Part shown: in pieces, positions 1-64,000 of the stretch
Layout of the letters: each line of letters opens with the position of its first letter
Numbering within the stretch: the first letter of the stretch is position 1
NCBI RefSeq assembly: GCF_035609205.1
Contig: NZ_CP141184.1
Coordinates: 1,302,001-1,366,000 of the forward strand
Reading direction: 5' to 3'
DNA: 64,000 nucleotides
Origin: Hymenobacter sp. GOD-10R
GTDB lineage: Bacteria; Bacteroidota; Bacteroidia; Cytophagales; Hymenobacteraceae
The notes under the pieces: model-generated
Told to the model about the DNA's origin: nothing
Databases searched by the model: none
The model's input: the letters and a program-made list of their open reading frames with translations, nothing else
Made by a program: the position numbers and the translations under genes

Positions 1-224
1 AGCTAAAGGCTCATTTCGGCTCGGGCACGCTCGATGGTAAAGTAATCGGCCGTCTGCTAGGTCGCCTAGGTGAAAACACCATCAAGGCAGCTGTTTTTGC
101 AGAAGGTAACACCAAGCCGCGCGTAGAAAACCTAGGCGAAGCATTGCTGAAAGCTGCCAAGTGGGTACAAAGCCCAAATACGACACCAGAAGAAGATCTG
201 GCCAACTCGAACACCAACAGTTAG
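1..224 (+). CDS. C-terminal fragment of an unidentified protein
   Basis: An open frame runs in from the left edge (first complete codon at base 3) and stops with TAG at 222-224, giving about 73 residues. The fragment contains GKVIGRLLGRLGEN, then an Ala/Lys-rich helix-like stretch, and ends in a polar Asn/Thr/Ser-rich tail that is likely disordered. I do not recognise the family from this piece. Coding use matches the rest of the window, including two CTA-GGT Leu-Gly codon pairs and a CTA-GGC. It is followed 16 bases later by a perfect terminator shared with the convergent rplS gene. The start and most of the gene lie outside the window. Confidence 0.6.
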   Translation, partial: LKAHFGSGTLDGKVIGRLLGRLGENTIKAAVFAEGNTKPRVENLGEALLKAAKWVQSPNTTPEEDLANSNTNS

Positions 225-240
225 TCTAGCTACAATAGAA

Positions 241-283
241 GCACAAAAAAGCCGGCTCTTGAAAAAGGCCGGCTTTTTTGTGC
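241..283. terminator. Bidirectional intrinsic terminator
   Basis: Perfect 16-base inverted repeat: GCACAAAAAAGCCGGC at 241-256 and its complement at 268-283, with an 11-base loop. The A-tract on one side and T-tract on the other let it end both the plus-strand gene stopping at 224 and the minus-strand rplS operon stopping at 307. Confidence 0.9.
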
Positions 284-306
284 TTGTTGCGAAAGGCTGT
301 AATAGC

Positions 307-663
307 CTAGCCGCGCTTTTCTTTGATCTTGGCAGCTTTGCCAGCCAGACCACGCAGATAGAACAGACGAGCGCGACGTACTTTACCGCGACGGATCAGT
401 TCGATCTTGTCGATGTTAGGCGACAGCAGCGGGAAAATACGCTCGGTGCCGATCTGGTTTGAAATCTTGCGAACGGTGAAAGTCTCGCCGTTGCTGTTGT
501 TGTTTCTGCGCTGAATAACAACGCCCTGGAACTGCTGAATGCGCTCCTTGTTGCCTTCGCGGATCTTTACGTGCACATTAACTGTGTCACCGGCGGCAAA
601 GGCAGGGAAGCTGGCGCGGCGCTCCTGGGATTCCTGCTGGATAAAATCGAGTAGTACGCTCAT
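307..663 (-). CDS. rplS: 50S ribosomal protein L19
   Basis: A 118-residue protein matching bacterial L19 along its full length: the early [20 protein letters not shown] region, the [10 protein letters not shown] core, the [15 protein letters not shown] segment and the basic [13 protein letters not shown] end. L19 sits at the 30S-50S interface of the ribosome. It is the last gene of the minus-strand order rpsP-rimM-trmD-rplS, the usual bacterial arrangement. A 170-base gap separates it from trmD, and that gap holds a good Bacteroidota promoter at 726-756, so it probably has its own transcription start in addition to any read-through. The ATG at 661-663 is the obvious start. Confidence 0.98.
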
Positions 664-725
664 GGCTGGAAAAAACTTTGAAAAGGACGGCGCCGCCGCC
701 CAGATGATTTTTGGCTAAAGAGGCG

Positions 726-756
726 CAAATATAGCGCTCTGTTTTTGTGAATGCAA
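726..756 (-). promoter_or_regulatory. Bacteroidota-type promoter for rplS
   Basis: On the minus strand TTG (754-756) is followed after 20 bases by TATATTTG (726-733), matching the Bacteroidota pattern TTG-N19..21-TAnnTTTG. The -7 element lies 63 bases before the rplS start. It is followed by GCGCCTC, giving the same TTTGCGCCTC word as the rpsP promoter. Confidence 0.7.
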
Positions 757-833
757 GTATTATCGAGTAATTGAATAGCAGAGTTAGCAGAGGAAGCTAA
801 ATAGGGGTATTAGTCAGCTGCTCAGTCACTCAG

Positions 834-1514
834 TTACTCTTCCGAAAGAAGATCGGGCCGACGTAAACGGGTGCGCTCAAGCGCTTGTTCGTGTCGCCAA
901 ACCTCAATTTTAGGCGTGTTGCCCGATAGCAGAATTTCCGGTACTTGTTGCCCCCGCCATTCGGATGGCCGCGTGTACACAGGAGGAGCTAACAAGTTAT
1001 CCTGAAAAGAATCGCTCAGGGCAGATTCTTCGTTGCCGAGTACGCCTGGCAGTAGCCGAACGACTGCATCAACTAGAATAGCCGCTCCTAGCTCACCACC
1101 GCTTAGCACGTAGTCTCCTACGCTGATTTCGTGAGTGATATACGCCTGCCGGATTCGCTCATCTATGCCTTTGTAATGACCGCAAAGGATGATCAGGTTG
1201 CCGGCCAACGACAAGCGGTTGACGAGCGGCTGGCGTAACGTTTCCCCGTCTGGTGTCATATAAATGACCGCATCGTAGGAACGTTCGGCTAGCAAACCAT
1301 CCAAGCAGGCCGCAATCGGCTCTACGCGTAAGACCATGCCCGCGCCGCCGCCAAACACATAATCATCAATCTGGCCGTGTTTGTTGATAGCAAACTGGCG
1401 CAAATCGTGCACATGAATTTCCGCTAGTCCTTTTTCTTGCGCTCTTTTTACAATAGAGTGCGCGAAAGGGCTAACTAGTAAATCCGGCTGACACGTGACA
1501 ACATCAAGACGCAT
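834..1514 (-). CDS. trmD: tRNA (guanine-N1)-methyltransferase TrmD
   Basis: TrmD methylates G37 at N1 in tRNAs reading CNN-type codons, using S-adenosylmethionine, and so prevents frameshifting. The protein shows the family signatures [25 protein letters not shown] and [14 protein letters not shown], which form the trefoil-knot SAM site of the SPOUT superfamily. I chose the ATG at 1512-1514 (MRLDVVTCQ, 226 residues), which fits family length and the usual MRxDxVT start. A TTG seven codons upstream (1535) would add MLACALA and is less likely. The gene lies between rimM, 54 bases upstream, and rplS. The stop overlaps a GCTCAGTCACTC word that recurs at 14704. Confidence 0.96.
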
Positions 1515-1568
1515 GGCAAGGGCGCAAGCTAGCAAGTAGAAGAGGAAGGCTAGGTTCTCGGCAACGGG

Positions 1569-2141
1569 CTACTGCTCGTCAGGTTCATCTCGCTCGCGGG
1601 AACCGGGGCTGAGGTAAACGTCGAGCAGGCCTTCGGGTAGATTCACGTGGAGTTGACGGGTTGCTTCGTCGGCGCGCGAAATCAACTCATCAACCACCGG
1701 AATCAATACCTCCTGACCTTGGTAACGCATAGCCAACACGTCCTGCTGTGGCAGCTCGTAGAAGGTTTCTACAGTACCTAGCTCTCCTAGCTGCTCATCA
1801 ACTACGGTGTAACCAATCACGTCGTGGAAGTAGAACTGATCTTCCTCCAACTTCGGCAACTCATCAAGCGGACGGTATAGATTGGCATTGCGTAGCGGCT
1901 CAGCGGCTTCCACCGTATCGACCCCTTTTAGCTTGAGTAAGGCCCGATCGGTTGTTTGCGGCTGTACTCGCTCAACGACAAATTCTGTCAGCTTACCCGG
2001 AGTAGTCGGCATTTCTAAGTACACCGATTTCATCTTGCGGTAAGTATCTAGGTCGTCTACATCCAAGAAGGCAACTACGAACCCGCGGAGGCCGTGTGGC
2101 TTCACTACGGAACCAAGCTGGTAACAATCGTCAATCGTCAT
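1569..2141 (-). CDS. rimM: Ribosome maturation factor RimM
   Basis: A 190-residue protein with the RimM N-terminal beta-barrel (YQLGSVVKPHGLRGFVVAF near residues 7-25) and a C-terminal PRC-barrel (QFYFHDVIGYTVVDEQLGELG through VLIPVVDELI near 100-155). RimM binds S19 and helps mature the head of the 30S subunit. It is the second gene of the rpsP-rimM-trmD-rplS operon. The tail after about residue 170 (PGSRERDEPDEQ) is polar and likely disordered. The ATG at 2139-2141 gives MTIDDCYQLG, a typical start. Confidence 0.96.
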   Translation of the reverse strand: MTIDDCYQLGSVVKPHGLRGFVVAFLDVDDLDTYRKMKSVYLEMPTTPGKLTEFVVERVQPQTTDRALLKLKGVDTVEAAEPLRNANLYRPLDELPKLEEDQFYFHDVIGYTVVDEQLGELGTVETFYELPQQDVLAMRYQGQEVLIPVVDELISRADEATRQLHVNLPEGLLDVYLSPGSRERDEPDEQ

Positions 2142-2168
2142 GGCAGGAGAACATAAAAGGTCATTAAA

Positions 2169-2230
2169 AAGCTGGGGAGCTTAAGAGCTAGCCCTTTCAG
2201 AATCGGCTTGGCTCCTAAACTCCCCAGCTT
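2169..2230 (-). terminator. Hairpin between rpsP and rimM (attenuator-like)
   Basis: AAGCTGGGGAG (2169-2179) and its exact complement CTCCCCAGCTT (2220-2230) form an 11-base stem with a 40-base loop. On the minus strand the stem is followed by TTTTAATGA, a short T-tract. It sits just after the rpsP stop and before rimM, so it could partly terminate transcription and set the ratio of ribosomal protein to RimM/TrmD. The long loop makes it weaker than the other terminators here. Confidence 0.55.
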
Positions 2231-2243
2231 AATAATTGCAAAC

Positions 2244-2777
2244 TTAGGAAGCGGCTTCCTCGGTTGTAGCCTCTGTTGCTTCGCCTTCCGCAGCAGCTGG
2301 TGTAGCAGCAGCTACTGCTGCAGCTTGCTTCTGACGGATAGCTTCGGCACGAGCCTCGTTTACCTTGGTTTCGGCAGCAAGCTGAGCTTTGCGAGCTTCT
2401 TCCTTGGCGGTACCTAGGGTTGTGCGCTTGCCTTCGATCTTCGCATCTTTCTGCTCTTTCCAAGAAGCGAAGCGCTCATCAGCAACATCTTGGGCAATGG
2501 CGCCCTTGATAACACCTAGTTGAAGGTGCTTGCGGTACAACACACCACGGTACGACAACATAGCGCGCACAGTGTCGGTAGGCTGAGCACCCTTCATGAT
2601 CCAGTCGAATGCTTTGTCAGCGTCGAAGTTGATCGAAGCGGGGTTGGTGTTGGGGTCGTAGGTGCCAAGTTTCTCGATGAAACGGCCGTCGCGGGGTGCG
2701 CGAGCGTCGGCTACTACGATGTCAAATTGCGCGGCTTTCTTGCGGCCACGGCGGGCGAGGCGGATTTTAACTGCCAT
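2244..2777 (-). CDS. rpsP: 30S ribosomal protein S16 with long C-terminal extension
   Basis: Residues 1-80 are a standard S16: [39 protein letters not shown] and the [19 protein letters not shown] segment. S16 is needed for 30S assembly. Most bacterial S16 proteins are about 80-90 residues. This one has 177, with a charged helical region (about 95-145, Lys/Glu/Ala-rich) followed by an Ala/Glu/Thr-rich tail with several Glu near the end. Long S16 tails are known in Bacteroidota, so this is probably lineage-typical. It is the first gene of the operon, with a promoter about 60 bases upstream. Confidence 0.97.
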
Positions 2778-2830
2778 AAACCTAGTTGGTTATGCGACGC
2801 ATCCCGTGCGTCTGGTTGAAAAGTGAGGCG

Positions 2831-2838
2831 CAAAGGTA
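2831..2838 (-). promoter_or_regulatory. -7 element of the rpsP operon promoter
   Basis: TACCTTTG on the minus strand fits TAnnTTTG and lies 54 bases before rpsP. No clear TTG is seen at -33. The downstream bases again read TTTGCGCCTC as at rplS. The AT-rich stretch at 2850-3030 separates this divergent promoter from the plus-strand amine oxidase gene. Confidence 0.55.
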
Positions 2839-3057
2839 CGAAAAGATCATAAAAGATTAATACACAGTAATAATTATCCAGCAAGAAGAAGCTGCTACCA
2901 AAAAATAAAAGGATAAATAGAGTGTTGTGTTTTTGAAAGGTTGCAGCAATTTGATGATGCATTTGATAAATTTATAATAAATAACTCATTGTGATAATAA
3001 ATTTTTAATAAAGGATAAGATTTCATAGCTTTTGAATGTAATCGATGCTCCTACACC

Positions 3058-4647
3058 TTGAAAGCTTTATCACGAAGAGATTTTCTAACCAAAAGCGCCA
3101 TCATCGGGGCCGGAGCTTATCCGGCTATGTTGGCGCTGAACCTGTTGCCAGCTGCACCGGCCCACGCTTTCAACTTGCAGGGAAGCGGCAAGGGAAAGCA
3201 CATCATTATCCTAGGTGCTGGGTTAGCCGGCATGACGTCGGCGTACGAGCTGACCAAGCTCGGCTACCAGTGTACCGTGCTCGAAGCCCGCACCCGCACT
3301 GGCGGACGATGTTGGAGCATTCGCAATGGTGCCACGGCCGCCGAAACCAACAACCCCCAACAGACGGCACGCTTCGACAACGGACTGTACTTCAACGCTG
3401 GTCCTTCGCGCATTCCACACCACCACCAACTCACGATGCACTACTGTCGGGAGCTAGGGGTACCCTTGGAGGTCTATAACAACGTCAACGAGAGCACTTA
3501 TTACTACGCCGAAGGCAAGGGGCCTTTATCCAACAAGAAAGTACGCGCCCGCGAAGTGCACAATGATATGCGGGGCTACATGAGCGAGCTGCTCGCCAAA
3601 GCCGTCGACCAACGCAAGCTCGATACGGGGCTGACCCAGGAGGATGCCGCCAAAGTATTGGAGTACCTAAGAGCTGAAGGAGGATTGGATATTGATAAGC
3701 TCTACAAAGCTTCTGCCCGCCGGGGCTACACGGAAGCGCCGGGGGCGGGCACTCATGCTGGTAAGCTAGGTGACCCACTAAAGCTGGCAGAAATCATTCA
3801 GTCGGGCTTGCTTGACCCCGATTTTTACAACGTCGCCGAGTACACCTACGAACTTCAAATGACCATGTTCCAAGCCGTCGGCGGCATGGATCAGATTGCA
3901 AAGGCGCTGGAGAAAAGAGTAGTTGGAAACCTGAAGCTAGGAGCCGAAGTAACGGCCATTCAGAACCAGACGGAAGGGGTGAAGATCACCTACAAGGACC
4001 AGAAAGGCACGCACGAGCTAATCGGCGACCTGTGCATCTGCACGCTGCCGTTGCCGGTGCTGAGCAATGTCAACCACAACTTCTCCTCCGATGTAAGCCG
4101 GGCTATCGACTTCGTGCCTTACATCCAAACCGGTAAGATCGGGCTTCAATTCAAGCGGCGCTTTTGGGAGGAAGACGAGCAGATTTTTGGGGGAATCACG
4201 CACACCAACAACGACTTAACGCAAATTTTTTATCCTTCCTACGACTACCTAGGTAAGAAGGGCATCCTCATTGGCTACTACAACTTCAATGAGAAGGCCA
4301 AGAAGGTGGGGGATCTGACTTACCAGGAGCGGGAAAAGCTAGCCTTGCAAAAAGGACAGCTTATTCACCCGCAGTACCCCAAGGAGTTCGAACAGTCATT
4401 CTCGGTGAGTTGGCACAAGCTGCCTTATAGCCTAGGTGGCTGGGCCTTGTATAACTCCGACGAGCGCAAAACGCACTACGCAGCACTGCTGAAGCCAGAG
4501 AAGAACGTGTATTTCGCCGGTGAGCATACCACATACCTCACCGCGTGGATGGCTGGCGCCTTTGAATCGGCGCGCAGTGTGGTGGCTGCCGTGCATGGCC
4601 GCTTGAGTGAGCAGCGGTTGAGCTACCCCAGCGTGGGCAGTAACTAA
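3058..4647 (+). CDS. Tat-exported flavin monoamine oxidase
   Basis: A 529-residue FAD-dependent amine oxidase. A twin-arginine signal (SRRDFLTKSA, residues 5-14) and hydrophobic stretch end near PAHA at 34-37, so the protein is probably folded with FAD inside and exported by Tat. The Rossmann motif GAGLAG is at 53-58, followed by the TVLEARTRTGGRCW stretch typical of the amine oxidase/LAAO family. The C-terminal FAD motif YFAGEHTTYLTAWMAGA is near 487-503. It should oxidise an amine or amino acid in the periplasm to an imine with H2O2 release; the substrate cannot be read from sequence. The start is a TTG; no in-frame ATG lies upstream before a stop. It is followed after 35 bases by an exported aminotransferase. 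Confidence 0.88.
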   Translation: MKALSRRDFLTKSAIIGAGAYPAMLALNLLPAAPAHAFNLQGSGKGKHIIILGAGLAGMTSAYELTKLGYQCTVLEARTRTGGRCWSIRNGATAAETNNPQQTARFDNGLYFNAGPSRIPHHHQLTMHYCRELGVPLEVYNNVNESTYYYAEGKGPLSNKKVRAREVHNDMRGYMSELLAKAVDQRKLDTGLTQEDAAKVLEYLRAEGGLDIDKLYKASARRGYTEAPGAGTHAGKLGDPLKLAEIIQSGLLDPDFYNVAEYTYELQMTMFQAVGGMDQIAKALEKRVVGNLKLGAEVTAIQNQTEGVKITYKDQKGTHELIGDLCICTLPLPVLSNVNHNFSSDVSRAIDFVPYIQTGKIGLQFKRRFWEEDEQIFGGITHTNNDLTQIFYPSYDYLGKKGILIGYYNFNEKAKKVGDLTYQEREKLALQKGQLIHPQYPKEFEQSFSVSWHKLPYSLGGWALYNSDERKTHYAALLKPEKNVYFAGEHTTYLTAWMAGAFESARSVVAAVHGRLSEQRLSYPSVGSN

Positions 4648-4682
4648 CATTCCAGTATGACAACTTTCTAACTCCAACTACC

Positions 4683-5855
4683 ATGGAAACTTCTATGAAT
4701 CGGCGTAACTGGCTGAAGTCAAGTGCGCTGCTAGCCGGTAGCCTGACTTTTCTGCCCTCAAAGCTTTCGGCGCTGGCGGCCAATCGTTCGGCTGCTCCTG
4801 CGTTTGACCTAGGTGCGCCCTTGACCGACGAAGCTGCGGCACTAGCGGGCCCACCGGAAATGAAAGCACGCTTGTTGGCAAACGAAAATCCGTTTGGGCC
4901 GTCGGAGAAAGCGAAGCAGGCGATGGTAGAAGCCATGTCGACGAGCTACCAGTACCCCTTTATGTACACGCGGGAACTGGTCAAGAAGATTGCCGAACAC
5001 GAAGGCCTGACGCCTGAACACATCATGGTAGATGCTGGCTCTAGCCCACTACTGCAGGCCGCGGCTATTTACTACTCCCAAAAAGGTGGTGCCATCATCA
5101 CCGGCGACCCGTCGTACCGCGACTTGCCCGACAGCGCGAAAGACCTGAATGCGACCATCGTAGAAGTGCCACTCACGAAGGACTACAAGTTAGACCTCGA
5201 TGGAATGGAAAAGAAGGTAGGCGCTGGCACCGCACTGATGTACTTGTGCAACCCGAACAACCCGACGGGCACTGTGCTCGATACGGCCAAGCTGAAAGCC
5301 TTCTGCGAGCGAGTATCGAAGAAGGTGCCCATCTTCATCGACGAGGCCTACATCGACTACGTGCCTGACCCACAGGCCACCACTATGATGGATGCCGTGA
5401 AGAAAGGGCAGAACGTCATTGTGGCGCGCACCTTCTCGAAGCTGTACGGCTTTGCTGGCTTGCGCGTGGGGTATATCGTGGCGCAGCCCGAAACCATCAA
5501 GCTGCTAAGCAAATACACTGTAGGCGGCATGAGTATTTCGGCGCCGGCTATCCGCGGGGCCTTGGCCACTTACCAGGATCAGGCGTTCATGAAGGATACT
5601 TTGCAGAAGACCCTAGCTTCTAAGCAGTTCTTATATGAGACGCTTAAAAAGGAGGGCTACGAGTACATTCCTTCCTCGACCAACTTCGTGATGTTCCCGC
5701 TGAAAATGGAGGGCAAGCGCTTCGTGGAGGAAATGGCGCGGCGTGGCGTGGGCATCCGCAACTGGAAGTTCAACAACCAGGAATGGTGTCGCGTGAGCAT
5801 CGGTCGCATGGACGAAATGCAAGCCTTTGCCGATGCTTTCAAGCAACTATCCTAG
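4683..5855 (+). CDS. Exported PLP-dependent aminotransferase (HisC-like, fold type I)
   Basis: A 390-residue class I/II aminotransferase resembling histidinol-phosphate aminotransferases. LLANENPFGPSEKA (about 60-73) and NPNNPTG (190-196) are family motifs, and Lys253 in TFSKLYGFAGLRVGY is the PLP lysine. Unlike cytoplasmic HisC it begins with NRRNWLK and a hydrophobic segment to about residue 34, a Tat-like signal, so it is likely periplasmic. It lies between a Tat-exported amine oxidase and a secreted Hint-domain protein in one apparent operon. No his genes are nearby, which argues against histidine synthesis. The substrate is unknown. An internal ATG at 4695 would keep the signal. Confidence 0.88.
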   Translation: METSMNRRNWLKSSALLAGSLTFLPSKLSALAANRSAAPAFDLGAPLTDEAAALAGPPEMKARLLANENPFGPSEKAKQAMVEAMSTSYQYPFMYTRELVKKIAEHEGLTPEHIMVDAGSSPLLQAAAIYYSQKGGAIITGDPSYRDLPDSAKDLNATIVEVPLTKDYKLDLDGMEKKVGAGTALMYLCNPNNPTGTVLDTAKLKAFCERVSKKVPIFIDEAYIDYVPDPQATTMMDAVKKGQNVIVARTFSKLYGFAGLRVGYIVAQPETIKLLSKYTVGGMSISAPAIRGALATYQDQAFMKDTLQKTLASKQFLYETLKKEGYEYIPSSTNFVMFPLKMEGKRFVEEMARRGVGIRNWKFNNQEWCRVSIGRMDEMQAFADAFKQLS

Positions 5856-5886
5856 CTCTCAGTACCCGACCATATCATTCACAACC

Positions 5887-6879
5887 ATGCACAAACGCAT
5901 ACTAATCCTTGCTTTCTCGCTGCTCAGCATAGGCACTTTGCAGGCGCAAACCAATCCGCGCCCGCTTACCCTCGATGAGTACAAGAAAGCCAAAGCTTTT
6001 CAAATCAAAGACCCGGATACCGAAACCTATGTCAAGTTCGAAAATTCGTACATTCTCGACCGGTATGAGATGCGCAAACCGTATTTCATCACTGGTGATG
6101 ACGGCTTGAAAAAGCGCATGGACCTGTACAAGCTCATTGCCAAAGACGGTATGCAGGAGCTAGGTCTGGTGGTGTTCTACACGAATGAGAAAGGCAAGCG
6201 CTACCAAACGCTGGTACCCGATTTCACGGCCGATGGCAAAGTGTGGGAGCAGTACTTTGAAGACATTCACGCCATCGACAAGGAAGAGAAGAACTTCGTG
6301 CTGAAGCTTTCCTATGTGCTGTCAAAGGAGATGAGCTATCAGCAATACAAGAACATCAACCAGGGTAAAGACCTGAAGCTAGAGTCGGCCACGTATGGCA
6401 ATGACATTTGCTTCCCCGGCGACCAGGAAGTGGCCATGGCGAGTGGCGGCAAGAAGCTCCTGCGCGACATTCGCCCCGGCGACCGAGTAGTAACCGTTGA
6501 TCCTAAGACCAAGCAGGCCACCATCACGCAAGTGAAGGAGTTGGTAGCTCATGACGCCAGCAACTACGCCATCACGCGCCTGGTAACCGTCTCGGCCCGT
6601 GAAGTAGCTAGCCCAAAAGCTACGGAAGTACACTTGACCAGCCAAGTGCTCGAAGCTACTCCCAACCACCCAATGATGACCCGCGAGAGTCAAAAGAAGA
6701 TGGGCGAAATCCGGGAAGGCGAAGAGGTGTTGTGCCTCAACAAAGTCACCAAAACCTACGAGCCGTACACAGTACTACAGAAGAAGGATTATGCTGGCGG
6801 CGTACAGAAGGTGTACAACATGGTTGCCGCAGAAGGCACTACGTTCCTGATGAATGGCGTAATGGTGATGCAGAAGTAG
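5887..6879 (+). CDS. Secreted protein with C-terminal Hint (hedgehog/intein-type) domain
   Basis: A 330-residue protein. MHKRILILAFSLLSIGTLQA is a Sec signal. Residues 20-170 are a mixed alpha/beta region I do not recognise. A Hint domain starts at Cys175 (CFPGDQEV), continues with LLRDIRPGDRVVTVD, has the block-B-like TPNHPMM with His261, and ends with VYNMVAAEGTTFLMNGVMVMQK-type strands at the C-terminus. Hint domains cleave themselves at the N-S or N-O shift site. The terminal Asn plus Cys/Ser/Thr needed for splicing is absent, so only release of the N-terminal part is expected (inference). I chose the ATG at 5887 because the longer frame from 5827 overlaps the aminotransferase and lacks a leading signal. 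Confidence 0.8.
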   Translation: MHKRILILAFSLLSIGTLQAQTNPRPLTLDEYKKAKAFQIKDPDTETYVKFENSYILDRYEMRKPYFITGDDGLKKRMDLYKLIAKDGMQELGLVVFYTNEKGKRYQTLVPDFTADGKVWEQYFEDIHAIDKEEKNFVLKLSYVLSKEMSYQQYKNINQGKDLKLESATYGNDICFPGDQEVAMASGGKKLLRDIRPGDRVVTVDPKTKQATITQVKELVAHDASNYAITRLVTVSAREVASPKATEVHLTSQVLEATPNHPMMTRESQKKMGEIREGEEVLCLNKVTKTYEPYTVLQKKDYAGGVQKVYNMVAAEGTTFLMNGVMVMQK

Positions 6880-6935
6880 AGGTACCTACTTGTGTTTCTT
6901 GTTGAACGACTAACGTCAGAACGAAACCTAGGTGT

Positions 6936-6975
6936 AACAAAAAAGGCGGCTCTGCAAAGAGCCGCCTTTTTTGTT
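6936..6975. terminator. Bidirectional intrinsic terminator
   Basis: Perfect 18-base arms (6936-6953 and 6958-6975; AACAAAAAAGGCGGCTCT and complement) with loop GCAA. It ends both the plus-strand Hint gene operon and the minus-strand desaturase. Confidence 0.92.
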
Positions 6976-6994
6976 GTGATAGAAGCTAGATAAG

Positions 6995-7750
6995 CTAGGC
7001 AGCCATGCGCGCCACTGCTTTTTCCTTGCGCTTAATTTTCACGATGCCCACTTTATCCATCGACCAGATGAACATGTAGGTTGGGTCAAATTCCCACCAC
7101 TTCACGCCGAAGTTGACGCGCATTGGCAGCTTGTGGTGGTTGTTCTGGAACAACTCGCCAAAAGCTAGGAAGTCCAGCGCCAGGGTGTTCTTGGAGTGGT
7201 CGTGGTTGTCGAAGTTCTGGTAGCCATACTTGTGGCCACCCCAGTTTACGATAGCGCCGTGCAATGGGCCCATTAGGAAGTGAATGGGGAGCAACAGGTA
7301 CATCCACCAAGCCGTAGCAAAGTTGATATAGAACAACACGTATGCTGTGCCCCAGGCGAGGCGTGAGTACCACTTGTCGCCTATGTTTTCAATCAGGTTC
7401 CACTCCGGATAATCTCCTTCGAAGCGCTCCGCTAGCTCATACTTGCGGTTCAACACGTCATTGTAGATGTTCTTGGTCTTCCACATCATCGTGAAAGCAT
7501 TCGACGAGAACAACGGTGAGTGCGGGTCCAGCTCCGTGTCGGAATAGGCGTGGTGCATGCGGTGCAGCAGCGCGTATGCCCGAGGCGAAAGGAACGATGA
7601 GCCTTGGCAGATGTAGGTGAACAGGAAGAAGAACTTCTCCCAGAATTTGTTCATCGTGAACATCTTGTGGGCCGCGTACCGGTGCAAATAGAACGTCTGC
7701 GTGAACAGTGAGAGGTAGTAGTGGGCAACGAAGAAAACAAGTATAGGCAT
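6995..7750 (-). CDS. Membrane fatty-acid desaturase (acyl-CoA desaturase family)
   Basis: A 251-residue membrane enzyme with the histidine boxes of di-iron desaturases: HRYAAH (23-28), HRMHH (63-67) and QNNHH near 205, plus HGAIVNWGGH near 165-175. It introduces a double bond into acyl chains of lipids or acyl-CoA. Hydrophobic segments lie at about 1-20, 38-52 and 130-165. It is shorter than delta-9 desaturases of about 300 residues, but all boxes are present. It stands alone on the minus strand with its own promoter at 7839-7869 and a shared terminator downstream. Confidence 0.92.
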   Translation of the reverse strand: MPILVFFVAHYYLSLFTQTFYLHRYAAHKMFTMNKFWEKFFFLFTYICQGSSFLSPRAYALLHRMHHAYSDTELDPHSPLFSSNAFTMMWKTKNIYNDVLNRKYELAERFEGDYPEWNLIENIGDKWYSRLAWGTAYVLFYINFATAWWMYLLLPIHFLMGPLHGAIVNWGGHKYGYQNFDNHDHSKNTLALDFLAFGELFQNNHHKLPMRVNFGVKWWEFDPTYMFIWSMDKVGIVKIKRKEKAVARMAA

Positions 7751-7838
7751 GGGCCAAAAAGATTAGGAACGCAAGAAGGTGCAGCGAGTGCGTGCCCGCT
7801 AAAGCCAAATAGGGCCAGAGAAGTTCACATCCTCTTCA

Positions 7839-7869
7839 CAAACCTACGGCCAGCGCTGCGGGTGTTCAA
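7839..7869 (-). promoter_or_regulatory. Promoter of the desaturase gene
   Basis: On the minus strand TTG (7867-7869), 20 bases, then TAGGTTTG (7839-7846), a full match to the Bacteroidota pattern. The -7 element lies 89 bases before the ATG. Confidence 0.65.
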
Positions 7870-7973
7870 TATATAGAGGAAAAAGACCAAAATCTTATTC
7901 AGGACCTACTCCGGTAAAGTGCTATCCGCGCACAAGAGCGTGTAGACGGCTGCAAACAAAGCAGAAGGTCTGC

Positions 7974-8684
7974 CTAGCCATACAGCTCACGCGCCGCTTC
8001 CCAATGGTTCATATCGGGCACCGGAGCCTCAAACGTCATTTGTTCCTTCGTAACTGGATGCTGAAACTGTAGGCGGCGCGCATGCAATGCAATGCTAACA
8101 TCGGGCAGGGGAGCCAAGAAGCCATATTTCACATCGCCTACGATGGGTGTACCTAGGCCTGTAGAGAGCTGTACTCGAATCTGGTGCGGCCGACCCGTGA
8201 TGGGTCTCACCTCAATAAGGTGGCGGTTACCTGCTTGGCCGAGCAACGCATAATCCAGTTCGGCACGTAAGCCTTGCGGGTGGGGTTGCGAATAGGCCTT
8301 CGTGACGTTGCGAATCGGGTCTTTCACCAGCCAGTGTACCAAATGTCCTTGCTCGGGCTCGGGACGTTTGCCCACTAAGGCCCAATACGTTTTATGCACC
8401 GTGTTGTCGCGGAACATTTCGTTTAGGCGGCTCAAGGCTTTACTCGTTTTGGCCATGGCTACCACACCACTCACAGGCCGGTCGAGGCGGTGCGCTACGC
8501 CAATGAAGGCAGCGCCAGGCTTCTTGTATTTGAAGCGTAAATACTCGGCAGCTTTCGTCGACAGCGGTTCGTCGCCGGTTTCATCGCCTTGCACGAGCAA
8601 GCCCGCTGGTTTATTGAGAATCAGCAAATGATTGTCTTCAAACAGAATCTCTTTCTGCTCAGACCACAAATTAGGACGGTTCAC
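7974..8684 (-). CDS. RluA-family pseudouridine synthase
   Basis: A protein of about 236 residues with the RluA-class motif HRLDRPVSG, whose Asp68 is the catalytic residue, and the ITGRPHQIRVQL motif near 165-176. It isomerises uridine to pseudouridine in rRNA or tRNA; the exact site cannot be assigned. No S4 domain is seen, so it is closer to the short RluA/RluC-like forms. I chose the GTG at 8682-8684 (VNRPNLWSEQ). The longer frame to 8729 adds 15 residues that read through a repeat-like intergenic segment and do not look like protein. No terminator was seen downstream. Confidence 0.88.
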   Translation of the reverse strand: MNRPNLWSEQKEILFEDNHLLILNKPAGLLVQGDETGDEPLSTKAAEYLRFKYKKPGAAFIGVAHRLDRPVSGVVAMAKTSKALSRLNEMFRDNTVHKTYWALVGKRPEPEQGHLVHWLVKDPIRNVTKAYSQPHPQGLRAELDYALLGQAGNRHLIEVRPITGRPHQIRVQLSTGLGTPIVGDVKYGFLAPLPDVSIALHARRLQFQHPVTKEQMTFEAPVPDMNHWEAARELYG

Positions 8685-8786
8685 TAGATAGCAATGAACA
8701 ATTAAGAATGAGCAATGACCAATTGTCAACCTAGGAAGACAGCCGCAATAAATTGCTCACCGCTCATTGACAATTGCTCACTGAAT
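8685..8786. repeat. Intergenic repeat-like segment rich in AATTG/GCTCA words
   Basis: The gap between panB and the pseudouridine synthase holds repeated words such as GAGCAATGACCAATTGTCA (near 8710) and TGACAATTGCTCACTG (8768-8783), which are imperfect inverted copies of each other. It could fold into a stem-loop between the two minus-strand genes. I see no gene in it. Confidence 0.45.
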
Positions 8787-9602
8787 TTAATAAGCTTCTT
8801 GCTGGGTTGGGAAATCCCGGCTTTTTACATCTTGAACGTAATGTCTCACGGCTTCGCTCATGATTTCGTGCAAGTCAGCGTAACGACGCAGAAAACGCGG
8901 CTTGAACTCCTTATTGATGCCAAGCATGTCGTGTACGACCAACACCTGCCCATCTACATCGGGCCCGGCACCAATCCCAATTACGGGAATAGTGAGTTCT
9001 TCGGTTACTCGTTTAGCTAAGGTCGAAGGAATTTTTTCCAGTACCAGGGCAAAGCACCCTAGCTCTTGAAGCAGTTTCGCATCTTCGATAAGCTTTTGGG
9101 CTTCTGCGTCTTCCTTCGCCCGCACGCTGTACGTACCAAATTTGTAGATGCTTTGCGGCGTAAGACCTAGGTGACCCATGACCGGAATGCCAGCCGTGAG
9201 AATACGCGTGATAGATTCTTTGATCTCGGCGCCACCTTCCAGCTTAATGCCATGCGCTCCCGATTCTTTCATGATGCGAATAGCAGAACGTAGCGCTTCA
9301 GACGAATTGCCTTGGTAAGAGCCAAAGGGCAAATCCACCACTACAAACGCTCTTTTTACGCCTCTGATTACGGAAGAGGCATGGTAGATCATTTGATCTA
9401 GCGTGATGGGCAGCGTCGTTTCGTGGCCGGCCATTACGTTGGAAGCCGAATCACCTACGAGCAGCACGTCGAGGCCCGCACCGTCTAAAATAGTGGCCAT
9501 CGAAAAATCGTAGGCCGTGAGCATCGAAATTTTTTCGCCGCGCTGCTTCATGGCCAGCAGTTGGTGCGTGGTCACGAGCTTAACTTCTTTGTGCTGCGAC
9601 AT
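8787..9602 (-). CDS. panB: 3-methyl-2-oxobutanoate hydroxymethyltransferase
   Basis: A 271-residue PanB. It transfers a hydroxymethyl group from 5,10-methylenetetrahydrofolate to 2-oxoisovalerate to make ketopantoate, the first step to pantothenate and CoA. Signatures: [19 protein letters not shown] (27-45), the [19 protein letters not shown] metal-binding region (Asp near 51), [15 protein letters not shown] (metal-binding Glu) and [16 protein letters not shown] (active-site Gly-rich loop). It is cytoplasmic. No other pan gene is in the window. The ATG at 9600-9602 gives [12 protein letters not shown], a usual start. Confidence 0.97.
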
Positions 9603-9747
9603 GGTAATAGGGCTTTAAAGTCTTAGGAATCTTGAATTCGTGAAGGATGCCAGAAATCGGCGGCCAAAACTGGCGAATTTCTAGCAAACACTCCCGCCTG
9701 TGCTCTTTGCTCGTGACATACTGCAAAGAACCTAGGCCTCCTAAGTC

Positions 9748-12633
9748 TTACCTGTTCAAGAAGCTGCGGTTTCGGTTGAGTTTCAAATCTTGCAGCAAGC
9801 TCGACTTCGCCGCAATGGTAACGTTGTAGCCGCGGGTGTAGCCAAATGGGCGCCAGTTGCCGCTAATTTGCCAGCAGTGCAAGTCACGGTAGAAGTCTAG
9901 TGACGTGAAGGTGACCGTTTTATTTTTGAAGTCATAGCCGCTGCTATAGCCCAAACGAAAGTTCTCTGTCAGCTTCACAGAGCCACTCACGTTGAGTGCT
10001 GCCACCGTAACGGGTATAGGCCTTAAATAACGGTTTAGCACGGTCAGGCGGCTAGCGCGCGGACCTGGGTCGGTGTAAGAAGCACCAAACGAAGTGCTTA
10101 GCTCCCATGGAATCAGGAAGTCTACGTAGTCTTCGTACGGATCGGCTTGTTGCGGTGCTCCTAGCACTGGGTCGTTGGTGGGTGCCACTTCCCGCGCAAC
10201 GTTCGACTTTTTCTTGGGCTTGGCAGCGGGGTTGAATTGGTAAGAGAGCTGAATGCTAGCTGAAGAAAGTCGAGCTACACGCCGCTGCTCGAATAGATAC
10301 TTATTGATGAGCGTGCCACTCGAATCTCGCTGATAGAATTCAAAGGTGCCGTTGATATTGATGTTGAGCTTACGTGCAATCTGCGTGCGGAACACCGCTG
10401 ATAGTGGAGCTAGGTTTAATGAATCCGCGGCAAAGTTGTACCCGGTGCCAAAATCAAGTCCATCTAATAGGCTTACCTTCTTAAAAGGATTCGTACCAGT
10501 AGTATCTTGTGTATCCCGCACTTTCATCTCCAATGAGTTCTGAAGGCTGAAACTAATCTGAGATACTCTAGCACCACCTGGTTGCCCAAATGCAAAGCCG
10601 TTATAGTTAGAAATGGCGTAGCTGGCGCTAGTAGGATTTATAATCTGTTGCGCTCCTAATGCTCGGTAATAGTCTAGCAACACATCTGTGTTGTAGTAGT
10701 TGCTATTCCTGTAAACATCAGGAGAAAAGCTGTAACTAAGGCTAGGTGTGATCTTGTGCCGTATAGCCTCTACTTTCTTGCCTTTGATAGGCAGGATACC
10801 ATAAATGGTAGTGCCTAAGCTAGCACCAGCCGAAAAATTACTGATCGGGCTAAACTTGCGGAGTGTATCAACACGTATCGCACGGGCCGCTTCTACATAG
10901 CTGTACTCAAGGCGTTTGTTGTACCAAGTGCTGCTGTAGTTGACGTTAGGCGTGAAGCTTAAATGTTTAAGAACAGTGTAACTGCCGAGCGAGATCTGAA
11001 ACTGGTGCTGAATACCTGATTGCGAATTGCGCAGGATAGTACTCAGGTTTGATAAATCGAAAGGAATGTAGCGCCCTGCCGTAGTACCACCAATGAGCGG
11101 AAGACTGTTCAAGGAACGCGGTGCTTCGTAGTTGGAGACGTTGTTCTTGGCGTTGCCGGTGTAGGCAATGGAGAATTGCTCATAAAAGCGGCCGCGCGGC
11201 GTAATACCTAGCCACTCGTACGGATACTGCCGGGCAACACCTACTGTAATATCCGGTAGCACAAACGTCATAGAGCCGGTAGTGGTGTTTTGGCTCTGCG
11301 AAAAATTGATGGCGTAGTTAACAGGCGAATTGCGGATCTGCTTTTGATAACTTACTGAGGAGCTAAAAGCAGGAGTTAAATAACGCCGCGCATCAAATGA
11401 GTTTTGGGTGTTATAATCGTTGCTACCGGCTTGCACGCTAGCAGAGAAGCGGCCGCCCCCAGGCTTCTGCACCGGTGAGTGACTCCAGTTGATCCAGATG
11501 GTTTTGGGGGAGCGAGGCTTGCGGTATGCAGCATCGGTTGAGGCAGTATTAGAGGAGATAATCTGCGAAGGCGGCCGTTGGCTGTATTGCAGGCTCAAGC
11601 GGCCACTATATGCATAGCGTTTGATATACTGCATCTCGCCCGTTAGACCAAAACCGCCAAAAGCTTCCGCATTGCCGGAGTAAATATCACCCGTCAGGCG
11701 CACGCCGATGTAGTCGTTGGCGGCCCAGTAGTAGCCTCCATTACGTAGGAAAAAGCCGCGGTCAGTGGTTGATCCGAATGTTGGGATGATTACCCCCGAC
11801 GCGCGGCCACGGCTACTCGTCATGGGGAAGTAGCCGAACAAGAAACCTAGGGGCGTCGGTATGTCGCCAATGACCAAGTTAAAAGGTCCCGTCACGACCT
11901 TTTCGCCCGGAATCACCTTCATTTTAGTGGCATTGATGTAGAAGTGCGGATGCTCTAGGTTACAGGTCGTATAGCGCCCGTTGCGCCCGTACATTTCGTT
12001 CAGCGCGTTCTTCTTGATGGTTTCCGCGTGGATGTAGCCTTCCCCTTCGTTGGTGATAGCCTCCGCAATCTTGCCCTTCTTCGTTTTGAAGTTATAATTG
12101 ATAACGCCAGCGGAGTACACGCCACCTTCGTTGTTGAACACCGGCTTGCCCCGCACTTTGCCCGTCGAGTCAGCTATACCTTCGGCTTTGACGACGTTGG
12201 TGCCATAGTCAACCGTAATTAGGTCGGCCTTCAAATCCATCTTGCCGTAGTTGACATCGGCTTTGTTGTAGAGGTAGGCTTTTTTGCTCTGCACCTCAAA
12301 ACGAATGGAATCTTTGGCGACGTATTTTACCGTCGTTTCCAAAGCACCTTTGCGCGGCGTAACCCGGAGCGAGTCAGCGGTGCGCGCTGTATCGGCTACG
12401 ATGACGGTACCACCGCGGCTCGTGTTGTTGTTAGGCAACGGAATACCCGCGCGCCCATCGGGACCTAGGCGGGGTACGGCGGCGGGCACCGTTGCCTCCT
12501 GCGGCCGTTGTTGGCCTTGAGCAGTAAAAGGCAGACCAAGCCAAACCAATAGCAACGGCAGCATCGTGGCGAGCCGAAGCACGTGGGGCAAGTGGCGGAA
12601 AGTGGAGGGGCTGAACAGCGCGGACAAGGCCAC
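9748..12633 (-). CDS. lptD: LptD-like LPS-assembly outer membrane protein
   Basis: A 961-residue outer membrane protein. A signal peptide (about 1-40, ending TAQGQQ) is followed by a Pro-rich linker, then an OstA/LptA-like beta-jellyroll (about 105-260: DSIRFEVQSKKAYLYNKADV, ADLITVDYGTNVVKAEG, GYIHAETIKKN), and a large C-terminal beta-barrel with many aromatic alternating strands. LptD with LptE inserts LPS in the outer leaflet. The Bacteroidota form is divergent and the call rests on the NVV/AEG/YTTCN-type N-terminal domain and barrel. It is divergent from an amidase and MCE gene, an envelope-biogenesis neighbourhood. The extended N-terminus may start at a later Met (MLPLLLVWLG). Confidence 0.85.
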   Translation of the reverse strand: MALSALFSPSTFRHLPHVLRLATMLPLLLVWLGLPFTAQGQQRPQEATVPAAVPRLGPDGRAGIPLPNNNTSRGGTVIVADTARTADSLRVTPRKGALETTVKYVAKDSIRFEVQSKKAYLYNKADVNYGKMDLKADLITVDYGTNVVKAEGIADSTGKVRGKPVFNNEGGVYSAGVINYNFKTKKGKIAEAITNEGEGYIHAETIKKNALNEMYGRNGRYTTCNLEHPHFYINATKMKVIPGEKVVTGPFNLVIGDIPTPLGFLFGYFPMTSSRGRASGVIIPTFGSTTDRGFFLRNGGYYWAANDYIGVRLTGDIYSGNAEAFGGFGLTGEMQYIKRYAYSGRLSLQYSQRPPSQIISSNTASTDAAYRKPRSPKTIWINWSHSPVQKPGGGRFSASVQAGSNDYNTQNSFDARRYLTPAFSSSVSYQKQIRNSPVNYAINFSQSQNTTTGSMTFVLPDITVGVARQYPYEWLGITPRGRFYEQFSIAYTGNAKNNVSNYEAPRSLNSLPLIGGTTAGRYIPFDLSNLSTILRNSQSGIQHQFQISLGSYTVLKHLSFTPNVNYSSTWYNKRLEYSYVEAARAIRVDTLRKFSPISNFSAGASLGTTIYGILPIKGKKVEAIRHKITPSLSYSFSPDVYRNSNYYNTDVLLDYYRALGAQQIINPTSASYAISNYNGFAFGQPGGARVSQISFSLQNSLEMKVRDTQDTTGTNPFKKVSLLDGLDFGTGYNFAADSLNLAPLSAVFRTQIARKLNININGTFEFYQRDSSGTLINKYLFEQRRVARLSSASIQLSYQFNPAAKPKKKSNVAREVAPTNDPVLGAPQQADPYEDYVDFLIPWELSTSFGASYTDPGPRASRLTVLNRYLRPIPVTVAALNVSGSVKLTENFRLGYSSGYDFKNKTVTFTSLDFYRDLHCWQISGNWRPFGYTRGYNVTIAAKSSLLQDLKLNRNRSFLNR

Positions 12634-12666
12634 GTAGTTTTATTCGTTTAGTTTTGTGGCGGTTTG

Positions 12667-12688
12667 CAAAGGTAGCGGGTAGCTACCC
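12667..12688 (-). promoter_or_regulatory. lptD -7 element and adjacent 12-base palindrome
   Basis: TACCTTTG on the minus strand (12667-12674) lies 34 bases before lptD. The perfect palindrome GGGTAGCTACCC (12677-12688) sits immediately upstream, between the divergent lptD and amidase starts. Its position would let a bound protein affect both genes; that role is inference. Confidence 0.45.
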
Positions 12689-12703
12689 CAACTAACGAAC
12701 TCT

Positions 12704-13510
12704 GTGCGGAATATTGTCGCTCTTTGTGTTTTTGGCCTATTATTTTTCGCTGGGCCATCGAGGGCCGTGGCACCTGGCACCCCAGGCGTACCACGGGCTA
12801 GGTATCATCTGCGTACAGTTGTGCTCGATGCGGGCCACGGTGGCAAAGACCGGGGCTGCGTGGGGGTAAGTGCCCGCGAAGCTGATGTGGCGCTGAAGAT
12901 CGTGCTAGAAGTTGGCCACATGATCGAGGAAAATATCCCTGACGTGAAGGTTATTTACACTCGCAAGACCAATGTATTTGTTGAGTTGGCCGACCGGGCG
13001 GGTATCGCCAACAAGCATAATGCTGACCTATTCATCTCGGTGCACTGCAACTCTGGTCCGACGGTGGCGCACGGCACTGAGGTCTGGACAATGGGTACAG
13101 CCAAAACGGCCGCCAATTTGTCGGTTGCGAAACGAGAAAACGCCGTTATTTTACAAGAGGATAACTATAAAGAGCGTTACAACGGCTTCGATCCGAACTC
13201 GCCCCAGAGCCATATTTTGTTTTCTCTCTACCAGAGCGCACACGTGCAAAATAGTTTGCGGTTTGCTCAACGTGTTGACCAGCAATTCCGTACGAAGATC
13301 GGCAGAGCTTCGCGCGGTGTAAAGCAAGCCGGTTTTCTGGTGCTCTGGAAGTCAACAATGCCTTCGGTATTAATCGAAGCAGGCTTCCTGACCAATCGCA
13401 CCGAAGAGAACTACCTGAACGATAAATCAGGACAGACGTATATGGCTTCAGGTATTTATCGCGCCTTCCGGGAATACAAAGATGAGCTGGAAGCCATGAA
13501 CGGAGAGTAG
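12704..13510 (+). CDS. N-acetylmuramoyl-L-alanine amidase (Amidase_3)
   Basis: A 268-residue secreted zinc amidase that cuts the bond between muramic acid and the stem peptide. It has a signal peptide (about 1-22), then the zinc ligands in VVLDAGHGGKDRG (His45), the following Glu59, and ISVHCN (His114), and the catalytic Glu225 in VLIEAGFLTN. It is a lone catalytic domain with no SPOR or LysM part. The start is the GTG at 12704, seventy bases from the divergent lptD start. The MCE gene follows 70 bases downstream, so the two are likely co-transcribed and act in envelope growth or division. Confidence 0.94.
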   Translation: MRNIVALCVFGLLFFAGPSRAVAPGTPGVPRARYHLRTVVLDAGHGGKDRGCVGVSAREADVALKIVLEVGHMIEENIPDVKVIYTRKTNVFVELADRAGIANKHNADLFISVHCNSGPTVAHGTEVWTMGTAKTAANLSVAKRENAVILQEDNYKERYNGFDPNSPQSHILFSLYQSAHVQNSLRFAQRVDQQFRTKIGRASRGVKQAGFLVLWKSTMPSVLIEAGFLTNRTEENYLNDKSGQTYMASGIYRAFREYKDELEAMNGE

Positions 13511-13580
13511 TACAGTTTCGTACACTTCGTTGCTCATAAGTACGTGTTAGTCAAAACTCAACCTCTTCCTCCGCCCCGTT

Positions 13581-14624
13581 GTGTCGAAAGAAATAAAAGT
13601 TGCCCTATTGGCCATTGTAGCCTTAGTGGCTTTGTACCTCGGATTTACGTTCCTGAAGGGAAGCAACGTGCTGTCTTCGAACAAGACATTCTACGCCAAG
13701 TATGATAACGTGGATGGTTTGGCAGTGGGTAACCCTGTCATTCTGAATGGTATCAAAGTGGGCCAGGTGAAGGAGATGCAGCTGTTGCCGCAGGAAATGA
13801 ACCGCGTAAAAGTATCGGTGGAGCTAGGTAAGGAAGTAGTAGTGGGCGACTCAACCGTAGCGAGCTTGTCGGGTTCGTTGCTTGGTAGCAAAACTATCAC
13901 ACTGTTTTTGGGTAAAAATTCCAAGATCTACGACGGTGGACAAGAGTTGAAATCATACACGGTGGCCAGTATCACCGACGCTTTTCAAGCTAAAGCGCTG
14001 CCCGTGCTAGGTACTGTCGACTCGACGTTGATTAAGGTAAATGGCTTCTTGAGCAAAGATGCCAAGGTAAGCATCCAGCAAACGCTGCTGAATGCGCAAG
14101 GCTCTACTGAAGCGCTCAAGAACCTGCTGCTGATGAACCAGCGCAACATCAATCAGATTACAACCAACATGGCACGTTTGAGCGGCGACCTAGCTGTTAC
14201 GAGCAAGAAGTTTGACCGCATTGCCTCTAACTTTTCCCAACTGACCGACTCGCTGAAAGCTGCTCCCGTAGGGCCAGCGCTGCGTCGCATGAACGTGGCC
14301 GTAGGTGAAGCCCAAACGGCTATGAGCACGCTCAACAAGTCGCTCACTAGCACAAACGGATCGTTGGGTAAGCTGATCAACGATGACTCTCTATACAACA
14401 ACTTGAGTGCTACGGCAGCTAGCTCCAATAATCTATTAGTCGACCTCAAGGAGAACCCTAAGCGTTACGTTCACTTCTCGCTGATTACGTTTGGTGGGAA
14501 AGACAAGACCAAGAAGGAAATGACGAAAAAGCCGAATGGCGAAATCGAGACCGAAATAAAGACGAAGAAGGACCAAAGCACTACCCAAGTTGTAACGCCT
14601 ACCGACACGACGAAGAAGGACTAG
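13581..14624 (+). CDS. MCE-domain (MlaD-like) phospholipid transport protein
   Basis: A 347-residue inner-membrane-anchored protein. One transmembrane helix is at about 5-25 (VALLAIVALVALYLGFTFL). A single MCE domain follows (about 35-115: FYAKYDNVDGLAVGNPVILNG, SVELGKEVVVGDSTVASLSG). The long C-terminal part (about 120-290) is helical and probably oligomerises as in MlaD/PqiB-type assemblies, and the tail is Lys/Thr-rich. MCE proteins bind lipids between the two membranes with an ABC transporter; no mlaE/mlaF genes are in the window. The start is a GTG (MSKEIKVALLAI). The gene ends at a clean terminator. Confidence 0.92.
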   Translation: MSKEIKVALLAIVALVALYLGFTFLKGSNVLSSNKTFYAKYDNVDGLAVGNPVILNGIKVGQVKEMQLLPQEMNRVKVSVELGKEVVVGDSTVASLSGSLLGSKTITLFLGKNSKIYDGGQELKSYTVASITDAFQAKALPVLGTVDSTLIKVNGFLSKDAKVSIQQTLLNAQGSTEALKNLLLMNQRNINQITTNMARLSGDLAVTSKKFDRIASNFSQLTDSLKAAPVGPALRRMNVAVGEAQTAMSTLNKSLTSTNGSLGKLINDDSLYNNLSATAASSNNLLVDLKENPKRYVHFSLITFGGKDKTKKEMTKKPNGEIETEIKTKKDQSTTQVVTPTDTTKKD

Positions 14625-14661
14625 CTTGTTGCCGAACATTCCTCTTAGAAATCTTACCTTT

Positions 14662-14687
14662 AAAATCCGCCTTTGGGCGGATTTTTT
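14662..14687 (+). terminator. Intrinsic terminator after the MCE gene
   Basis: AAAATCCGCC, loop TTTG, GGCGGATTTT followed by two more T. Ten-base perfect stem. Confidence 0.9.
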
Positions 14688-14703
14688 GCTTTCCACCCAC
14701 CTA

Positions 14704-14783
14704 GAGTGACTGAGTAGCTAATTGACGGCGTGAGCGTTCTACTACCTAGGTCTGAACGATAACGCCGTCACTCAACTACTCAG
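14704..14783. repeat. Long imperfect palindrome, REP-like
   Basis: Arms at 14710-14731 and 14762-14783 pair at 19 of 22 positions. Inside, CGTTC (14735-14739) can pair with GAACG (14754-14758). The left edge GAGTGACTGAGTAGCT (14704-14719) recurs in inverse orientation at 816-831 with one mismatch. It lies between the MCE terminator and the carboxyltransferase start. It may be a divergent member of the REP-doublet family noted at 32435, 51603, 53479 and 63766. Confidence 0.55.
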
Positions 14784-14804
14784 GCACCCAGCCACCCAGT
14801 CATC

Positions 14805-16433
14805 ATGGACCTTGAGTTCAACAAAAACGAAGACCAGCTAAAGCAGCTAACTTATCAACTGCAGCACCGCCTACAAAAAGTAAAGCTAGGTGGCGGTGAA
14901 AAACGCATTGCCGCCCACAAAGCCAAAGGCAAACTCACTGCCCGGGAGCGGATTGAATACTTGTTGGACAAGGGTGCTGAAGCCATAGAGATCGGCGCTT
15001 TTGCTGGCGAAAACATGTACCCCGAGGAAGGAGGTTGCCCTAGTGGTGGGGTCGTCGTGATGCTGGGCTATGTACAGGGCCGGCAGTGCGTGGTAGTAGC
15101 TAATGATGCCACAGTGAAGGCCGGGGCGTGGTTTCCGATTACAGCAAAGAAAAACCTGCGGGCCCAGGAAATCAGCATCGAAAACAAGCTTCCTATTATT
15201 TACCTCGTCGATTCGGCGGGGGTATACCTGCCCATGCAGGACGAGATTTTTCCGGATAAGGAGCACTTCGGCCGCATCTTCCGCAACAATGCCGTGATGA
15301 GCAGCCTAGGTATCGTGCAGCTAGCGGCCATTATGGGGCCTTGCGTGGCGGGCGGCGCCTACTTACCCATCATGAGCGACGAAGCCATGATTGTGGACGG
15401 CACAGGCTCGGTGTTCCTAGCAGGCTCGTACCTAGTGAAGTCGGCTATCGGTGAAAGTATCGACAACGAGACCCTAGGTGGTGCCACCACGCACTCGGAG
15501 ATTTCGGGCGTGACGGATTACAAGTTCAAGAGCGACGAAGAATGCCTCAACCACATTCGCAATATCTTCGATAAGCTAGGTGCTCAACCTTCAGCTGGCT
15601 TCTCGCGCAAAGCATCTGCGCCGCCGGCCGAAAAGGAGCAAGAAATCTATGGCCTGCTGCCCAACGACCGCGCCAAGCCTTACGACATGATGGACATCAT
15701 CCGACGGCTGGTCGACAACTCGGAGTTTGAGCCTTACAAAGACCTGTATGGCCAGACGCTCATCTGTGGCCTAGCTCGCATTGATGGCTGGGCAGTAGGC
15801 ATCGTAGCCAATCAGCGCAAAATCGTGAAGACGAAAAAAGGCGCCATGCAAATGGGCGGCGTCATCTATTCTGACTCGGCCGACAAGGCCGCGCGGTTCA
15901 TTATGAACTGCAACCAGAAACGCATCCCGCTGGTGTTCTTGCACGACGTATCGGGCTTCATGGTAGGGTCGCAAAGTGAGCAGGGTGGCATTATCAAAGA
16001 CGGCGCGAAGATGGTCAATGCCATGAGCAACAGCGTCGTGCCCAAGTTCTCCGTTATTATTGGCAACAGCTACGGGGCCGGCAACTATGCCATGTGTGGC
16101 AAAGCCTACGACCCGCGCCTTATTGTGGCGTGGCCTACTGCCCAACTGGCCGTAATGAGCGGCGCTGCCGCCGCCAACACGCTTTTGCAGATTCAGGTAG
16201 CCGCTGCTGAAGGCAAAGGTGAAAAGCTCTCGGACGAAGCCAAGAAGGAGATGTTCGACAAGATTAAAGCGCGCTACGATGAGCAACTCTCGCCCTACTA
16301 CGCGGCAGCTAGGTTATGGGTCGACGCCATCATTGACCCGCTGGAAACGCGCAAGGTGATTTCAGAAGGCATTGCCATGGCGAATCACGCGCCGATCGAG
16401 AAGGCGTTTAATGTGGGCGTGATTCAGGTGTAG
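14805..16433 (+). CDS. Acyl-CoA carboxylase, carboxyltransferase (beta) subunit
   Basis: A 542-residue carboxyltransferase of the propionyl-/methylcrotonyl-CoA carboxylase beta family. It moves CO2 from carboxybiotin to an acyl-CoA. Both crotonase-like halves are present: the N-terminal one with GGCPSGGVVV, IIYLVDSAGVYLPMQ and GPCVAGGAYLP, and the C-terminal one with QRKIVKTKKGAMQMGGVIY, IPLVFLHDVSGFMVG and the NSYGAGNYAMCG oxyanion loop. The NAGVYLPxQ-type and ANQRK features point to methylcrotonyl-CoA carboxylase, but geranyl- or propionyl-CoA cannot be excluded. No biotin-carrying alpha subunit is in the window. The start ATG at 14805 follows a long palindrome. Confidence 0.92.
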   Translation: MDLEFNKNEDQLKQLTYQLQHRLQKVKLGGGEKRIAAHKAKGKLTARERIEYLLDKGAEAIEIGAFAGENMYPEEGGCPSGGVVVMLGYVQGRQCVVVANDATVKAGAWFPITAKKNLRAQEISIENKLPIIYLVDSAGVYLPMQDEIFPDKEHFGRIFRNNAVMSSLGIVQLAAIMGPCVAGGAYLPIMSDEAMIVDGTGSVFLAGSYLVKSAIGESIDNETLGGATTHSEISGVTDYKFKSDEECLNHIRNIFDKLGAQPSAGFSRKASAPPAEKEQEIYGLLPNDRAKPYDMMDIIRRLVDNSEFEPYKDLYGQTLICGLARIDGWAVGIVANQRKIVKTKKGAMQMGGVIYSDSADKAARFIMNCNQKRIPLVFLHDVSGFMVGSQSEQGGIIKDGAKMVNAMSNSVVPKFSVIIGNSYGAGNYAMCGKAYDPRLIVAWPTAQLAVMSGAAAANTLLQIQVAAAEGKGEKLSDEAKKEMFDKIKARYDEQLSPYYAAARLWVDAIIDPLETRKVISEGIAMANHAPIEKAFNVGVIQV

Positions 16434-16494
16434 TGAACTATCACCAAAAGACAAAGTAGCTTTTGTAGCGTTATAAGCTGGTTAACATCACAAT

Positions 16495-17001
16495 ATGGAG
16501 CACCTGTCCTATGCCTTAAAAGCTTTCCGCAAATGGTTATTCTCATCCAGCCTACAAAATGCCAATGCCATTGTGCATCCTAGCTTTATTCAAGATAACC
16601 CAGGCGAATGGAAATATATTTCCAATGATTGGCGAATTGTAGCACGTTATACACTGATTACTCCCTTTACTTCATTCACATTGGAGCAGTGGAGCAATAA
16701 AATTTATACGCACTTGCGGTTAAAGGCTGATGACGCGAAGCAGCTATACATAGAATTTCGCTCTACTTGGCCGGCAAATGTCTATTTTGAGATTGGTAAG
16801 TTGCAAACAACTGATGAAGACGCAGCTGCTCGCAACGGAGTGTACCTAGCTAGCTTCGAAAGGTATGATGATGGTACAGCGAGGCTAGTTTTAAAAGAGT
16901 CGCCCAGTATTGTCGGTTACATCAGTTTTGATCTAGAAGGCATCATGGAGGACGAGTATCAACTTCTAAAAACCTCGGTGACACATGCATACAACTTCTA
17001 G
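16495..17001 (+). CDS. Hypothetical protein, 168 residues
   Basis: The reading frame is complete, from ATG at 16495, with no signal peptide or membrane helix. It is a mix of predicted helix and strand, with aromatic-rich segments such as WKYISNDWRIVARYTLITPF and an acidic C-terminal region. I recognise no family. The base composition is more AT-rich than its neighbours and codon use is less biased, which may mean recent acquisition or low expression. It stands alone: 61 bases after the carboxyltransferase and 404 bases before the next gene. Confidence 0.6.
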   Translation: MEHLSYALKAFRKWLFSSSLQNANAIVHPSFIQDNPGEWKYISNDWRIVARYTLITPFTSFTLEQWSNKIYTHLRLKADDAKQLYIEFRSTWPANVYFEIGKLQTTDEDAAARNGVYLASFERYDDGTARLVLKESPSIVGYISFDLEGIMEDEYQLLKTSVTHAYNF

Positions 17002-17405
17002 ATAATTGGTCACTCAGAGTAAACAGCAAAGTATGCTTACAACATGCCTGTGTTTGGCTGCGAATGCCAAGTCGTCGCGTACAACAGAAGGGCAGGAGTT
17101 AACCTGTATGAAAATGATAGATGTAAGGCTGCTTTATAGATAAAGCAAATGCCGAAGGAAAATCTATGATAATACCTAGGGTTATTCTGAAATGAGCTAC
17201 TTACGATAATATTCATATTGCCATTCCTAACTTTTTCTACCTTCAACCTGTAGCAAGTGCGTGAACGATACCGCGCTTTTTAAGTGTTTCTGGAGTATGA
17301 AAGCCAAACCGGTTTCGCGTCTGAAAGGCATGAAACCGGTTTTTCCTATTTCAACGTACGATGAATCAAGAATAAGGCAGGAGGTAAGCCTGCCTAGCTA
17401 AGTGA
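17002..17405. other. 404-base intergenic stretch
   Basis: AT-rich with no convincing gene. A 69-codon frame exists on the minus strand (17037-17246) but has no family likeness and a composition typical of chance frames. The only clear element is the hairpin at 17306-17344. Confidence 0.6.
17306..17344 (+). terminator. Hairpin with AAACCGGTTTC arms
   Basis: AAACCGGTTTC (17306-17316) and its complement (17332-17342) with a 15-base loop, then TT. The arm is itself palindromic. It lies 305 bases after the hypothetical gene, so it may end a longer transcript or regulate the next gene. Confidence 0.6.
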
Positions 17406-18275
17406 ATGACGAACAAAGAGATTAAAGCCCTTATTTCCTTACTCGACGATCCAGAGGTTGCGCCCCAAATTCAGGACAAGATTCAGTCGTTGGGGGAAAG
17501 TATTATCCCCTTCCTGGAAGAGTCGTGGGAGGAAAGCCTAGATCCTAAGCAGCAGGAGCGCTTGGAAGATCTAATTCATAACCTGCAGTTTGAGGCCTTG
17601 CAGCAGCGCATGCGCGTGTGGCGCGACTCGGGCGGTGAGAACCTGCTGGAAGGTATGTGGCTACTCAACAGCTATCAATACCCCGATGCTGACTTTCAAG
17701 CGCTAAACCGCGCCATCGAGCAGTTGCGCTTTGAGGCTTGGACGCTCATGCGCCCCGATATGCACCCCGCCGATCAGGTGCAGGCGTTGAACCATGTGAT
17801 GTTTCGGGGGCACCGTTTTGCCGCGAATACCCAAAATTTTCACTCGCCGGCTAATTCCATGTTGCATCTCGTGCTGGAAACACGCCGGGGCAATCCGCTA
17901 ACGCTATGTGTGATTTACCTGCTGGTAGCGCAACGGCTGAATTTACCTGTTTATGGCGTAAACCTGCCCAACCTGTTCGTGCTCACCTACCGACCCGAAA
18001 ACCGTAAGGTGGAGCCGTTTTATATCAACTGCTACAACCGGGGACTTATCCTGTCGCGCGCCGACATTGAGCATTATGTGTCGCAATTGAATCTATCGTC
18101 CAATGATATCTTCTTCGAGCCTTGCTCGCACCTCGATATTGTACGACGTGCTTTGCGCAACTTAATACTGAGCTTCGAGAAGATGCAGGAACCAGCCAAA
18201 GCAATCGAAGTAGGTAAGCTACTTGCTATTCTCACGGATGACGCCGCACCTGCTCCCGACGATGAAGACGAATAA
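17406..18275 (+). CDS. SirB1/transglutaminase-like domain protein
   Basis: A 289-residue cytoplasmic protein of the SirB1 N-terminal (Transglut_core2) family. Residues 1-95 are helical and HEAT-like (ISLLDDPEVAPQIQDKIQSLG). The core family region follows: LNHVMFRGHRFAANTQNFHSPANSMLHLVLETRRGNPLTL-type sequence (about 125-165) and the LPVYGVNLPNLFVL stretch. A classical catalytic Cys is not evident at the aligned GNPLTLCVIYL position except Cys167. Biochemical role is unknown in the family. The protein ends in an acidic tail (DDAAPAPDDEDE). The start is ATG at 17406 and a strong terminator follows. Confidence 0.85.
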   Translation: MTNKEIKALISLLDDPEVAPQIQDKIQSLGESIIPFLEESWEESLDPKQQERLEDLIHNLQFEALQQRMRVWRDSGGENLLEGMWLLNSYQYPDADFQALNRAIEQLRFEAWTLMRPDMHPADQVQALNHVMFRGHRFAANTQNFHSPANSMLHLVLETRRGNPLTLCVIYLLVAQRLNLPVYGVNLPNLFVLTYRPENRKVEPFYINCYNRGLILSRADIEHYVSQLNLSSNDIFFEPCSHLDIVRRALRNLILSFEKMQEPAKAIEVGKLLAILTDDAAPAPDDEDE

Positions 18276-18297
18276 GCTAGCCTAGCGCAGTTGAAAT

Positions 18298-18337
18298 GAA
18301 AAGCCCGTCTTACTATGCTTAGCAGACGGGCTTTTTC
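18298..18337. terminator. Bidirectional intrinsic terminator
   Basis: GAAAAGCCCGTCT at 18298-18310 pairs with AGACGGGCTTTTTC at 18324-18337. It separates the convergent SirB1-like and redoxin genes. Confidence 0.9.
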
Positions 18338-18358
18338 GTGTGATGCTCTCAGGCTTTA

Positions 18359-18946
18359 CTAAGGTTGCTTGATCAAGCAGCCCGCAGCTCGCTTGTCGGT
18401 TACGCTCGTCGAGCGGCCCGCCAATACATCGTCGAGCGCCGTAGCTAGATAGCGCTCCTTCACGAAGCCCTCCACTTGAGGGTTGTCGTCGATGGCACCT
18501 TTGTAGCGTACCGCAAACCCGTCGCCGACGGGTTGGAGCAGCACCACCTCGGGTGTTTTCGTGACGCCAAGTAGAGCGCTTACTTTTTGCCCTTCATCAA
18601 TAAAGAAGGGGAGTGAAGCGGCATCGCCGGGGTCAGTGGTATGGCCGTCGGCTAGGTTGATGGGAGCGTTGATAAAAATGAACTGCACGCCACGGTCTTT
18701 GTACGTAGCCGTTAAGGCGCGAAACCGCTCGCGATACAGCTTAGAAAAGGCGCAGCTAGGATTGACGAACGCTATAACGACAGCTTTGCTACTTGCGTAG
18801 CTCCGCAAGGAAACCTCCGTGTTGGAGGCGTTTTTAAGGCTGAAATCATTGACGGAGCGGTTGCTTTGAGCACTGGCTACACCAATAGCTACCGTGCAGA
18901 ATAGGAAGGTAGCAGCAGCAATAATCGACAGACGACGAACAGACAT
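18359..18946 (-). CDS. Secreted redoxin/thioredoxin-like protein
   Basis: A 195-residue exported protein of the AhpC/TSA-like redoxin group. The signal peptide is about 1-26 (ending VASAQ). The fold is seen in VNDFSLKNASNTEVSLRSY, AVVIAFVNPSCAFSKLYRERF (Cys65), FIFINAPIN and KTPEVVLLQP. In place of a CxxC pair there is a single active-site Cys65, and a second Cys190 near the C-terminus (AAGCLIKQ), a pairing found in this redoxin subgroup. It probably acts in periplasmic thiol chemistry. Its ATG lies 9 bases after the phosphopantetheinyl transferase stop, so the two are co-transcribed on the minus strand. Confidence 0.85.
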   Translation of the reverse strand: MSVRRLSIIAAATFLFCTVAIGVASAQSNRSVNDFSLKNASNTEVSLRSYASSKAVVIAFVNPSCAFSKLYRERFRALTATYKDRGVQFIFINAPINLADGHTTDPGDAASLPFFIDEGQKVSALLGVTKTPEVVLLQPVGDGFAVRYKGAIDDNPQVEGFVKERYLATALDDVLAGRSTSVTDKRAAGCLIKQP

Positions 18947-18955
18947 GAAGGTGGG

Positions 18956-19624
18956 TCAGGAGGGTAGGGGCAAGGGAAGATCCTCGTAGCAGTAAGTGAG
19001 GACGTAGCCAGTGGCTGGACAAGTATAGTAAATCTGGTGTTGGCTGCGGAAGTTTTCTAGCAGCAGGTGCCCCGTCAACACACCTGCGTTCCGCAGCCAA
19101 AACGGGTCAAGCATAATTTGCTTCTTAAACACCAGACCCCGGCGACTGTGCAGCTTGTAGAGCGTTTCTTTGGCGCTCCAGTAAAGACTATACTTGGTCG
19201 TTTCGTCACCGGCATTGGCCCACTCAGCTTCTGACAAAAAACGAGAAGCTAACTTTTGGGCCTTTGAGCGTACTATTTCAATATCTATGCCAACACACCC
19301 TTGTGTAGCAACTATGGCCGCTAGCCATTCGCCTGAGTGCGAGAGCGAAACGGCATACTGCGGAAGCACAGGAAAGAATGGTCGACCGTTCTCATTGTTG
19401 TGCAACACGGGTATCGCCGTTGTGAAAGTCGGCAGGAGCCTATGTACCAGTACTCGGCCTGCCCACCACTGGGTCGTGCGGGCAACATCCCGGCCCAGGG
19501 GTTGCAGTGCGGCGTATTGTTCCGCGTGAGGCAACTGTTCCTTGAGTTCCGAGGCGGATTCCTGCAGGTGCCATAGTCCTAACACTACCGAGCTGGAAAG
19601 AGACGTAACAGAATGGAGAGGCAT
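18956..19624 (-). CDS. 4'-phosphopantetheinyl transferase (Sfp type)
   Basis: A 222-residue Sfp-superfamily enzyme that moves phosphopantetheine from CoA to a serine of carrier proteins, with Mg2+. Motifs: GRPFF near 80-84, VSLSHSGEW (92-100), GIDIE (112-116) with the metal-binding acidic residues, and WSAKETLYKL (149-158). It is longer than AcpS, the house-keeping form. No polyketide, peptide synthetase or carrier protein gene is in the window, so its target may be a fatty acid or aryl-polyene carrier encoded elsewhere, or it may serve as the general enzyme. It heads a two-gene unit with the redoxin gene. Confidence 0.92.
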   Translation of the reverse strand: MPLHSVTSLSSSVVLGLWHLQESASELKEQLPHAEQYAALQPLGRDVARTTQWWAGRVLVHRLLPTFTTAIPVLHNNENGRPFFPVLPQYAVSLSHSGEWLAAIVATQGCVGIDIEIVRSKAQKLASRFLSEAEWANAGDETTKYSLYWSAKETLYKLHSRRGLVFKKQIMLDPFWLRNAGVLTGHLLLENFRSQHQIYYTCPATGYVLTYCYEDLPLPLPS

Positions 19625-19663
19625 GCAGAAATAGGTTAGCCGTACTGAACCCGAAGTAAGCTC

Positions 19664-19671
19664 TAAATTTG
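19664..19671 (+). promoter_or_regulatory. -7 element before the WD40 gene
   Basis: TAAATTTG fits TAnnTTTG and lies 25 bases before the ATG at 19696. No good TTG at the right distance, so only half of the promoter is seen. Confidence 0.4.
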
Positions 19672-19695
19672 TCCCTCATCTAATCCGCTTACCGT

Positions 19696-20631
19696 ATGCC
19701 GCCGCTTTTTCGCCCAGAGGTGCAAAAACTAGGTACCCTCACTGGGCACCGCGACTGTGTGTACGCCTTGGCGGGTAGCCCTGGCGCACCGACGTTTTAC
19801 TCAGCCGGCGCCGATGGGTTTGTAGTTGGTTGGAACATCGACGATCCGTTGCAGGATGGCGAGCTGATTGCCCGCGTCGAAAACTCCGTGTATGCCCTGC
19901 GCTACCTTCCTGAGCGCGACCTGCTGCTGATTGGTCATAACTTTCAAGGGCTGCAAGCCATTGCACTAGCAGATAAGAAACTAGTGCACGCTACTGCCTT
20001 ACCGCCCTTTGCCATCTTCGACCTGGCTTACTCTGCGAGGCGGCGGCGCCTTTACGCTGCCCTCGGCGATGGGACGCTGGCGGTCTTGCGAGCCGACGAT
20101 TTTCGGGTGGAACAGCTGGTGCGCGTCACTGACAAGAGCTTGCGCTGCCTAGCCTTGCACGAAGAACGCGGAGAGCTAGCCATTGGCAGCAGCGACGCGC
20201 TAATACGGGTCATGGATGCCGACTCGCTGGCCGTGAAGCAAGTGCTCACAGGCTCGACCAATTCGGTGTTCACCGCAGCGTACACCCCCGACAGCCGCTA
20301 CTTGCTTACCGCAGGCCGCGATGCGCACCTGCGCGTTTGGGAAGTGGACGCTGACTACCGGGAGCAACAAGCTATTGTGGCGCACTTATTTGCTATCAAC
20401 CATCTCGCTTTCAGTCCCGATGGGCTGTTGCTGGCTACGTGCAGCATGGATAAATCGGTGAAAGTGTGGGATGCCGAAACGTTCCGGCTGTTACGCGTCG
20501 TGGACAAGGCACGCCACGCGGGACACGGAACCTCCGTCAACCGATTGTTTTGGTCAGGACGGCAGAATAGGCTAGTTTCGTGTAGCGACGACCGTAGCCT
20601 CGCGGTTTGGCAGTTGACGTCTGCCAAGTAA
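19696..20631 (+). CDS. WD40-repeat beta-propeller protein
   Basis: A 311-residue cytoplasmic protein made almost wholly of WD40-type blades. Clear repeat ends are SAGADGFVVGWNID (37-50), TAGRDAHLRVWEVD (about 215-228), TCSMDKSVKVWDAE and SCSDDRSLAVWQLT near the end, and GH dipeptides open several blades. About seven blades fit the length, consistent with one closed propeller. No signal peptide and no catalytic domain are present, so it likely acts as a protein-binding platform. Partner unknown. It is divergent from the phosphopantetheinyl transferase and about 100 bases ahead of the DivIVA-domain gene, with which it may be co-transcribed. Confidence 0.92.
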   Translation: MPPLFRPEVQKLGTLTGHRDCVYALAGSPGAPTFYSAGADGFVVGWNIDDPLQDGELIARVENSVYALRYLPERDLLLIGHNFQGLQAIALADKKLVHATALPPFAIFDLAYSARRRRLYAALGDGTLAVLRADDFRVEQLVRVTDKSLRCLALHEERGELAIGSSDALIRVMDADSLAVKQVLTGSTNSVFTAAYTPDSRYLLTAGRDAHLRVWEVDADYREQQAIVAHLFAINHLAFSPDGLLLATCSMDKSVKVWDAETFRLLRVVDKARHAGHGTSVNRLFWSGRQNRLVSCSDDRSLAVWQLTSAK

Positions 20632-20730
20632 CAGGTCAGAGCGAGCAGCCTGCTTAGAGGGTTCGGCCTGGTTAGTTGCTCCTTGTCACTGTTAACCACG
20701 GATTGTTAACTGTTAAATGGTCATTGGTAC

Positions 20731-21741
20731 ATGAAGATAACTGCGCTCGATATTCGGCAAAAGACGTTTGAAAAGGCTTTCCGGGGCCTAGATAAGGACG
20801 AGGTTCAGGCTTTCCTGCTCACGCTTTCCCAGCAGTGGGAGCGAATGGGTGACGAGAACCGAGAACTGCGCATAAAGCTCGAACATGCTACGCATGAAGT
20901 GAGCAAGATGCGAGAAGTGGAAACCTCGCTTTATCGCACCCTCAAAACGGCCGAAGACACGGGTAATAGCATCACCGAGCAAGCACAGCGCGACGCTGAG
21001 TTGCGTATTCGCGAAGCTCAGCTGAAAGCAGAGCAGCTGCTTAACGAGGCGCGGCAAAAAGCGCGCAATGTGGTAGATGATGCCTACAAGCAGGCCGAAA
21101 AGACGGTTGCTGAGATGAAGGCCGAAGTTACTGGCCTAGGACAGGAGTGCCAACGGCTAGAAAATCAACTGGACGGCCTCGTGCGCGACTTGCATCATTT
21201 GGCTTCCGACGCCTTGGATAAAGTAGAAAAAGCGAAAGCTCGGCCGAAAGCCGCCGTAGCTGCCATCCTTTCGCGGGCGGCTAGCGTAAAGGTGAACAGA
21301 CCCGATCCTTCACCTGAAACTGACGTTCCCATGTTTGTTAACACTTCTTCTACTTCGTCGAGCGCTGCTGTAGCTGGTGCTTCTGCTGCTACGTTTGGCG
21401 GTTCCGCCGCCACGGCAGCACGCTCCATCGGACCGCAGCCGGGCAGCTACAATCCTAAGCCGGGTCAGCAGCCTGACCCTCGTAACCCTGATCAAGCACC
21501 TGGCCCGGACATTCAACCCGTTCCGTCGCCCCTGGAAAATCCAGGTATTTCGGAGCCCTCGCGCATCTACCAGCCTGGCCCGGCGCAAGTTCCTGAACCC
21601 GACGCGCCCAATGTTGAGCCCATCGCGCCTGATATTCAACCTATAGGACCTAGCCATCCAGAGATTACGCAGCCTTCACCGGCTACGCACCCCGGTATGG
21701 TGGCGGTAGCCGCCGAAAAGTCGTTTTTCGATGAGATATAG
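20731..21741 (+). CDS. DivIVA-domain coiled-coil protein with proline-rich tail
   Basis: A 336-residue protein. The N-terminus (ALDIRQKTFEKAFRGLDKDEVQAFLLTL, about 5-32, shown here only as the key stretch IRQKTFEKAFRGLDKDEV) matches the DivIVA membrane-curvature domain. A long coiled coil covers about 35-165, Glu/Lys/Arg/Gln-rich. Residues about 195-325 are low complexity, Ser/Ala then Pro-rich with repeated PD, PE and DIQP words, followed by a short ending KSFFDEI. DivIVA proteins mark poles or division sites in Gram-positives; in Bacteroidota the role is not established. No signal peptide. A perfect terminator follows 25 bases after the stop. Confidence 0.88.
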   Translation: MKITALDIRQKTFEKAFRGLDKDEVQAFLLTLSQQWERMGDENRELRIKLEHATHEVSKMREVETSLYRTLKTAEDTGNSITEQAQRDAELRIREAQLKAEQLLNEARQKARNVVDDAYKQAEKTVAEMKAEVTGLGQECQRLENQLDGLVRDLHHLASDALDKVEKAKARPKAAVAAILSRAASVKVNRPDPSPETDVPMFVNTSSTSSSAAVAGASAATFGGSAATAARSIGPQPGSYNPKPGQQPDPRNPDQAPGPDIQPVPSPLENPGISEPSRIYQPGPAQVPEPDAPNVEPIAPDIQPIGPSHPEITQPSPATHPGMVAVAAEKSFFDEI

Positions 21742-21765
21742 CTTCCATGCACTGTTGCATAGCTA

Positions 21766-21812
21766 GCTTACAAAAAGGCCCACAATGTACTATTGTGGGC
21801 CTTTTTGTAAGC
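21766..21812 (+). terminator. Intrinsic terminator with 21-base perfect arms
   Basis: Arms 21766-21786 and 21792-21812 are exact complements with loop GTACT, containing AAAAAGGCCC and GGGCCTTTTT. It separates the DivIVA gene from folB, so folB needs its own promoter. Confidence 0.92.
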
Positions 21813-21862
21813 GGATTTTTATAAACGCGAGTAGTCTCGCAAGTATCATAATACCAAAAGAC

Positions 21863-22240
21863 ATGGGTCAAATAGCGTTAGAGGGGATGGAGTTTTTTGC
21901 ATTTCACGGCTTCTACGACGAAGAGCAGAAAATCGGGAATAAGTATGGGGTAGACCTCTATATCGAAACAGATCTTCATGCTGCTGGCGCCTCAGATAAC
22001 TTGGCTCAGACGGTCAACTACGAAGTACTTTACCGCTTAGTAGCAGAAGAAATGGCAGCCCCAGCACGTCTCCTAGAGCACCTAGGTCACCGCGTAATGG
22101 ACCGGATTCTAGCCCGCTTCCCCCATATCCACGGAGTGAAGGTGAGTGTGTCGAAGTTCAACCCACCCCTGGGCGGCATCTGCACCCGCGCCCGTGTAAC
22201 CTTAAAAAGAAAACGCAGCTCTGCTGGATCAAGTAACTGA
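21863..22240 (+). CDS. folB: Dihydroneopterin aldolase
   Basis: A 125-residue FolB. It converts 7,8-dihydroneopterin to 6-hydroxymethyl-dihydropterin plus glycolaldehyde in folate synthesis. Family features: IALEGMEFFAFHGFYDEEQKIGN (catalytic-site Tyr/Glu region), the VNYEVLYRLVAEEM stretch, LLEHLGHRVMDRIL and the VKVSVSKFNPPLGG segment with the conserved Lys. I chose ATG 21863 because the longer frame from 21785 begins inside the upstream terminator. The protein ends in a basic Arg/Lys-rich tail. It is single, with a terminator on each side. Confidence 0.95.
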   Translation: MGQIALEGMEFFAFHGFYDEEQKIGNKYGVDLYIETDLHAAGASDNLAQTVNYEVLYRLVAEEMAAPARLLEHLGHRVMDRILARFPHIHGVKVSVSKFNPPLGGICTRARVTLKRKRSSAGSSN

Positions 22241-22256
22241 CGTTCTTCCTTGTTCT

Positions 22257-22301
22257 AACAAAAGAGGCCTAGGTACACCGTGTACCTAGGCCTCTTTTGT
22301 T
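22257..22301. terminator. Bidirectional terminator, near-perfect palindrome
   Basis: Twenty-two-base perfect arms (22257-22278 and 22280-22301) around a single central C. The arms include AAAAGAGGCCTAGGTACAC and its complement. It sits between convergent folB and the DUF4270 gene. Confidence 0.88.
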
Positions 22302-22327
22302 GTTAGCTTGATGCTACTTCCTCTACC

Positions 22328-23719
22328 TCATTGCACCCGAGCGTAATACACTCTAAACTGCAGTGGATTAGTGCGATTATTCTTTGCCCCCAGCACGACG
22401 CGTGTCACATCGTCAGGCACGACGCCGCGCAATACACCAGCAGTAGTAGTAGGATACAGCAACAAGCCAGTATTCTGGATGCTACGATTCAGTACTGCTT
22501 GCAGGTAAGTGGTCAACTGAAACTTGTAGTTTACCACCTCTAAACCTGTCGTTGGCGATATTCTAGGATAAGAGCCTGTTGACGAGTCCAATGGGTTGTA
22601 TACACCCGTAACGGCATTCCCATCCAACTGCGTGACAATAGCTCCTCTGCGGTTAGAAGGATCCGTGAGTGTAAGAGCAATCGTAGTTGGTGGAGCTAAG
22701 TATCTTGATTCTGTACCCTGCACGCCTTCCATTGTCAGTTCGGCCGAGATAACAGACAAGGTGCCACCTAATTCCTTGAGGTTGTTGATGTAGGGAATGT
22801 CTACGCGCGTATACAAACCTAGCCCAGCTTGGATGTAAGTTTCTGCTGCAGTGCTGCTACTGCTCAGTGCCTGATAGGGCTTAGTGAGCGGAGCTAGGAG
22901 CGTAGCACTACGATTAGCGCGCAAGCGATAGAAGTGCCGGCTACCAGTTGTCAGCGGAAAGGTATATACAAGAGGATCACTTGCTGCTGCTTCGTGATAG
23001 TACAAGTTTAAGCTGGAACTGGCGTCACTTATTAGATAACGCAATAAAGCGGCGTCATCCGTAGCACCTGGCGATAATACCAAGCCTTTGAACCGGGCCT
23101 GTAAGTCATCAGGTGAAGTAAGTGCTCCTGCGCGAGCAAGCTGATATAGTTCCCGGCCTAGGTCGTCGGTCAAACGGATACGGAGTGTACGCGCACCTGG
23201 GCGCGCCCGGAACGTGTACTCTTTTGCCTGCGTTAATCCGACCTGCCCGAGTGGCGTTTCGTCGTAGCGTAAGGCATCAAGGGTGTAATACGTTTTGTCT
23301 ACGAAATTTTCCTGTAAGCGCTGTACAAGCAAGTGTTGCGTGCGTGTAGTATCACCGTAGCGATACGTATCAGTACGCAATGTCAGAACTAGTGAGTCGT
23401 AGGACGTAGTAGCACTAGGAGTGGCGCTATTATTTAACCCTACTTGAGTAAAGCCGCGTGCCTCTACTATGCCTAGGCGTGGGTCAACGTAGCGACCTAC
23501 CATTAGGGTAGAGCTAGTAGACGACGCAATAGAGTCGAGCTGCACCGTGGACGTACGTACCGTGAACGTATCGATGTACGTAATACCTACTTTATCTGTC
23601 GTGACGGGTAGATCGTTACCAATTGCCCCAGGTTCGGAGCAAGAAGTAATGAGCGCAGCTAGCAGTAAGCTGCCAACTGCGCACAAACTGCGAAATAATG
23701 TTTTACTATTCTGTTGCAT
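22328..23719 (-). CDS. DUF4270-family lipoprotein
   Basis: A 463-residue predicted lipoprotein. A signal peptide ends in LITSC with the lipidated Cys27, followed by SEPGAIGNDLP, the usual opening of DUF4270 proteins. The rest is strand-rich with TFTVRTSTVQLDSIASSTSSTLMVGRY-like and YDSLVLTLRTD segments typical of the family. DUF4270 occurs in Bacteroidota, and its function is not established. It probably sits on the outer membrane. Its start overlaps the end of the upstream Kelch gene by 14 bases, which implies translational coupling. Confidence 0.85.
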   Translation of the reverse strand: MQQNSKTLFRSLCAVGSLLLAALITSCSEPGAIGNDLPVTTDKVGITYIDTFTVRTSTVQLDSIASSTSSTLMVGRYVDPRLGIVEARGFTQVGLNNSATPSATTSYDSLVLTLRTDTYRYGDTTRTQHLLVQRLQENFVDKTYYTLDALRYDETPLGQVGLTQAKEYTFRARPGARTLRIRLTDDLGRELYQLARAGALTSPDDLQARFKGLVLSPGATDDAALLRYLISDASSSLNLYYHEAAASDPLVYTFPLTTGSRHFYRLRANRSATLLAPLTKPYQALSSSSTAAETYIQAGLGLYTRVDIPYINNLKELGGTLSVISAELTMEGVQGTESRYLAPPTTIALTLTDPSNRRGAIVTQLDGNAVTGVYNPLDSSTGSYPRISPTTGLEVVNYKFQLTTYLQAVLNRSIQNTGLLLYPTTTAGVLRGVVPDDVTRVVLGAKNNRTNPLQFRVYYARVQ

Positions 23720-24713
23720 CAGGAGCTAATTCCCACACGTCATCAAGGCGTATGCTACCGTTGGAGCCAGTTGCAACGTAGCCTGTACTACCTAGTCCAA
23801 ATCCTACTGCATATGTCCGAGCAGAACCAGGGAAATTAGTTTTTTGCGTCCAAGTATCTGCATCGGGGTTGAACTCCCAACAGTCAGACTTATTTCCTTC
23901 GCCTACCGTCACATAGCCTTTGCCATTCACAACGAAGCTCGCGCCATAATTACGGGCTACTGCGCTGTAATCGTAACCATCAGTCGAGTTGTTGGTCAGG
24001 CTGCGCATGTTGGTCCAAGTGTCAGTAGCCGGGTCGTATGCTTCGTTATCGGTTAGCACAGCACCATTATCCGTACCTGATGCTATGTAGCCATAGTTTC
24101 CGATGGTAAAGGCCATTGCACCAATGCGCTTATTACCGAAGAGGCTAGCTTTCTGCGTCCAAACGTCCGTAGAAGGATTGTACTCCCAGAAGTCTTTTAG
24201 GTTGGCAGCACCAACTGCTGTTGAACTGATAGTACCGTAGCCCGTACCAACGTAACCTTTGTCGCCAATGGATAGACCTACAGCACTGTAGCGAGCACCA
24301 CCGGCAAAATCTTTCTTCTTCGTCCAAGTATTAGCATTGGGGTCATACTCATAGAAATCACTTAGACGATTGGTCCCGTCGTACCCGGTACCTACATAGC
24401 CTTTGTTCCCAACGGCAAAAGCTACAGCATTGTAGCGTGCTACACCGGGGAAAGGAGCAATCTGACGCCAAGAGCGGTTATCGGGGTTGTACACCCAGAA
24501 GTCCTTGAACTTATCAGTGCCGTTCCAGCCTAGGCCCACATACGCTCGGTTATTGATGGTAAAGGTGACGGCGCCACTGCGAGGCGCGCCTTCAAACTGG
24601 GCGCCACCTGACCATACGCCAATGATTGCATCAGTATCATCGTCATTCTTATTGCAAGAAGTAAAACTGAACGCGCTGAGCAGTAAGCAAACCGCGAAGA
24701 GAAGGTGTTTCAT
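23706..24713 (-). CDS. Kelch-repeat lipoprotein
   Basis: A 335-residue lipoprotein from ATG 24711-24713. The signal peptide ends FTSC with Cys20. At least six Kelch-type repeats follow, each with a GKGYVGTGYD-like strand, then DFWEYNPSTDVWTQK-like ends (for example near residues 50-95, 100-140, 150-195). They form one beta-propeller of about six blades. Such propellers bind glycans or proteins outside the cell; no catalytic residues are evident. The longer frame to 24785 adds 24 hydrophobic residues ahead of a complete lipoprotein signal and is unlikely. The stop overlaps the start of the DUF4270 gene, so the pair likely act together. Confidence 0.88.
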   Translation of the reverse strand: MKHLLFAVCLLLSAFSFTSCNKNDDDTDAIIGVWSGGAQFEGAPRSGAVTFTINNRAYVGLGWNGTDKFKDFWVYNPDNRSWRQIAPFPGVARYNAVAFAVGNKGYVGTGYDGTNRLSDFYEYDPNANTWTKKKDFAGGARYSAVGLSIGDKGYVGTGYGTISSTAVGAANLKDFWEYNPSTDVWTQKASLFGNKRIGAMAFTIGNYGYIASGTDNGAVLTDNEAYDPATDTWTNMRSLTNNSTDGYDYSAVARNYGASFVVNGKGYVTVGEGNKSDCWEFNPDADTWTQKTNFPGSARTYAVGFGLGSTGYVATGSNGSIRLDDVWELAPDATE

Positions 24714-24969
24714 AGAAAGCGAAAACAGTAAAAAAAGAAAGGGTACAGAGGTAAGAGTTAAAAGACAGGGCGAAGGTGGCAGCAAGTTCCGGATTTTTTA
24801 GAACATTCTTCCGCACGTCAAAGCTACGAACGCAGCAGCTATGGCCGAAATTGCCTCTATCAATGCGGGCGGAACATCGATGAACAGCCGCCCCTGTGCT
24901 CTCAGCCTTGGGCGTAAACCTAGCTGATCTGGTGCTTTTAGACATTACGAAATAAATCGTAGAATTTAA

Positions 24970-25000
24970 TTGCATCTACGATTCTATTCGTATATGTTTG
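24970..25000 (+). promoter_or_regulatory. Promoter of the blaI-M56 operon
   Basis: TTG (24970-24972), 20 bases, TATGTTTG (24993-25000): full Bacteroidota promoter. It is framed by two operator dyads. Confidence 0.8.
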
Positions 25001-25019
25001 ACATACGAATCTGTTCGTA
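24977..25019 (+). promoter_or_regulatory. Two BlaI-type operator dyads
   Basis: TACGATTCTATTCGTA (24977-24992) and TACGAATCTGTTCGTA (25004-25019) are two 16-base dyads, 27 bases centre to centre, with arms TACGA and TCGTA. The first fills the space between -33 and -7; the second covers the likely start of transcription. This is the layout expected for autorepression by the BlaI-type repressor encoded at 25039. Confidence 0.78.
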
Positions 25020-25038
25020 TCATCTTTTGCCTGTTAGT

Positions 25039-25449
25039 ATGAGTACTTCCCCGCTCCCCAAGCCGACCGAATCGGAACTAGAAATTTTGCAGGTGCTGTG
25101 GCAGCACGGCCCAAGCACTGTCCGTTTTGTGAACGACCAACTCAGCCAGAAGCGCGACGTGGGCTACACCACTACATTGAAGCTGCTCCAGCTCATGCTG
25201 GAAAAAGGCCTTGTACACCGCGATGATGACAGCCGTACCCACGTGTATCGGTCAGCAGTGCGCCAAGAAGAAACGCAGGGCCTGCTGCTCGACCGGTTTG
25301 TAGATACGGCTTTCGGTGGCTCAGCCATGAAGCTAGTGATGCAGGCCCTCGGCAACCGCCACACCTCCCGCGAAGAGCTAGATCAAATTCGGTCGCTGCT
25401 CAACGAGATTGAAAACAAAGAAAACAAGAACCCTAACGCAAACGACTAA
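25039..25449 (+). CDS. BlaI/MecI/CopY-family transcriptional repressor
   Basis: A 136-residue winged-helix repressor. PTESELEILQVLWQHGPSTV (residues 8-27) opens the DNA-binding domain, VGYTTTLKLLQLMLEKGLV (about 41-59) is the recognition helix region and MecI-type cleavage neighbourhood, and the C-terminus is the dimerisation part. It is expected to bind the TACGA-N6-TCGTA dyads upstream and to be inactivated by the adjacent M56 protease. ATG 25039 is chosen; the frame from 24970 would start inside the promoter. Stop and next start share bases in TAATG, so the pair is translationally coupled. Confidence 0.93.
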   Translation: MSTSPLPKPTESELEILQVLWQHGPSTVRFVNDQLSQKRDVGYTTTLKLLQLMLEKGLVHRDDDSRTHVYRSAVRQEETQGLLLDRFVDTAFGGSAMKLVMQALGNRHTSREELDQIRSLLNEIENKENKNPNAND

Positions 25450-27794
25450 TGAACTGGTTGGAGCAAACTTTTTCGCCGGCGCTCATCCGCGCCCTGGGTT
25501 GGATGCTGATTCACTCCGTGTGGCAAGGTGCTGTGGTAGCACTGGCGCTGGCGGGGCTGCTCTTGCTCTTACAGCGGCATAGCGCGCAAGTGCGCTACGT
25601 GGCTGCTACGGCTGCGCTGTTTGCGTTGCTGTTCCTTTCATTGGGCACGTTTGCACGCTATTACTATGCGACTCCCGTAACTACCAACATGCCAGCCGCG
25701 ACCATGCACGCAGCCGGAGTTTCTGCTGTAGGCACGGCCACAGCAAGTAGCACGGCAGTGGTAGCTAGCACCAGTGCGCCGGCTAGGCCGATAAATGCAC
25801 TGTCTGCTTGGCAACAGTACTTCGAGCGAAACATGCCGGTGCTAGTGCTGGCCTGGGCGCTTGGGTTGCTCGCCATGACGCTGCGGTTATTGGGTGGTCT
25901 CGCTTATGTGCAGCGTATACGCCACTACCGGGTGCAGCCACTCTCAGCTGAGTGGGAAGAGCGGCTAGCTATGTTAGCCAACGAAGTCGGGTTGCGCAAG
26001 CCGGTGGTGTTGCTTCAATCGATGTTGGTGCGGGCCCCCATGGTAGTAGGGCATTTACGACCCGCTATTCTGCTGCCGCTCGGCGCCATCACTGGCCTGA
26101 GCGAAGTACAGCTCGAAGCTATTCTGGCCCACGAGCTAGCTCACATTGTGCGGCGCGACTACCTAATGAACTTCTTACAGTCAGTGGTCGAAACGCTGTT
26201 TTTCTATCATCCGGCGGTGTGGTTTATTTCGGCCTGTCTGCGGACGGAACGCGAAAACTGCTGCGACGATATTGCGACTACGCTTTGCGGCAACCCCCTG
26301 AGCCTCGCTCGCGCCCTGACGGCCTTAGCTGAACTGAACGCTGAGCCTCGCGTAGTTCCCCAACTCGCTATGTCGGCCATCGGTCCCGACGGTTCGTTGC
26401 TAGGTCGCATCAAGCGGCTGGTGCAAGGCCGGGGCACGCCCACATTTGCCGAGGGCTTTTTGGCGGCTTGCGTAGTGATGGTAGGAGTGGGGCTGCTGAG
26501 CACAGCAGTCGCGCTGGCTGATCCGCAGCCTGCTACGAAGCTAGGTAGCCTCAGCGAATTGCCGATCAACTTGGAGGAAAGCAGCCTAGCCAAAACGCAA
26601 GGCACACCGACACACTTAGTACTGGCGCAACCCGTCATGCTCACACCCGAGCAGGAAGACAGCTTGAAGAAGTCAGGCACGGTCGTTATCAAGAAGGATA
26701 AGAAAGGCCGCCTGACTGATTTGTACGTGGATGGCCAGCGCATCGAGACAGCCGCTCCTGCCAAGGGCAAGAAAGGCACCCAAGTAGAAGTGGTGCAGCT
26801 GCCCGAGAAAATGGTTGCCGCCAATGATTTGTCTCTTAGCGAAATCACCCGGATGGCCTTGGATGAGGCGCGGCAAGCCCTGAGCAACATCGATATAGAC
26901 CATATTACCAGCAATGCCCTAAAACAAGCCGAAACTGGCTTGCGAGCTGCCGAGAAAGAAGCCAAGACCGAGGAGGAGCGGCAGACTATTCGGGAAGCAC
27001 TGCAGGGTTTTCAGGAGCAAAAGCTTTCGACCCAGCAGGAGATGCGCCAGGAGCTGGAAGAAGCACGCCTCGAGCTAGAAGAAAGCAAGCGCGAAGCAAC
27101 AGAAGCACAACGTGAGAGACTTGACGTGCAACGGGAGGAGATCGAAGCGCGACGCGAAGCGGAAGAAAGTCGCCGCGAAGCGCTGGAAGATGCCTTGGTC
27201 GACGCGCTGGAAGATGATGGCTTAATCAGCGACCCAGGCAACTACCAGCTCAAGATCAGCGCCACCGAATTAGTTGTGAATGGTAAAAAGCAGCCCGCCG
27301 CGTTGCACAAAAAATACCTAGCCCTCTACGAAAACCAGAGCGGACGCAAACTTACCGGCAACAAATCTTACAACAGCGTACGCAACTCGGTTAGTCATAC
27401 TTCTTCCTCCTACGCGGAACGGCCTGAGCGTCCAGAAAGACCCGAGCGTCCGGAACGGCCAGAAAGACCTGAGCGTCCAGCCCGCCTAAGTGCGCTGCCT
27501 CCGGTTCCGCCAGTTCCACGTGTCCCCCCCCTAGCTTCGGTGCCACCTGTGCCTCCCGTACCGCCGATGCCGCCCGCAGTTGACAGCGACGTTATCCGGG
27601 AAGAGCTACGCAAGGATGGTGTACTTGGCAAAAAGGACAAGAGCTTTCAGTTTGAGCTCAACAACAAAGGCCTTTTTGTGAACGGCAAAAAGCAGTCAGA
27701 AAGCCTGACCAAGAAGTACCGCGAAATGCTCGACGTACCCGCCAGCACGAACGGTAAATCCTCGCGCAACATCCAGATTTCTGTTAGCGAGTAA
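25449..27794 (+). CDS. M56-family (BlaR1-like) membrane metalloprotease with extended C-terminus
   Basis: A 781-residue inner-membrane protein. Membrane helices are at about 8-40, 48-68, 118-140 and one near 335-355. The zinc protease motif is HELAH (228-232) with a downstream Glu in RTERENCCDDIA, as in BlaR1/MecR1. The usual C-terminal penicillin-binding sensor is absent. Instead there is a periplasmic region with a Glu/Arg-rich coiled coil (about 490-590), two similar segments with LxVNGKKQ...L.KKY (about 605-635 and 735-765), and between them seven Glu-Arg-Pro repeats and a Pro-Val-Pro-rich linker. It likely cleaves the BlaI repressor on sensing a signal that is not a beta-lactam (inference). 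Confidence 0.9.
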   Translation: MNWLEQTFSPALIRALGWMLIHSVWQGAVVALALAGLLLLLQRHSAQVRYVAATAALFALLFLSLGTFARYYYATPVTTNMPAATMHAAGVSAVGTATASSTAVVASTSAPARPINALSAWQQYFERNMPVLVLAWALGLLAMTLRLLGGLAYVQRIRHYRVQPLSAEWEERLAMLANEVGLRKPVVLLQSMLVRAPMVVGHLRPAILLPLGAITGLSEVQLEAILAHELAHIVRRDYLMNFLQSVVETLFFYHPAVWFISACLRTERENCCDDIATTLCGNPLSLARALTALAELNAEPRVVPQLAMSAIGPDGSLLGRIKRLVQGRGTPTFAEGFLAACVVMVGVGLLSTAVALADPQPATKLGSLSELPINLEESSLAKTQGTPTHLVLAQPVMLTPEQEDSLKKSGTVVIKKDKKGRLTDLYVDGQRIETAAPAKGKKGTQVEVVQLPEKMVAANDLSLSEITRMALDEARQALSNIDIDHITSNALKQAETGLRAAEKEAKTEEERQTIREALQGFQEQKLSTQQEMRQELEEARLELEESKREATEAQRERLDVQREEIEARREAEESRREALEDALVDALEDDGLISDPGNYQLKISATELVVNGKKQPAALHKKYLALYENQSGRKLTGNKSYNSVRNSVSHTSSSYAERPERPERPERPERPERPERPARLSALPPVPPVPRVPPLASVPPVPPVPPMPPAVDSDVIREELRKDGVLGKKDKSFQFELNNKGLFVNGKKQSESLTKKYREMLDVPASTNGKSSRNIQISVSE
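27417..27479 (+). repeat. Seven tandem 9-base codon repeats encoding Glu-Arg-Pro
   Basis: Seven in-frame units of GAx-CGx-CCx encode ERP x7 in the M56 protein. Units differ at silent sites (GAA/GAG, CGG/CGT/AGA, CCT/CCA/CCC/CCG), so the peptide pattern rather than the DNA is being kept. Confidence 0.9.
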
Positions 27795-27811
27795 GCTGAC
27801 CTAGCTTTTGA

Positions 27812-27846
27812 AAGCCGGCTGCTTGAAAGAGTATGCCGGCTTTTTT
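27812..27846 (+). terminator. Intrinsic terminator after the M56 gene
   Basis: AAGCCGGC (27812-27819), 15-base loop, GCCGGCTTTTTT (27835-27846). Confidence 0.85.
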
Positions 27847-27997
27847 GTGCCCGTTGCTGTCGATTAGGCAACGGTCGGAACGTCGTGTGCATCTGGGTCT
27901 TAGTAACCTCCCAAGCTGCTTACCGCGGCGCAGACGATCCTGCTAGTCACTCTACCACTCTTCCTTATCGCTCCACCTTTCCTTTCTTCCTATTACG

Positions 27998-30541
27998 ATG
28001 CGTTTTCGCATTATTCTTATCGCCTTTTTACTGCTCAGTTTCCTTGCTAGCTACGGGCAAAAAGCAACTACTACCGCTACCGCGAAGCTAGCTCCTAAGC
28101 GCCAGCTCAACGCGTTGCGAATCACGCAAGCCCCTAAGCTCGATGGAGTGCTTGATGAGCCGATGTGGCAAGAGGCGCCGCTGGCCAACAAGTTCACCCA
28201 GTACCGGCCCAATCCAGGTTTGCCCGAAAACCACCCTACCGAGGTGCGTGTGCTCTACGACGATGCCGCCCTCTACATCGGGGCGGTGATGCATGACGTG
28301 TCGCCTGACTCTATCTTCCGGGAGCTGAGCCAGCGCGACGACATGAGCAACACCGATTTCTTCGCCGTGTTCTTGGATACGTACCGCGACAAACTCAACG
28401 GCTACGGCTTCTTCCTGACGCCCGGCGGCGTGCAGCTGGATGCGCGCTACTCGCCCGCGGGCGGGGAAGACTTTGGCTGGAATGCCGTGTGGGAAAGCCG
28501 GACCGCACTGCACGGCACCGATTGGGTGGCCGAACTGCGCATTCCGTACTCCGCTATCCGCTTCAGTGCGGCGCCTGAGCAGGTGTGGGGGCTCAACTTC
28601 ATGCGCCGGCGCCGCAGCACCAACCAAGATTTTCTCTGGAACGAGACCAAGCCCGAGGTCGATGGCTTCGTGAACCAGTGGGGCGAGCTAGCGGGCTTGC
28701 GTGACCTGAAGCCACCGTTGCGCCTCTCGCTCACGCCCTACGTGTCGACCTACGTCAACCATTATCCCTACCAGGAGCAGGGCACGCGCAACACCAGCAC
28801 GAGCTTCAACGGCGGCGCCGACGTGAAGTGGGGCATCAACGAAAGCTTCACGCTCGACGCCACGTTAGTGCCGGACTTCGGGCAGGTACAGAGCGACAAT
28901 CAAGTGCTGAACCTCTCGCCCTTCGAAGTGCAGTACCAAGAGAACCGCCAGTTTTTTACCGAAGGCACGGAGCTGTTCAACAAAGGCAATCTGTTCTACT
29001 CGCGGCGGGTAGGGGCACAGCCTATTGGGTTTTCGGAAGCGGAAAACCAGCTGCGCGATGGTGAGAAAGTGGTCAGCAACCCCGGCGTAACGCGGCTGCT
29101 GAACGCCACCAAGGTTTCGGGGCGCACGAGCAAGGGGCTAGGCGTTGGCGTGTTCAATGCGCTATCCAACAACGTGTACGCCACGCTGCGCGACAGCTTG
29201 GGTGCCGAGCGGAAGGTGCTGACGCAGCCGTTTGCCAACTACAACATCTTCGTGCTCGACCAGTCGCTGAAGAACAACTCGTACGTTTCGCTCATTAACA
29301 CCAACGTGACGCGCACCGGGGCTACCTACGATGCCAACGTGACCGGGGGCTTGTTCCGCTTTGCTAACAAGAGCAACTCCTACGCTCTAGATGGGCAGCT
29401 GGTGTACTCGCGGCGGCGTGGGCAGGCCTTCAACTCGGAAGCGCCGATCGACGACCAGAACGGCTATAAGTACTCGCTCGGCTTTGGTAAGATCAGCGGC
29501 AACTTCACCTGGAAAGTGCGGCAGGGCATTGAGTCGAATAGCTACAATCCCAACGACCTAGGTATCCTGTTCGGCAACAACAACATCACCCAATCTATCG
29601 ACCTGAACTATAACAAGTACAAGCCCTTTTGGAAGGTGAACAACATGTACACCTACTATGGCGTGACCCAATCGCTGTTGTACAAACCGACGCGCTACCA
29701 GGACGTAACTTTCTATGCAGGTGGCAACACCACATTCACGAAGAGCTTCCGAACGGTTGGTGCCGACCTCGACTACGCGCCCGCCACGCACAACTTCTAC
29801 GAGCCGCGCACCTCGCCATTGGGTGAATATTACGTGCGAGTGCCGGCTAACATCGGCGCTGCGGCCTTTGTCTCCTCCGACGCCCGGAAGAAGCTAGCAT
29901 ACGACGTGAACGTACGAGGACGCTGGCACGCCAACGATGGCAACCGCACCGGCCGCACCGGCTACGACGTGAGCCTGAGCCCGCGCTACCGTATAAGCAA
30001 CCAACTCACGTTTCGCTACGATTTGAGTTGGGGCGTGCGCCAGAACCAGATTGGCTACGCTGGCGCCCTGAACCAAGACGAGCCCCTTGACGTGGACTTC
30101 ATGAACGCACCTTTGCTAGGTCGGCGCCGGGTCGTGACCATCACCAACACATTGTCGGGCGCTTACACCTTCAATAACCGCATGTCGTTCACGATTCGTA
30201 TGCGCCACTATACCAGCACCGTGCACTACCGCGACTTCAGCAGCCTAGGGGAAGATGGCAAAGAAACACCCGCCGACTATCGCCGCAACCGCGACACGAG
30301 CTTCAACGCTTTCAACGTGGACGCGGTGTTTTCGTGGTGGTTTGCACCCGGCTCGCAGATGAGCGTAGTGTGGAAAAATGCGGGCTCTAGCTTTCTGGAA
30401 GCCAACGAAGCGACGCCGCTCTACTTCAACAACCTAAGCAACACGATGAACACGCCGCACAATAACTCGTTGTCGGTGAAGGTGCTCTATTACCTAGATT
30501 ACTTGGCCGTGAAGCGCATGCTGCCGGGTGCGAAGAAGTAG
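27998..30541 (+). CDS. DUF5916 outer membrane protein with CBM9-like N-terminal domain
   Basis: An 847-residue exported protein. The signal peptide ends ASYGQ near residue 21. Residues about 40-225 resemble carbohydrate-binding family 9-like domains: APKLDGVLDEPMWQEAPLAN, YDDAALYIGAVMHD, DFFAVFLDTYRD and WVAELRIPYSAIRF. The rest is a DUF5916 beta-barrel with many GYDVSLSPRYRIS-type amphipathic strands. The family is widespread in Bacteroidota and has been suggested to bind or import glycans or related ligands; the substrate is unknown. It stands alone between the M56 terminator and a Zn-protease-like gene. Confidence 0.88.
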   Translation: MRFRIILIAFLLLSFLASYGQKATTTATAKLAPKRQLNALRITQAPKLDGVLDEPMWQEAPLANKFTQYRPNPGLPENHPTEVRVLYDDAALYIGAVMHDVSPDSIFRELSQRDDMSNTDFFAVFLDTYRDKLNGYGFFLTPGGVQLDARYSPAGGEDFGWNAVWESRTALHGTDWVAELRIPYSAIRFSAAPEQVWGLNFMRRRRSTNQDFLWNETKPEVDGFVNQWGELAGLRDLKPPLRLSLTPYVSTYVNHYPYQEQGTRNTSTSFNGGADVKWGINESFTLDATLVPDFGQVQSDNQVLNLSPFEVQYQENRQFFTEGTELFNKGNLFYSRRVGAQPIGFSEAENQLRDGEKVVSNPGVTRLLNATKVSGRTSKGLGVGVFNALSNNVYATLRDSLGAERKVLTQPFANYNIFVLDQSLKNNSYVSLINTNVTRTGATYDANVTGGLFRFANKSNSYALDGQLVYSRRRGQAFNSEAPIDDQNGYKYSLGFGKISGNFTWKVRQGIESNSYNPNDLGILFGNNNITQSIDLNYNKYKPFWKVNNMYTYYGVTQSLLYKPTRYQDVTFYAGGNTTFTKSFRTVGADLDYAPATHNFYEPRTSPLGEYYVRVPANIGAAAFVSSDARKKLAYDVNVRGRWHANDGNRTGRTGYDVSLSPRYRISNQLTFRYDLSWGVRQNQIGYAGALNQDEPLDVDFMNAPLLGRRRVVTITNTLSGAYTFNNRMSFTIRMRHYTSTVHYRDFSSLGEDGKETPADYRRNRDTSFNAFNVDAVFSWWFAPGSQMSVVWKNAGSSFLEANEATPLYFNNLSNTMNTPHNNSLSVKVLYYLDYLAVKRMLPGAKK

Positions 30542-30729
30542 GGAGGCTAGGACCTCTAATCCTCGAGTGTGGACCGCAAAGTCCCAGCGCTTTTCTCTGC
30601 TCAGCAGGAAGTGCTTTTTTGCTGGCAGTCTTCACACCTAGGGTGAACTTGGTTGAAATAGGTTTGTTCTTTACCTATCAGCGTGATTAGTAAGTCACTG
30701 ATCTGCTGAGGGAGGTGCCGCCAGGCAGA

Positions 30730-32013
30730 ATGAATTCTATGACCAAGAAGAGTGTCGCAGTAGTGCTCTTACTGCTTGTGGCTGCCGTAGGCTACGGGCA
30801 GCCGAGTACGATGCGTCTGGATAGCTTGCAGGCACAGACGCGCCGAGCAATGAGAACCAATGATCTGATAAAAGGGGCCAGTCTCTACCAGCAGCAAGCG
30901 GAAGTTGAAAAGTACCAGACGGCCAAGGCCAACGCGCATTATAACGCTGCCTGCGCTTACGCCCGGGCCAGCGCCGTTGAGCAGGCACTAGCCGAACTGA
31001 AAGCCGCGGCTAAGCTAGGTTGGCACAACGTGGCGCTGGCTAAGGAAGACGATGATCTGGTCAGCCTAAGACAACTTCCTGAATTCAACGCCATCCTACG
31101 GCGGATGAGCAAAGTGGAGGCGAAGCAGCTCAACCCAAGAAAGGCAAAGTTGGTGACCAGCGACATTGATTTGTTCTGGAAAGCCTACGACGCTACGCTC
31201 AAAAACCCAGGGTTGAAGGAGGAAATATATCAGCAGCAGTACTTCGACAAAGGCACCGTTGGCTTGCAGGATTATTACCTGAGTAAGATCCGGTCCACGC
31301 ACTTGTTCGTGAAAAACCTAGACAGCAAGCGTGCCTTTTACCCCGCCATCCGATCTAATACGGAGCAGGTGGCGGCCATGAAAAAGCAGATTCGGGCTGG
31401 CTTTATTAAGTTAAAAGAGCTGTATCCGCCGGCCTGGTTTCCGAGTGTGTACTTTGTCATCGGGCGCTTCAACGCCGGTGGCACGGTTTCCGGCAACGGC
31501 ATGCTCATCAGCGCCGACATGGAAGCGCGCTCCGCCGCCACACCGCTCGGCGAGCTGACGCTGTGGGAGCGTAACAACCTAGGGGCCCTGGATGAACTTC
31601 CCGCAATTGTGGCGCACGAGCACATCCACATCATTCAGAAAAAGCCCAAGGGCCGAACCTTGCTGCAAGGTGCTATTCACGAGGGCATGGCCGACTTCCT
31701 AGCCGAGCTAATCACGGGCAAAAACCCAAACGCTCGTTTGGCAGCGTACGGCAATCAGCACGAGAAAGAGCTCTGGGTTAATTTCCAGCAGGAAATGGCC
31801 GGTACCAGTTGGCGCAATTGGATTGCCAACGGCGACCAAGAAACTCCCGAGAAGCCTGCTGACCTGGGGTATTATATGGGCTACAAAATCTGCCAAGCCT
31901 ACTACGAGGAGCTACCGGATAAGAAGCAGGCCATCTACGACATGCTGAACATCGAAGATTATCCGGCTTTCTTGGCGAAGAGTCGCTACGAGGAAAAGCT
32001 AGCTTTGCGCTAA
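30730..32013 (+). CDS. Secreted DUF2268-like putative zinc protease with TPR-like N-terminus
   Basis: About 427 residues. A signal peptide (VAVVLLLLVAAVGYGQ) is followed by a helical, TPR-like region (about 25-110: AHYNAACAYARASAVEQALAEL). The C-terminal half carries IVAHEHIHIIQ (HExxH) and, after about 20 residues, HEGMADFLAEL, whose Glu/Asp fit third zinc ligands as in gluzincin-like DUF2268 proteases. The start is ATG 30730, or ATG 30739 (MTKKSVAVV), which gives a cleaner signal peptide; GGAGG at 30711-30715 lies upstream of both. Substrate is unknown. The VOC gene follows 28 bases later. Confidence 0.78.
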   Translation: MNSMTKKSVAVVLLLLVAAVGYGQPSTMRLDSLQAQTRRAMRTNDLIKGASLYQQQAEVEKYQTAKANAHYNAACAYARASAVEQALAELKAAAKLGWHNVALAKEDDDLVSLRQLPEFNAILRRMSKVEAKQLNPRKAKLVTSDIDLFWKAYDATLKNPGLKEEIYQQQYFDKGTVGLQDYYLSKIRSTHLFVKNLDSKRAFYPAIRSNTEQVAAMKKQIRAGFIKLKELYPPAWFPSVYFVIGRFNAGGTVSGNGMLISADMEARSAATPLGELTLWERNNLGALDELPAIVAHEHIHIIQKKPKGRTLLQGAIHEGMADFLAELITGKNPNARLAAYGNQHEKELWVNFQQEMAGTSWRNWIANGDQETPEKPADLGYYMGYKICQAYYEELPDKKQAIYDMLNIEDYPAFLAKSRYEEKLALR

Positions 32014-32041
32014 CATTCTCCTTATCAAAGTCCCTTTTCTC

Positions 32042-32437
32042 ATGGCTCAACACATCGGCCGCGTTACGCTCATCGTGCGCGATTATGACGAAGCAATTGC
32101 CTTCTACACCCAAAAGCTAGGTTTCCAGCTTCTGGAAGATACGAACCTAGGTGGTGGCAAACGTTGGGTGGTTGTAGCTCCTGCGGGCGCTGCAACGGGC
32201 TTACTGTTGGCGCAAGCCGCCGATGAGGCTCAAGCCGCCTACATTGGCAACCAGGGCGGTGGCCGGGTGTGGCTGTTCCTGCACACCGACGATTTCTGGA
32301 GCGACTATAACCGCATGAAAGCGGCCGGCGTGCGGTTTCTAGAAGAACCCAGAGTGGAGGTTTACGCTACGGTGGTCGTCTTAGAAGATCTGTACGGTAA
32401 CAAGTGGGACTTGCTGGAACCAGCCAAAACGGTGTAG
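32042..32437 (+). CDS. VOC-family (glyoxalase-like) protein
   Basis: A 131-residue single VOC module with two beta-alpha-beta-beta-beta units: IGRVTLIVRDYDEAIAFYTQKLG (5-27) and VWLFLHTDDFWSDYNRMKAAG to LEDLYGNKWDLLEP (75-127). Metal-ligand positions are His near 4, His near 80 and Glu 126. Close relatives are annotated as glyoxalase/bleomycin-resistance superfamily; the reaction is not known. Its TAG stop (32435-32437) is the first three bases of a long palindrome. Confidence 0.9.
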   Translation: MAQHIGRVTLIVRDYDEAIAFYTQKLGFQLLEDTNLGGGKRWVVVAPAGAATGLLLAQAADEAQAAYIGNQGGGRVWLFLHTDDFWSDYNRMKAAGVRFLEEPRVEVYATVVVLEDLYGNKWDLLEPAKTV

Positions 32438-32534
32438 CGCGAAGCTCCCGCTTCGCGTGTCGTTGAACGACAATCGTTGCGACCACCTTGGGTGCTAGTC
32501 GTTCAACGCTGCACGAAGCGGGAGCTTCGCGCTA
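32435..32534. repeat. REP-doublet-like palindrome A
   Basis: A 100-base inverted repeat with perfect 21-base arms (32435-32455 and 32514-32534). Each arm contains GCGAAGC-TCCC-GCTTCGC-like self-complementary sequence and can fold by itself. The linker has GTCGTTGAACGAC near the left and AGTCGTTCAACG near the right. The two stop codons of the convergent VOC (TAG) and meaB (TAG) genes are the outermost bases of the arms. It may end both transcripts. Confidence 0.8.
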
Positions 32535-33509
32535 CAGCCCTAACAGTTCGCCGGCGGCACCGAAGGCCGATTTCTGGCCGCTTATTACTTGCTGGCGGAT
32601 AGCAGCTAGCTGCGCTTGCACGTCGGGGCGGGCGTAGAAGCGTTCTTCCAGGCCGTGCCGAATGGCTTCGTGGAGCCAGTGCAGGTTTTGCGCTTGGCGA
32701 CGCCGCTGGAAGTAGCCGCTGGCTTGGGTTTGCTGCATGTATTGCTGCACAACATCCCACACTTCCGGTACGCCCACGCCGCTCACGGCTGAGCTAGTCG
32801 TCACGACGGGTTGCCAGCCCGATTCGGTGGCCGGAAACAGGTGCAGGGCGTTCTGGTATTCGCGGCGGGCACGGCGGGCGGCTAGCTCGTTGCCGCCGTC
32901 GGCTTTGGTGATGGTCACGGCATCGGCCATTTCCATGATGCCCTTTTTGATGCCTTGCAGCTCGTCGCCGGCGCCAGCCAGCATGAGCAACAAAAAGAAA
33001 TCGACCATGCCGTGCACGGCTGTTTCGCTCTGGCCTACCCCCACGGTTTCCACAAAAATAACGTCGTAGCCGGCTGCTTCGCACAGAAGCATGGCTTCGC
33101 GGGTGCTGCGCGTGACGCCACCCAACGAACGGCCCGCCGGCGACGGGCGGATGTAAGCGGCCGGATGCGCCGCCAGCTGGTTCATGCGGGTTTTGTCGCC
33201 CAAGATGCTGCCGCCGCTACGCTGGCTCGTGGGGTCGACGGCTAGCACGGCTAGGTGCTTGTGCTGCTCATTGACCAAAAACAGTCCTAGCGCTTCAATA
33301 AACGTGCTTTTTCCTACACCAGGCACGCCGGTAATACCCACGCGCACCGACTTGCCCGCATGAGGTAGCACTTGGTCAAGGACCTGCTGGGTGAGGGCTT
33401 GGTCGGAAGCTAGGGTGCTTTCGGCTAGCGTAATCGTTTGGCTCAGCACAACGCGGTTGCCGGCGAGAATGCCATCGGCGTATTGAGCGGCGGTGAAGCG
33501 TTTGGCCAA
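32532..33509 (-). CDS. meaB: MeaB/ArgK-family GTPase
   Basis: A 325-residue G3E-type P-loop GTPase that protects and reactivates methylmalonyl-CoA mutase (adenosylcobalamin). Motifs: GVPGVGKST (61-69), AVLAVDPTSQRSGGSILGDKTRM, RPSPAGRSLGG, VIFVETVGVGQSE and the ITKADG base-recognition motif. The C-terminus (FYARPDVQAQL and following) is the dimerisation part. The mutase subunits are not in the window; the acyl-CoA carboxyltransferase at 14805 is a possible pathway relative but is far away. Convergent with the VOC gene through palindrome A. Start ATG at 33507-33509. Confidence 0.95.
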   Translation of the reverse strand: MAKRFTAAQYADGILAGNRVVLSQTITLAESTLASDQALTQQVLDQVLPHAGKSVRVGITGVPGVGKSTFIEALGLFLVNEQHKHLAVLAVDPTSQRSGGSILGDKTRMNQLAAHPAAYIRPSPAGRSLGGVTRSTREAMLLCEAAGYDVIFVETVGVGQSETAVHGMVDFFLLLMLAGAGDELQGIKKGIMEMADAVTITKADGGNELAARRARREYQNALHLFPATESGWQPVVTTSSAVSGVGVPEVWDVVQQYMQQTQASGYFQRRRQAQNLHWLHEAIRHGLEERFYARPDVQAQLAAIRQQVISGQKSAFGAAGELLGL

Positions 33510-33724
33510 GGAGTAAAAGTATTAGGGCGAAAGAACGTGTACGAGGAGGCTAGTAGCTCAGGTTCCTTGATCTGTGAGTAGTTGACCGAAAAGCTAGCGT
33601 AATAGAAGTACTATTTATTCTATGCTTTTCAATAAATTGTCCGCTGATGCACCGTGCGGCACTAGCTAAAAGTAGCAGATTACCTGCGCTTCTGAGTGCT
33701 TCTCTTCTCCTGAACCCACCTACT

Positions 33725-35128
33725 ATGAACAAACGCTTTACGCTGTTGCTAGCCACGCTGGGGCTGGTTTCTCCCACCCTTTTGCACGCCCAAAACGAGC
33801 TCGGTAACTTTTCGGCTACTGGCCGCGGTGGGGTCATCAACACCTTTGCTACCGATTACCAGGCCGTTGGCGTTAATCCGGCTAACCTAGGTCGGGCGGG
33901 CGGGGCGCGGGTGGCCTTCACGATAGGAGAGATTAGCGCGGCGGCTAACTCTCAGTCACTCACCCGCGACCAACTCAAAAGCTTTGTTTATGACCGCGAC
34001 CAGAAGCTGACGTTAGCCGATAAGCAGGGCTTGGCGCGCTCATTCACTTCTGATAATGCGCTTAATGTGAATGCCGGATCTACGGCGTTTGGTCTATCCG
34101 TACAATTGCCCGTGATTGGCGGCATTGCTGTGAGCAGTCGTCAGCGCGTAGTGGGGCACGTAGAGTTGAATAAAGACGCCGCCGAGCTCTTGTTCCTAGG
34201 CAGCCAAGCACCCATTTACGCCAACTACGACCCCAACAGTGGGAAAGTACCCCTGATTTCGGAAGTGCTGGCGGGCTCGGCCGTGCAGGCTTCCTTCCTG
34301 AACGAGTATAACATTGCTTGGGGTAAGAAGCTCCTTGATCTGCCGGCTTTTCAGCTGTCGGCGGGTGTGGGCTACCGCTACGTGCAAGGATTTGGCGTGC
34401 TGGATATTCGAATTCAACCCGGCGACCTAAAGGCGTACAGCTCTTTGTCGCCGGTGTTCAACATCGACTACAGCAGCATCAGCGCTGGCAACCCAAACTT
34501 CAACGCGCAAGTAGATGGCGGCTTGGAGAAAACCGGCAAGGGCCACGGCTTCGACCTAGGAGCAGCGGCCGAAATCGGTAAAATGATACGTGTTGGCTTG
34601 TCCGTCACCGACATCGGCCACATGACCTGGGAAGGCAATTTGCTGTCGGCCAACGACCAGAAGCTAAAAAAGCTAAACTCGACTGGGGTAGGCACTTACA
34701 ACTTCTTTAAGGAAGCGTCCGAAATCCTAGCTTCCGGCACCGACAGCTTGTTTCAGTACCAAGCTGGCCAAGCCCGTCGCGCCAACCTGCCGACCAAGCT
34801 GCGCGCCGGTTTTGGCGTGCGTATCAGCGAGTTTCTCGAAACCGGCCTCGACGTGACGCTGCCGCTTAACAGCGTGGCCGGCAACTACGTCTCGCCTTAC
34901 GTGGGCGCGGGCATTGACTATAGCCCCAAGCGCTGGTTGCGCCTGAGCAGTGGCCTAGCAGGCGGCGCCGGGTCACGGTTGAGCGTGCCGCTGGGCATCA
35001 CCTTCGTGAGCAAAGTGTATGAAGCCGGCTTCAGCACTCGCGATGTGCCCGGCCTGCTCACGGCAAAGAACCCGTACTTGTCGGTAGCTATGGGCGTGCT
35101 ACGGTTCAAATTTGGTAAGGCTGATTAA
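33725..35128 (+). CDS. DUF5723-family outer membrane beta-barrel protein
   Basis: About 467 residues from ATG 33725. The signal peptide ends LLHAQ near residue 20. The mature N-terminus (NELGNFSATGRGGVINTF, then VGVNPANLGRAG) is the pattern of FadL/PorV-like and DUF5723 barrels, followed by repeated amphipathic strands such as FQLSAGVGYRYVQGFG and KLRAGFGVRISEF. It is probably a barrel in the outer membrane, ligand unknown. A longer frame from 33647 adds 26 residues ahead of a complete signal and is not favoured. It is convergent with a beta-propeller gene through a short hairpin. Confidence 0.82.
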   Translation: MNKRFTLLLATLGLVSPTLLHAQNELGNFSATGRGGVINTFATDYQAVGVNPANLGRAGGARVAFTIGEISAAANSQSLTRDQLKSFVYDRDQKLTLADKQGLARSFTSDNALNVNAGSTAFGLSVQLPVIGGIAVSSRQRVVGHVELNKDAAELLFLGSQAPIYANYDPNSGKVPLISEVLAGSAVQASFLNEYNIAWGKKLLDLPAFQLSAGVGYRYVQGFGVLDIRIQPGDLKAYSSLSPVFNIDYSSISAGNPNFNAQVDGGLEKTGKGHGFDLGAAAEIGKMIRVGLSVTDIGHMTWEGNLLSANDQKLKKLNSTGVGTYNFFKEASEILASGTDSLFQYQAGQARRANLPTKLRAGFGVRISEFLETGLDVTLPLNSVAGNYVSPYVGAGIDYSPKRWLRLSSGLAGGAGSRLSVPLGITFVSKVYEAGFSTRDVPGLLTAKNPYLSVAMGVLRFKFGKAD

Positions 35129-35130
35129 GC

Positions 35131-35162
35131 CCGTAAGCACGCGCTCCGGTACGTGCCTACGG
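35131..35162. terminator. Short hairpin between convergent genes
   Basis: CCGTAAGCACG (35131-35141) and CGTGCCTACGG (35152-35162) pair at 10 of 11 positions plus a possible G-U. No T-tract. It overlaps the stop of the minus-strand gene. Confidence 0.5.
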
Positions 35163-36248
35163 ATTGCGGAGGAAGATGGGCAACCCTAGCTTGCTGCGGC
35201 GACCACCGAGGTTCAGGCCGTCATCAAGGTAGTTGCAGGCTTTGCCAGTTGCGTTGGGGTTTTGAATAACGCCTAGGTACGGGTTGTCCTCGCGGGCCAC
35301 ATAGATTTTGCCATCGGGGCCGAGCTGGAGGCTGCCTACTTTGCGGTTGGCGGAGTTGCCAACGGGCGTTGCTTTGTTGGTAGCTAAGTCAAATTGCCAC
35401 ACTTGGGCATTGCCGCCGCCAGTTCCGTTGCTACTGCCGTAGAGCTTAGTGCCATCGGGTGAAAACTCAACTCCGTAGGCTTCTTCGTACGGCCCAAAGG
35501 AGCGCGGCTTGCTGACTTGGCCCGTGCGCCGGTCGAAGTTGAACACTTCAAACTTGTTGCTCTCCCGCCACAAGGCACTAGCTAGCTTGGTGCCATCCGG
35601 CGAGAACTTAAGGCAGCCAATAGCGTTACGGCCCGGCCCGGCGTTCATGCTGCCCACGTTGCTCATCACCGGCTTGCCTGTCACTCCATCAGCCGTGACG
35701 AGGTAAGCTACAAAAGCGTTGGAGTTCCAGCGGTGCGCTAGCACCCACACGTCGCGCCCATTCTGGTGACGCACGGCCGCTAGCTTTTCAGCCACAGGCG
35801 TGATCAGCAGCAAATTGGCGCGGGGCACGTCGCCGAGGCCATTGTCGCGCGTCATGTCTACCACGGAGTAACGCAGGCCGTTCACGCCACCCTGCGGCGC
35901 CGTGGTAAAAACGTAAAACACGTTACCGCTGCCTGGGTCGGGCACAACGAGGGCGCTTTGCGTGCTAGAGCCGCTGCCCATCAGCTTGCGGCCATTGGGC
36001 ATTACCTGGTGCTGGCGGTTGAGGATGTTTTCGCCGTTGGTGTAAAACAGCAGCTGGCCACGGCTGGTAGTAGCTACAGCGCTGCCCTCGTAGGTGGTCA
36101 TTTTGCTGTCGAGCAGAGGAGTAGGCTGCACATCGGCAAAGGAGAGGCCCGCTTGCTGGCCAAAATACCAGATAGAATTTTCGCGTTGCGCTTGGGCCCG
36201 AAAGCCAGGCAAGCTCAGCAGCAAAAGCAGCAAAAAACGGTAACGCAT
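35157..36248 (-). CDS. Secreted WD40-like (PD40) beta-propeller protein
   Basis: A 363-residue exported protein. The signal peptide ends RAQAQ near residue 21. ENSIWYFGQQAGLSFA opens the mature chain, a pattern common at the start of gliding-motility-associated, type IX-secreted propeller proteins. Blades carry FSPDGTKLASALW, EFSPDGTKLYGSSNG and LGPDGKIYVARED. The usual PKD and C-terminal sorting domains are missing: the chain ends after SKLGLPIFLRNP, so this is the propeller alone. It could be a short paralogue or a truncated one. A good promoter lies at 36297-36327. Confidence 0.83.
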   Translation of the reverse strand: MRYRFLLLLLLSLPGFRAQAQRENSIWYFGQQAGLSFADVQPTPLLDSKMTTYEGSAVATTSRGQLLFYTNGENILNRQHQVMPNGRKLMGSGSSTQSALVVPDPGSGNVFYVFTTAPQGGVNGLRYSVVDMTRDNGLGDVPRANLLLITPVAEKLAAVRHQNGRDVWVLAHRWNSNAFVAYLVTADGVTGKPVMSNVGSMNAGPGRNAIGCLKFSPDGTKLASALWRESNKFEVFNFDRRTGQVSKPRSFGPYEEAYGVEFSPDGTKLYGSSNGTGGGNAQVWQFDLATNKATPVGNSANRKVGSLQLGPDGKIYVAREDNPYLGVIQNPNATGKACNYLDDGLNLGGRRSKLGLPIFLRNP

Positions 36249-36296
36249 AGGAGGGAGCAGGGAGAAAGAGCTAGTGCCAACAGGGAGCTAAGGCTA

Positions 36297-36327
36297 CAAA
36301 CGTAAGCCGTACCCTGAATCTTACAAA
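36297..36327 (-). promoter_or_regulatory. Promoter of the secreted propeller gene
   Basis: On the minus strand TTTG (36324-36327), 19 bases, TACGTTTG (36297-36304), 49 bases before the ATG. Full match to the Bacteroidota consensus. Confidence 0.72.
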
Positions 36328-36361
36328 CTATTCCTATTCCCGAAAGCCGTGCCGAAAAGTC

Positions 36362-37063
36362 TTAATCAGCAAGTGCGGGAGCCCGATAAAATCGGTAGCC
36401 CACCTCCAAGATGATCTGTTGCAAGTTTTGGTGCAGATAATGTTGTTGCTGCTGAAACTGAATCGTGCGCCGGTACTGCGTGAGGCCCCACTCGTAGCGG
36501 GCATTGATATCGAGCCGCCAGATACTCACGCCAGTGCCGGCTTGAAGCGCCGCCTGCACACGAGCCGGGGGCTCGGCAAGGGCATCGACAACAGCCTGGA
36601 CGTCGGGGTTGGTGTCTTGGTACCTATCTGTGTTACGAAGATGATAGCCAAGGCTAGGTCCGGCAAACAAGCGGAGCGGTCCTGCTTGATAACCCGCCAA
36701 TAAGCGTGCATCTAGGTGCCGGATTTGCTGACTGGCGTAGCTAAACGAGCCGCGGTCATAAGCTATTCCTATGGGTGTGGCTAGGGTTGAAACGTAGCCG
36801 ACTTCTGGCTGTGCATACCAACCACCCCGCCCCACTTGCCAGCGGCCAAAAAGCGTGATGCCGTTTCCCGTTTCATCATTCGACTGATCGAATTGCGGGT
36901 CGATGGTGACCGCCCCTAGTTTGTAAGCCGATTGGCCGGAATGCAGCCGCGCAATGTTGAAGCTGCCGCTCACTCCTAAAGCTTGTAGCTGCTGGCTCTG
37001 CGCGGTGCTGGCTAAGCCAAGCAAAAACAGCGCGGCCGTGGTAGTAATAAAGGTTTTTTGCAT
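36362..37063 (-). CDS. Outer membrane beta-barrel protein (PorT-like)
   Basis: About 233 residues from ATG 37061-37063. The signal peptide ends STAQSQQ. The mature chain has alternating strands of a small barrel, such as LFGRWQVGRGGWYAQPEVGY, LRLFAGPSLGYHLRN and INARYEWGLTQYRR, ending in a short aromatic strand (GYRFYRAPALAD). It fits the outer membrane beta-barrel family around PorT. No function can be assigned. The longer frame to 37141 adds 26 residues before a normal signal and is rejected. Confidence 0.8.
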   Translation of the reverse strand: MQKTFITTTAALFLLGLASTAQSQQLQALGVSGSFNIARLHSGQSAYKLGAVTIDPQFDQSNDETGNGITLFGRWQVGRGGWYAQPEVGYVSTLATPIGIAYDRGSFSYASQQIRHLDARLLAGYQAGPLRLFAGPSLGYHLRNTDRYQDTNPDVQAVVDALAEPPARVQAALQAGTGVSIWRLDINARYEWGLTQYRRTIQFQQQQHYLHQNLQQIILEVGYRFYRAPALAD

Positions 37064-37169
37064 GATAACGAAAGAATAAAATAGAGCAGATGAGGCACGA
37101 AAAGAATAGCAGTAAGGAAGTAATAAATTATTGGTTAACAAATAGAAATAAGCGTGTTAAGGCTCCTAG

Positions 37170-37706
37170 CTACACATCCCACTCGCCTGCTAGCAGCCTA
37201 GGTAGCAGTGGCTGCACAATGAGGTAAGTGGCACCCCAAAGGCGGTGGTCGCCGACCTGAAAAAAGGGAAAGCGAGCTGAAGCGTCCCGGTTAGGCGACC
37301 AGAATTCGCCTTCCTGCTGGGTACTAGGGTCGGCGAGGTGGCGCACACTTACTTCCAGTACTTCCGCAATTTCGTGCTCCATGGGCAGCCACGTCACGGG
37401 TGGCACAATGCGGCCCAGAAACGGCGTGATGAGGAAGTTGCTGGCGTAAGTAGGGATAGTGGGTAGCGTGTCGAGGATCTGCACATCGGTAGTGGGCAGG
37501 CCGGTTTCTTCCCACGTTTCGCGCAGGGCCGTATCGACGAGCGACGCGTCGGTGGGTTCCGGCTTGCCGCCGGGAAAAGCAAGTTGTCCGCCGTGAATAC
37601 CGAAGTCGCCGCGGCGCACTAGCACGAGTTGCAGTTCGCCAGCGGCATTACGATAAACAGGGACGAGCACGGCGGCTTGGCGGAGAGGAGCAGCAGAAAA
37701 ACGCAT
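37170..37706 (-). CDS. NUDIX hydrolase, CoA pyrophosphatase-like
   Basis: A 178-residue NUDIX enzyme. The NUDIX box runs GGKPEPTDASLVDTALRETWEETGL (about residues 46-70; key residues G, REx2EE, G). The preceding HGGQLAFPGG matches the NudL/CoA pyrophosphatase subgroup signature, so hydrolysis of CoA or acyl-CoA diphosphates is likely. Active-site metal is held by the Glu pair. It is cytoplasmic, and its promoter is shared in a divergent region with the reductase-like gene. Confidence 0.9.
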   Translation of the reverse strand: MRFSAAPLRQAAVLVPVYRNAAGELQLVLVRRGDFGIHGGQLAFPGGKPEPTDASLVDTALRETWEETGLPTTDVQILDTLPTIPTYASNFLITPFLGRIVPPVTWLPMEHEIAEVLEVSVRHLADPSTQQEGEFWSPNRDASARFPFFQVGDHRLWGATYLIVQPLLPRLLAGEWDV

Positions 37707-37726
37707 AATAGAAGCAAGAATAACGA

Positions 37727-37793
37727 CAAAAGTAGTGCACTAGCTAGCTCGGCGCTACGGGCTCTTAAGTAGAGGCGGGTACTCGTACCTTTG
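37727..37793. promoter_or_regulatory. Divergent -7 elements between NUDIX and reductase genes
   Basis: Minus-strand TACTTTTG (37727-37734), 20 bases before the NUDIX ATG, and plus-strand TACCTTTG (37786-37793), 25 bases before the reductase GTG. Both fit TAnnTTTG; no clear -33 TTG for either. Confidence 0.45.
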
Positions 37794-37818
37794 GTTCCAT
37801 CCTCCTGCTATACCACCC

Positions 37819-38964
37819 GTGCCTACTACCTACGACGTTGCCATTATCGGAGCCGGACCCGCCGGCACAGCTTGTGCGCTAGCGCTGCGCGGTAGCGGTC
37901 TGCGCGTTGTGCTGCTCGATCGGGCTAAGTTTCCCCGCGATAAAGTATGCGGCGACATCATTCCGAGCCCCGCGTTGAAAGCCTTGCGGATGCTCTCTAC
38001 GGAGCTGTACGAGGAAGTACTCGCGCTAACCCGCAAAGCCGAAGCCCCCACGAGCTGCCTGATCACGCCCGACGGTCACCAGGTACGGTTTCATTGGAAG
38101 GGCCGCACGTTCAACAGCGCCCGGTTGCACTTCGACGAACACCTACTGAACACGGTCAAGAAGCACACGGATGTGTGCGTGCTGGAAAGCAAGCCTGTAG
38201 TGGGGGTGGAGCTAGCTTCCGACCACGCGGTGCTGACCACCGCTGACGGCGACTTACTCACTGCACGCCTAATTATCGGCTGCGACGGCGCAAATTCGGT
38301 GGTGGCGCGCAAGCTCACGCCGCGCTCTTTCGATCGGACGCGGCACTGCGTGGCCGTACGTGCTTACTTCAGTGGCGTGACCAACATGCCTGACCGCACC
38401 AACGAGCTCTACTTTTTGCGCGAATACCTGCCGGGTTACTTCTGGGTTTTCCCGGTAGGTGAGGGCCTGTTCAACGTGGGCTTTGGCATGCTGTCGGCTA
38501 CCGCAGCGGCTCAGAAGCTAGACCTGAAGAAGGTTTTGCTGGCAATCGTGAAGGAGCATCCCCAAGTCGCCGGACGTTTTGCCGGAGCCACCCAGGTATC
38601 GGCTATTGGTGGGGCGGGGCTGCCGCTGGGCGGTACGCCGCGTCCCATTGCCGGTGCCGGCTTTCTGCTAGCCGGCGATGCGGCTTCGTTGGTAGAACCG
38701 CTGCTAGGGCACGGCATCGATACAGCGATGCAAAGCGGCATGCTGGCGGCTGAGCAGGCGAAGCGGTGTTTCGCCAGCCAGGACTTCAGCGCCGCTGTTA
38801 TGCAACACTACACCCAAGCGGTTCAGGAAAAGCTAGGTCGTAAGCTGGCCCGCAACTATTGGCTGATGCGCTTCCTCTCAAATAAGCCGAGAATAGTGAG
38901 TGCTAGCTTCCGGTTAGCTAGCAACTCACTCTTGCAGAAGTGGCTCGTGCGCGCTGTCGGCTAA
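37819..38964 (+). CDS. Geranylgeranyl-reductase-family FAD oxidoreductase
   Basis: A 381-residue flavoprotein. The FAD-binding motif is VAIIGAGPAGTACALAL (7-23), then DKVCGDIIPSPAL (about 41-53, with the conserved KxCGG-like Cys) and LIIGCDGANSVVAR. The C-terminal GFLLAGDAASLVEPLLGHGID is the FAD ribityl motif. The family reduces isoprenoid chains or oxidises quinol-linked substrates; in Bacteroidota it may act in menaquinone or lipid metabolism (inference). Start is a GTG. Convergent with the META lipoprotein gene 28 bases on. Confidence 0.88.
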   Translation: MPTTYDVAIIGAGPAGTACALALRGSGLRVVLLDRAKFPRDKVCGDIIPSPALKALRMLSTELYEEVLALTRKAEAPTSCLITPDGHQVRFHWKGRTFNSARLHFDEHLLNTVKKHTDVCVLESKPVVGVELASDHAVLTTADGDLLTARLIIGCDGANSVVARKLTPRSFDRTRHCVAVRAYFSGVTNMPDRTNELYFLREYLPGYFWVFPVGEGLFNVGFGMLSATAAAQKLDLKKVLLAIVKEHPQVAGRFAGATQVSAIGGAGLPLGGTPRPIAGAGFLLAGDAASLVEPLLGHGIDTAMQSGMLAAEQAKRCFASQDFSAAVMQHYTQAVQEKLGRKLARNYWLMRFLSNKPRIVSASFRLASNSLLQKWLVRAVG

Positions 38965-38992
38965 TGAAGAAGCTAGTACGAGGTAGCTGTAT

Positions 38993-39427
38993 TTACTCCG
39001 GCTGAAATACCAGTTGGGGCTTGGGGCTTTGCCCATCATACAGGCGCAAGCTGCCGTCGGCTACTTCGTAGCGAACAATGGTCGGTAGTGCCGCTAAGTA
39101 ACGGGCCGCTACCGTCGGGCTGCTGCAAGTAGGGGTGCCTAGGGTCAGCGGCGCTACGCTCATTTGTTGGGTGGCGGGCGTGTACGCAAACTTGCCGTTG
39201 AAAGTAGTACAAGTAGCTAGTCCATTTACTAAGTTGTTTGCCCTGAACTCGATGTAAGAATCAGTGTCGTAGCTGTAGCTGGAGGCCATTAGCGGAAAGT
39301 CGCCTACGTAGGCTAGCTTCCAGCGGGTATTTAGCAGCGTGCGTCCAGGCGCTAGATCGGAATCCTCCTGACAACTGACGGCTAGCAAAGCAACGCCTGC
39401 CAAACAACTGCTAAAGTGTCGACGCAT
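38993..39427 (-). CDS. META-domain lipoprotein (HslJ-like)
   Basis: A 144-residue lipoprotein. The signal ends LLAVSC with Cys19. The remainder is a META/HslJ domain: LLNTRWKLAYVGDF near 31-44, IEFRANNLVNGLATCTTFNGKFAY, and the closing SLRLYDGQSPKPQLVFQ. Internal cysteines at about 73 and 101 could form a disulfide. META proteins are envelope proteins with roles in stress or antibiotic tolerance in other bacteria; role here unknown. Confidence 0.88.
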   Translation of the reverse strand: MRRHFSSCLAGVALLAVSCQEDSDLAPGRTLLNTRWKLAYVGDFPLMASSYSYDTDSYIEFRANNLVNGLATCTTFNGKFAYTPATQQMSVAPLTLGTPTCSSPTVAARYLAALPTIVRYEVADGSLRLYDGQSPKPQLVFQPE

Positions 39428-39552
39428 AACCAGTTCTGTAAAGGGAATTTTCTAGGAAGATCAAGCGAACCTACGAAAGGTTGCATGAGCTAACTAGCCT
39501 CCGCCAACCATGCAACGAACAGGCTGGTAGCACAAAACACCCAGCGTGCGGC

Positions 39553-40344
39553 TTACCCAATGCTCCGAATTACGCCACCGTCTACGCGTACGGACGCGCC
39601 GTTGGTGGCGGAGGCGAGGGGGCTAGCTAGGTAAACTACCATGTTGGCTACTTCCTCGGTGGTTGCGAAGCGCTGTAGCAACGACGAAGGGCGGGCATGC
39701 TGGAAGAAATCGCGCTCGGCCTCTTCTGCCGACTTGCCTTCGGCTGCTAGCTTTTTGATAAAGTCTTGTACGCCTTCCGACGCCGTAGGACCGGGCAGCA
39801 CCGAATTGACCGTCACGTTAGTGCCTTTGGTAAGCTCCGCTAAGCCACGCGCCACGGCGAGCTGGGCCGTTTTGGTAGTGCCGTAGTGAATCATTTCTTC
39901 CGGAATTTGGAGTGCTGATTCGCTGGAGATGAACAGAATACGACCCCAGTTCTCGTTCAGCATCTGCGGGAAGTAATGACGTGAGAGGCGAACACCGCTC
40001 AGCACGTTCACCTCGAAAAACCGCATCCAATCCTCGTCGCTGATTTCGACAAACGACTTAGGCTCGAAGATGCCGATGTTATTGACCAAGATGTCAACCC
40101 GCGGTACTTCCTGCAAGAGCTGTTGCACCTGATTAGCCTGACCAAAATCGACGGCTACGCCGCGCATTTGAGCATTTGGCGTCTGGCGCTTGATGGTGCT
40201 GATAGCGTCTTGAATGCGGGCTTCCGTGCGACCCGTGATGATAATTTGGGCGCCTTCCGCGGCTAGGCCTTGGGCAATAGCAAGGCCGATGCCAGCGGTA
40301 GAACCGGTAACAAGTGCTGTTTTGTCGGTGAGTTGAAGGTTCAT
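39553..40344 (-). CDS. Short-chain dehydrogenase/reductase (SDR)
   Basis: A 263-residue classical SDR. The cofactor motif is TGSTAGIGLAIA (14-25; TGxxxGIG), then NNIG (near 89-92), the Ser-Tyr-Lys set with SSESALQIPEEMIHYGTTK (Tyr and Lys near 156 and 160) and the PGPT segment. Arg at GRTEARI after the second strand suggests NADP(H). Substrate unknown. It has a C-terminal VRVDGGVIRSIG typical of FabG-like members. Stand-alone on the minus strand, 110 bases after the L,D-transpeptidase-like gene's neighbour region. Confidence 0.93.
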   Translation of the reverse strand: MNLQLTDKTALVTGSTAGIGLAIAQGLAAEGAQIIITGRTEARIQDAISTIKRQTPNAQMRGVAVDFGQANQVQQLLQEVPRVDILVNNIGIFEPKSFVEISDEDWMRFFEVNVLSGVRLSRHYFPQMLNENWGRILFISSESALQIPEEMIHYGTTKTAQLAVARGLAELTKGTNVTVNSVLPGPTASEGVQDFIKKLAAEGKSAEEAERDFFQHARPSSLLQRFATTEEVANMVVYLASPLASATNGASVRVDGGVIRSIG

Positions 40345-40454
40345 GAGAACGTGAAGCTAGGTTGCACGAATGAACAAGCAACTACCCGGACTGTTCGGAG
40401 AAGCCCACAGGTACTGCTAGCGCGCGACGTGTTCTTTGCACGTACCCACGTCCG

Positions 40455-41186
40455 CTAGCGGATAGCATAGCTGCCAGTCGAATCTACCGTCACTTCCGGC
40501 AACGTGTGATGCTGGGCGAAGTATTCATACCCGGGTTGTAGGCTCTGCCAGAACGCGTAGTGCCTGCTCTGCTGACGAGCCATCAGATTGGCGTTGGTGA
40601 GAGCAAACGGGAAAATATGCACGGCAATGTGCTGCTGACCCGCATTATGTGCTTCTACGGCTAACACGTAGGCTTCTTGAATGAGCGCATCGGTAATGGG
40701 TAAGCAGCCAATAGTAACATCGGAGCCGTGGATGAAAATATCCTGGCCCGGATGCGCACTGCCTAAAAGCCGATCAGCAGCATTCGGGTAGTTCAGGCCC
40801 AACGACAAATAGTACAGGCTCTGCGGGTTGAAACGGTCGAGTTCGTAGAAGCCCTCCGGTACTTGCCCGTCGCCTTCCGTTCGCTTAGGACCTAGGGTGC
40901 CCGAGGTGCCCGCAATCGGATAAGTACGCAGCAACTGGTACGGTCCTTCGCCTTGGTTACGGCCCCACACCTCTAACTGCCGCCCAATCTTGAACGCCCG
41001 AAAGAATAGCTCCAGTCGGCTAGGTTCAATGTGGTGGCGCTGTAATACTACTTGCAGTGGCTTCCACGTAGCCGCATACGCCTCTCGTACCCGCGGATAC
41101 AAAAGCTGTTGGTCGCGAAAACAGGGCCCATCAAGTTGAGCACTGCAGGTAGAAAGCAAGAGCGTGGTAGCTAGCAGAAAGCGCAT
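40455..41186 (-). CDS. L,D-transpeptidase (YkuD, YafK-like)
   Basis: A 243-residue exported enzyme. A short signal (MRFLLATTLLLSTCSA, possibly lipoprotein-like at TCSA) is followed by a YkuD domain with the catalytic signature HGSDVTIGC (His153, Cys161) and the RTYPIAGTSGTLGPKRTEGDGQVPEG substrate-groove region (about 87-112). Like YafK/DpaA members, it may cut or form peptidoglycan cross-links between meso-DAP residues or detach envelope lipoproteins. Cell-wall context is supported by the AmpG-like permease further along. Single gene, no clear promoter seen. Confidence 0.85.
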   Translation of the reverse strand: MRFLLATTLLLSTCSAQLDGPCFRDQQLLYPRVREAYAATWKPLQVVLQRHHIEPSRLELFFRAFKIGRQLEVWGRNQGEGPYQLLRTYPIAGTSGTLGPKRTEGDGQVPEGFYELDRFNPQSLYYLSLGLNYPNAADRLLGSAHPGQDIFIHGSDVTIGCLPITDALIQEAYVLAVEAHNAGQQHIAVHIFPFALTNANLMARQQSRHYAFWQSLQPGYEYFAQHHTLPEVTVDSTGSYAIR

Positions 41187-41499
41187 GAAGGAGGCAAGGG
41201 CTTGCGTACTAGCAATGATTGGCTAGTGCGCAGCCAAAGCACAACGGCGCTGATGATATAATAAGTATACCTATGTTTAAATACTAAAAAGGATACAAGC
41301 TCGTAAGCCACATAGTGTATTCAATTGTATGCAATATGATTTGACGCGGTAAATATCCTGTTTAGGTGTTATTCAATCCAGCTAGGCGAAATATCCCATC
41401 TGGCGCGTCGATAGCCTTTTCCTTTGCATCATCAAATCAGAAGGTGTTCGACGCCTCGCTCCTTGCCTCTATTTCTCCTCCCTGTTCGATAAACATATT
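41187..41499. other. 313-base intergenic stretch
   Basis: AT-rich, with several TA-rich words near 41255-41345. I found no gene and no full promoter match. It lies between the divergent L,D-transpeptidase and the small secreted peptide, so it should hold both promoters. Homopurine and pyrimidine stretches precede the peptide ATG. Confidence 0.5.
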
Positions 41500-41688
41500 A
41501 TGCGCTCCTTCTTTACTCGTTTCGCTGCTCTCACCCTGCTGATGTTTGTGTTGTTGAGTACCACCACATTTGCCGCTACTCCCTACACCCGGGCTGCAGG
41601 CCGTGGTCATGCGTACACGCACCGTCCTTACTACAAGCAGTATCATGGTACAAAGTACCGTGGTTTGATGAGCCTGATGCGCAGATAA
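41500..41688 (+). CDS. Small basic secreted peptide
   Basis: A 62-residue protein. A signal peptide (MRSFFTRFAALTLLMFVLLS through FAA, about 26 residues) is followed by a mature peptide of about 36 residues rich in Tyr, His, Arg and Lys (YTRAAGRGHAYTHRPYYK, then QYHGTKYRGLMSLMRR). It is strongly basic. No family is known to me. Support for being real: an intact signal peptide, a long upstream gap, and a strong terminator about 84 bases downstream. Role unknown; antimicrobial, metal-binding or cell-surface binding are all possible. Confidence 0.6.
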   Translation: MRSFFTRFAALTLLMFVLLSTTTFAATPYTRAAGRGHAYTHRPYYKQYHGTKYRGLMSLMRR

Positions 41689-41771
41689 GCCTAGGTCTGA
41701 CGTCAGACATGCTAAGAGTTTTCGTGTAGCAACAGCTACCAAAAAGCATACACACCTATCCTTTTGCAACA

Positions 41772-41816
41772 CCGCCCCTGGTAAAGTCCTACGGATTACC
41801 AGGGGCGGCTTTTTTT
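41772..41816 (+). terminator. Intrinsic terminator after the small peptide gene
   Basis: CCGCCCCTGGTAA (41772-41784) and its complement (41796-41808), loop AGTCCTACGGA, then C and seven T. It ends the peptide transcript and lies just beyond the end of the convergent MFS gene. Confidence 0.92.
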
Positions 41817-41830
41817 AAGTGGCGCAGTTT

Positions 41831-43123
41831 CTAAGATGAATGAACTGACAGGGGCACAGCTGGTTTCTCTTTGCCAAGCTGCCGAAGCACCACCACGAGC
41901 AGCAACACCGTTGCGCCGCAAGCAACGCCAAGCACCGGCGCAGTGGTAACGGTCAATGCCCAACCATTGATTTTGGCGCTGAGCACGTCGCAGAAGTTTA
42001 CCAGCGCCATGTAAGTAGTAAACTGCGAGCCTTCCACCTTCGCTTGGCAGAGCGCCATGAGGGCGGGCAGCGCTGCTACGCTGAAGCACGGGTCAGCCAT
42101 ATTCGTGAGCAGCAACCCAGCGGTGCCCACGCTTTTGTAGTGCCAGAGAAAATACAAGCTACTGAACCCGAGCAGAAAGATACCTAGCCCAATCATCACC
42201 CAGCGCTGGAGTCGCACGGCGCCCACCCGGTCGGAAAGCATGCCGCCGCCCACGAGCAACGTCAGCGTCGCTAGGCTGCCCCAACTACCCTGCAAGATCG
42301 AAACGTCGCTGTCGGGCCAGTGAAGACTGTGGATTAGATGAAAAGAATACGCACGACCAAAAAGCCCCGTGCATAAGTACACCAGAGCGATGATACTGAA
42401 TAGGCGCAAGCTGCGGGCTTCGGTGACGCTGTGATAAAGCGTCTGGAACAGCCAGCGTAGCGACGGGTTCTGGGCGGCTTCCACTTGCGTCTGCCGCGTG
42501 CCAAACTGAGGGATAAGCTTATCGTGGCGGTCGAGACGAATAAAAAAGGTTAGCACCGTCAGCGCAAGCAAAACCATCGACTGCGTTAGGGCCGCTTGGT
42601 AGAAGCCATAGTGATGCAGCATGAAGGACAAGACGGCCGCGCCAAACGAAATACCCATTAAGTAGCCCGCCCGCATCAGGCCGTTTACGCGGCCGCGCTC
42701 CGCTTCGGGCGTCACCTCAATGGCAATAGCGTCGACGCTCGCATCCTGAACGGAAGCAAAAATGCTGTGCGTAAAGAACAGCGCCGACATAAGCGGTAGC
42801 TGCGCTACGGGGTCATGAATCAGCAGCAACGACAGCGAGGCCACTACGGCCACCAACTGCGTAAGCACGACCCACTGCTTTCGGTGCCCGATCACCGAGT
42901 ATTGGTACTTGTCGATGAGAGGTCCCCACACGAACTGGAACGTCCAGGGAATCCCGACGATGGCCGCAAACGAACCCACTGCCTCCGCCGTCTGTCCCTT
43001 CCCAATAAGATAATTATAAACAGCCGTTAGCGCAAAGCCCGACGGTATGCCCTGCATTACGTAGAGGTAAAAAAAGGTAAAGTACCGTAGACCGACACTT
43101 TCTTTCAGGACGGGAGCTGCCAC
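41831..43123 (-). CDS. AmpG-like MFS permease
   Basis: A 430-residue transporter with about 12 hydrophobic helices. The N-terminal YFTFFYLYVMQGIPSGFAL and GIPWTFQFVWGPLIDKY (helix 2-3 loop with the conserved Asp) match the AmpG/PAT family that imports muropeptides or acetyl-CoA-type substrates, and AERGRVNGLMRAGYLMG matches the helix 4-5 loop. If AmpG-like, it recycles cell-wall fragments. The L,D-transpeptidase and a secreted peptide are near, but no other recycling gene is. Start ATG at 43121-43123. Confidence 0.85.
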   Translation of the reverse strand: MAAPVLKESVGLRYFTFFYLYVMQGIPSGFALTAVYNYLIGKGQTAEAVGSFAAIVGIPWTFQFVWGPLIDKYQYSVIGHRKQWVVLTQLVAVVASLSLLLIHDPVAQLPLMSALFFTHSIFASVQDASVDAIAIEVTPEAERGRVNGLMRAGYLMGISFGAAVLSFMLHHYGFYQAALTQSMVLLALTVLTFFIRLDRHDKLIPQFGTRQTQVEAAQNPSLRWLFQTLYHSVTEARSLRLFSIIALVYLCTGLFGRAYSFHLIHSLHWPDSDVSILQGSWGSLATLTLLVGGGMLSDRVGAVRLQRWVMIGLGIFLLGFSSLYFLWHYKSVGTAGLLLTNMADPCFSVAALPALMALCQAKVEGSQFTTYMALVNFCDVLSAKINGWALTVTTAPVLGVACGATVLLLVVVLRQLGKEKPAVPLSVHSS

Positions 43124-43449
43124 ACAGATCAGTTAAGCCAGTAAATCGGGGCGACTTATGACGTGGTTGAATAACCTAATTAATTCTTGGTTTGTTTAAA
43201 GAAACTCCAGTACCATTGGCCAGCTTTCGCTTAGTTTTTGAAGAGCAAAATGATGCAGGTACGTTCTCTTTTGCTTCTTGTTTACGTAAGCGAGGCTAGG
43301 TGCCCTTAGTCATTTAAGATCAAGCTTTTGCTTGTTTTTGCGTTTCGCCGTAACAACAAACAGACAGTAGAAGCAGTCTAATGCAAACGGGTATATTCGC
43401 TTTGCTCTCACCCACCTAGCCGCCCATTCTCGTGAATTCCTCTCTGCGG
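43124..43449. other. Divergent intergenic region of the MFS and sigma-factor genes
   Basis: About 325 bases without a gene. It must hold the MFS promoter and that of the ECF sigma gene. A possible sigma-gene -7 element is TATATTCG near 43392 (one mismatch). No operator-like dyad or hairpin was found. Confidence 0.45.
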
Positions 43450-44034
43450 ATGTATTCTTCCTGGTCGGACGCAACGCTGCTGGACGCATTACGAGCAAAC
43501 GATGAAGCTGCCTTCGAAGAAATTTATAGGCGCTACTGCTACCGGCTATTTACCCTGGCCTATGGCAAGCTGAAGAGCCGCGAAATAGCGGAGGAACTTG
43601 TGCAAGATCTGTTCGAGTCGCTCTGGAGCAAACGGACCACCACCACGATCCAGCAGTTAGACTATTACTTGTTTTCGGCGCTGCGCTACCGAATTATTAA
43701 CTACATCAAAGCACAGAAAGTGAGGGCAGGCTACGAGTTCTTCTGCCGCGTTTCACTATCTGATGCGGATACAAATACGGAAGACTCGCTGGCGATGAAC
43801 GACCTGCACTCGGCATTCGCGGCGGGCATGCGTCAGCTGCCCGAGAAGTCACGCGAAGTATTCCGGCTGAGCCGCTTAGAGCACTACACGGTGCCGGAAA
43901 TTTCGGCGCGTGTACACTTGTCCGAAAAGACTGTGGAGTATCACCTGACCAAGTCGCTCAAGCTACTCCGGAGCTACTTGCGCGAATTTTTAATGAGCTT
44001 GTTGCCGCTGCTGTTCTTTTTTAGAGGCTTATAA
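43450..44034 (+). CDS. ECF RNA polymerase sigma-70 factor
   Basis: About 194 residues. Region 2 is AAFEEIYRRYCYRLFTLAYG (about 20-39) with the following EELVQDLFESLW; region 4 is FRLSRLEHYTVPEISARVHL and SEKTVEYHLTKSLKLLR (about 140-175). This is the Bacteroidota FecI-like group that serves surface signalling. It is followed by a FecR anti-sigma gene and a SusC transducer, a trans-envelope switch set off by the polysaccharide ligand. ATG 43450 is chosen; a GTG six codons earlier (43432) is possible. Confidence 0.92.
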   Translation: MYSSWSDATLLDALRANDEAAFEEIYRRYCYRLFTLAYGKLKSREIAEELVQDLFESLWSKRTTTTIQQLDYYLFSALRYRIINYIKAQKVRAGYEFFCRVSLSDADTNTEDSLAMNDLHSAFAAGMRQLPEKSREVFRLSRLEHYTVPEISARVHLSEKTVEYHLTKSLKLLRSYLREFLMSLLPLLFFFRGL

Positions 44035-44169
44035 GGCGCTGATGAACAAGTGTTTGTTTCTGATGTATAGGTTCTAGGCCGTATTGGGTAGAAAAAAGTT
44101 TAGGTTCCTTTTAGGGGTATAGCCGACTTCGTTGACTTCCTTTTTAGAAGCCGCCTAATCTCTGCTCCC

Positions 44170-45207
44170 GTGACAGAATCTGAGTTCCACCATCTTCTTC
44201 AGCGCTACCTTGATGGCCGGTGTACGCCTGCGGAGCAAGCTGCAGTGGAGCAGTGGTATAACCGACTGGAACAAGTGGAGACGAAAATGCTTCCTGTTCA
44301 GAATCAGGAAGCCATAGAAGATGCTATTTGGCATCGAATGGAGCAGGCTAGGTCAGCAACCACTCCAAAGATGCAGGTGGTACAACGGCCCGTTTCCTTC
44401 TGGCAAACGCCCCAATTGCAGTGGGCTGCTATCCTGACTTTGTTCGCCTTAAGCCTAGGGGTGTGGTTTGGGCTAACCAAGCGCTTCCACCCCGCCCACA
44501 ATATAGCGGCGTCGGCGAGCAACTGGACGCGCCATACGAACACAACGCAGCAAGTCCAGGCATTCCAACTGCCCGATGGCAGCCGCATTACGCTGAACCC
44601 GGGGAGTAGCCTGCGGTATGCTTCGGCTTTCGCCGGACCTAGGCGTGAGGTGTATCTAGAAGGCGAGGCGTTCTTTAAGGTTAGCAAAAACCCGCGTCGG
44701 CCTTTTTTGGTGTTTACCAAGCAAGTAGTAACTACCGTGCTCGGCACGAGCTTCCGGGTGAAAGCCTACTCGGATAGCAAAGAAGCCTCTGTGGCGGTGC
44801 GAGAAGGCAAGGTAGCTGTGCAAGCCCGGGAAGATGCTAGGCTAGATGTTACGCCGGCCAAGCCAGCTGCCAATGGCGTGCTATTGCTGCCCAACCAGCA
44901 GGCTGTGTATTCAATAGCTAACCATCATTTACAGAAAGGGTTAGTGGAAAAGCCAGCAGTATTGGCCCCACAAACTTTTGAATTTGAGGAACGCCCCGTC
45001 ATGGAAGTACTCTCGGCCTTGGAAAAGGCGTATGGAGTAGAAATGGCGTACGACAAAGTGAAGCTAGCTGGCTGTACTGTGAGTATTGCCTTCTATAATG
45101 AGCCCTTGTTTGAGAAGCTAGACTTGCTGTGCAAGTCCTTGGGTGCTTCCTACACATTGGCTGGTACGCAGGTCGTCATTCATAGCAACGGTTGCCAAGC
45201 TAGATAG
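44170..45207 (+). CDS. FecR-family anti-sigma factor
   Basis: A 345-residue inner-membrane regulator. The cytoplasmic N-terminus (about 1-80) begins ESEFHHLLQRYLDGRCTPAE, one membrane helix lies at about 83-102 (WAAILTLFALSLGVWFGL), then the periplasmic FecR domain (FQLPDGSRITLNPGSSLRY, REVYLEGEAFFKVSK) and a C-terminal DUF4974 part (YGVEMAYDKVKLAGCTVS...). It should hold the sigma factor until SusC signals. The spacer ahead contains TTTTAGGGGTATAG at 44108-44121. Start is a GTG. A 111-base gap separates it from susC. Confidence 0.92.
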   Translation: MTESEFHHLLQRYLDGRCTPAEQAAVEQWYNRLEQVETKMLPVQNQEAIEDAIWHRMEQARSATTPKMQVVQRPVSFWQTPQLQWAAILTLFALSLGVWFGLTKRFHPAHNIAASASNWTRHTNTTQQVQAFQLPDGSRITLNPGSSLRYASAFAGPRREVYLEGEAFFKVSKNPRRPFLVFTKQVVTTVLGTSFRVKAYSDSKEASVAVREGKVAVQAREDARLDVTPAKPAANGVLLLPNQQAVYSIANHHLQKGLVEKPAVLAPQTFEFEERPVMEVLSALEKAYGVEMAYDKVKLAGCTVSIAFYNEPLFEKLDLLCKSLGASYTLAGTQVVIHSNGCQAR

Positions 45208-45318
45208 GAAGATACATACCTTCTTCTATATACACTGCCTTGATTTTGAGTTTACTACGCTTCTGCTACCAGCATGAGGCTAGCTGTTTCCTTTAGTTCC
45301 CACCTTTAACTCACGCTC

Positions 45319-48300
45319 ATGGAAAACTCCATACCGTTCCCACCCATCTGGCGCCCCGTACGACTGCTTCTGCTGCAAGTAGTAATGGCTTGTTTACTGG
45401 CTAACGTGGCAACCGCTGGCCCTAGCCTCGCGCAAACCGTGCTAGAGCGTAAAATCACGCTGCAAGTAGAAGCCCAAACCATTAAGGCTACGCTCAATCA
45501 GATTGCTAAGCAAACCAATATCCGCTTTGTGTACAGCCAGCAACTCATTGGGGCTGAGCGCAAAGTATCTCTGCGGGCGCAGAACGAGCCACTGGCTCTA
45601 GTACTTGACGAACTGCTAGCTCCGCTGAAGATTCAGTATGAAGTAAGTGAAGACCGCGTGGTACTACGCATGCCTTCTAAGCCGACTTCCGCAAACGTTT
45701 CAGCTACGCAGGATATCACCGTAACTGGTAAGGTGTTGGATGACAAAGGCGAAGGCCTGCCCGGGGTAAACGTAGTCGTAAAAGGCACTACCAACGGCAC
45801 TCAAACGGGCGGCAATGGTAGCTACACCCTCACCGCCCCCGACCAAGGTACCCTGGTTTTCTCCTTCGTAGGCTTCCTTTCTCAGGAAGTAGCTATCGGT
45901 GGTCGCGCTACAGTGAACGTTAACCTAGCCCCTGACACCAAGACCCTTAACGAGGTGGTGGTAGTGGGATACGGCACGCAGCAGAAGCGCGACGTGACCG
46001 GCTCCATTGCCTCTGTGAAAGGCGACGTGTTAGTGAATCAGGCTTCGCAAAACGCGGTGAGCTCCTTGCAAGGCAAAGTAGCCGGCGTACAGATCACTAA
46101 TAATGGTCAGCCGGGTTCGACGCCGCAAATTCGGGTACGTGGTACGGGCTCCATTCAGGGCAGCGCTAACCCTTTGTACGTAGTCGATGGCACGTTCGTG
46201 GATGATATCAGCTTTCTGAACCAGGATGATATTGCTTCCATTGAAATCTTGAAAGATGCTTCGAGCGCCGCTATCTATGGCGTGCGCGCTGCTAATGGTG
46301 TGGTGCTGGTAACGACTAAGCGGGGCAAAGCCGGCACACCGCGCATCAATTACAACGGCTTTGTGGGGGTGCAGCAAATCACTAATAAAGTGAAGATGGC
46401 CAATGCTTCGCAGTACGCTACGCTGATCAACGAGCGCAGCGGTGCCCAAACTCTCGCCACCAACCTACCGAGCACCGATTGGTTTGACCAGATTTCGCGC
46501 ACAGCTTCTATCCACAACCACCAATTGAGCATGTCGGGCGGCTCGGAGAAGATAACCTACAGCGTGAGCGGCAGCTACCTAAAACAGCAGGGCATTGTGA
46601 AGAACAATGACTACGAGCGCATCACGGCCCGCCTGCAAACTGACTACAATGCCACCGACCACATCAAGGTTGGTTACAGCGCCATTTTCCAGAACAACCG
46701 CTCGACTGACGTTCCCGCGGATGTGCTGTTTTACCAAGCCTTTGTAGCGCCGCCTGTGCTGCCCGTGTTCAAGGCCAATGGCAACTACGGCGATGCCGCC
46801 GACTTCCCGCTGGGCAACTTCGGTAACCCCCAGGCCACTCTCGACCGCTACAACCAGAAGTCGAATGGGCAACAGTTGGTGAGCAACATCTATGCTTCCA
46901 TCAACTTCCTGAAGGCTTTCACGCTGCGCTCCAGCCTCGGTATCAACTACGGCGTGGCGCAGTACCGAAACTACCAGGCCAAGGACTCGCTGACGACTAC
47001 GCAGTTTGCACAGCGCAGCTTCCTGACGTCTTCCTCGACGAAGAACAGCCGGTGGCTTTGGGAAAACACGTTGACCTACGACCAAGCTTTCGGCGACGGT
47101 AACCACCGCGTGACTGGCCTGCTCGGTGTTTCTGCGCAGCGCGATCAGAACAACCAGTTCCTGGGTACCATCAACGATGTGCCATACTACAATGAGTCGT
47201 CGCTGTACCTAGGTCTGGGTGACCCCACCACGGCTCGCATCCAAACGCCCGCTGACAAGTACACGTTCGCGTCGTACTTCGGCCGGGTCAATTACGCGTT
47301 CAAAGACCGCTACCTGCTCACGGCTACGTTGCGCTACGATGGCTCTTCGAAGTTTTCGAGCGACAACCGCTTTGGTACATTCCCTTCGCTGGGTGTAGGC
47401 TGGGTGGCGTCGGATGAAAGCTTTATCAGCGACCTAGGCGTGTTTGACCAACTGAAGGTACGCGGTAGCTGGGGCCGCTTGGGTAACAACAACATCCCGT
47501 CGAACATTTCTGTACAAACGGTAGCTGTTGGCGCCGGTGCGCCTTACTACACCGCCATCTTCGGTGGTACCCCTTATTTCGGCGGCAACATCAACTCGCT
47601 GGCACAACGCGCACTTGACTGGGAAACGACCACGGAAACAGACCTAGGTTTGGATTTAGGTTTCTTGGAAAATCGCCTCACCGCTACAGCCGATTTTTAT
47701 GATCGGAAAACTAGCAAGGCTATTTTCGACATTCCGGTGCCCGGCACGGCAGGTCTGCAAAGCCCTACTACTCGCGGTAACTTCGCCAGTCTGCGCAATC
47801 GTGGGGTTGAACTCACAGCCACTTGGACCAACCAGGCTTCGGAGAAGTTCAGCTACAACGTCAGCGTTAACGGTAACTACAACCAAAACAAAGTACTCAC
47901 TTTAGGCGCCATTGGAGCTGATTTTCCAGCTGGTAACCTGCCCGTAGGCGGTGTGCAAACATCCATCGTGCGGGCTGGCTTGCCCCTCGGTTCCTTCCTA
48001 GGCTATGTAGTCGACGGCATCTTCCAGACCCAAGACGAGGTAAATAAATCAGCTCAGGCTGGTACGGGCGCTGTTCCTGGCTCCTTCCGTTACCAAGACC
48101 TGAACGGCGACGGCGTGATTAGCGAAGCCGACCGGAAGATCATCGGTAATCCAAACCCACGCTTCAACTACGGCGTGAACCTAGGTTTTCGCTACGGCAG
48201 CTTCGACCTTGCTCTTGACCTGCAAGGGGTAGCGGGGCTCGAAATCTATAACGCCACGAAGGGCGTGCGCTACGGCAACGAGAACTACACCCAAGACTTC

Positions 48301-48651
48301 TTCAACAACCGGTGGCACGGAGCTGGTACGTCTAATTCGTACCCCTCAGCGGCTATTGGCGGCACCGATTTGAACTCTAACACGTGGTATGTGGAGAATG
48401 GCGACTATTTCCGCATCCGCAACGTGCAGGTGGGCTACAGCTTACCCAAGACGTTTGTGAGCACCCTCCGCGTGCAAGGCATCCGCTTCTACGCCAACGC
48501 ACAAAACCCAGTGACCTGGTTCAAATACAGCGGCTTCACCCCTGAAGTTGGCTTACTACGTGGTTCGACGGGCAACACCAGCCCTGGGGTAGACCTGAAC
48601 GTGTATCCGCTGTCGGCCACCTACAACCTAGGTGTGAACGTCACCTTCTAA
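45319..48651 (+). CDS. SusC-type TonB-linked outer membrane protein with STN domain
   Basis: A 1110-residue outer membrane importer. The signal peptide ends SLAQT near residue 40. An STN signalling domain (about 44-118, KITLQVEAQTIKATLNQIAK) contacts FecR, then a carboxypeptidase-regulatory-like domain (about 130-205, VTGKVLDDKGEGLPGVNVVVK), the TonB box/plug (LNEVVVVGYGTQQKRDVTGS, about 212-231) and a 22-strand barrel. It imports oligosaccharides with SusD as lid. Its STN domain ties transport to sigma activation. The susD gene follows 16 bases after the stop. Confidence 0.95.
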   Translation: MENSIPFPPIWRPVRLLLLQVVMACLLANVATAGPSLAQTVLERKITLQVEAQTIKATLNQIAKQTNIRFVYSQQLIGAERKVSLRAQNEPLALVLDELLAPLKIQYEVSEDRVVLRMPSKPTSANVSATQDITVTGKVLDDKGEGLPGVNVVVKGTTNGTQTGGNGSYTLTAPDQGTLVFSFVGFLSQEVAIGGRATVNVNLAPDTKTLNEVVVVGYGTQQKRDVTGSIASVKGDVLVNQASQNAVSSLQGKVAGVQITNNGQPGSTPQIRVRGTGSIQGSANPLYVVDGTFVDDISFLNQDDIASIEILKDASSAAIYGVRAANGVVLVTTKRGKAGTPRINYNGFVGVQQITNKVKMANASQYATLINERSGAQTLATNLPSTDWFDQISRTASIHNHQLSMSGGSEKITYSVSGSYLKQQGIVKNNDYERITARLQTDYNATDHIKVGYSAIFQNNRSTDVPADVLFYQAFVAPPVLPVFKANGNYGDAADFPLGNFGNPQATLDRYNQKSNGQQLVSNIYASINFLKAFTLRSSLGINYGVAQYRNYQAKDSLTTTQFAQRSFLTSSSTKNSRWLWENTLTYDQAFGDGNHRVTGLLGVSAQRDQNNQFLGTINDVPYYNESSLYLGLGDPTTARIQTPADKYTFASYFGRVNYAFKDRYLLTATLRYDGSSKFSSDNRFGTFPSLGVGWVASDESFISDLGVFDQLKVRGSWGRLGNNNIPSNISVQTVAVGAGAPYYTAIFGGTPYFGGNINSLAQRALDWETTTETDLGLDLGFLENRLTATADFYDRKTSKAIFDIPVPGTAGLQSPTTRGNFASLRNRGVELTATWTNQASEKFSYNVSVNGNYNQNKVLTLGAIGADFPAGNLPVGGVQTSIVRAGLPLGSFLGYVVDGIFQTQDEVNKSAQAGTGAVPGSFRYQDLNGDGVISEADRKIIGNPNPRFNYGVNLGFRYGSFDLALDLQGVAGLEIYNATKGVRYGNENYTQDFFNNRWHGAGTSNSYPSAAIGGTDLNSNTWYVENGDYFRIRNVQVGYSLPKTFVSTLRVQGIRFYANAQNPVTWFKYSGFTPEVGLLRGSTGNTSPGVDLNVYPLSATYNLGVNVTF

Positions 48652-48667
48652 CTGCAAACAACCCACC

Positions 48668-50146
48668 ATGTATACTAACTTTTCATTTCTAAAGCGCAGT
48701 GTGCTAGGCGCATTGTGCATCGCTGGCTTAGCCGGTGGTATCACGGCCTGCAAAGATTCCTTCCTGGATGTAGAGCCCCAAGGACAACAGCGCCAAACGC
48801 AGTTCTTCACCAATCAGGAGCAGGCCATTCAAGGCGTGAACTCTATCTACGCGAACCTTCGTAGCTGGCCGGTAGTAGCGTTTGCGCACCTGGCCATCAC
48901 CACATTGTCCTCGGATGATGCGGAAAAAGGCAGTGTTGCCGGCGACGCCGCTTTCCTCAACGATTACGACAACTTCACCTTCACCGCCACCCAGGGCATC
49001 CTGAATGACTATTGGGGCGGGCAATACCAAGGTATTAACCTGTGTAACCAGGTACTAGCCTATGTGCCCACCATCAACATGGACGCGGCACTGAAGACCC
49101 GACTGCTGGCCGAGGCGAAGTTTCTGCGGGCGTACCACTATTTTAACTTGGTTCGGGCGTACGGCGGCGTGCCGCTGGTGCTGATTCCGGTGACGGCTGA
49201 AAGCTCCCCAGACCAGTTGAACCCAGTGCGCAATTCGAGTGCGGAAGTGTACACGCAAATTGTGCAAGACCTGACAGATGCAGGCGCTGCGCTGCCAGCC
49301 CGGTACGCCAGCACTGACCTAGGTCGGGCTACGAAGGGGGCGGCGCTCGGCATGCTGTCGAAGGTGAAATTGTACCAAAAGCAGTGGGCCGACGTGTTAT
49401 CCTTGAGCGACCAAGTGATTGCGCTAGGGTACACGCTGGCTCCCGACTACGAGAAAATGTTCCGCATCGAAGGTGAGAATGGGCCGGAGTCCATCTTTGA
49501 AATTCAAGCGCAGACTATTCCCGGCAACTGCGACGCCTCAAACAGCCAGTGGGCTGAAGTACAAGGCTCCCGGCCACAATTCGGCTGGGGTTTCTTCAAC
49601 CCCACCGCCGACTTAGAAGCAGCCTACGAAGCCAACGACAAGCGCAAGGACGCCACTATCTTATTCCGCGGCGAAACCACACCGCAAGGCGATAAGATAG
49701 ACCCAGCAGCGCCTAACCCACGCTACAACCAGAAGGCCTATGTACCGTCGTCGGTAGATCGGGCGTGCGGTTACGGCAAAGACCAAAACGTCCGGATTCT
49801 GCGCTTGGGCGAGATACTGCTCATCAACGCCGAAGCCGCCAATGAGCTAGGTCAGACGGCGAAAGCCCTAGCCGCCGTAAACCAGGTTCGGGCTCGGGCA
49901 GGCCTAACCCCCCTCACGACCACCGACCAAGCTACCCTGCGCCAAGCCATTTGGAAAGAGCGCCGCGTAGAACTGGCGATGGAAAACGGCGACCGGTTCT
50001 TCGACCTAGTCCGCCAAGGACGAGCTGGCACGGTGCTGCGGGCCCAAGGCAAGCAGTTTGTGGATGGCAAGAACGAGGTTTTCGCTATTCCGCAGCAGCA
50101 GATCAACATCACGGGCGGCAAGCTCACGCAGAACCCTGGGTATTAA
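48668..50146 (+). CDS. SusD/RagB-family glycan-binding lipoprotein
   Basis: A 492-residue surface lipoprotein. The signal ends ITAC with Cys28 and then KDSFLDVEPQGQ, the SusD opening. TPR-like helices and RagB/SusD features follow: FLRAYHYFNLVRAYGGVPLVL, RATKGAALGMLSKVKLY, and the C-terminal RLGEILLINAEAANELGQ, NQVRARAGLTPL and WKERRVELAMENGDRFFDLVR. It binds glycan and caps SusC. A hairpin with a T-rich tail follows the stop, so expression of the enzymes downstream may be lower than that of SusCD. Confidence 0.95.
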   Translation: MYTNFSFLKRSVLGALCIAGLAGGITACKDSFLDVEPQGQQRQTQFFTNQEQAIQGVNSIYANLRSWPVVAFAHLAITTLSSDDAEKGSVAGDAAFLNDYDNFTFTATQGILNDYWGGQYQGINLCNQVLAYVPTINMDAALKTRLLAEAKFLRAYHYFNLVRAYGGVPLVLIPVTAESSPDQLNPVRNSSAEVYTQIVQDLTDAGAALPARYASTDLGRATKGAALGMLSKVKLYQKQWADVLSLSDQVIALGYTLAPDYEKMFRIEGENGPESIFEIQAQTIPGNCDASNSQWAEVQGSRPQFGWGFFNPTADLEAAYEANDKRKDATILFRGETTPQGDKIDPAAPNPRYNQKAYVPSSVDRACGYGKDQNVRILRLGEILLINAEAANELGQTAKALAAVNQVRARAGLTPLTTTDQATLRQAIWKERRVELAMENGDRFFDLVRQGRAGTVLRAQGKQFVDGKNEVFAIPQQQINITGGKLTQNPGY

Positions 50147-50152
50147 CCCCGC

Positions 50153-50187
50153 AAGCGGGAGTTGGCAGTAGCTGGCTCCCGCTTTTG
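50153..50187 (+). terminator. Hairpin terminator after susD
   Basis: AAGCGGGAG (50153-50161), 14-base loop, CTCCCGCTT (50176-50184) then TTGGTTTTG. Nine-base perfect stem with T-rich tail between susD and the GH144-type gene. Confidence 0.75.
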
Positions 50188-50219
50188 GTTTTGCCTCACT
50201 CTAGCTCTCTTCGCCACCC

Positions 50220-51587
50220 ATGAAGCATTCTTTCCTTTTTGCCTTCCTGTTCTTCGTAACCATCACGCTGTTTGCTCAACAGCGACCTGCTGCAGGCAGT
50301 AGTGCCCAAGCCAAGCCAACGCTTACCTACACGGCCCCCCGGCAGAAGAATTTGTCGGATGAGAAGCTGCTCGACGAGGTGCAGCGCCAAACATTCAAGT
50401 ACTTCTGGGACTTCGGCCACCCGGTGAGCGGCATGGCGCGGGAGCGGAGCAACGAAAGCTTCGACTACGGCGATGAAGTAGTAACCACCGGCGGCACGGG
50501 CTTCGGCCTGATGGCTATCATCGTGGCCGCCGACCGCAAGTGGATTACGCGCGAGCAAGCCGCCGAGCGGGTGTTGAAGATCGTGAACTTCTTGTGGAAG
50601 GCCGATATGTACCACGGCGTATTTCCGCACTGGATGGACGGCGCCACCGGCAAAACCATCCGCTTCAGCCTAAAGGATGATGGCGGCGACCTTGTCGAAA
50701 CGTCGTTTTTGTACGAAGGCCTGATTTGCGCCCGCCAGTACTTCACGAAGGATACCCCGACGGAAAGCCAACTGCGCAACAAGATCCTCTGGATGTGGGA
50801 GAACGTGGAGTGGAACTGGCACACGCAGGGCGGCCAGAATGTGCTGTACTGGCACTGGAGCCCCAACAACGGCTGGAGTATGAACCACCAGATTCATGGT
50901 TGGAACGAGTGCCTCGTGACCTACGTGCTGGCGGCTTCTTCGCCCAAGTTTGCCATTGATAAGAAAGTGTATGACCAAGGTTGGGCTACTGGCGATTATT
51001 TCAAGAACGGGAAGAAGTACCTAGGTACCACATTGCCGCTGGGCTTCGACTATGGCGGGCCGCTGTTCTTCTCGCACTACTCGTTCTTGGGCATCGATCC
51101 GCATGGCCTCAAAGACCAGTACGCCGACTACTGGCAGCAAAACCAAGCTCATACCCGCATCAACTACGATTACTGCGTAGCTAACCCCAAGAAGTATAAG
51201 GGCTATAGCAAAGACTCGTGGGGCCTCACCGCCTCCGATAGCTACCAAGGCTACGCCGCGCACTCGCCCACCGAAGACCTAGGGGTGATTTCACCCACCG
51301 CCGCGCTGTCGGCCATGCCCTACGCGCCTAAGGAGTCGATGATGGCGCTGAAGCACTTCTATAACGACCTCGGCGACAAGATTTGGGGGGAGTACGGCTT
51401 CGTGGATGGTTTCAGCGAGCAGCATAATTGGTACGCCAAGTCTTACCTAGCTATCGACCAAGGTCCCATCGTGGGTATGATTGAGAACCACCGGACGGGC
51501 TTGCTGTGGAAGCTGTTTATGAGTTCCCCCGATGTGCAGCGCGGCCTCAAAAACCTAGGTTTTGAAAGTCCACATTTAAAGAAGTAA
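50220..51587 (+). CDS. GH144/glycoamylase-type secreted glycoside hydrolase
   Basis: A 455-residue exported enzyme. The signal peptide ends TLFAQQ near residue 20. The remainder is a glycoamylase (PF10091) (alpha/alpha)6 barrel: FKYFWDFGHPVSGMARERS, TTGGTGFGLMAIIVAA, GVFPHWMDG, DLVETSFLYEGLICARQYF, WHWSPNNGWSMNHQIHGWNE and YGFVDGFSEQHNWYAKSYLAIDQGPIVGMIENHRTG-like segments. Characterised members of GH144 are endo-beta-1,2-glucanases from Bacteroidota. Here it is next to a GH3, also typical of beta-1,2-glucan loci. Catalytic residues are not assigned by me. Confidence 0.88.
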   Translation: MKHSFLFAFLFFVTITLFAQQRPAAGSSAQAKPTLTYTAPRQKNLSDEKLLDEVQRQTFKYFWDFGHPVSGMARERSNESFDYGDEVVTTGGTGFGLMAIIVAADRKWITREQAAERVLKIVNFLWKADMYHGVFPHWMDGATGKTIRFSLKDDGGDLVETSFLYEGLICARQYFTKDTPTESQLRNKILWMWENVEWNWHTQGGQNVLYWHWSPNNGWSMNHQIHGWNECLVTYVLAASSPKFAIDKKVYDQGWATGDYFKNGKKYLGTTLPLGFDYGGPLFFSHYSFLGIDPHGLKDQYADYWQQNQAHTRINYDYCVANPKKYKGYSKDSWGLTASDSYQGYAAHSPTEDLGVISPTAALSAMPYAPKESMMALKHFYNDLGDKIWGEYGFVDGFSEQHNWYAKSYLAIDQGPIVGMIENHRTGLLWKLFMSSPDVQRGLKNLGFESPHLKK

Positions 51588-51602
51588 GCCCATTCTAGAA
51601 AC

Positions 51603-51693
51603 GTCATGCTGAGCTTGCCGAAGCATCTCGCTCGGTTCGTTGAACGATTGAGTTAGTGTTGCACGCGAGATGCTTCAGCAAGCTCAGCATGAC
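51603..51693. repeat. REP-doublet-like palindrome B
   Basis: Arms 51603-51631 and 51665-51693 pair at 28 of 29 positions. Each arm has ATGCT...AGCAT that can self-pair. The linker contains CGTTGAACGA. It lies between the GH144 and GH43-like genes. An alternative GH43 start at 51670 would sit inside it. Confidence 0.85.
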
Positions 51694-51711
51694 ATTCTAT
51701 TTCACCCGCCC

Positions 51712-53469
51712 ATGCTCCGAACGCTTCTTTTCTGCTTTATCACCGCGCTGAGCCTAGCTGCTCAGGCGCAGCCAACTTCGAGCCCTGGTCAGCGAACCTA
51801 CTGTAATCCGCTGAATCTCGACTACGGGTACACGCCCATCCCGAACTTCGCGGAAGCTGGGAAGCACCGCGCCACCGCTGACCCGGTTATCACGCTCTAC
51901 AAGGGCGACTACTATCTATTTTCCACAAATCAATGGGGTTACTGGTGGAGCAAAGACCTGTATAACTGGAAGTTTGTGTCGCGTTCTTTTCTGGAGCCGC
52001 AGCACAAAGTGTACGACGACCTGTGCGCGCCTGCTGTGTTCGTGCTCGGCGATACGCTGCTTGTCTATGGCTCGACGCAGGAGAAGAACTTCCCGATCTG
52101 GATGAGCACCAACCCCAAGAAAAACGAGTGGAAGAAAGCCGTCGACCCGTTCCAGGTTGGTGCCTGGGACCCAGATTTTTTCCTCGACACCGATGGCAAA
52201 CTGTACCTCTACTGGGGCAGCTCTAACGTGTACCCACTCTACGGACAGCAGATCAGCCGCAAGACGTTTGCGCCGATAGGGGAGAAGAAGGAGCTGTTCA
52301 AGCTGAACGACACGCAGTTTGGCTGGCAGCGCTTCGGCGAATACCTCGACAACACCTTCCTCGACCCGTTCATGGAAGGCGCTTGGATGAACAAGTATAA
52401 CGGCAAGTACTACCTCCAATACGGCGCGCCCGGCACCGAATTCAGCGGCTACGCCGACGGCGTGCAGGTGAGCGACAAGCCCCTAGGTCCGTTTACGCCG
52501 CAGCCGCACAACCCGTTTGCCTACAAGCCGGGCGGCTTTGCGCGGGGTGCAGGCCACGGCAACACCTTTCAGGATACCTGGGGCAATTGGTGGCACCTCT
52601 CCACGATGGTCATTGCGGTGAAGAACAACTTCGAGCGCCGCCTAGGTCTGTGGCCCGCCGGCTTCGACAAAGATGGCGTGCTGTACAGCAACACCGCTTT
52701 CGGCGACTACCCGACCTACCTACCCACCGGCTCCGAAGACCATTTGAAGAGCCGCTTTACCGGCTGGATGCTGCTGAACTACAACAAACCTGTGCAAGTA
52801 TCGTCTACGCTCGGCGGCTACGCGGCCAACAATGCCGTGGATGAAAGCATCAAAACCTACTGGAGCGCCACCACCGCCAATAAAGGCGAGTATCTGCAAA
52901 CCGACCTAGGTAGCGTGTGCACCGTGCGCGCCATTCAGATCAACTACGCCGACCAGGATGCGCAGTTCCTCGGCAAGCAGCAGGGCACGTACCATCAGTA
53001 CAAGCTCTACCAGTCGAACGACGGCAAAACGTGGAAGGTGCTGGTCGATAAAAGCCAGAACAAAACCGACGTACCCCACGACTATATCGAGTTGCCCGCC
53101 GGCGTGAAAACGCGCTACCTCAAGCTCGAAAACATCCACATGCCCACTGGCAAATTCGCCATCAGCGGCCTGCGAGTATTTGGGCTAGGATCGGGCACTA
53201 AACCTAGCTCTGTCAAAGGCTTCGTAGTGTTGCGCACCGAAAAAGATAAGCGTAGCGCATGGCTACGATGGTCGCCGACGGATGGGGCGTACGCCTACAA
53301 CATCTATACTGGCATCGCGCCCGATAAGCTATACAGCTGCATCATGGTGCACGGCCAAAACGAATACTACTTCAAAGGCATGGACAAAGACCTGCCGTAT
53401 TACTTCACCATCGAGGCCATCAACGAAAACGGCATTTCACAACGCACGCCGGTGATGGAAGCCAAGTAG
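51712..53469 (+). CDS. GH43-like hydrolase with discoidin and FN3-like domains
   Basis: A 585-residue exported enzyme from ATG 51712. The signal peptide ends LAAQAQ near residue 20. A five-bladed GH43-like propeller (about 35-350) has the acidic residues in HRATADPVITLYKGDYYLF, WDPDFFLDTDGKLYLYWG and DPFMEGAWMNKYNGKYYLQ, which fit the Asp-Asp-Glu set. A discoidin (F5/8-C) domain follows (about 375-500) and a fibronectin III-like domain closes the chain (about 510-585). GH43 enzymes often act on arabinose or xylose side chains, so its role next to a beta-glucanase is unclear. Palindromes flank the gene. Confidence 0.88.
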   Translation: MLRTLLFCFITALSLAAQAQPTSSPGQRTYCNPLNLDYGYTPIPNFAEAGKHRATADPVITLYKGDYYLFSTNQWGYWWSKDLYNWKFVSRSFLEPQHKVYDDLCAPAVFVLGDTLLVYGSTQEKNFPIWMSTNPKKNEWKKAVDPFQVGAWDPDFFLDTDGKLYLYWGSSNVYPLYGQQISRKTFAPIGEKKELFKLNDTQFGWQRFGEYLDNTFLDPFMEGAWMNKYNGKYYLQYGAPGTEFSGYADGVQVSDKPLGPFTPQPHNPFAYKPGGFARGAGHGNTFQDTWGNWWHLSTMVIAVKNNFERRLGLWPAGFDKDGVLYSNTAFGDYPTYLPTGSEDHLKSRFTGWMLLNYNKPVQVSSTLGGYAANNAVDESIKTYWSATTANKGEYLQTDLGSVCTVRAIQINYADQDAQFLGKQQGTYHQYKLYQSNDGKTWKVLVDKSQNKTDVPHDYIELPAGVKTRYLKLENIHMPTGKFAISGLRVFGLGSGTKPSSVKGFVVLRTEKDKRSAWLRWSPTDGAYAYNIYTGIAPDKLYSCIMVHGQNEYYFKGMDKDLPYYFTIEAINENGISQRTPVMEAK

Positions 53470-53478
53470 ATAGAGCGG

Positions 53479-53594
53479 TGTAGAGACACATACTTGTGTC
53501 TCCTCGTTGCTGATGTTGTTTACCTCGTGCCGCTCAGAGCTAGGTCGTTCACGCGAAGTCGTTCAGGAAAGAGACACAAGTATGTGTCTCTACA
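53479..53594. repeat. REP-doublet-like palindrome C
   Basis: Perfect 24-base arms (53479-53502 and 53571-53594) around a 68-base linker. Each arm includes GAGACACATACTTGTGTCTC, which can fold alone. The linker has CTAGGTCGTTC and AGTCGTTCA. A second member with the same arm sequence is at 63766. Confidence 0.9.
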
Positions 53595-53643
53595 TGAGGT
53601 GCCTAATTCAAAAGAACCTGTTCTCAATCAATATCCTTTTTAC

Positions 53644-55947
53644 ATGAACTCAACTTTCCGTACTGCCGTGCTGGCGCTAGGTCTCCTGGCAAGTCCGCAC
53701 CTACAGGCACAGAAGGCTGCCACGACCAGCACCGCCAACGATCCGAAAATGAATCAGTTCATTGATGAGCTGATGAAAAAGATGACGCTGGAAGAGAAGA
53801 TCGGTCAGCTGAATCTGGTGTCGGTGGGCTTCGACGTGACCGGCCCGGTGGTGAGCAAAGACGTGGACGCGAAGATCCGCAAGGGCCTCGTGGGTGGCGT
53901 GCTGAACACCTACACACCCGTGGCGGCGCGTAAGCTTCAAGAAATGGCCGTGAAAGAATCGCGCCTGCACATTCCGCTCATCCTTGGCTACGACGTTATT
54001 CACGGCCACCGCACCATCTTCCCGATTCCGCTGGGGCTGGCCGCTAGCTGGGACCTAGCGGCCATGGAGCGCAGCGCCCACATTGCCGGCCAGGAAGCCG
54101 CCGCCGACGGCGTCAACTGGGTGTATTCGCCCATGGTGGATATTGCCCGCGACCCGCGTTGGGGTCGCGTGGCCGAAGGCGCTGGCGAGGATCCCTACCT
54201 AGGTTCCCGCATCGCCGAAGCCATGGTGCGCGGCTACCAGGGCACTGACCTCACGAACCCCTCCAACGTGATGGCCTGCCTGAAGCACTTCGCTCTCTAC
54301 GGCGCCGCTGAGGCTGGCCGCGACTACAACACCACCGACATGAGCCTAACGCGCATGTACAACGAATACCTGCCGCCCTACAAAGCGGCGGTAGAGGCTG
54401 GCATCGGTTCGGTGATGAGCTCTTTCAACGACATCAATGGCACGCCCGCTACCGGCAACAAGTGGCTCATGACCGACTTGCTCCGCAACCAGTGGGGCTT
54501 CAAAGGCTTCGTGGCCACTGATTACACCGCCATCAATGAGTTAATTCCGCACGGCCTCGGCGACGAGAAGCAAGTGTCAGCCATTGCCCTCACAGCGGGC
54601 ATCGACATGGATATGGTGGGCGAAGTCTTCCTGAAGAACCTAGCTCAAAACTTGAAGGAAGGCACCGTAAAGCAGACCGACATCGACCTAGCTTGCCGCC
54701 GCATTTTGGAAGGCAAGTACAAGCTAGGTTTGTTTAAGGACCCGTACCACGGTGTGAGCGAGAAGCGCGCCAAGGCAACGCTGATGAAGCCCGAGTTTAT
54801 CGAAGCTGCCCGCGACATTAGCCGTCGCAGCATGGTGTTGCTCAAGAACGACAAGAACACGTTGCCGCTGAAGAAGTCAGGTACCATTGCCGTCGTCGGG
54901 CCGCTGGCCGACCGTTCGCGCGACATGATCGGTAACTGGAGCGGCGCGGGTGAAGGCAAACAAGCCATTTCGATTCTGCAAGGCCTGAAAAACGTGGCCG
55001 GCAACGGCGTGAAGTTTACTTACGCCCAAGGCGCCAACGTAACGGATGACGAGCAGATGATTGCCCGCCTCAACGCCCACGGCGGCGAGCTAGCCATTGA
55101 CAAGCGCGCGCCCGAAGCCATGATCCAGGAAGCCGTGCAAGCCGCCCAAGCCGCCGACGTCATTGTCGCCGTCGTAGGGGAGTCGCAGGGCATGACCGGC
55201 GAAGCTGCTAGTCGCGCCGATATCAGCTTGCCCGGTCGCCAACTCGATCTGCTGAAAGCCCTCAAAAAGCTAGGTAAGCCGCTGGTGATTGTGCTCGTAA
55301 ACGGTCGGCCGCTGACTTTGCCCTGGGAAAATCAGAATGCCGACGCCATCCTCGAATCGTGGTTTGGCGGTACGCAAGCCGGCAACGCCGTGGCCGATGT
55401 GCTGTTTGGCGCCTACAACCCGGCCGGTAAGCTCACCATGACTTTCCCGCAAGTGGTAGGCCAAGTGCCAATCTATTACAACCACCGCAATACTGGCCGC
55501 CCCTTCGCCGGTGAGCAGCTTGATAAATATAAGTCGCGCTACCTCGATGTGACGAATGACCCGCTGTACCCATTCGGCTATGGTTTGAGCTACAGCAAGT
55601 TCACTTACTCGAAGCCCGAGGTAAGCAAAGCTACCCTGCGCACCGGCGATACGCAAGAGGTGAAGGTGACGGTGCAAAACACTGGCAACTACGACGGCGA
55701 AGAAGTCGTGCAGCTGTATATCCGCGACATGGTGGGCTCCATCACGCGCCCCGTGCAGGAGCTAAAAGGCTTCCAGAAAGTGATGCTGAAGAAAGGAGAG
55801 AGCCGCACGCTCACCTTCCGCCTCACCCCCGACGATCTGAAGTTCTATAACGCCGACCTGAAATTTGTGTCAGAACCCGGCGCCTTCCAGGTGATGGTGG
55901 GCGGCAACTCCCGCGACGTGCAGCAAGCTAGCTTCACCTTAGAATAA
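53644..55947 (+). CDS. GH3-family beta-glucosidase (BglX-like)
   Basis: A 767-residue exported GH3 enzyme. The signal peptide ends LQAQ near residue 23. The TIM barrel covers about 40-370 with GYDVIHGHRTIFPIPLGLAASWD, RDPRWGRVAEGAGEDPYL, CLKHFALYG and the nucleophile Asp293 in FVATDYTAINE. The C-terminal alpha/beta sandwich contains GNWSGAG and VGESQGMTGEAASR, which gives the acid/base region, and a fibronectin III-like domain ends the chain. It should release glucose from oligosaccharides made by the GH144 enzyme. ATG 53644 is chosen; the longer frame from 53494 reads through palindrome C. Confidence 0.95.
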   Translation: MNSTFRTAVLALGLLASPHLQAQKAATTSTANDPKMNQFIDELMKKMTLEEKIGQLNLVSVGFDVTGPVVSKDVDAKIRKGLVGGVLNTYTPVAARKLQEMAVKESRLHIPLILGYDVIHGHRTIFPIPLGLAASWDLAAMERSAHIAGQEAAADGVNWVYSPMVDIARDPRWGRVAEGAGEDPYLGSRIAEAMVRGYQGTDLTNPSNVMACLKHFALYGAAEAGRDYNTTDMSLTRMYNEYLPPYKAAVEAGIGSVMSSFNDINGTPATGNKWLMTDLLRNQWGFKGFVATDYTAINELIPHGLGDEKQVSAIALTAGIDMDMVGEVFLKNLAQNLKEGTVKQTDIDLACRRILEGKYKLGLFKDPYHGVSEKRAKATLMKPEFIEAARDISRRSMVLLKNDKNTLPLKKSGTIAVVGPLADRSRDMIGNWSGAGEGKQAISILQGLKNVAGNGVKFTYAQGANVTDDEQMIARLNAHGGELAIDKRAPEAMIQEAVQAAQAADVIVAVVGESQGMTGEAASRADISLPGRQLDLLKALKKLGKPLVIVLVNGRPLTLPWENQNADAILESWFGGTQAGNAVADVLFGAYNPAGKLTMTFPQVVGQVPIYYNHRNTGRPFAGEQLDKYKSRYLDVTNDPLYPFGYGLSYSKFTYSKPEVSKATLRTGDTQEVKVTVQNTGNYDGEEVVQLYIRDMVGSITRPVQELKGFQKVMLKKGESRTLTFRLTPDDLKFYNADLKFVSEPGAFQVMVGGNSRDVQQASFTLE

Positions 55948-55964
55948 GAGAGCCTAGCTAGGTT

Positions 55965-56010
55965 TAGAAAAAAGAGCGGCCATGCGAAAGCATGGCCGCT
56001 CTTTTTTCTA
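55965..56010. terminator. Terminator at the end of the PUL
   Basis: Twenty-one-base perfect arms (55965-55985 and 55990-56010), loop GAAA, including AAAAAAGAGCGGCCATGC. Also serves the convergent receptor gene. Confidence 0.92.
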
Positions 56011-56040
56011 GTATTAAGGTGCCGTCTGCCGGTCCGACGC

Positions 56041-58464
56041 TTACTTGATGCGGCCTGCTTCGGTATCTAAGGCTGATTTCCGTTCGTGCGGCGCGGCTAC
56101 TTGCTTGTTGCCAAAGTTGTAAGTGAAGTTCAGGCGTACTTGGCGGGTCTCGCCGTAGCCATAGCTGCGCAGATAAAAGCCCGCAAACTGGCTTCGACTG
56201 TTCCAGCGGCTGGTTAGAAAAATATCGGTGATACCTAGGCTCAGGCTGCCGGCCTCCTTGAAGAACTTCCGACTGAGAGCCGCGTCGAGCTGGCCGTTGC
56301 CGTGGTTACGCTCGTTGGCTGAAGTAGTAGTTGGCGAGTTGTAATTACCCACTAGTTCGGCGTTCAAACTCCAAAAAGGAAGCTGGAAGCTTTGTTGCAA
56401 ACTCACATTACCAGCTAACGCCCGCAGCCGAAACTGCCGATTCACATCAAAAGCAATTTGGTTGTCGACGTAGTACAGCGTAGCGCTGGCCGAGATATTC
56501 CACCACGTAGTAGGGGCGAAGGAGCGAGTAGCCGTAAGGCTGAGGTGGTGTTGGCGGCCCACGTTGCGCGGGGTCATTGCCACCTTGTTGCTTTCGAGTG
56601 TGTCGTTGATGGAGGCAATGATGTCGCGGGTGCGGGTGTAGGCGAGCGTGAGAGCTAGGTTGCCGCCCGTCGCATAATCGACGGCAAAGCGGTTGGCGTA
56701 CTGCGGGCGCAGTAGCGGGTTGCCCTGCCAAAAAGAAAGCTCGTCGAGGAGCGTGATAAAAGGATTCAGATTTTGGTAGGCGGGCCGGTCGAGGCGGCGG
56801 GCGTAGGAGAGGGATAGGCGGCGCTGGTCGCTGAGCTTGTAGCCAGCGGAAAGGGCCGGAAACAAGTTTAGGTAGTCACGCTTTACGGGCTGGGTGGGCG
56901 TCGTTTGCGCGTCGGCGTAACTCAGCTGCCCCCGAGCCCGCGTGTTTTCCAGCCGCAAGCCGCCTTGTAGACGCACGCGCGAACTAACGGCCACCTGGTA
57001 GTCGGCGTAGGCGGCGGCAATTTGTTCGTGGTACTCAAACCGGTTAGAGCGCTGGGCATCTAGCAGTTCAGCCGCACCTTCTACCCGCAAGAAACGGTAG
57101 TCGTTATCCGATTGCACATCCGAAAACTTAGCCCCGACGCTCAACTGCCCCCGACCTAGGCTGTCTTGAAAATCGGCCTTGAAAGCATATAAATGAATAC
57201 CAGCCTGCGTGAGCGAGCGGTACAGGTTTTCGCTCAGCGTGGTGCCTTCCGGGCTGCGGTAAACATTGGGCTGCAAGTTGCGCGAGCCGCCGTCGAAGTA
57301 GCCGTAGTCGGCGGCGGCGCTGAAGGTACGGCCAGTGCTGTCTTGCCAGCGGTAGTTCAGGCTAGCATTGTAGCGGTTGCTGCGTTGAAAGTAGTAATCG
57401 TTGGTGGCGTAGAGGGTGCGCAGGAGTTGGCCGGTGGCCTCGGGCAAGATGCGCGTGGTGGTGTGGGTGAGGCCGGGGCCAAAGCGCTGGTTGGTGCTCA
57501 ACGCCAGACCTAGGGTCTGGTGGTCGTCGAGCTGGTAATCGGCGCCGAGCGTGGCGTTGACGCTGCTGCGCTTGTCGGTATCGCGGGTGGGGCTGTCGTA
57601 GATGGTGTCGCGCTGCACCCGATAGAGCGTGTAGCGGTAGGCGTAGTTGCCAAGCTGGTGGTTGTAGGTGCCGTAGAGGTTCAGCCGGCCACGGCGGTAA
57701 TTTAGGTTGAGGTCAGCATTGGTTTTGGGCGTGTACCAGTGCGAAACGCCTACCGTGAAGGCGCCGTTTAGGCCTTCGGCCATGCCTTTCTTCGTGCGGA
57801 TATTGATGAGCCCAGCCGTGCCCGCCGCGTCGTACTGCACACCAGGGTTGGCGAGCAGGTCGATGTTGCTGATAGCGTTGGCCGGAAGGGTTTTCAGTAA
57901 GGCCACGAGGTCAGCACTTTCTAGGTACACCAGCTTGCCATCGAGCATGAGGCGCACGCCCTGCTTACCATTCAGTGAAACAACGTTGTCGCGACTAATA
58001 GCTACGCCCGGCGCTCGGCGCAGTAAGTCGTAAGCCGTTTGGCCCGCCGCCGTGGTGCTGCCGGCCACATTCACGCTGAGGTTGCCGTTTTCGGCCGTTA
58101 CCAGATCTTGCTTGCCAAATACGCGCACTTCGCCTAGCTCGGCCGCTGATGCTGTGAGTACCAGCGTGCCCCAGTCGCGGCTAGCTAGCGCAAACGCCTC
58201 GGACTGATACGGCTGGTAGCCCACGAACCGCACCATAAGCTGATAAGCGCTCGGCGCGTCATAGTGCAGCACAAACTCCCCCGCGGCGTTGGTGAGCGTA
58301 CCCTGCACCGCCTGCTGATCGGTGGTGCGCACCAAGGCCACCGTCACGAACTCTAACGGGTGCTGTTGAGCATCGACTACCCGGCCGCGCAACGTCTGAT
58401 CGGTTTGAGCCTGGGCGGCAAATTGAATCAGCAAGCAGAAGAGCAGGGGCAGAAGATACCGCAT
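56041..58464 (-). CDS. TonB-dependent receptor with CarboxypepD_reg-like domain
   Basis: An 807-residue outer membrane protein. The signal peptide ends QFAAQAQ near residue 20. The N-terminal carboxypeptidase-regulatory-like domain covers about 24-105 (LRGRVVDAQQHPLEFVTVALV), then a plug (YDLLRRAPGVAISRDNVVSLNGKQGVRLMLDGK region, about 140-180) and a large barrel ending in YGYGETRQVRLNFTYNFG. No SusD partner follows it, so it belongs to the single-gene receptor group rather than SusC. The ligand is unknown. A hairpin GTACTTCA-AGAGG-TGAAGTAC lies in its leader (58484-58504). Confidence 0.92.
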   Translation of the reverse strand: MRYLLPLLFCLLIQFAAQAQTDQTLRGRVVDAQQHPLEFVTVALVRTTDQQAVQGTLTNAAGEFVLHYDAPSAYQLMVRFVGYQPYQSEAFALASRDWGTLVLTASAAELGEVRVFGKQDLVTAENGNLSVNVAGSTTAAGQTAYDLLRRAPGVAISRDNVVSLNGKQGVRLMLDGKLVYLESADLVALLKTLPANAISNIDLLANPGVQYDAAGTAGLINIRTKKGMAEGLNGAFTVGVSHWYTPKTNADLNLNYRRGRLNLYGTYNHQLGNYAYRYTLYRVQRDTIYDSPTRDTDKRSSVNATLGADYQLDDHQTLGLALSTNQRFGPGLTHTTTRILPEATGQLLRTLYATNDYYFQRSNRYNASLNYRWQDSTGRTFSAAADYGYFDGGSRNLQPNVYRSPEGTTLSENLYRSLTQAGIHLYAFKADFQDSLGRGQLSVGAKFSDVQSDNDYRFLRVEGAAELLDAQRSNRFEYHEQIAAAYADYQVAVSSRVRLQGGLRLENTRARGQLSYADAQTTPTQPVKRDYLNLFPALSAGYKLSDQRRLSLSYARRLDRPAYQNLNPFITLLDELSFWQGNPLLRPQYANRFAVDYATGGNLALTLAYTRTRDIIASINDTLESNKVAMTPRNVGRQHHLSLTATRSFAPTTWWNISASATLYYVDNQIAFDVNRQFRLRALAGNVSLQQSFQLPFWSLNAELVGNYNSPTTTSANERNHGNGQLDAALSRKFFKEAGSLSLGITDIFLTSRWNSRSQFAGFYLRSYGYGETRQVRLNFTYNFGNKQVAAPHERKSALDTEAGRIK

Positions 58465-58483
58465 AGAAGCGAGGAAAAGGCGT

Positions 58484-58515
58484 GTACTTCAAGAGGTGAA
58501 GTACCGCCAAAGATA
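58484..58515 (-). promoter_or_regulatory. TonB receptor leader hairpin and -7 element
   Basis: TATCTTTG on the minus strand (58508-58515) lies 44 bases before the receptor ATG. The hairpin GTACTTCA / TGAAGTAC (58484-58504) lies just after it, within the likely leader RNA. A clear -33 TTG was not found. Confidence 0.45.
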
Positions 58516-58557
58516 GAAGCTCCGGCGCAGCGAAAACCCGTTTGCTGGTGGCCCAGT

Positions 58558-59280
58558 CTACCTAGCTAGGTTCCACAGCAATGCGGCCACCAGCGCCCCG
58601 ACTAGCGTGTTAAGCGAGTTGACGGCATCATTCGAAAGCCAGTGCTTGCGCTCCAGCGTGGCACCCAGCACCGAGTCGGCTAGGTTGCCTACCGTGCCCG
58701 CTAGCAATAGCCAGCCAAATGCCCTGCTCCACCCGAAACCTAGGCTATACACCACAGCAATAATAAAGCTGCCCGCTAGCCCCAGCAGCGTGCCTTCAAG
58801 GCTGATTACACCATCTAGTCCGCGCGTATCGGGCTTCAGGGTGAGGATATTGTAGTAACGTCGGCCGTACACATTACCTAGCTCCGAGGCCATAGTGTCG
58901 GCTGTAGCTGAGGCAAAGCTGCCGGCTATCATCAGTTGAAACACTGGAGAATAGGCGGGAAAAAGCCAACTTAGTAAGCCTAGAATTCCTGCTACGCCAC
59001 CATTAGCCAACGCTTGACTAGTAGTGCGCCGGCCCTTGTTTTCTTCAGCCAGCCCCGCCCGGCGCTTCTCCTCCACATGCCACCCCGATGCTGTCGACCC
59101 AAGTAGAAAGAACACGCCGAGCATCGCCAAACCCGTATAACCCGCCCCTAAAAAGATCAGCACGCCCAACACGCCACCAGTGCAGGCGCCCGCCACCGTG
59201 AGCTTGCCGGCCCGCACGCTGTAGAACATGCCCGCCCCCAAAATCAGCACCACCGCCCCGACGTGTAGGATATTATTCAT
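58558..59280 (-). CDS. DUF92-family membrane protein
   Basis: A 240-residue protein with about six hydrophobic helices. Family features are FFLLGSTASGWHVEEKRRAG (about 57-76), QALANGGVAGILGLL, GSFASATADTMASELGNVYGRR (near 120-141) and LDGVISLEGTLLGLAGS. DUF92 is related to polyprenol/phytol-kinase-type CTP:alcohol phosphotransferase-like membrane proteins; no function is proven for the bacterial group. No neighbour gives a clue. A perfect palindrome at 59413-59451 lies upstream between this and the hypothetical gene. Confidence 0.88.
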   Translation of the reverse strand: MNNILHVGAVVLILGAGMFYSVRAGKLTVAGACTGGVLGVLIFLGAGYTGLAMLGVFFLLGSTASGWHVEEKRRAGLAEENKGRRTTSQALANGGVAGILGLLSWLFPAYSPVFQLMIAGSFASATADTMASELGNVYGRRYYNILTLKPDTRGLDGVISLEGTLLGLAGSFIIAVVYSLGFGWSRAFGWLLLAGTVGNLADSVLGATLERKHWLSNDAVNSLNTLVGALVAALLWNLAR

Positions 59281-59412
59281 CTAGCTTGATTTAGTTTGCT
59301 GCGCAATCTTATAGTGTTAGCAAGCTAGCACGAAGCGCCAGAAGATATCATTGAGCATAGATATTCTCCCCCTTTGCAAATAAGTTGGTAGAACGATCGA
59401 GTAGATCCAAAA

Positions 59413-59451
59413 GCAAAGAACGACTTGTCAACTTGACAAGTCGTTCTTTGC
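59413..59451. repeat. Thirty-nine-base near-perfect palindrome
   Basis: Nineteen-base exact arms (59413-59431, GCAAAGAACGACTTGTCAA, and 59433-59451) around one central C. No long T-tract, so it may be a terminator for the minus-strand gene at 59502 or a binding site. It contains GACTTGTC and GACAAGTC. Confidence 0.7.
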
Positions 59452-59501
59452 ACAGGTAATATGTTAAGGGAGGATGCTCTCCCAAGCCTTTGTGCTACCG
59501 T

Positions 59502-60485
59502 CTACTTTTTGGCGGTTGCTGTTTTTACAAAATCCTTGAGTGTCCAATCTTGAATTTCTCCTAAAGCTATGTCACGCATCAAGTTGTATTCAGCGTATGC
59601 TACAACTTGTCCAGTTGCTGCTTCGACCAATTGGTACCCGTGGTTCTTGTACACGGTAATGCAACGTGCATACAGATACTGTGGATCGGCAGAAGCTACT
59701 GCGGCTTCGATCGTAGCACGATCAACTACTTGGACAGGGTAGGGGTAAAGGCTGGAAATCTTAGTCTCAGGAAGGTTTGGGGCCAGTCGGCTGCGATCCA
59801 GAAGCAAGGTTTTCTTGGTAAGAATAGCATTAGAATGATTAATGCGTTTCAATTCAGTGGCTTCCAGATCTTTTTTCTTTTGCTGATGAATACGCGCATC
59901 GACGAACAGCTGTAGTTGTTGTAATGCGCTAATCATGTCACTAGTGGAGTACGCCTGGCTCCAGTAGTGATGGGGGTTGGGCATAAAGTACGTAGCAGCA
60001 GCTATGCGTGATTGAGGATCATCGGGTGATGCATCAGGTGATAATGAATAAAGGGAGTTTCCGAAGCTTAGTTTATCAGGCTTGCCTTGGACGGTGAGCA
60101 TCAAGGCCGGAGCAGTGAATGTGCTACCGAATGATAGGATGGTGTGTGACGCTTTCTTGTCGTTGTAGTAGGTTTTTTCTTGCTCCACAGTAATAAACTG
60201 CACCTCCTTCGACAAATGCCATGTCTTGACCGCTTCACGTAATGCGTCGTTGGTTGCTGCGATGTCAGCGCGATACAAAGTAGCCTCCTGGGGATCTTTG
60301 GCAGCTCGGCGTAAGCTGCCGGCATCTTTAGCTTCTTCGCGAAGAACCACCAGCAAAGGCTGTGTGCTGAATCGTGCAAAGTCGGAAATCATTCCTTCTC
60401 GGATAGGTAGATAAATCTCTTGAGCACTTGTATTAAGGCTAATCAAACAGCCTGATAACAATAACAAAGAAGTAAGACGCTTCAC
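59502..60485 (-). CDS. Secreted hypothetical protein, 327 residues
   Basis: A signal peptide (MKRLTSLLLLSGCLISLNTS, cleaved near NTSAQ) is followed by a 300-residue chain without a domain I know. The body is helical in the middle (about 185-235, Lys/Leu/Gln-rich) and ends with LVEAATGQVVAYAEYNLMRDIALGEIQDWTLKDF-type segments. It mentions no catalytic motif; Cys are few. Base use is close to the neighbours. It is separate from the monooxygenase gene by about 150 bases. It may be a periplasmic or outer-membrane-associated protein. Confidence 0.7.
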   Translation of the reverse strand: MKRLTSLLLLSGCLISLNTSAQEIYLPIREGMISDFARFSTQPLLVVLREEAKDAGSLRRAAKDPQEATLYRADIAATNDALREAVKTWHLSKEVQFITVEQEKTYYNDKKASHTILSFGSTFTAPALMLTVQGKPDKLSFGNSLYSLSPDASPDDPQSRIAAATYFMPNPHHYWSQAYSTSDMISALQQLQLFVDARIHQQKKKDLEATELKRINHSNAILTKKTLLLDRSRLAPNLPETKISSLYPYPVQVVDRATIEAAVASADPQYLYARCITVYKNHGYQLVEAATGQVVAYAEYNLMRDIALGEIQDWTLKDFVKTATAKK

Positions 60486-60636
60486 TAGTAGTAAAAAGTT
60501 GGGTAGAAGAGAAAGGAAAAGGATGTGTTTACTGATTGAATAAACCTCCTGAAAAATAGTGCCACACTAATATTATGTGACGCTGTTCTCGGCCTATAAT
60601 CTTCTTGAGCGATATGTAGATAATTAGGGATAAAGC

Positions 60637-62292
60637 TCAATTCACGTCCTGCGCAGGAAACCATTGCTGAAACCACCCCAAAAGCGAATGAAACTCATGC
60701 TGCCCACCCACAAAACCTAGGTACGCATCCGGCCGCACGAGGAGCAGACTTTGACTACCGCCAAAAGCCTGTTTGAACTGCGCGGTTGCTTCTGCCGAAC
60801 TAGATGCGGGGGCGATGTGGTAGATGCGCAGCATATCCTGCCACGGCCGAAGCTGCTCCACCCAGTCATACGGCAGGGCTGCTTTGCTTTCATCACCAAC
60901 TACAAACAGCGTGAAGCAAGCTGGATCGAGTAGTACTTGCAAGGTCGCTTCATGGGATTGTGCGCTCACTTCGGTAAGCAGTTGTGCTCGAATGGCGAAG
61001 TCGGGCATCCGGTCCCCGGCCCTGAGTTCTCCGCGCAGGTAACGCGTGCGCGATAGGGCGCTAGCTCGGTAATTAGCGGTTACTTCGCTCACTAAGCCTG
61101 TGCTTAGCTCTTGAATGAACTGGGCATTGAGCACCACTGGCGCGGCGAGTGTGAGCAGCTGGTGCACCAGCTTGCTGGTGGAGTTGAAAATGTCTGTCGC
61201 CGTTTCGGTGCGCGCCACCACTTGGCGGATGACGGGCAGTCGCTCTTCCGCGTAGGTGTCGAGTAGCTCGGGGGCGGCTTTGCCGTGCCACACCAAGGCT
61301 AGCTTCCAGCCTAGGTCGATCATATCCTGAATACCCGTGTTCATGCCCTGTCCGCCGGCCGGACTGTGGATATGGGCTGAGTCGCCGCCGAAGAAGATGC
61401 GCCGTTCCCGCAGCGTGTCGAGCATGCGGCTGTTGATGTAAAAGCGGGAGCTCCAAGTCAGGTCGTGTAGTTGGCCTGGCCTGTGCGCGATAGTATCGTA
61501 TAGGCGTTGCAGCTCCGCTAGCGTTGGTTCGCTGGTTGCGTCAGCTTGTTGATCCGTGTCGCTGGCAATGAACCGGAAGTGGCGGTTTCCCATCGGGAAT
61601 ACGGCCAGAAAGCCGTGGCTGGTCAGAAAGATCGACAGCTCATTATCGGGCAAGTCGCTGTCGAGGTACAGATCGGCCACGGCGTAGCGTTGCGGAAGCG
61701 ACTTGCCTTTAAACTCTAGGTTCAAGGTGCGGCGCATGAGGCTGTGCGCTCCTTCCGCGCTAATGGCATAGGCGGCATCTAGCTCTTCTAACTGGCCTGC
61801 CTGGTTGCGCAACACGGTCCGCACGCCCGCGTTCTTTCCTAGGTTCGACGCCGATTCTATCTGCGAAAAAGCAACCAGCTCAGTGCCTCGCTCAATCACA
61901 ACGCCCTGTTGCGCTAGGTGCTCGCGCAGCAGGCGTTCGGTCTCGGCTTGCGAAATGAGCAGGATGTAGTTGTAGCGGCTCGGGATGTTAGCTAGCTCTA
62001 TTCTGCCCAGGCGTTTGCTGTCGCTGTAGAGGGTGGCGGCCGTGCCGCGGTTGCCCACTTGAAGCATCTGCTGCGTAAGGCCTCGTTGCTCTAGCAGTTC
62101 CAACGTGCGCGCCTGCACGGCCAAGGCGCGCGAAGTAGTGGAGGGCGTCGGCATCTTATCGATAAGGCGGACCGGAACGCCGAAGCGAGCTAGCTCCATG
62201 GCGGCCGTCATGCCAGTGGGGCCTGCGCCTATAATCAGAACGGGTCTGCTTTCCCCGAGCGTGCCTTGTGCTATTTTGCTTTGCTGGTTCAT
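60637..62292 (-). CDS. FAD-dependent monooxygenase (group A aromatic hydroxylase type)
   Basis: A 551-residue flavoprotein. GAGPTG (22-27) is the FAD motif in PVLIIGAGPTGMTAAMEL. The pattern of the PheA/TfdB and MhpA-like families follows: DKMPTPSTTSRALAVQARTLELL, ISAEGAHSLMRRTL (DG-type motif altered to EG), and the FAD/NAD motif FFGGDSAHIHSPAGGQGMNTGIQD (near 297-320). A thioredoxin-like C-terminal domain (about 420-545) fits the family. It should hydroxylate an aromatic or similar substrate using NAD(P)H and O2. A TetR regulator upstream and shared operator sites imply control by a small inducer. Confidence 0.9.
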   Translation of the reverse strand: MNQQSKIAQGTLGESRPVLIIGAGPTGMTAAMELARFGVPVRLIDKMPTPSTTSRALAVQARTLELLEQRGLTQQMLQVGNRGTAATLYSDSKRLGRIELANIPSRYNYILLISQAETERLLREHLAQQGVVIERGTELVAFSQIESASNLGKNAGVRTVLRNQAGQLEELDAAYAISAEGAHSLMRRTLNLEFKGKSLPQRYAVADLYLDSDLPDNELSIFLTSHGFLAVFPMGNRHFRFIASDTDQQADATSEPTLAELQRLYDTIAHRPGQLHDLTWSSRFYINSRMLDTLRERRIFFGGDSAHIHSPAGGQGMNTGIQDMIDLGWKLALVWHGKAAPELLDTYAEERLPVIRQVVARTETATDIFNSTSKLVHQLLTLAAPVVLNAQFIQELSTGLVSEVTANYRASALSRTRYLRGELRAGDRMPDFAIRAQLLTEVSAQSHEATLQVLLDPACFTLFVVGDESKAALPYDWVEQLRPWQDMLRIYHIAPASSSAEATAQFKQAFGGSQSLLLVRPDAYLGFVGGQHEFHSLLGWFQQWFPAQDVN

Positions 62293-62389
62293 AAGCTTTT
62301 AAGGGTGAGATGGTTGTTTCTTAGTAGGGTGACGCCACGGATAACTGCCACAGCGGACCTAGCCTACTTGGCTACTATTAATTGTATGG

Positions 62390-62406
62390 TTCAACCATTT
62401 GGTTAA
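62390..62406. promoter_or_regulatory. Operator copy 1, upstream of the monooxygenase gene
   Basis: TTCAACCATTTGGTTAA, an imperfect dyad (TT.AAC.....GGTTAA). It differs from the site at 63044 at two positions. It sits 98-114 bases upstream of the monooxygenase start and after the tetR stop. Confidence 0.65.
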
Positions 62407-62422
62407 GCACAGGGCCAAAAAA

Positions 62423-63031
62423 TTAAGCTTCGATTGCCCTGATAATAAAATCGGCTACTTCGGTGTGGCGACGCTCCATTTCTGCTTCAAACTCGGCGGC
62501 TGATAATGCCAACACCGCCCGAAAAACCGGCTCCCCGAGGAAAGGAAAAATCAACATCGACATCATATTGATGAGCAACTGATTGGCGCTAATCGGTCGG
62601 ATGCGGCCTGCTGCTATTGCGGCATCTACTTGTTGTTGGAACAAGACAAAGCCGGCTTGTTGGTGCCCCAAAGTAGCCGTGAAAAAGAACTGCGGACTGC
62701 GGTTTACCTCGTTGATGATGAACAAGGGCAAAAAGCGGTGCTGACTAATAAATGTGACGTACTCGCTCGCGAACTGCCTAATCTTCGCAAACAAGTCAAG
62801 GTCAGCTTCCAGGATGGCTAGCATACGTGGCACCAGCAAGCCTACCGTTTTATTGATAACTAGCGAGGCTAGCTTCTCCTTGCTGCGGAAGTAGTAGTGC
62901 AGCAAAGCTTTGTTGATGCTCGCTCGATCGGCAATTTCCTGCATGCGCGCACCAGCTATGCCCTTTTCCAAGAACACTGCTTGAGCCGCATTCAGGATAA
63001 GTTCTTCGGTACTCGGCTTGCTGGCTTCCAT
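62423..63031 (-). CDS. TetR-family transcriptional regulator
   Basis: A 202-residue repressor. The N-terminal helix-turn-helix is MQEIADRASINKALLHYYF (about 30-48) after ILNAAQAVFLEKGIAGAR; the rest is an all-helical ligand-binding domain. It is directly upstream of the monooxygenase gene on the same strand, separated by 130 bases that contain operator copy 1. Operator copy 2 lies just ahead of its own start, over the predicted -7 element, so it likely represses both itself and the monooxygenase. The ligand is not predictable. Confidence 0.93.
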   Translation of the reverse strand: MEASKPSTEELILNAAQAVFLEKGIAGARMQEIADRASINKALLHYYFRSKEKLASLVINKTVGLLVPRMLAILEADLDLFAKIRQFASEYVTFISQHRFLPLFIINEVNRSPQFFFTATLGHQQAGFVLFQQQVDAAIAAGRIRPISANQLLINMMSMLIFPFLGEPVFRAVLALSAAEFEAEMERRHTEVADFIIRAIEA

Positions 63032-63043
63032 TAACCTACTGGA

Positions 63044-63089
63044 TTAACTATTTGGTTAAACTTACGCTAAAGTAGCACAGAGGGTTCAA
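63044..63089 (-). promoter_or_regulatory. tetR promoter with operator copy 2
   Basis: TTAACTATTTGGTTAA (63044-63059) is a dyad with arms TTAAC and GGTTAA. On the minus strand TTG (63087-63089), 22 bases, TAAGTTTA (63057-63064) is a near-consensus promoter; the operator overlaps the -7 side. ATG is 13 bases downstream of the operator. Confidence 0.6.
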
Positions 63090-63117
63090 TCCGACAATAG
63101 CCAAGCAAAACAAAACC

Positions 63118-63138
63118 GGCTCGCCAAATTGGCGAGCC
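63118..63138 (-). terminator. Terminator of the minus-strand hypothetical gene
   Basis: GGCTCGCCAA, A, TTGGCGAGCC (63118-63138), followed on the minus strand by GGTTTTGTTTTG. It separates the hypothetical gene from tetR. Confidence 0.8.
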
Positions 63139-63183
63139 AGTGTACAAGATTCCACGCACAAGCTGTAAAAAGAGCTAGGTGGC

Positions 63184-63630
63184 TTAGCCTATATCGGAAA
63201 CGATAAGGTGCGTTTTGGACAGCACCGAATCTGGCAGACTAGTGCGTCGGAGGAGCGTGGCAATGGGCTCCGGAATATCCTTAATGGTAAGCACAGCAAC
63301 TGGGCGAACTACTAAGTGATACTGCGGATCGAGGTGCTTGTTGAGCAACGTCTTATCGAAGGAGAACAGGCCCCGGCGGGCGTAGCGCATAGCGTTCTGG
63401 TAGTTGCGGCCGCTCTTTTCGGCGTTGGCTTCTACCTGCACCAGTGAGGCCGCGACGGTGTCAGGCAGCGCCAAAAAGTATTGGTGCAGTTGCAGCAACG
63501 TCTCCTGAGAAGAAGCTACCGATTCTGGCAATACACCGCCGCCCGAGGAAATGTGCAGCACGTGCCCGTCGCTGTCAATGGCAAACCATTCGATGTCAGA
63601 ATCTTCTTGTTCTATTTCGTCGATGCGCAT
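63184..63630 (-). CDS. Hypothetical protein, 148 residues
   Basis: A complete frame from ATG at 63628-63630. It begins with an acidic stretch (MRIDEIEQEDSDIEWFAIDS) and has SDGHVLHISSGGGVLPESVA next, then a central helix (about 40-75) and an alpha/beta C-terminus (HLVVRPVAVLTIKDIPEPIA). No signal or membrane segment. The opening resembles small immunity-like or SMI1/KNR4-neighbour proteins in style, but I cannot assign a family. It has its own terminator. Alternatives: a stand-alone cytoplasmic protein of unknown role. Confidence 0.68.
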   Translation of the reverse strand: MRIDEIEQEDSDIEWFAIDSDGHVLHISSGGGVLPESVASSQETLLQLHQYFLALPDTVAASLVQVEANAEKSGRNYQNAMRYARRGLFSFDKTLLNKHLDPQYHLVVRPVAVLTIKDIPEPIATLLRRTSLPDSVLSKTHLIVSDIG

Positions 63631-64000
63631 AAAAGGGCATGTGCAAGTAATTACCTGGGAGAAGTTGCTTCAAAGCTAGGTAGTTTGCCTTTCCAGAAGG
63701 TACAAGCAGGCAGAGATTTGGGTCGTGTTGATCCTATCGGAGCATATCTCTCGCTTCGTTGCTTGATGTAGAGACACATACTTGTGTCTCCTCGCGTTGC
63801 TGACGTTGTTTACCTAGGTCGTTCTGACATCGGTCGTTCAACGACGAGACGCAAGTATGCGTCTCTACATATCGTTCTAGCATTATAGGTTCAGCACAAC
63901 GCGCTGATTCCTCTAGAAATCCACAACGTCAAGCCAAGTAATTAAACCTACAGCTCCGGACGACCAGATGATCGTAAGAGTAACCTAGTGTCAGCAGGCG
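63631..64000. other. 370-base non-coding right end
   Basis: After the hypothetical gene no gene is seen to the window edge. The only structured part is the palindrome D at 63766-63870; the last 130 bases hold no recognised feature. Confidence 0.55.
63766..63870. repeat. REP-doublet-like palindrome D
   Basis: Arms 63766-63790 and 63846-63870 pair at 23 of 25 positions. The left arm has GAGACACA...TGTGTCTC, the right GAGACGCA...TGCGTCTC: the two differences are compensatory inside each arm. The linker has ACCTAGGTCGTTC and GTCGTTCAACGAC. It is the same family as the palindrome at 53479. Confidence 0.9.

Follow-up and report, generated by a model that had tools for sequence, protein, structure and literature searches.

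Several described systems come close to parts of the gene set treated here. The transaminase PtaA of Pseudomonas is described in PMC6206403 as a Tat-exported enzyme that acts in the periplasm, where it alters a Glu side chain of pyoverdine. In L-amino-acid oxidases, according to PMC9331233, the substrate carboxyl group has an Arg and a Tyr beside it, and a Lys holds a water molecule. Hedgehog domains attach a small molecule through Hint thioester chemistry, as described in PMC9163320, while the account in PMC7765530 gives B-type BIL domains the N-terminal cleavage motifs and no intein C-terminal motif.

The window, by which we mean the whole stretch of 64,000 nucleotides analysed here, holds three adjacent plus-strand genes (Table 1) whose reading frames and spacers of 35 and 31 bases are as the earlier note on this DNA described them. 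That note also had the cluster ended by a single terminator. A strong hairpin does follow gene 3 (−32.9 kcal/mol, z −8.1, equalled or bettered by 0 of 200 shuffles); it was absent from the output of a simple terminator scan. It is symmetric and so may also terminate the convergent gene. We propose, with a probability of about 0.5, that the trio is a self-contained module for extracytoplasmic L-amino-acid deamination with a self-processing partner protein.

Table 1. Positions in the window of the three genes and of the features discussed in the text.
Feature	Position	Strand	Description or basis
Gene 1	3058..4647	+	529-aa FAD protein resembling L-amino-acid oxidases, TTG start, Tat-type signal
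Tat-type signal, gene 1	3058..3168	+	SRRDFL ... APAHA|F, cleavage point inferred; R6, R7, F9 invariant 79/79
Gene 2	4683..5855	+	HisC/PtaA-like PLP aminotransferase, 390 aa, ATG start, Tat-type signal
Tat-type signal, gene 2	4683..4781	+	NRRNWLK..., end inferred; ahead of residue 62 only R7 and R8 are invariant (81 proteins)
Gene 3	5887..6879	+	330-aa protein with Sec-type export signal, N-domain and Hint domain, ATG start
Sec signal peptide, gene 3	5887..5946	+	LQA|Q inferred from sequence; helix 2-16 in structure model
N-domain, predicted to be released	5947..6408	+	Residues 21-174; structure model and conservation
TYGNDI, would-be C-terminus of released domain	6391..6408	+	Alignment of 79
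Hint domain	6409..6876	+	Residues 175-330; Pfam Hint, structure resembling hedgehog, BIL and intein domains
Cys175, N-S acyl shift nucleophile by homology	6409..6411	+	Invariant 79/79, plus 12/12 in a wider set
His222, on the hairpin bearing the hedgehog general base	6550..6552	+	Invariant 79/79, plus 12/12 in a wider set
T258-P-N-H261, TxxH catalytic motif	6658..6669	+	Invariant 79/79
Gln329-Lys330, at intein terminal-Asn and +1 positions	6871..6876	+	Structural alignment ranges; columns invariant 79/79
Bidirectional hairpin terminator	6935..6976	none	Folding compared with shuffles

We confirmed that many Bacteroidota have the trio as a fixed set of neighbouring genes. The locus search used gene 3 alone and kept 80 of 93 loci; genes 1 and 2 accompany it at all 80, always on one strand and ordered 1-2-3, at identities with the window that drop to 53% (gene 3), 57% (gene 2) and 66% (gene 1). 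The flanks are not conserved, the next commonest family occurring at only 15 of the 80 loci, and flanking ORFs of at least 110 aa supplied no fourth module gene. In a phylum sample of 296 genomes, six have gene 1 (E <=1e-60), and in each of these the trio is adjacent. Gene 3 matched over most of its length in those six and in one more (four candidates scored per genome), and relatives of gene 2 were found in 25 genomes beyond the six with the trio (up to six candidates per genome). Among 120 genomes of the same genus, gene 2 (E <=1e-60) was present in ten, nine with the whole trio and one at a contig end. Across 77 sets, the pairwise distances of the three proteins correlate with r values of 0.85-0.90, whereas 500 permutations each never gave more than 0.25. 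The three genes are a real conserved unit, and the neighbourhood to which the earlier note had drawn attention is kept well beyond close relatives, in the 80 loci of the gene-neighbour survey and in genomes of another class.

Two partial sets were met: G046 has genes 2 and 3 and lacks gene 1, while in G040 genes 1 and 3 are divergent and gene 2 was not found within the 17 kb examined. A lone gene 3 in G052 lies on a 5-kb contig with about 430 bases upstream and is hence uninformative. In G046, a second exported-type transaminase was seen by eye amid genes resembling SusC, SusD and a permease. Linkage can stem from shared regulation or transfer rather than from one pathway, and the patchy distribution of the trio (6 of the 296 phylum-sample genomes, 9 or 10 of the 120 from the genus) within unconserved flanks speaks for a co-transferred cassette with one promoter and no common biochemical pathway. 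However, the order is maintained at all 80 loci down to 53-66% protein identity with the window, and the scarcity of incomplete sets also makes such a cassette very unlikely.

The gene 1 protein matches the Pfam family Amino_oxidase (PF01593, E 2.7e-56, residues 56-512). Its best PDB match is 2jae (E 3e-103, covering 39-519), with the best human MAO-B entry at E 5e-12. The dinucleotide-binding residues G53, G55, G58 and E76 are invariant in 79 of 79 aligned proteins including that of the window, as are R118, Y408 and K360. In alignments read by eye the latter three align with the Arg, Tyr and Lys of 2jae and of an ancestral tetrapod enzyme, with pocket residue numbers of 2jae that we take to be correct. 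This alignment leaves out the frame-broken protein of locus L072, and that of L058 was lost to a contig start (79 of 80 extracted). By domain and pocket residues, the protein is a predicted member of the FAD L-amino-acid oxidases. The name amine oxidase given to it earlier is too loose, because it is closest to the L-amino-acid oxidases and keeps the residues of the carboxylate site. A plain amine or polyamine oxidase was ruled out, since an L-amino-acid oxidase is the best PDB match by far.

The gene 2 protein belongs to Aminotran_1_2 (PF00155, E 9.9e-52), and its PLP lysine K253 is invariant in 81 of 81 aligned proteins including that of the window. It scores 251.1 bits against the HisC model TIGR01141, below the cut-off of 276.55, and 227.6 bits against the PtaA equivalog NF051461 of NCBIfam, its fourth-best model match and far under the cut-off of 500. 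With these curated cut-offs missed, neither a cytoplasmic HisC nor a PtaA orthologue was accepted. The earlier note had stated that HisC-like aminotransferases are normally cytoplasmic, to which PtaA, described for pyoverdine tailoring in PMC6206403, adds an exported precedent. Another conceivable role for the oxidase and transaminase is the tailoring of a small molecule or peptide that is secreted and bears a free L-amino-acid group, comparable to the periplasmic tailoring of pyoverdine by PvdN and PtaA, with the gene 3 protein carrying, binding or exporting the product. L-amino-acid oxidases and transaminases both require a free alpha-amino and alpha-carboxyl group, which counts for this proposal along with the periplasmic action of PtaA and the rank of its model among the matches of gene 2. 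However, no biosynthetic or transport gene is common beside the trio, where the next family reaches only 15 of 80 loci, and the score of gene 2 falls far short of the PtaA cut-off; we consider tailoring unlikely.

A role in anti-phage defence was rejected with PADLOC. Gene 1 matched the model PDLC01086, labelled C-3',4' desaturase (E 3.1e-43), which is taken as general likeness among flavoproteins of one superfamily; gene 2 gave weak DndA and SspA matches (E 0.002-0.005), and gene 3 had no PADLOC match.

Each of the three proteins carries an export-type signal, as read from its sequence. The putative Tat-type signals that the earlier note had assigned to the two cofactor enzymes keep their key residues across the main clade, with the twin arginines R6R7 of gene 1 present in 79 of 79 proteins and R7R8 of gene 2 in 81 of 81, the rest of both signals being mostly variable, and the host genome has one TatC gene. 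In G247 and G282, which belong to a different class, R-K replaces R-R in both enzymes. The third protein likewise has the putative Sec signal and the Hint domain attributed to it, the former by sequence and the latter as a Pfam match (PF01079, E 1.3e-12, residues 171-298).

The Hint fold of gene 3 is predicted with confidence, and alongside the horseshoe fold the protein keeps Cys1 and the TxxH motif, which release of its N-terminal part would require. In a Foldseek search with the Hint domain, a Tetrahymena BIL domain and inteins outranked hedgehog 1at0 (rank 14); the domain is not specifically hedgehog-like. A reading by sequence places His222 one or two residues off hedgehog Asp46, with hedgehog residues (Asp46/303) whose placement we assume. 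The N-domain was modelled with a pLDDT of 87 and a pTM of 0.80 (residues 22-174), and the mean pairwise identity of its residues 25-157 is 0.73; neither a sequence nor a fold match of this domain to hedgehog appeared.

Three stretches, TYGNDICF, NHPMMTRE and MNGVMVMQ, were among the patterns of the locus search, so their conservation at the 80 loci is partly selected. With this reservation, TYGNDI has a mean pairwise identity of 0.94, against 0.58 in the linker and 0.58 in the Hint domain, and the residues before Cys175 read TYGNDI in 67, TYGSDI in 5, TYGTDI in 4 and TYSNNI in 3 of the 79 aligned proteins, again partly search-selected (the short frames of L073 and L097 were left out). Gln329-Lys330 are the final two residues in 73 of 79, and residue 328 is M, L, K, R or S, giving the end [MLKRS]-Q-K. 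A genome search yielded eight further homologues, all of which have the Cys, TxxH, hairpin His and Lys; TYG-D-I and Gln329 are retained in only four.

The C-terminus sets gene 3 apart from inteins: their terminal Asn, in whose place inteins may also have Gln, is Gln here, the +1 residue is Lys (79/79), and the penultimate and block-F histidines are missing. With this C-terminal machinery lacking, an intein or protein splicing was ruled out. The C-terminal His-Asn of A-type BIL domains is not found at residues 328-330 either. A polymorphic toxin was rejected for this protein because the Hint domain is its last part and the trio has no other shared partner. Two other proteins of the same genus do carry a Hint domain of pre-toxin type with another domain behind it.

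The near-uniform (partly selected) sequence at the scissile bond and the invariant Lys330 in the intein +1 place favour a further idea, covalent modification of the released domain, in which an amine or other nucleophile that the enzymes supply or later process would capture the Hint thioester; hedgehog joins a small molecule by the same chemistry, as described in PMC9163320. The terminal Lys and the hairpin His, however, are also features of three Hint proteins whose N-domains are unrelated and where Gln329 is Ser (it is Asp in four distant homologues). Two loci of such proteins showed no gene 1 or gene 2 match above 60 bits, the range that the locus tables give, and the intein histidines noted above are absent. 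Covalent modification is therefore quite improbable. In a specific form, a bacterial analogue of hedgehog ligation with an amino acid, the thioester would move the TYGNDI end onto a lysine side-chain amine, of Lys330 or of free lysine, so that the C-terminus bears a free L-alpha-amino acid group. The oxidase and transaminase would convert this group to a 2-oxo acid, giving a secreted protein tagged with a reactive carbonyl, and the whole trio would serve a single protein modification. This lysine ligation is a long shot, the less likely because the Lys and hairpin His are common to the three Hint proteins with other N-domains.

Extracytoplasmic deamination with a self-processing partner would proceed as follows. 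The FAD oxidase and PLP transaminase would take up their cofactors while folding in the cytoplasm and then exit via Tat. In the periplasm, oxidation of an L-amino acid by the oxidase would yield a 2-oxo acid along with ammonia and H2O2. The transaminase would pass amino groups to a related 2-oxo acid or take them from it. The gene 3 protein would exit via Sec and its Hint domain form a thioester at Ile174-Cys175; attack by water or another small nucleophile would free the N-domain with TYGNDI as its C-terminus, much as hedgehog and B-type BIL domains free theirs. We infer that the freed N-domain works with both enzymes, its most likely role being that of a binding or regulatory partner. Gene order, conservation, domains, active-site residues and predicted folds are observed, and what ties the trio together is genetic linkage; export, cleavage, substrates and joint action belong to the proposal. 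The periplasmic amine-processing route of the earlier note thus survives as a conserved unit with export-type signals and is redirected to L-amino-acid deamination, given the place of gene 1 among the L-amino-acid oxidases. The same activities could instead serve nutrition or antagonism, drawing nitrogen from external amino acids or directing H2O2 against neighbours, the Hint protein being an accessory whose cleavage would set the timing or damp the peroxide. The second exported-type transaminase of G046, among SusC-, SusD- and permease-like genes, favours such a use, which nevertheless leaves unexplained both the presence of gene 3 beside gene 1 in all six phylum-sample genomes and the near-fixed C-terminus of the released part; we rate it as rather improbable.

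In the literature searched there was no counterpart of a strictly conserved set of two Tat-signal cofactor enzymes and a hedgehog-like protein predicted to cleave itself. If cleavage is real, this would be a bacterial case, neither toxin nor mobile intein, in which the released domain is the conserved object, as in animal hedgehog. The trio opens three questions to direct test: what a bacterial Hint domain of this kind releases or joins, for what reason Bacteroidota keep PLP and FAD amino-acid enzymes outside the cytoplasm, and what role the orphan N-domain has.

Compared with the described systems, gene 2 shares with PtaA the HisC-like class I family, the Tat-type signal and the PLP lysine, but scores well under the PtaA model cut-off and has no common neighbour beyond the trio. 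Gene 1 matches the Rhodococcus opacus L-amino-acid oxidase 2jae over nearly its full length, with the pocket Arg, Tyr and Lys conserved; what sets it apart from that enzyme, and from FAD L-amino-acid oxidases at large, is a conserved Tat-type signal and fixed transaminase and Hint-protein neighbours. The hedgehog Hog/Hint domain (1at0; D46H mutant 6tyy) uses a catalytic Asp where gene 3 has an invariant His near that place, and gene 3 has no sterol recognition region, since the protein stops at residue 330, one residue past the Hint domain. Gene 3 fits the motif pattern of B-type BIL domains and may be akin to them. BIL hosts, however, are described in PMC7765530 as non-conserved proteins with hypervariable regions, whereas the gene 3 host and its neighbours are strictly conserved.

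Genes 1, 2 and 3, which encode an L-amino-acid oxidase-like FAD protein, a HisC/PtaA-like PLP aminotransferase and an exported-type N-domain fused to a Hint domain, form one unit. The ORF coordinates bear out the earlier note's description of three neighbouring plus-strand genes with gaps of 35 and 31 bases. In this 7.5-Mb genome the genes flanking the trio on both sides lie on the minus strand, and look like housekeeping genes outside the three-gene unit. Among named matches, the protein closest to gene 3 is from Hymenobacter crusticola (95% identity).

Features of the three-gene locus, in window coordinates
Feature	Coordinates	Strand	Description
gene 1	3058-4647	+	ORF
gene 2	4683-5855	+	ORF
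gene 3	5887-6879	+	ORF
hairpin	6935-6976		3' of the trio; -32.9 kcal/mol

The three families, whose adjacency the earlier note proposed to survey, do recur side by side in other genomes. When contigs were scanned using only gene 3, 122 stretches matched; 93 of these encode a relative, and 80 loci were retained from Hymenobacter, Rufibacter, Pontibacter, Adhaeribacter, Mucilaginibacter, Pedobacter, Chryseolinea, Chitinophaga, Puia and others. Genes 1 and 2 match at all 80 loci, in the order 1-2-3 on one strand; gene 1 is truncated at the contig start at L058 and split in two at L047 and L072, and the gene 3 frame is short at L073 and L097. The next commonest family among the 1003 ORFs of the loci occurs at 15 of the 80. 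Across 296 genomes of the phylum, gene 1 was found in six (E <= 1e-60), gene 2 relatives in 31 (E <= 1e-60) and gene 3 in eight (E <= 1e-6), these being the six with gene 1 plus G046 and G060, the match in G060 being confined to the Hint part. The trio genes are adjacent in all six, with the order 2-1-3 in G386 and gene 2 present twice in G282. In the same-genus sample gene 2 occurs in 10 of 120 genomes, with the trio in nine and a contig edge in the tenth. Pairwise distances correlate at 0.87 (genes 1/2), 0.90 (genes 1/3) and 0.85 (genes 2/3). The scattered presence, the kept linkage and the correlated distances together describe a module that is patchy, yet moves and evolves together.

Two genomes count against a strict three-gene set: G046 has genes 2 and 3 and lacks gene 1, and in G040 genes 1 and 3 are divergent, with no gene 2 within the 17 kb examined. 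In G040 the divergent Hint and oxidase genes are separated by a gene resembling an AraC-type regulator (L018 9115-10113). G052 shows only gene 3, but its 5-kb contig leaves too little upstream DNA for a verdict. Two genomes from another class, G247 and G282, have R-K in place of the R-R of the Tat-type motif in both enzymes, making Tat export less certain there. This is a parallel change in two proteins within one family-level clade (L125/L126). The literature search, mostly without subscription papers, found no account of a Hint, L-amino acid oxidase and aminotransferase set, and among the matches listed for L-amino acid oxidase with four host genera none featured the oxidase; this is limited evidence for novelty.

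Oxidases of this family yield an oxo acid, ammonia and H2O2, transaminases transaminate, and Hint domains cleave through a thioester. In the proposed mechanism, the oxidase and the transaminase would leave via Tat with cofactors loaded, and their periplasmic substrate would be an L-amino acid, to be deaminated or transaminated. The gene 3 product, exported by Sec, would cleave itself, its N-domain serving the same process as the two enzymes.

By family, gene 1 is a predicted L-amino-acid oxidase. Its closest solved structure is 2jae from Rhodococcus opacus (E 3e-103, residues 39-519), followed by other L-amino-acid oxidases, the top human MAO-B entry reaching just E 5e-12. R118, Y408 and K360, invariant in 79 aligned proteins including that of the window, align with substrate-pocket residues of L-amino-acid oxidases: the Arg and Tyr that bind the carboxylate and the Lys that holds a water. 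PMC9331233 describes residues of this kind as conserved across L-amino-acid oxidases. With a simple start-choosing script, 79 gene 1 homologues start at TTG (56), ATG (12) or GTG (11); the TTG start (window 3058) thus chosen persists across genera and may lower oxidase expression.

Among class I aminotransferases, the group to which gene 2 belongs, its best-scoring subfamily is PRK09105 (279.6 bits, under the 444 cut-off). It misses the cut-offs of the HisC (251.1 bits against 276.55) and PtaA (227.6 bits against 500) models. Its PLP lysine, K253, is invariant (81/81). PtaA, as described in PMC6206403, is a precedent for a transaminase of this type active in the periplasm after Tat export. Gene 2 is duplicated as two tandem copies in cluster L125 (8944-11383) and at L060 (6758-10468), where the second copy lies 3' of gene 3. 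In G046, a second exported-type aminotransferase sits amid genes resembling SusC, SusD and an AEC-type permease (L020 10465-17607), which suggests an amino-acid or oxo-acid uptake context.

The part of gene 3 predicted to be released, at Ile174-Cys175, is better conserved than the Hint part. Over 77 sets, residues 25-157 have a mean pairwise identity of 0.73, against 0.58 for both residues 158-167 and the Hint domain, and 0.94 for TYGNDI, the would-be C-terminus. The hexamer before the predicted cut is TYGNDI in 67 of 79 proteins, TYGSDI in five, TYGTDI in four and TYSNNI in three. These counts and the 0.94 are partly selected because TYGNDICF was among the six search patterns. In a separate genome search, four of eight homologues carry TYGNDI, TYGTDI or TYGSDI; the other four, all distant, have TDYDV (twice), DPNDF and EEYNF.

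Judged by its residues, the Hint domain should cleave only at its own N-terminus. All 79 aligned proteins keep Cys175 and T258-P-N-H261, and likewise Gln329 and Lys330, which form the extreme C-terminus in 73 of 79 proteins and precede 3-4-residue tails in the other six. In the ranges aligned with 2in9 (175..329 to 1..440) and 5i0a (175..330 to 1..441), Gln329 takes the place of the terminal Asn of inteins, and Lys330 that of the +1 residue. The Hint thioester might instead be captured by a lysine amine, with both enzymes then acting on the attached group; this is attractive because it would account for all three genes together and for the Lys at +1. We nevertheless hold it to be very improbable: the Lys and the hairpin His are also kept in three same-genus Hint proteins with unrelated N-domains (a terminal-region Lys and hairpin His occur in 12/12 compared Hint sequences, one Asn following the Lys in two), and L021 and L022, loci of such proteins, have no gene 1 or gene 2 match above 60 bits. 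The L021 protein (6598-8298, in the window's own genome; relatives at L009 and L010) is of exported type and 566 aa long; its N-terminal part is unrelated, and it ends in a like Hint domain with Cys, TPNHP, hairpin His and terminal Lys. A gene near it in L021 and L022 looks like 4-hydroxyphenylpyruvate dioxygenase. L011 (G025) and L012 (G018), of the same genus, encode a pre-toxin-type Hint with a His-Asn end and then a further C-terminal domain.

A second Hint cysteine, Cys283 (window 6733-6735), occurs in 77 of 79 core-family proteins and is missing in two of four independent close relatives and in all seven distant homologues and paralogues; it is possibly a redox switch near an H2O2-producing enzyme.

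No penultimate intein-type His is found at residue 328 (79/79), and residue 318, taken as the block-F His position of inteins, is S, T, D or N in the gene 3 family; Gln can cyclise in some inteins, according to PMC8175363. The hairpin that carries the general base Asp46/303 in hedgehog holds an invariant histidine here, His222, a candidate counterpart. Hedgehog with a His at the general-base site is described, in PMC9163320, as still active with a broader sterol substrate range.
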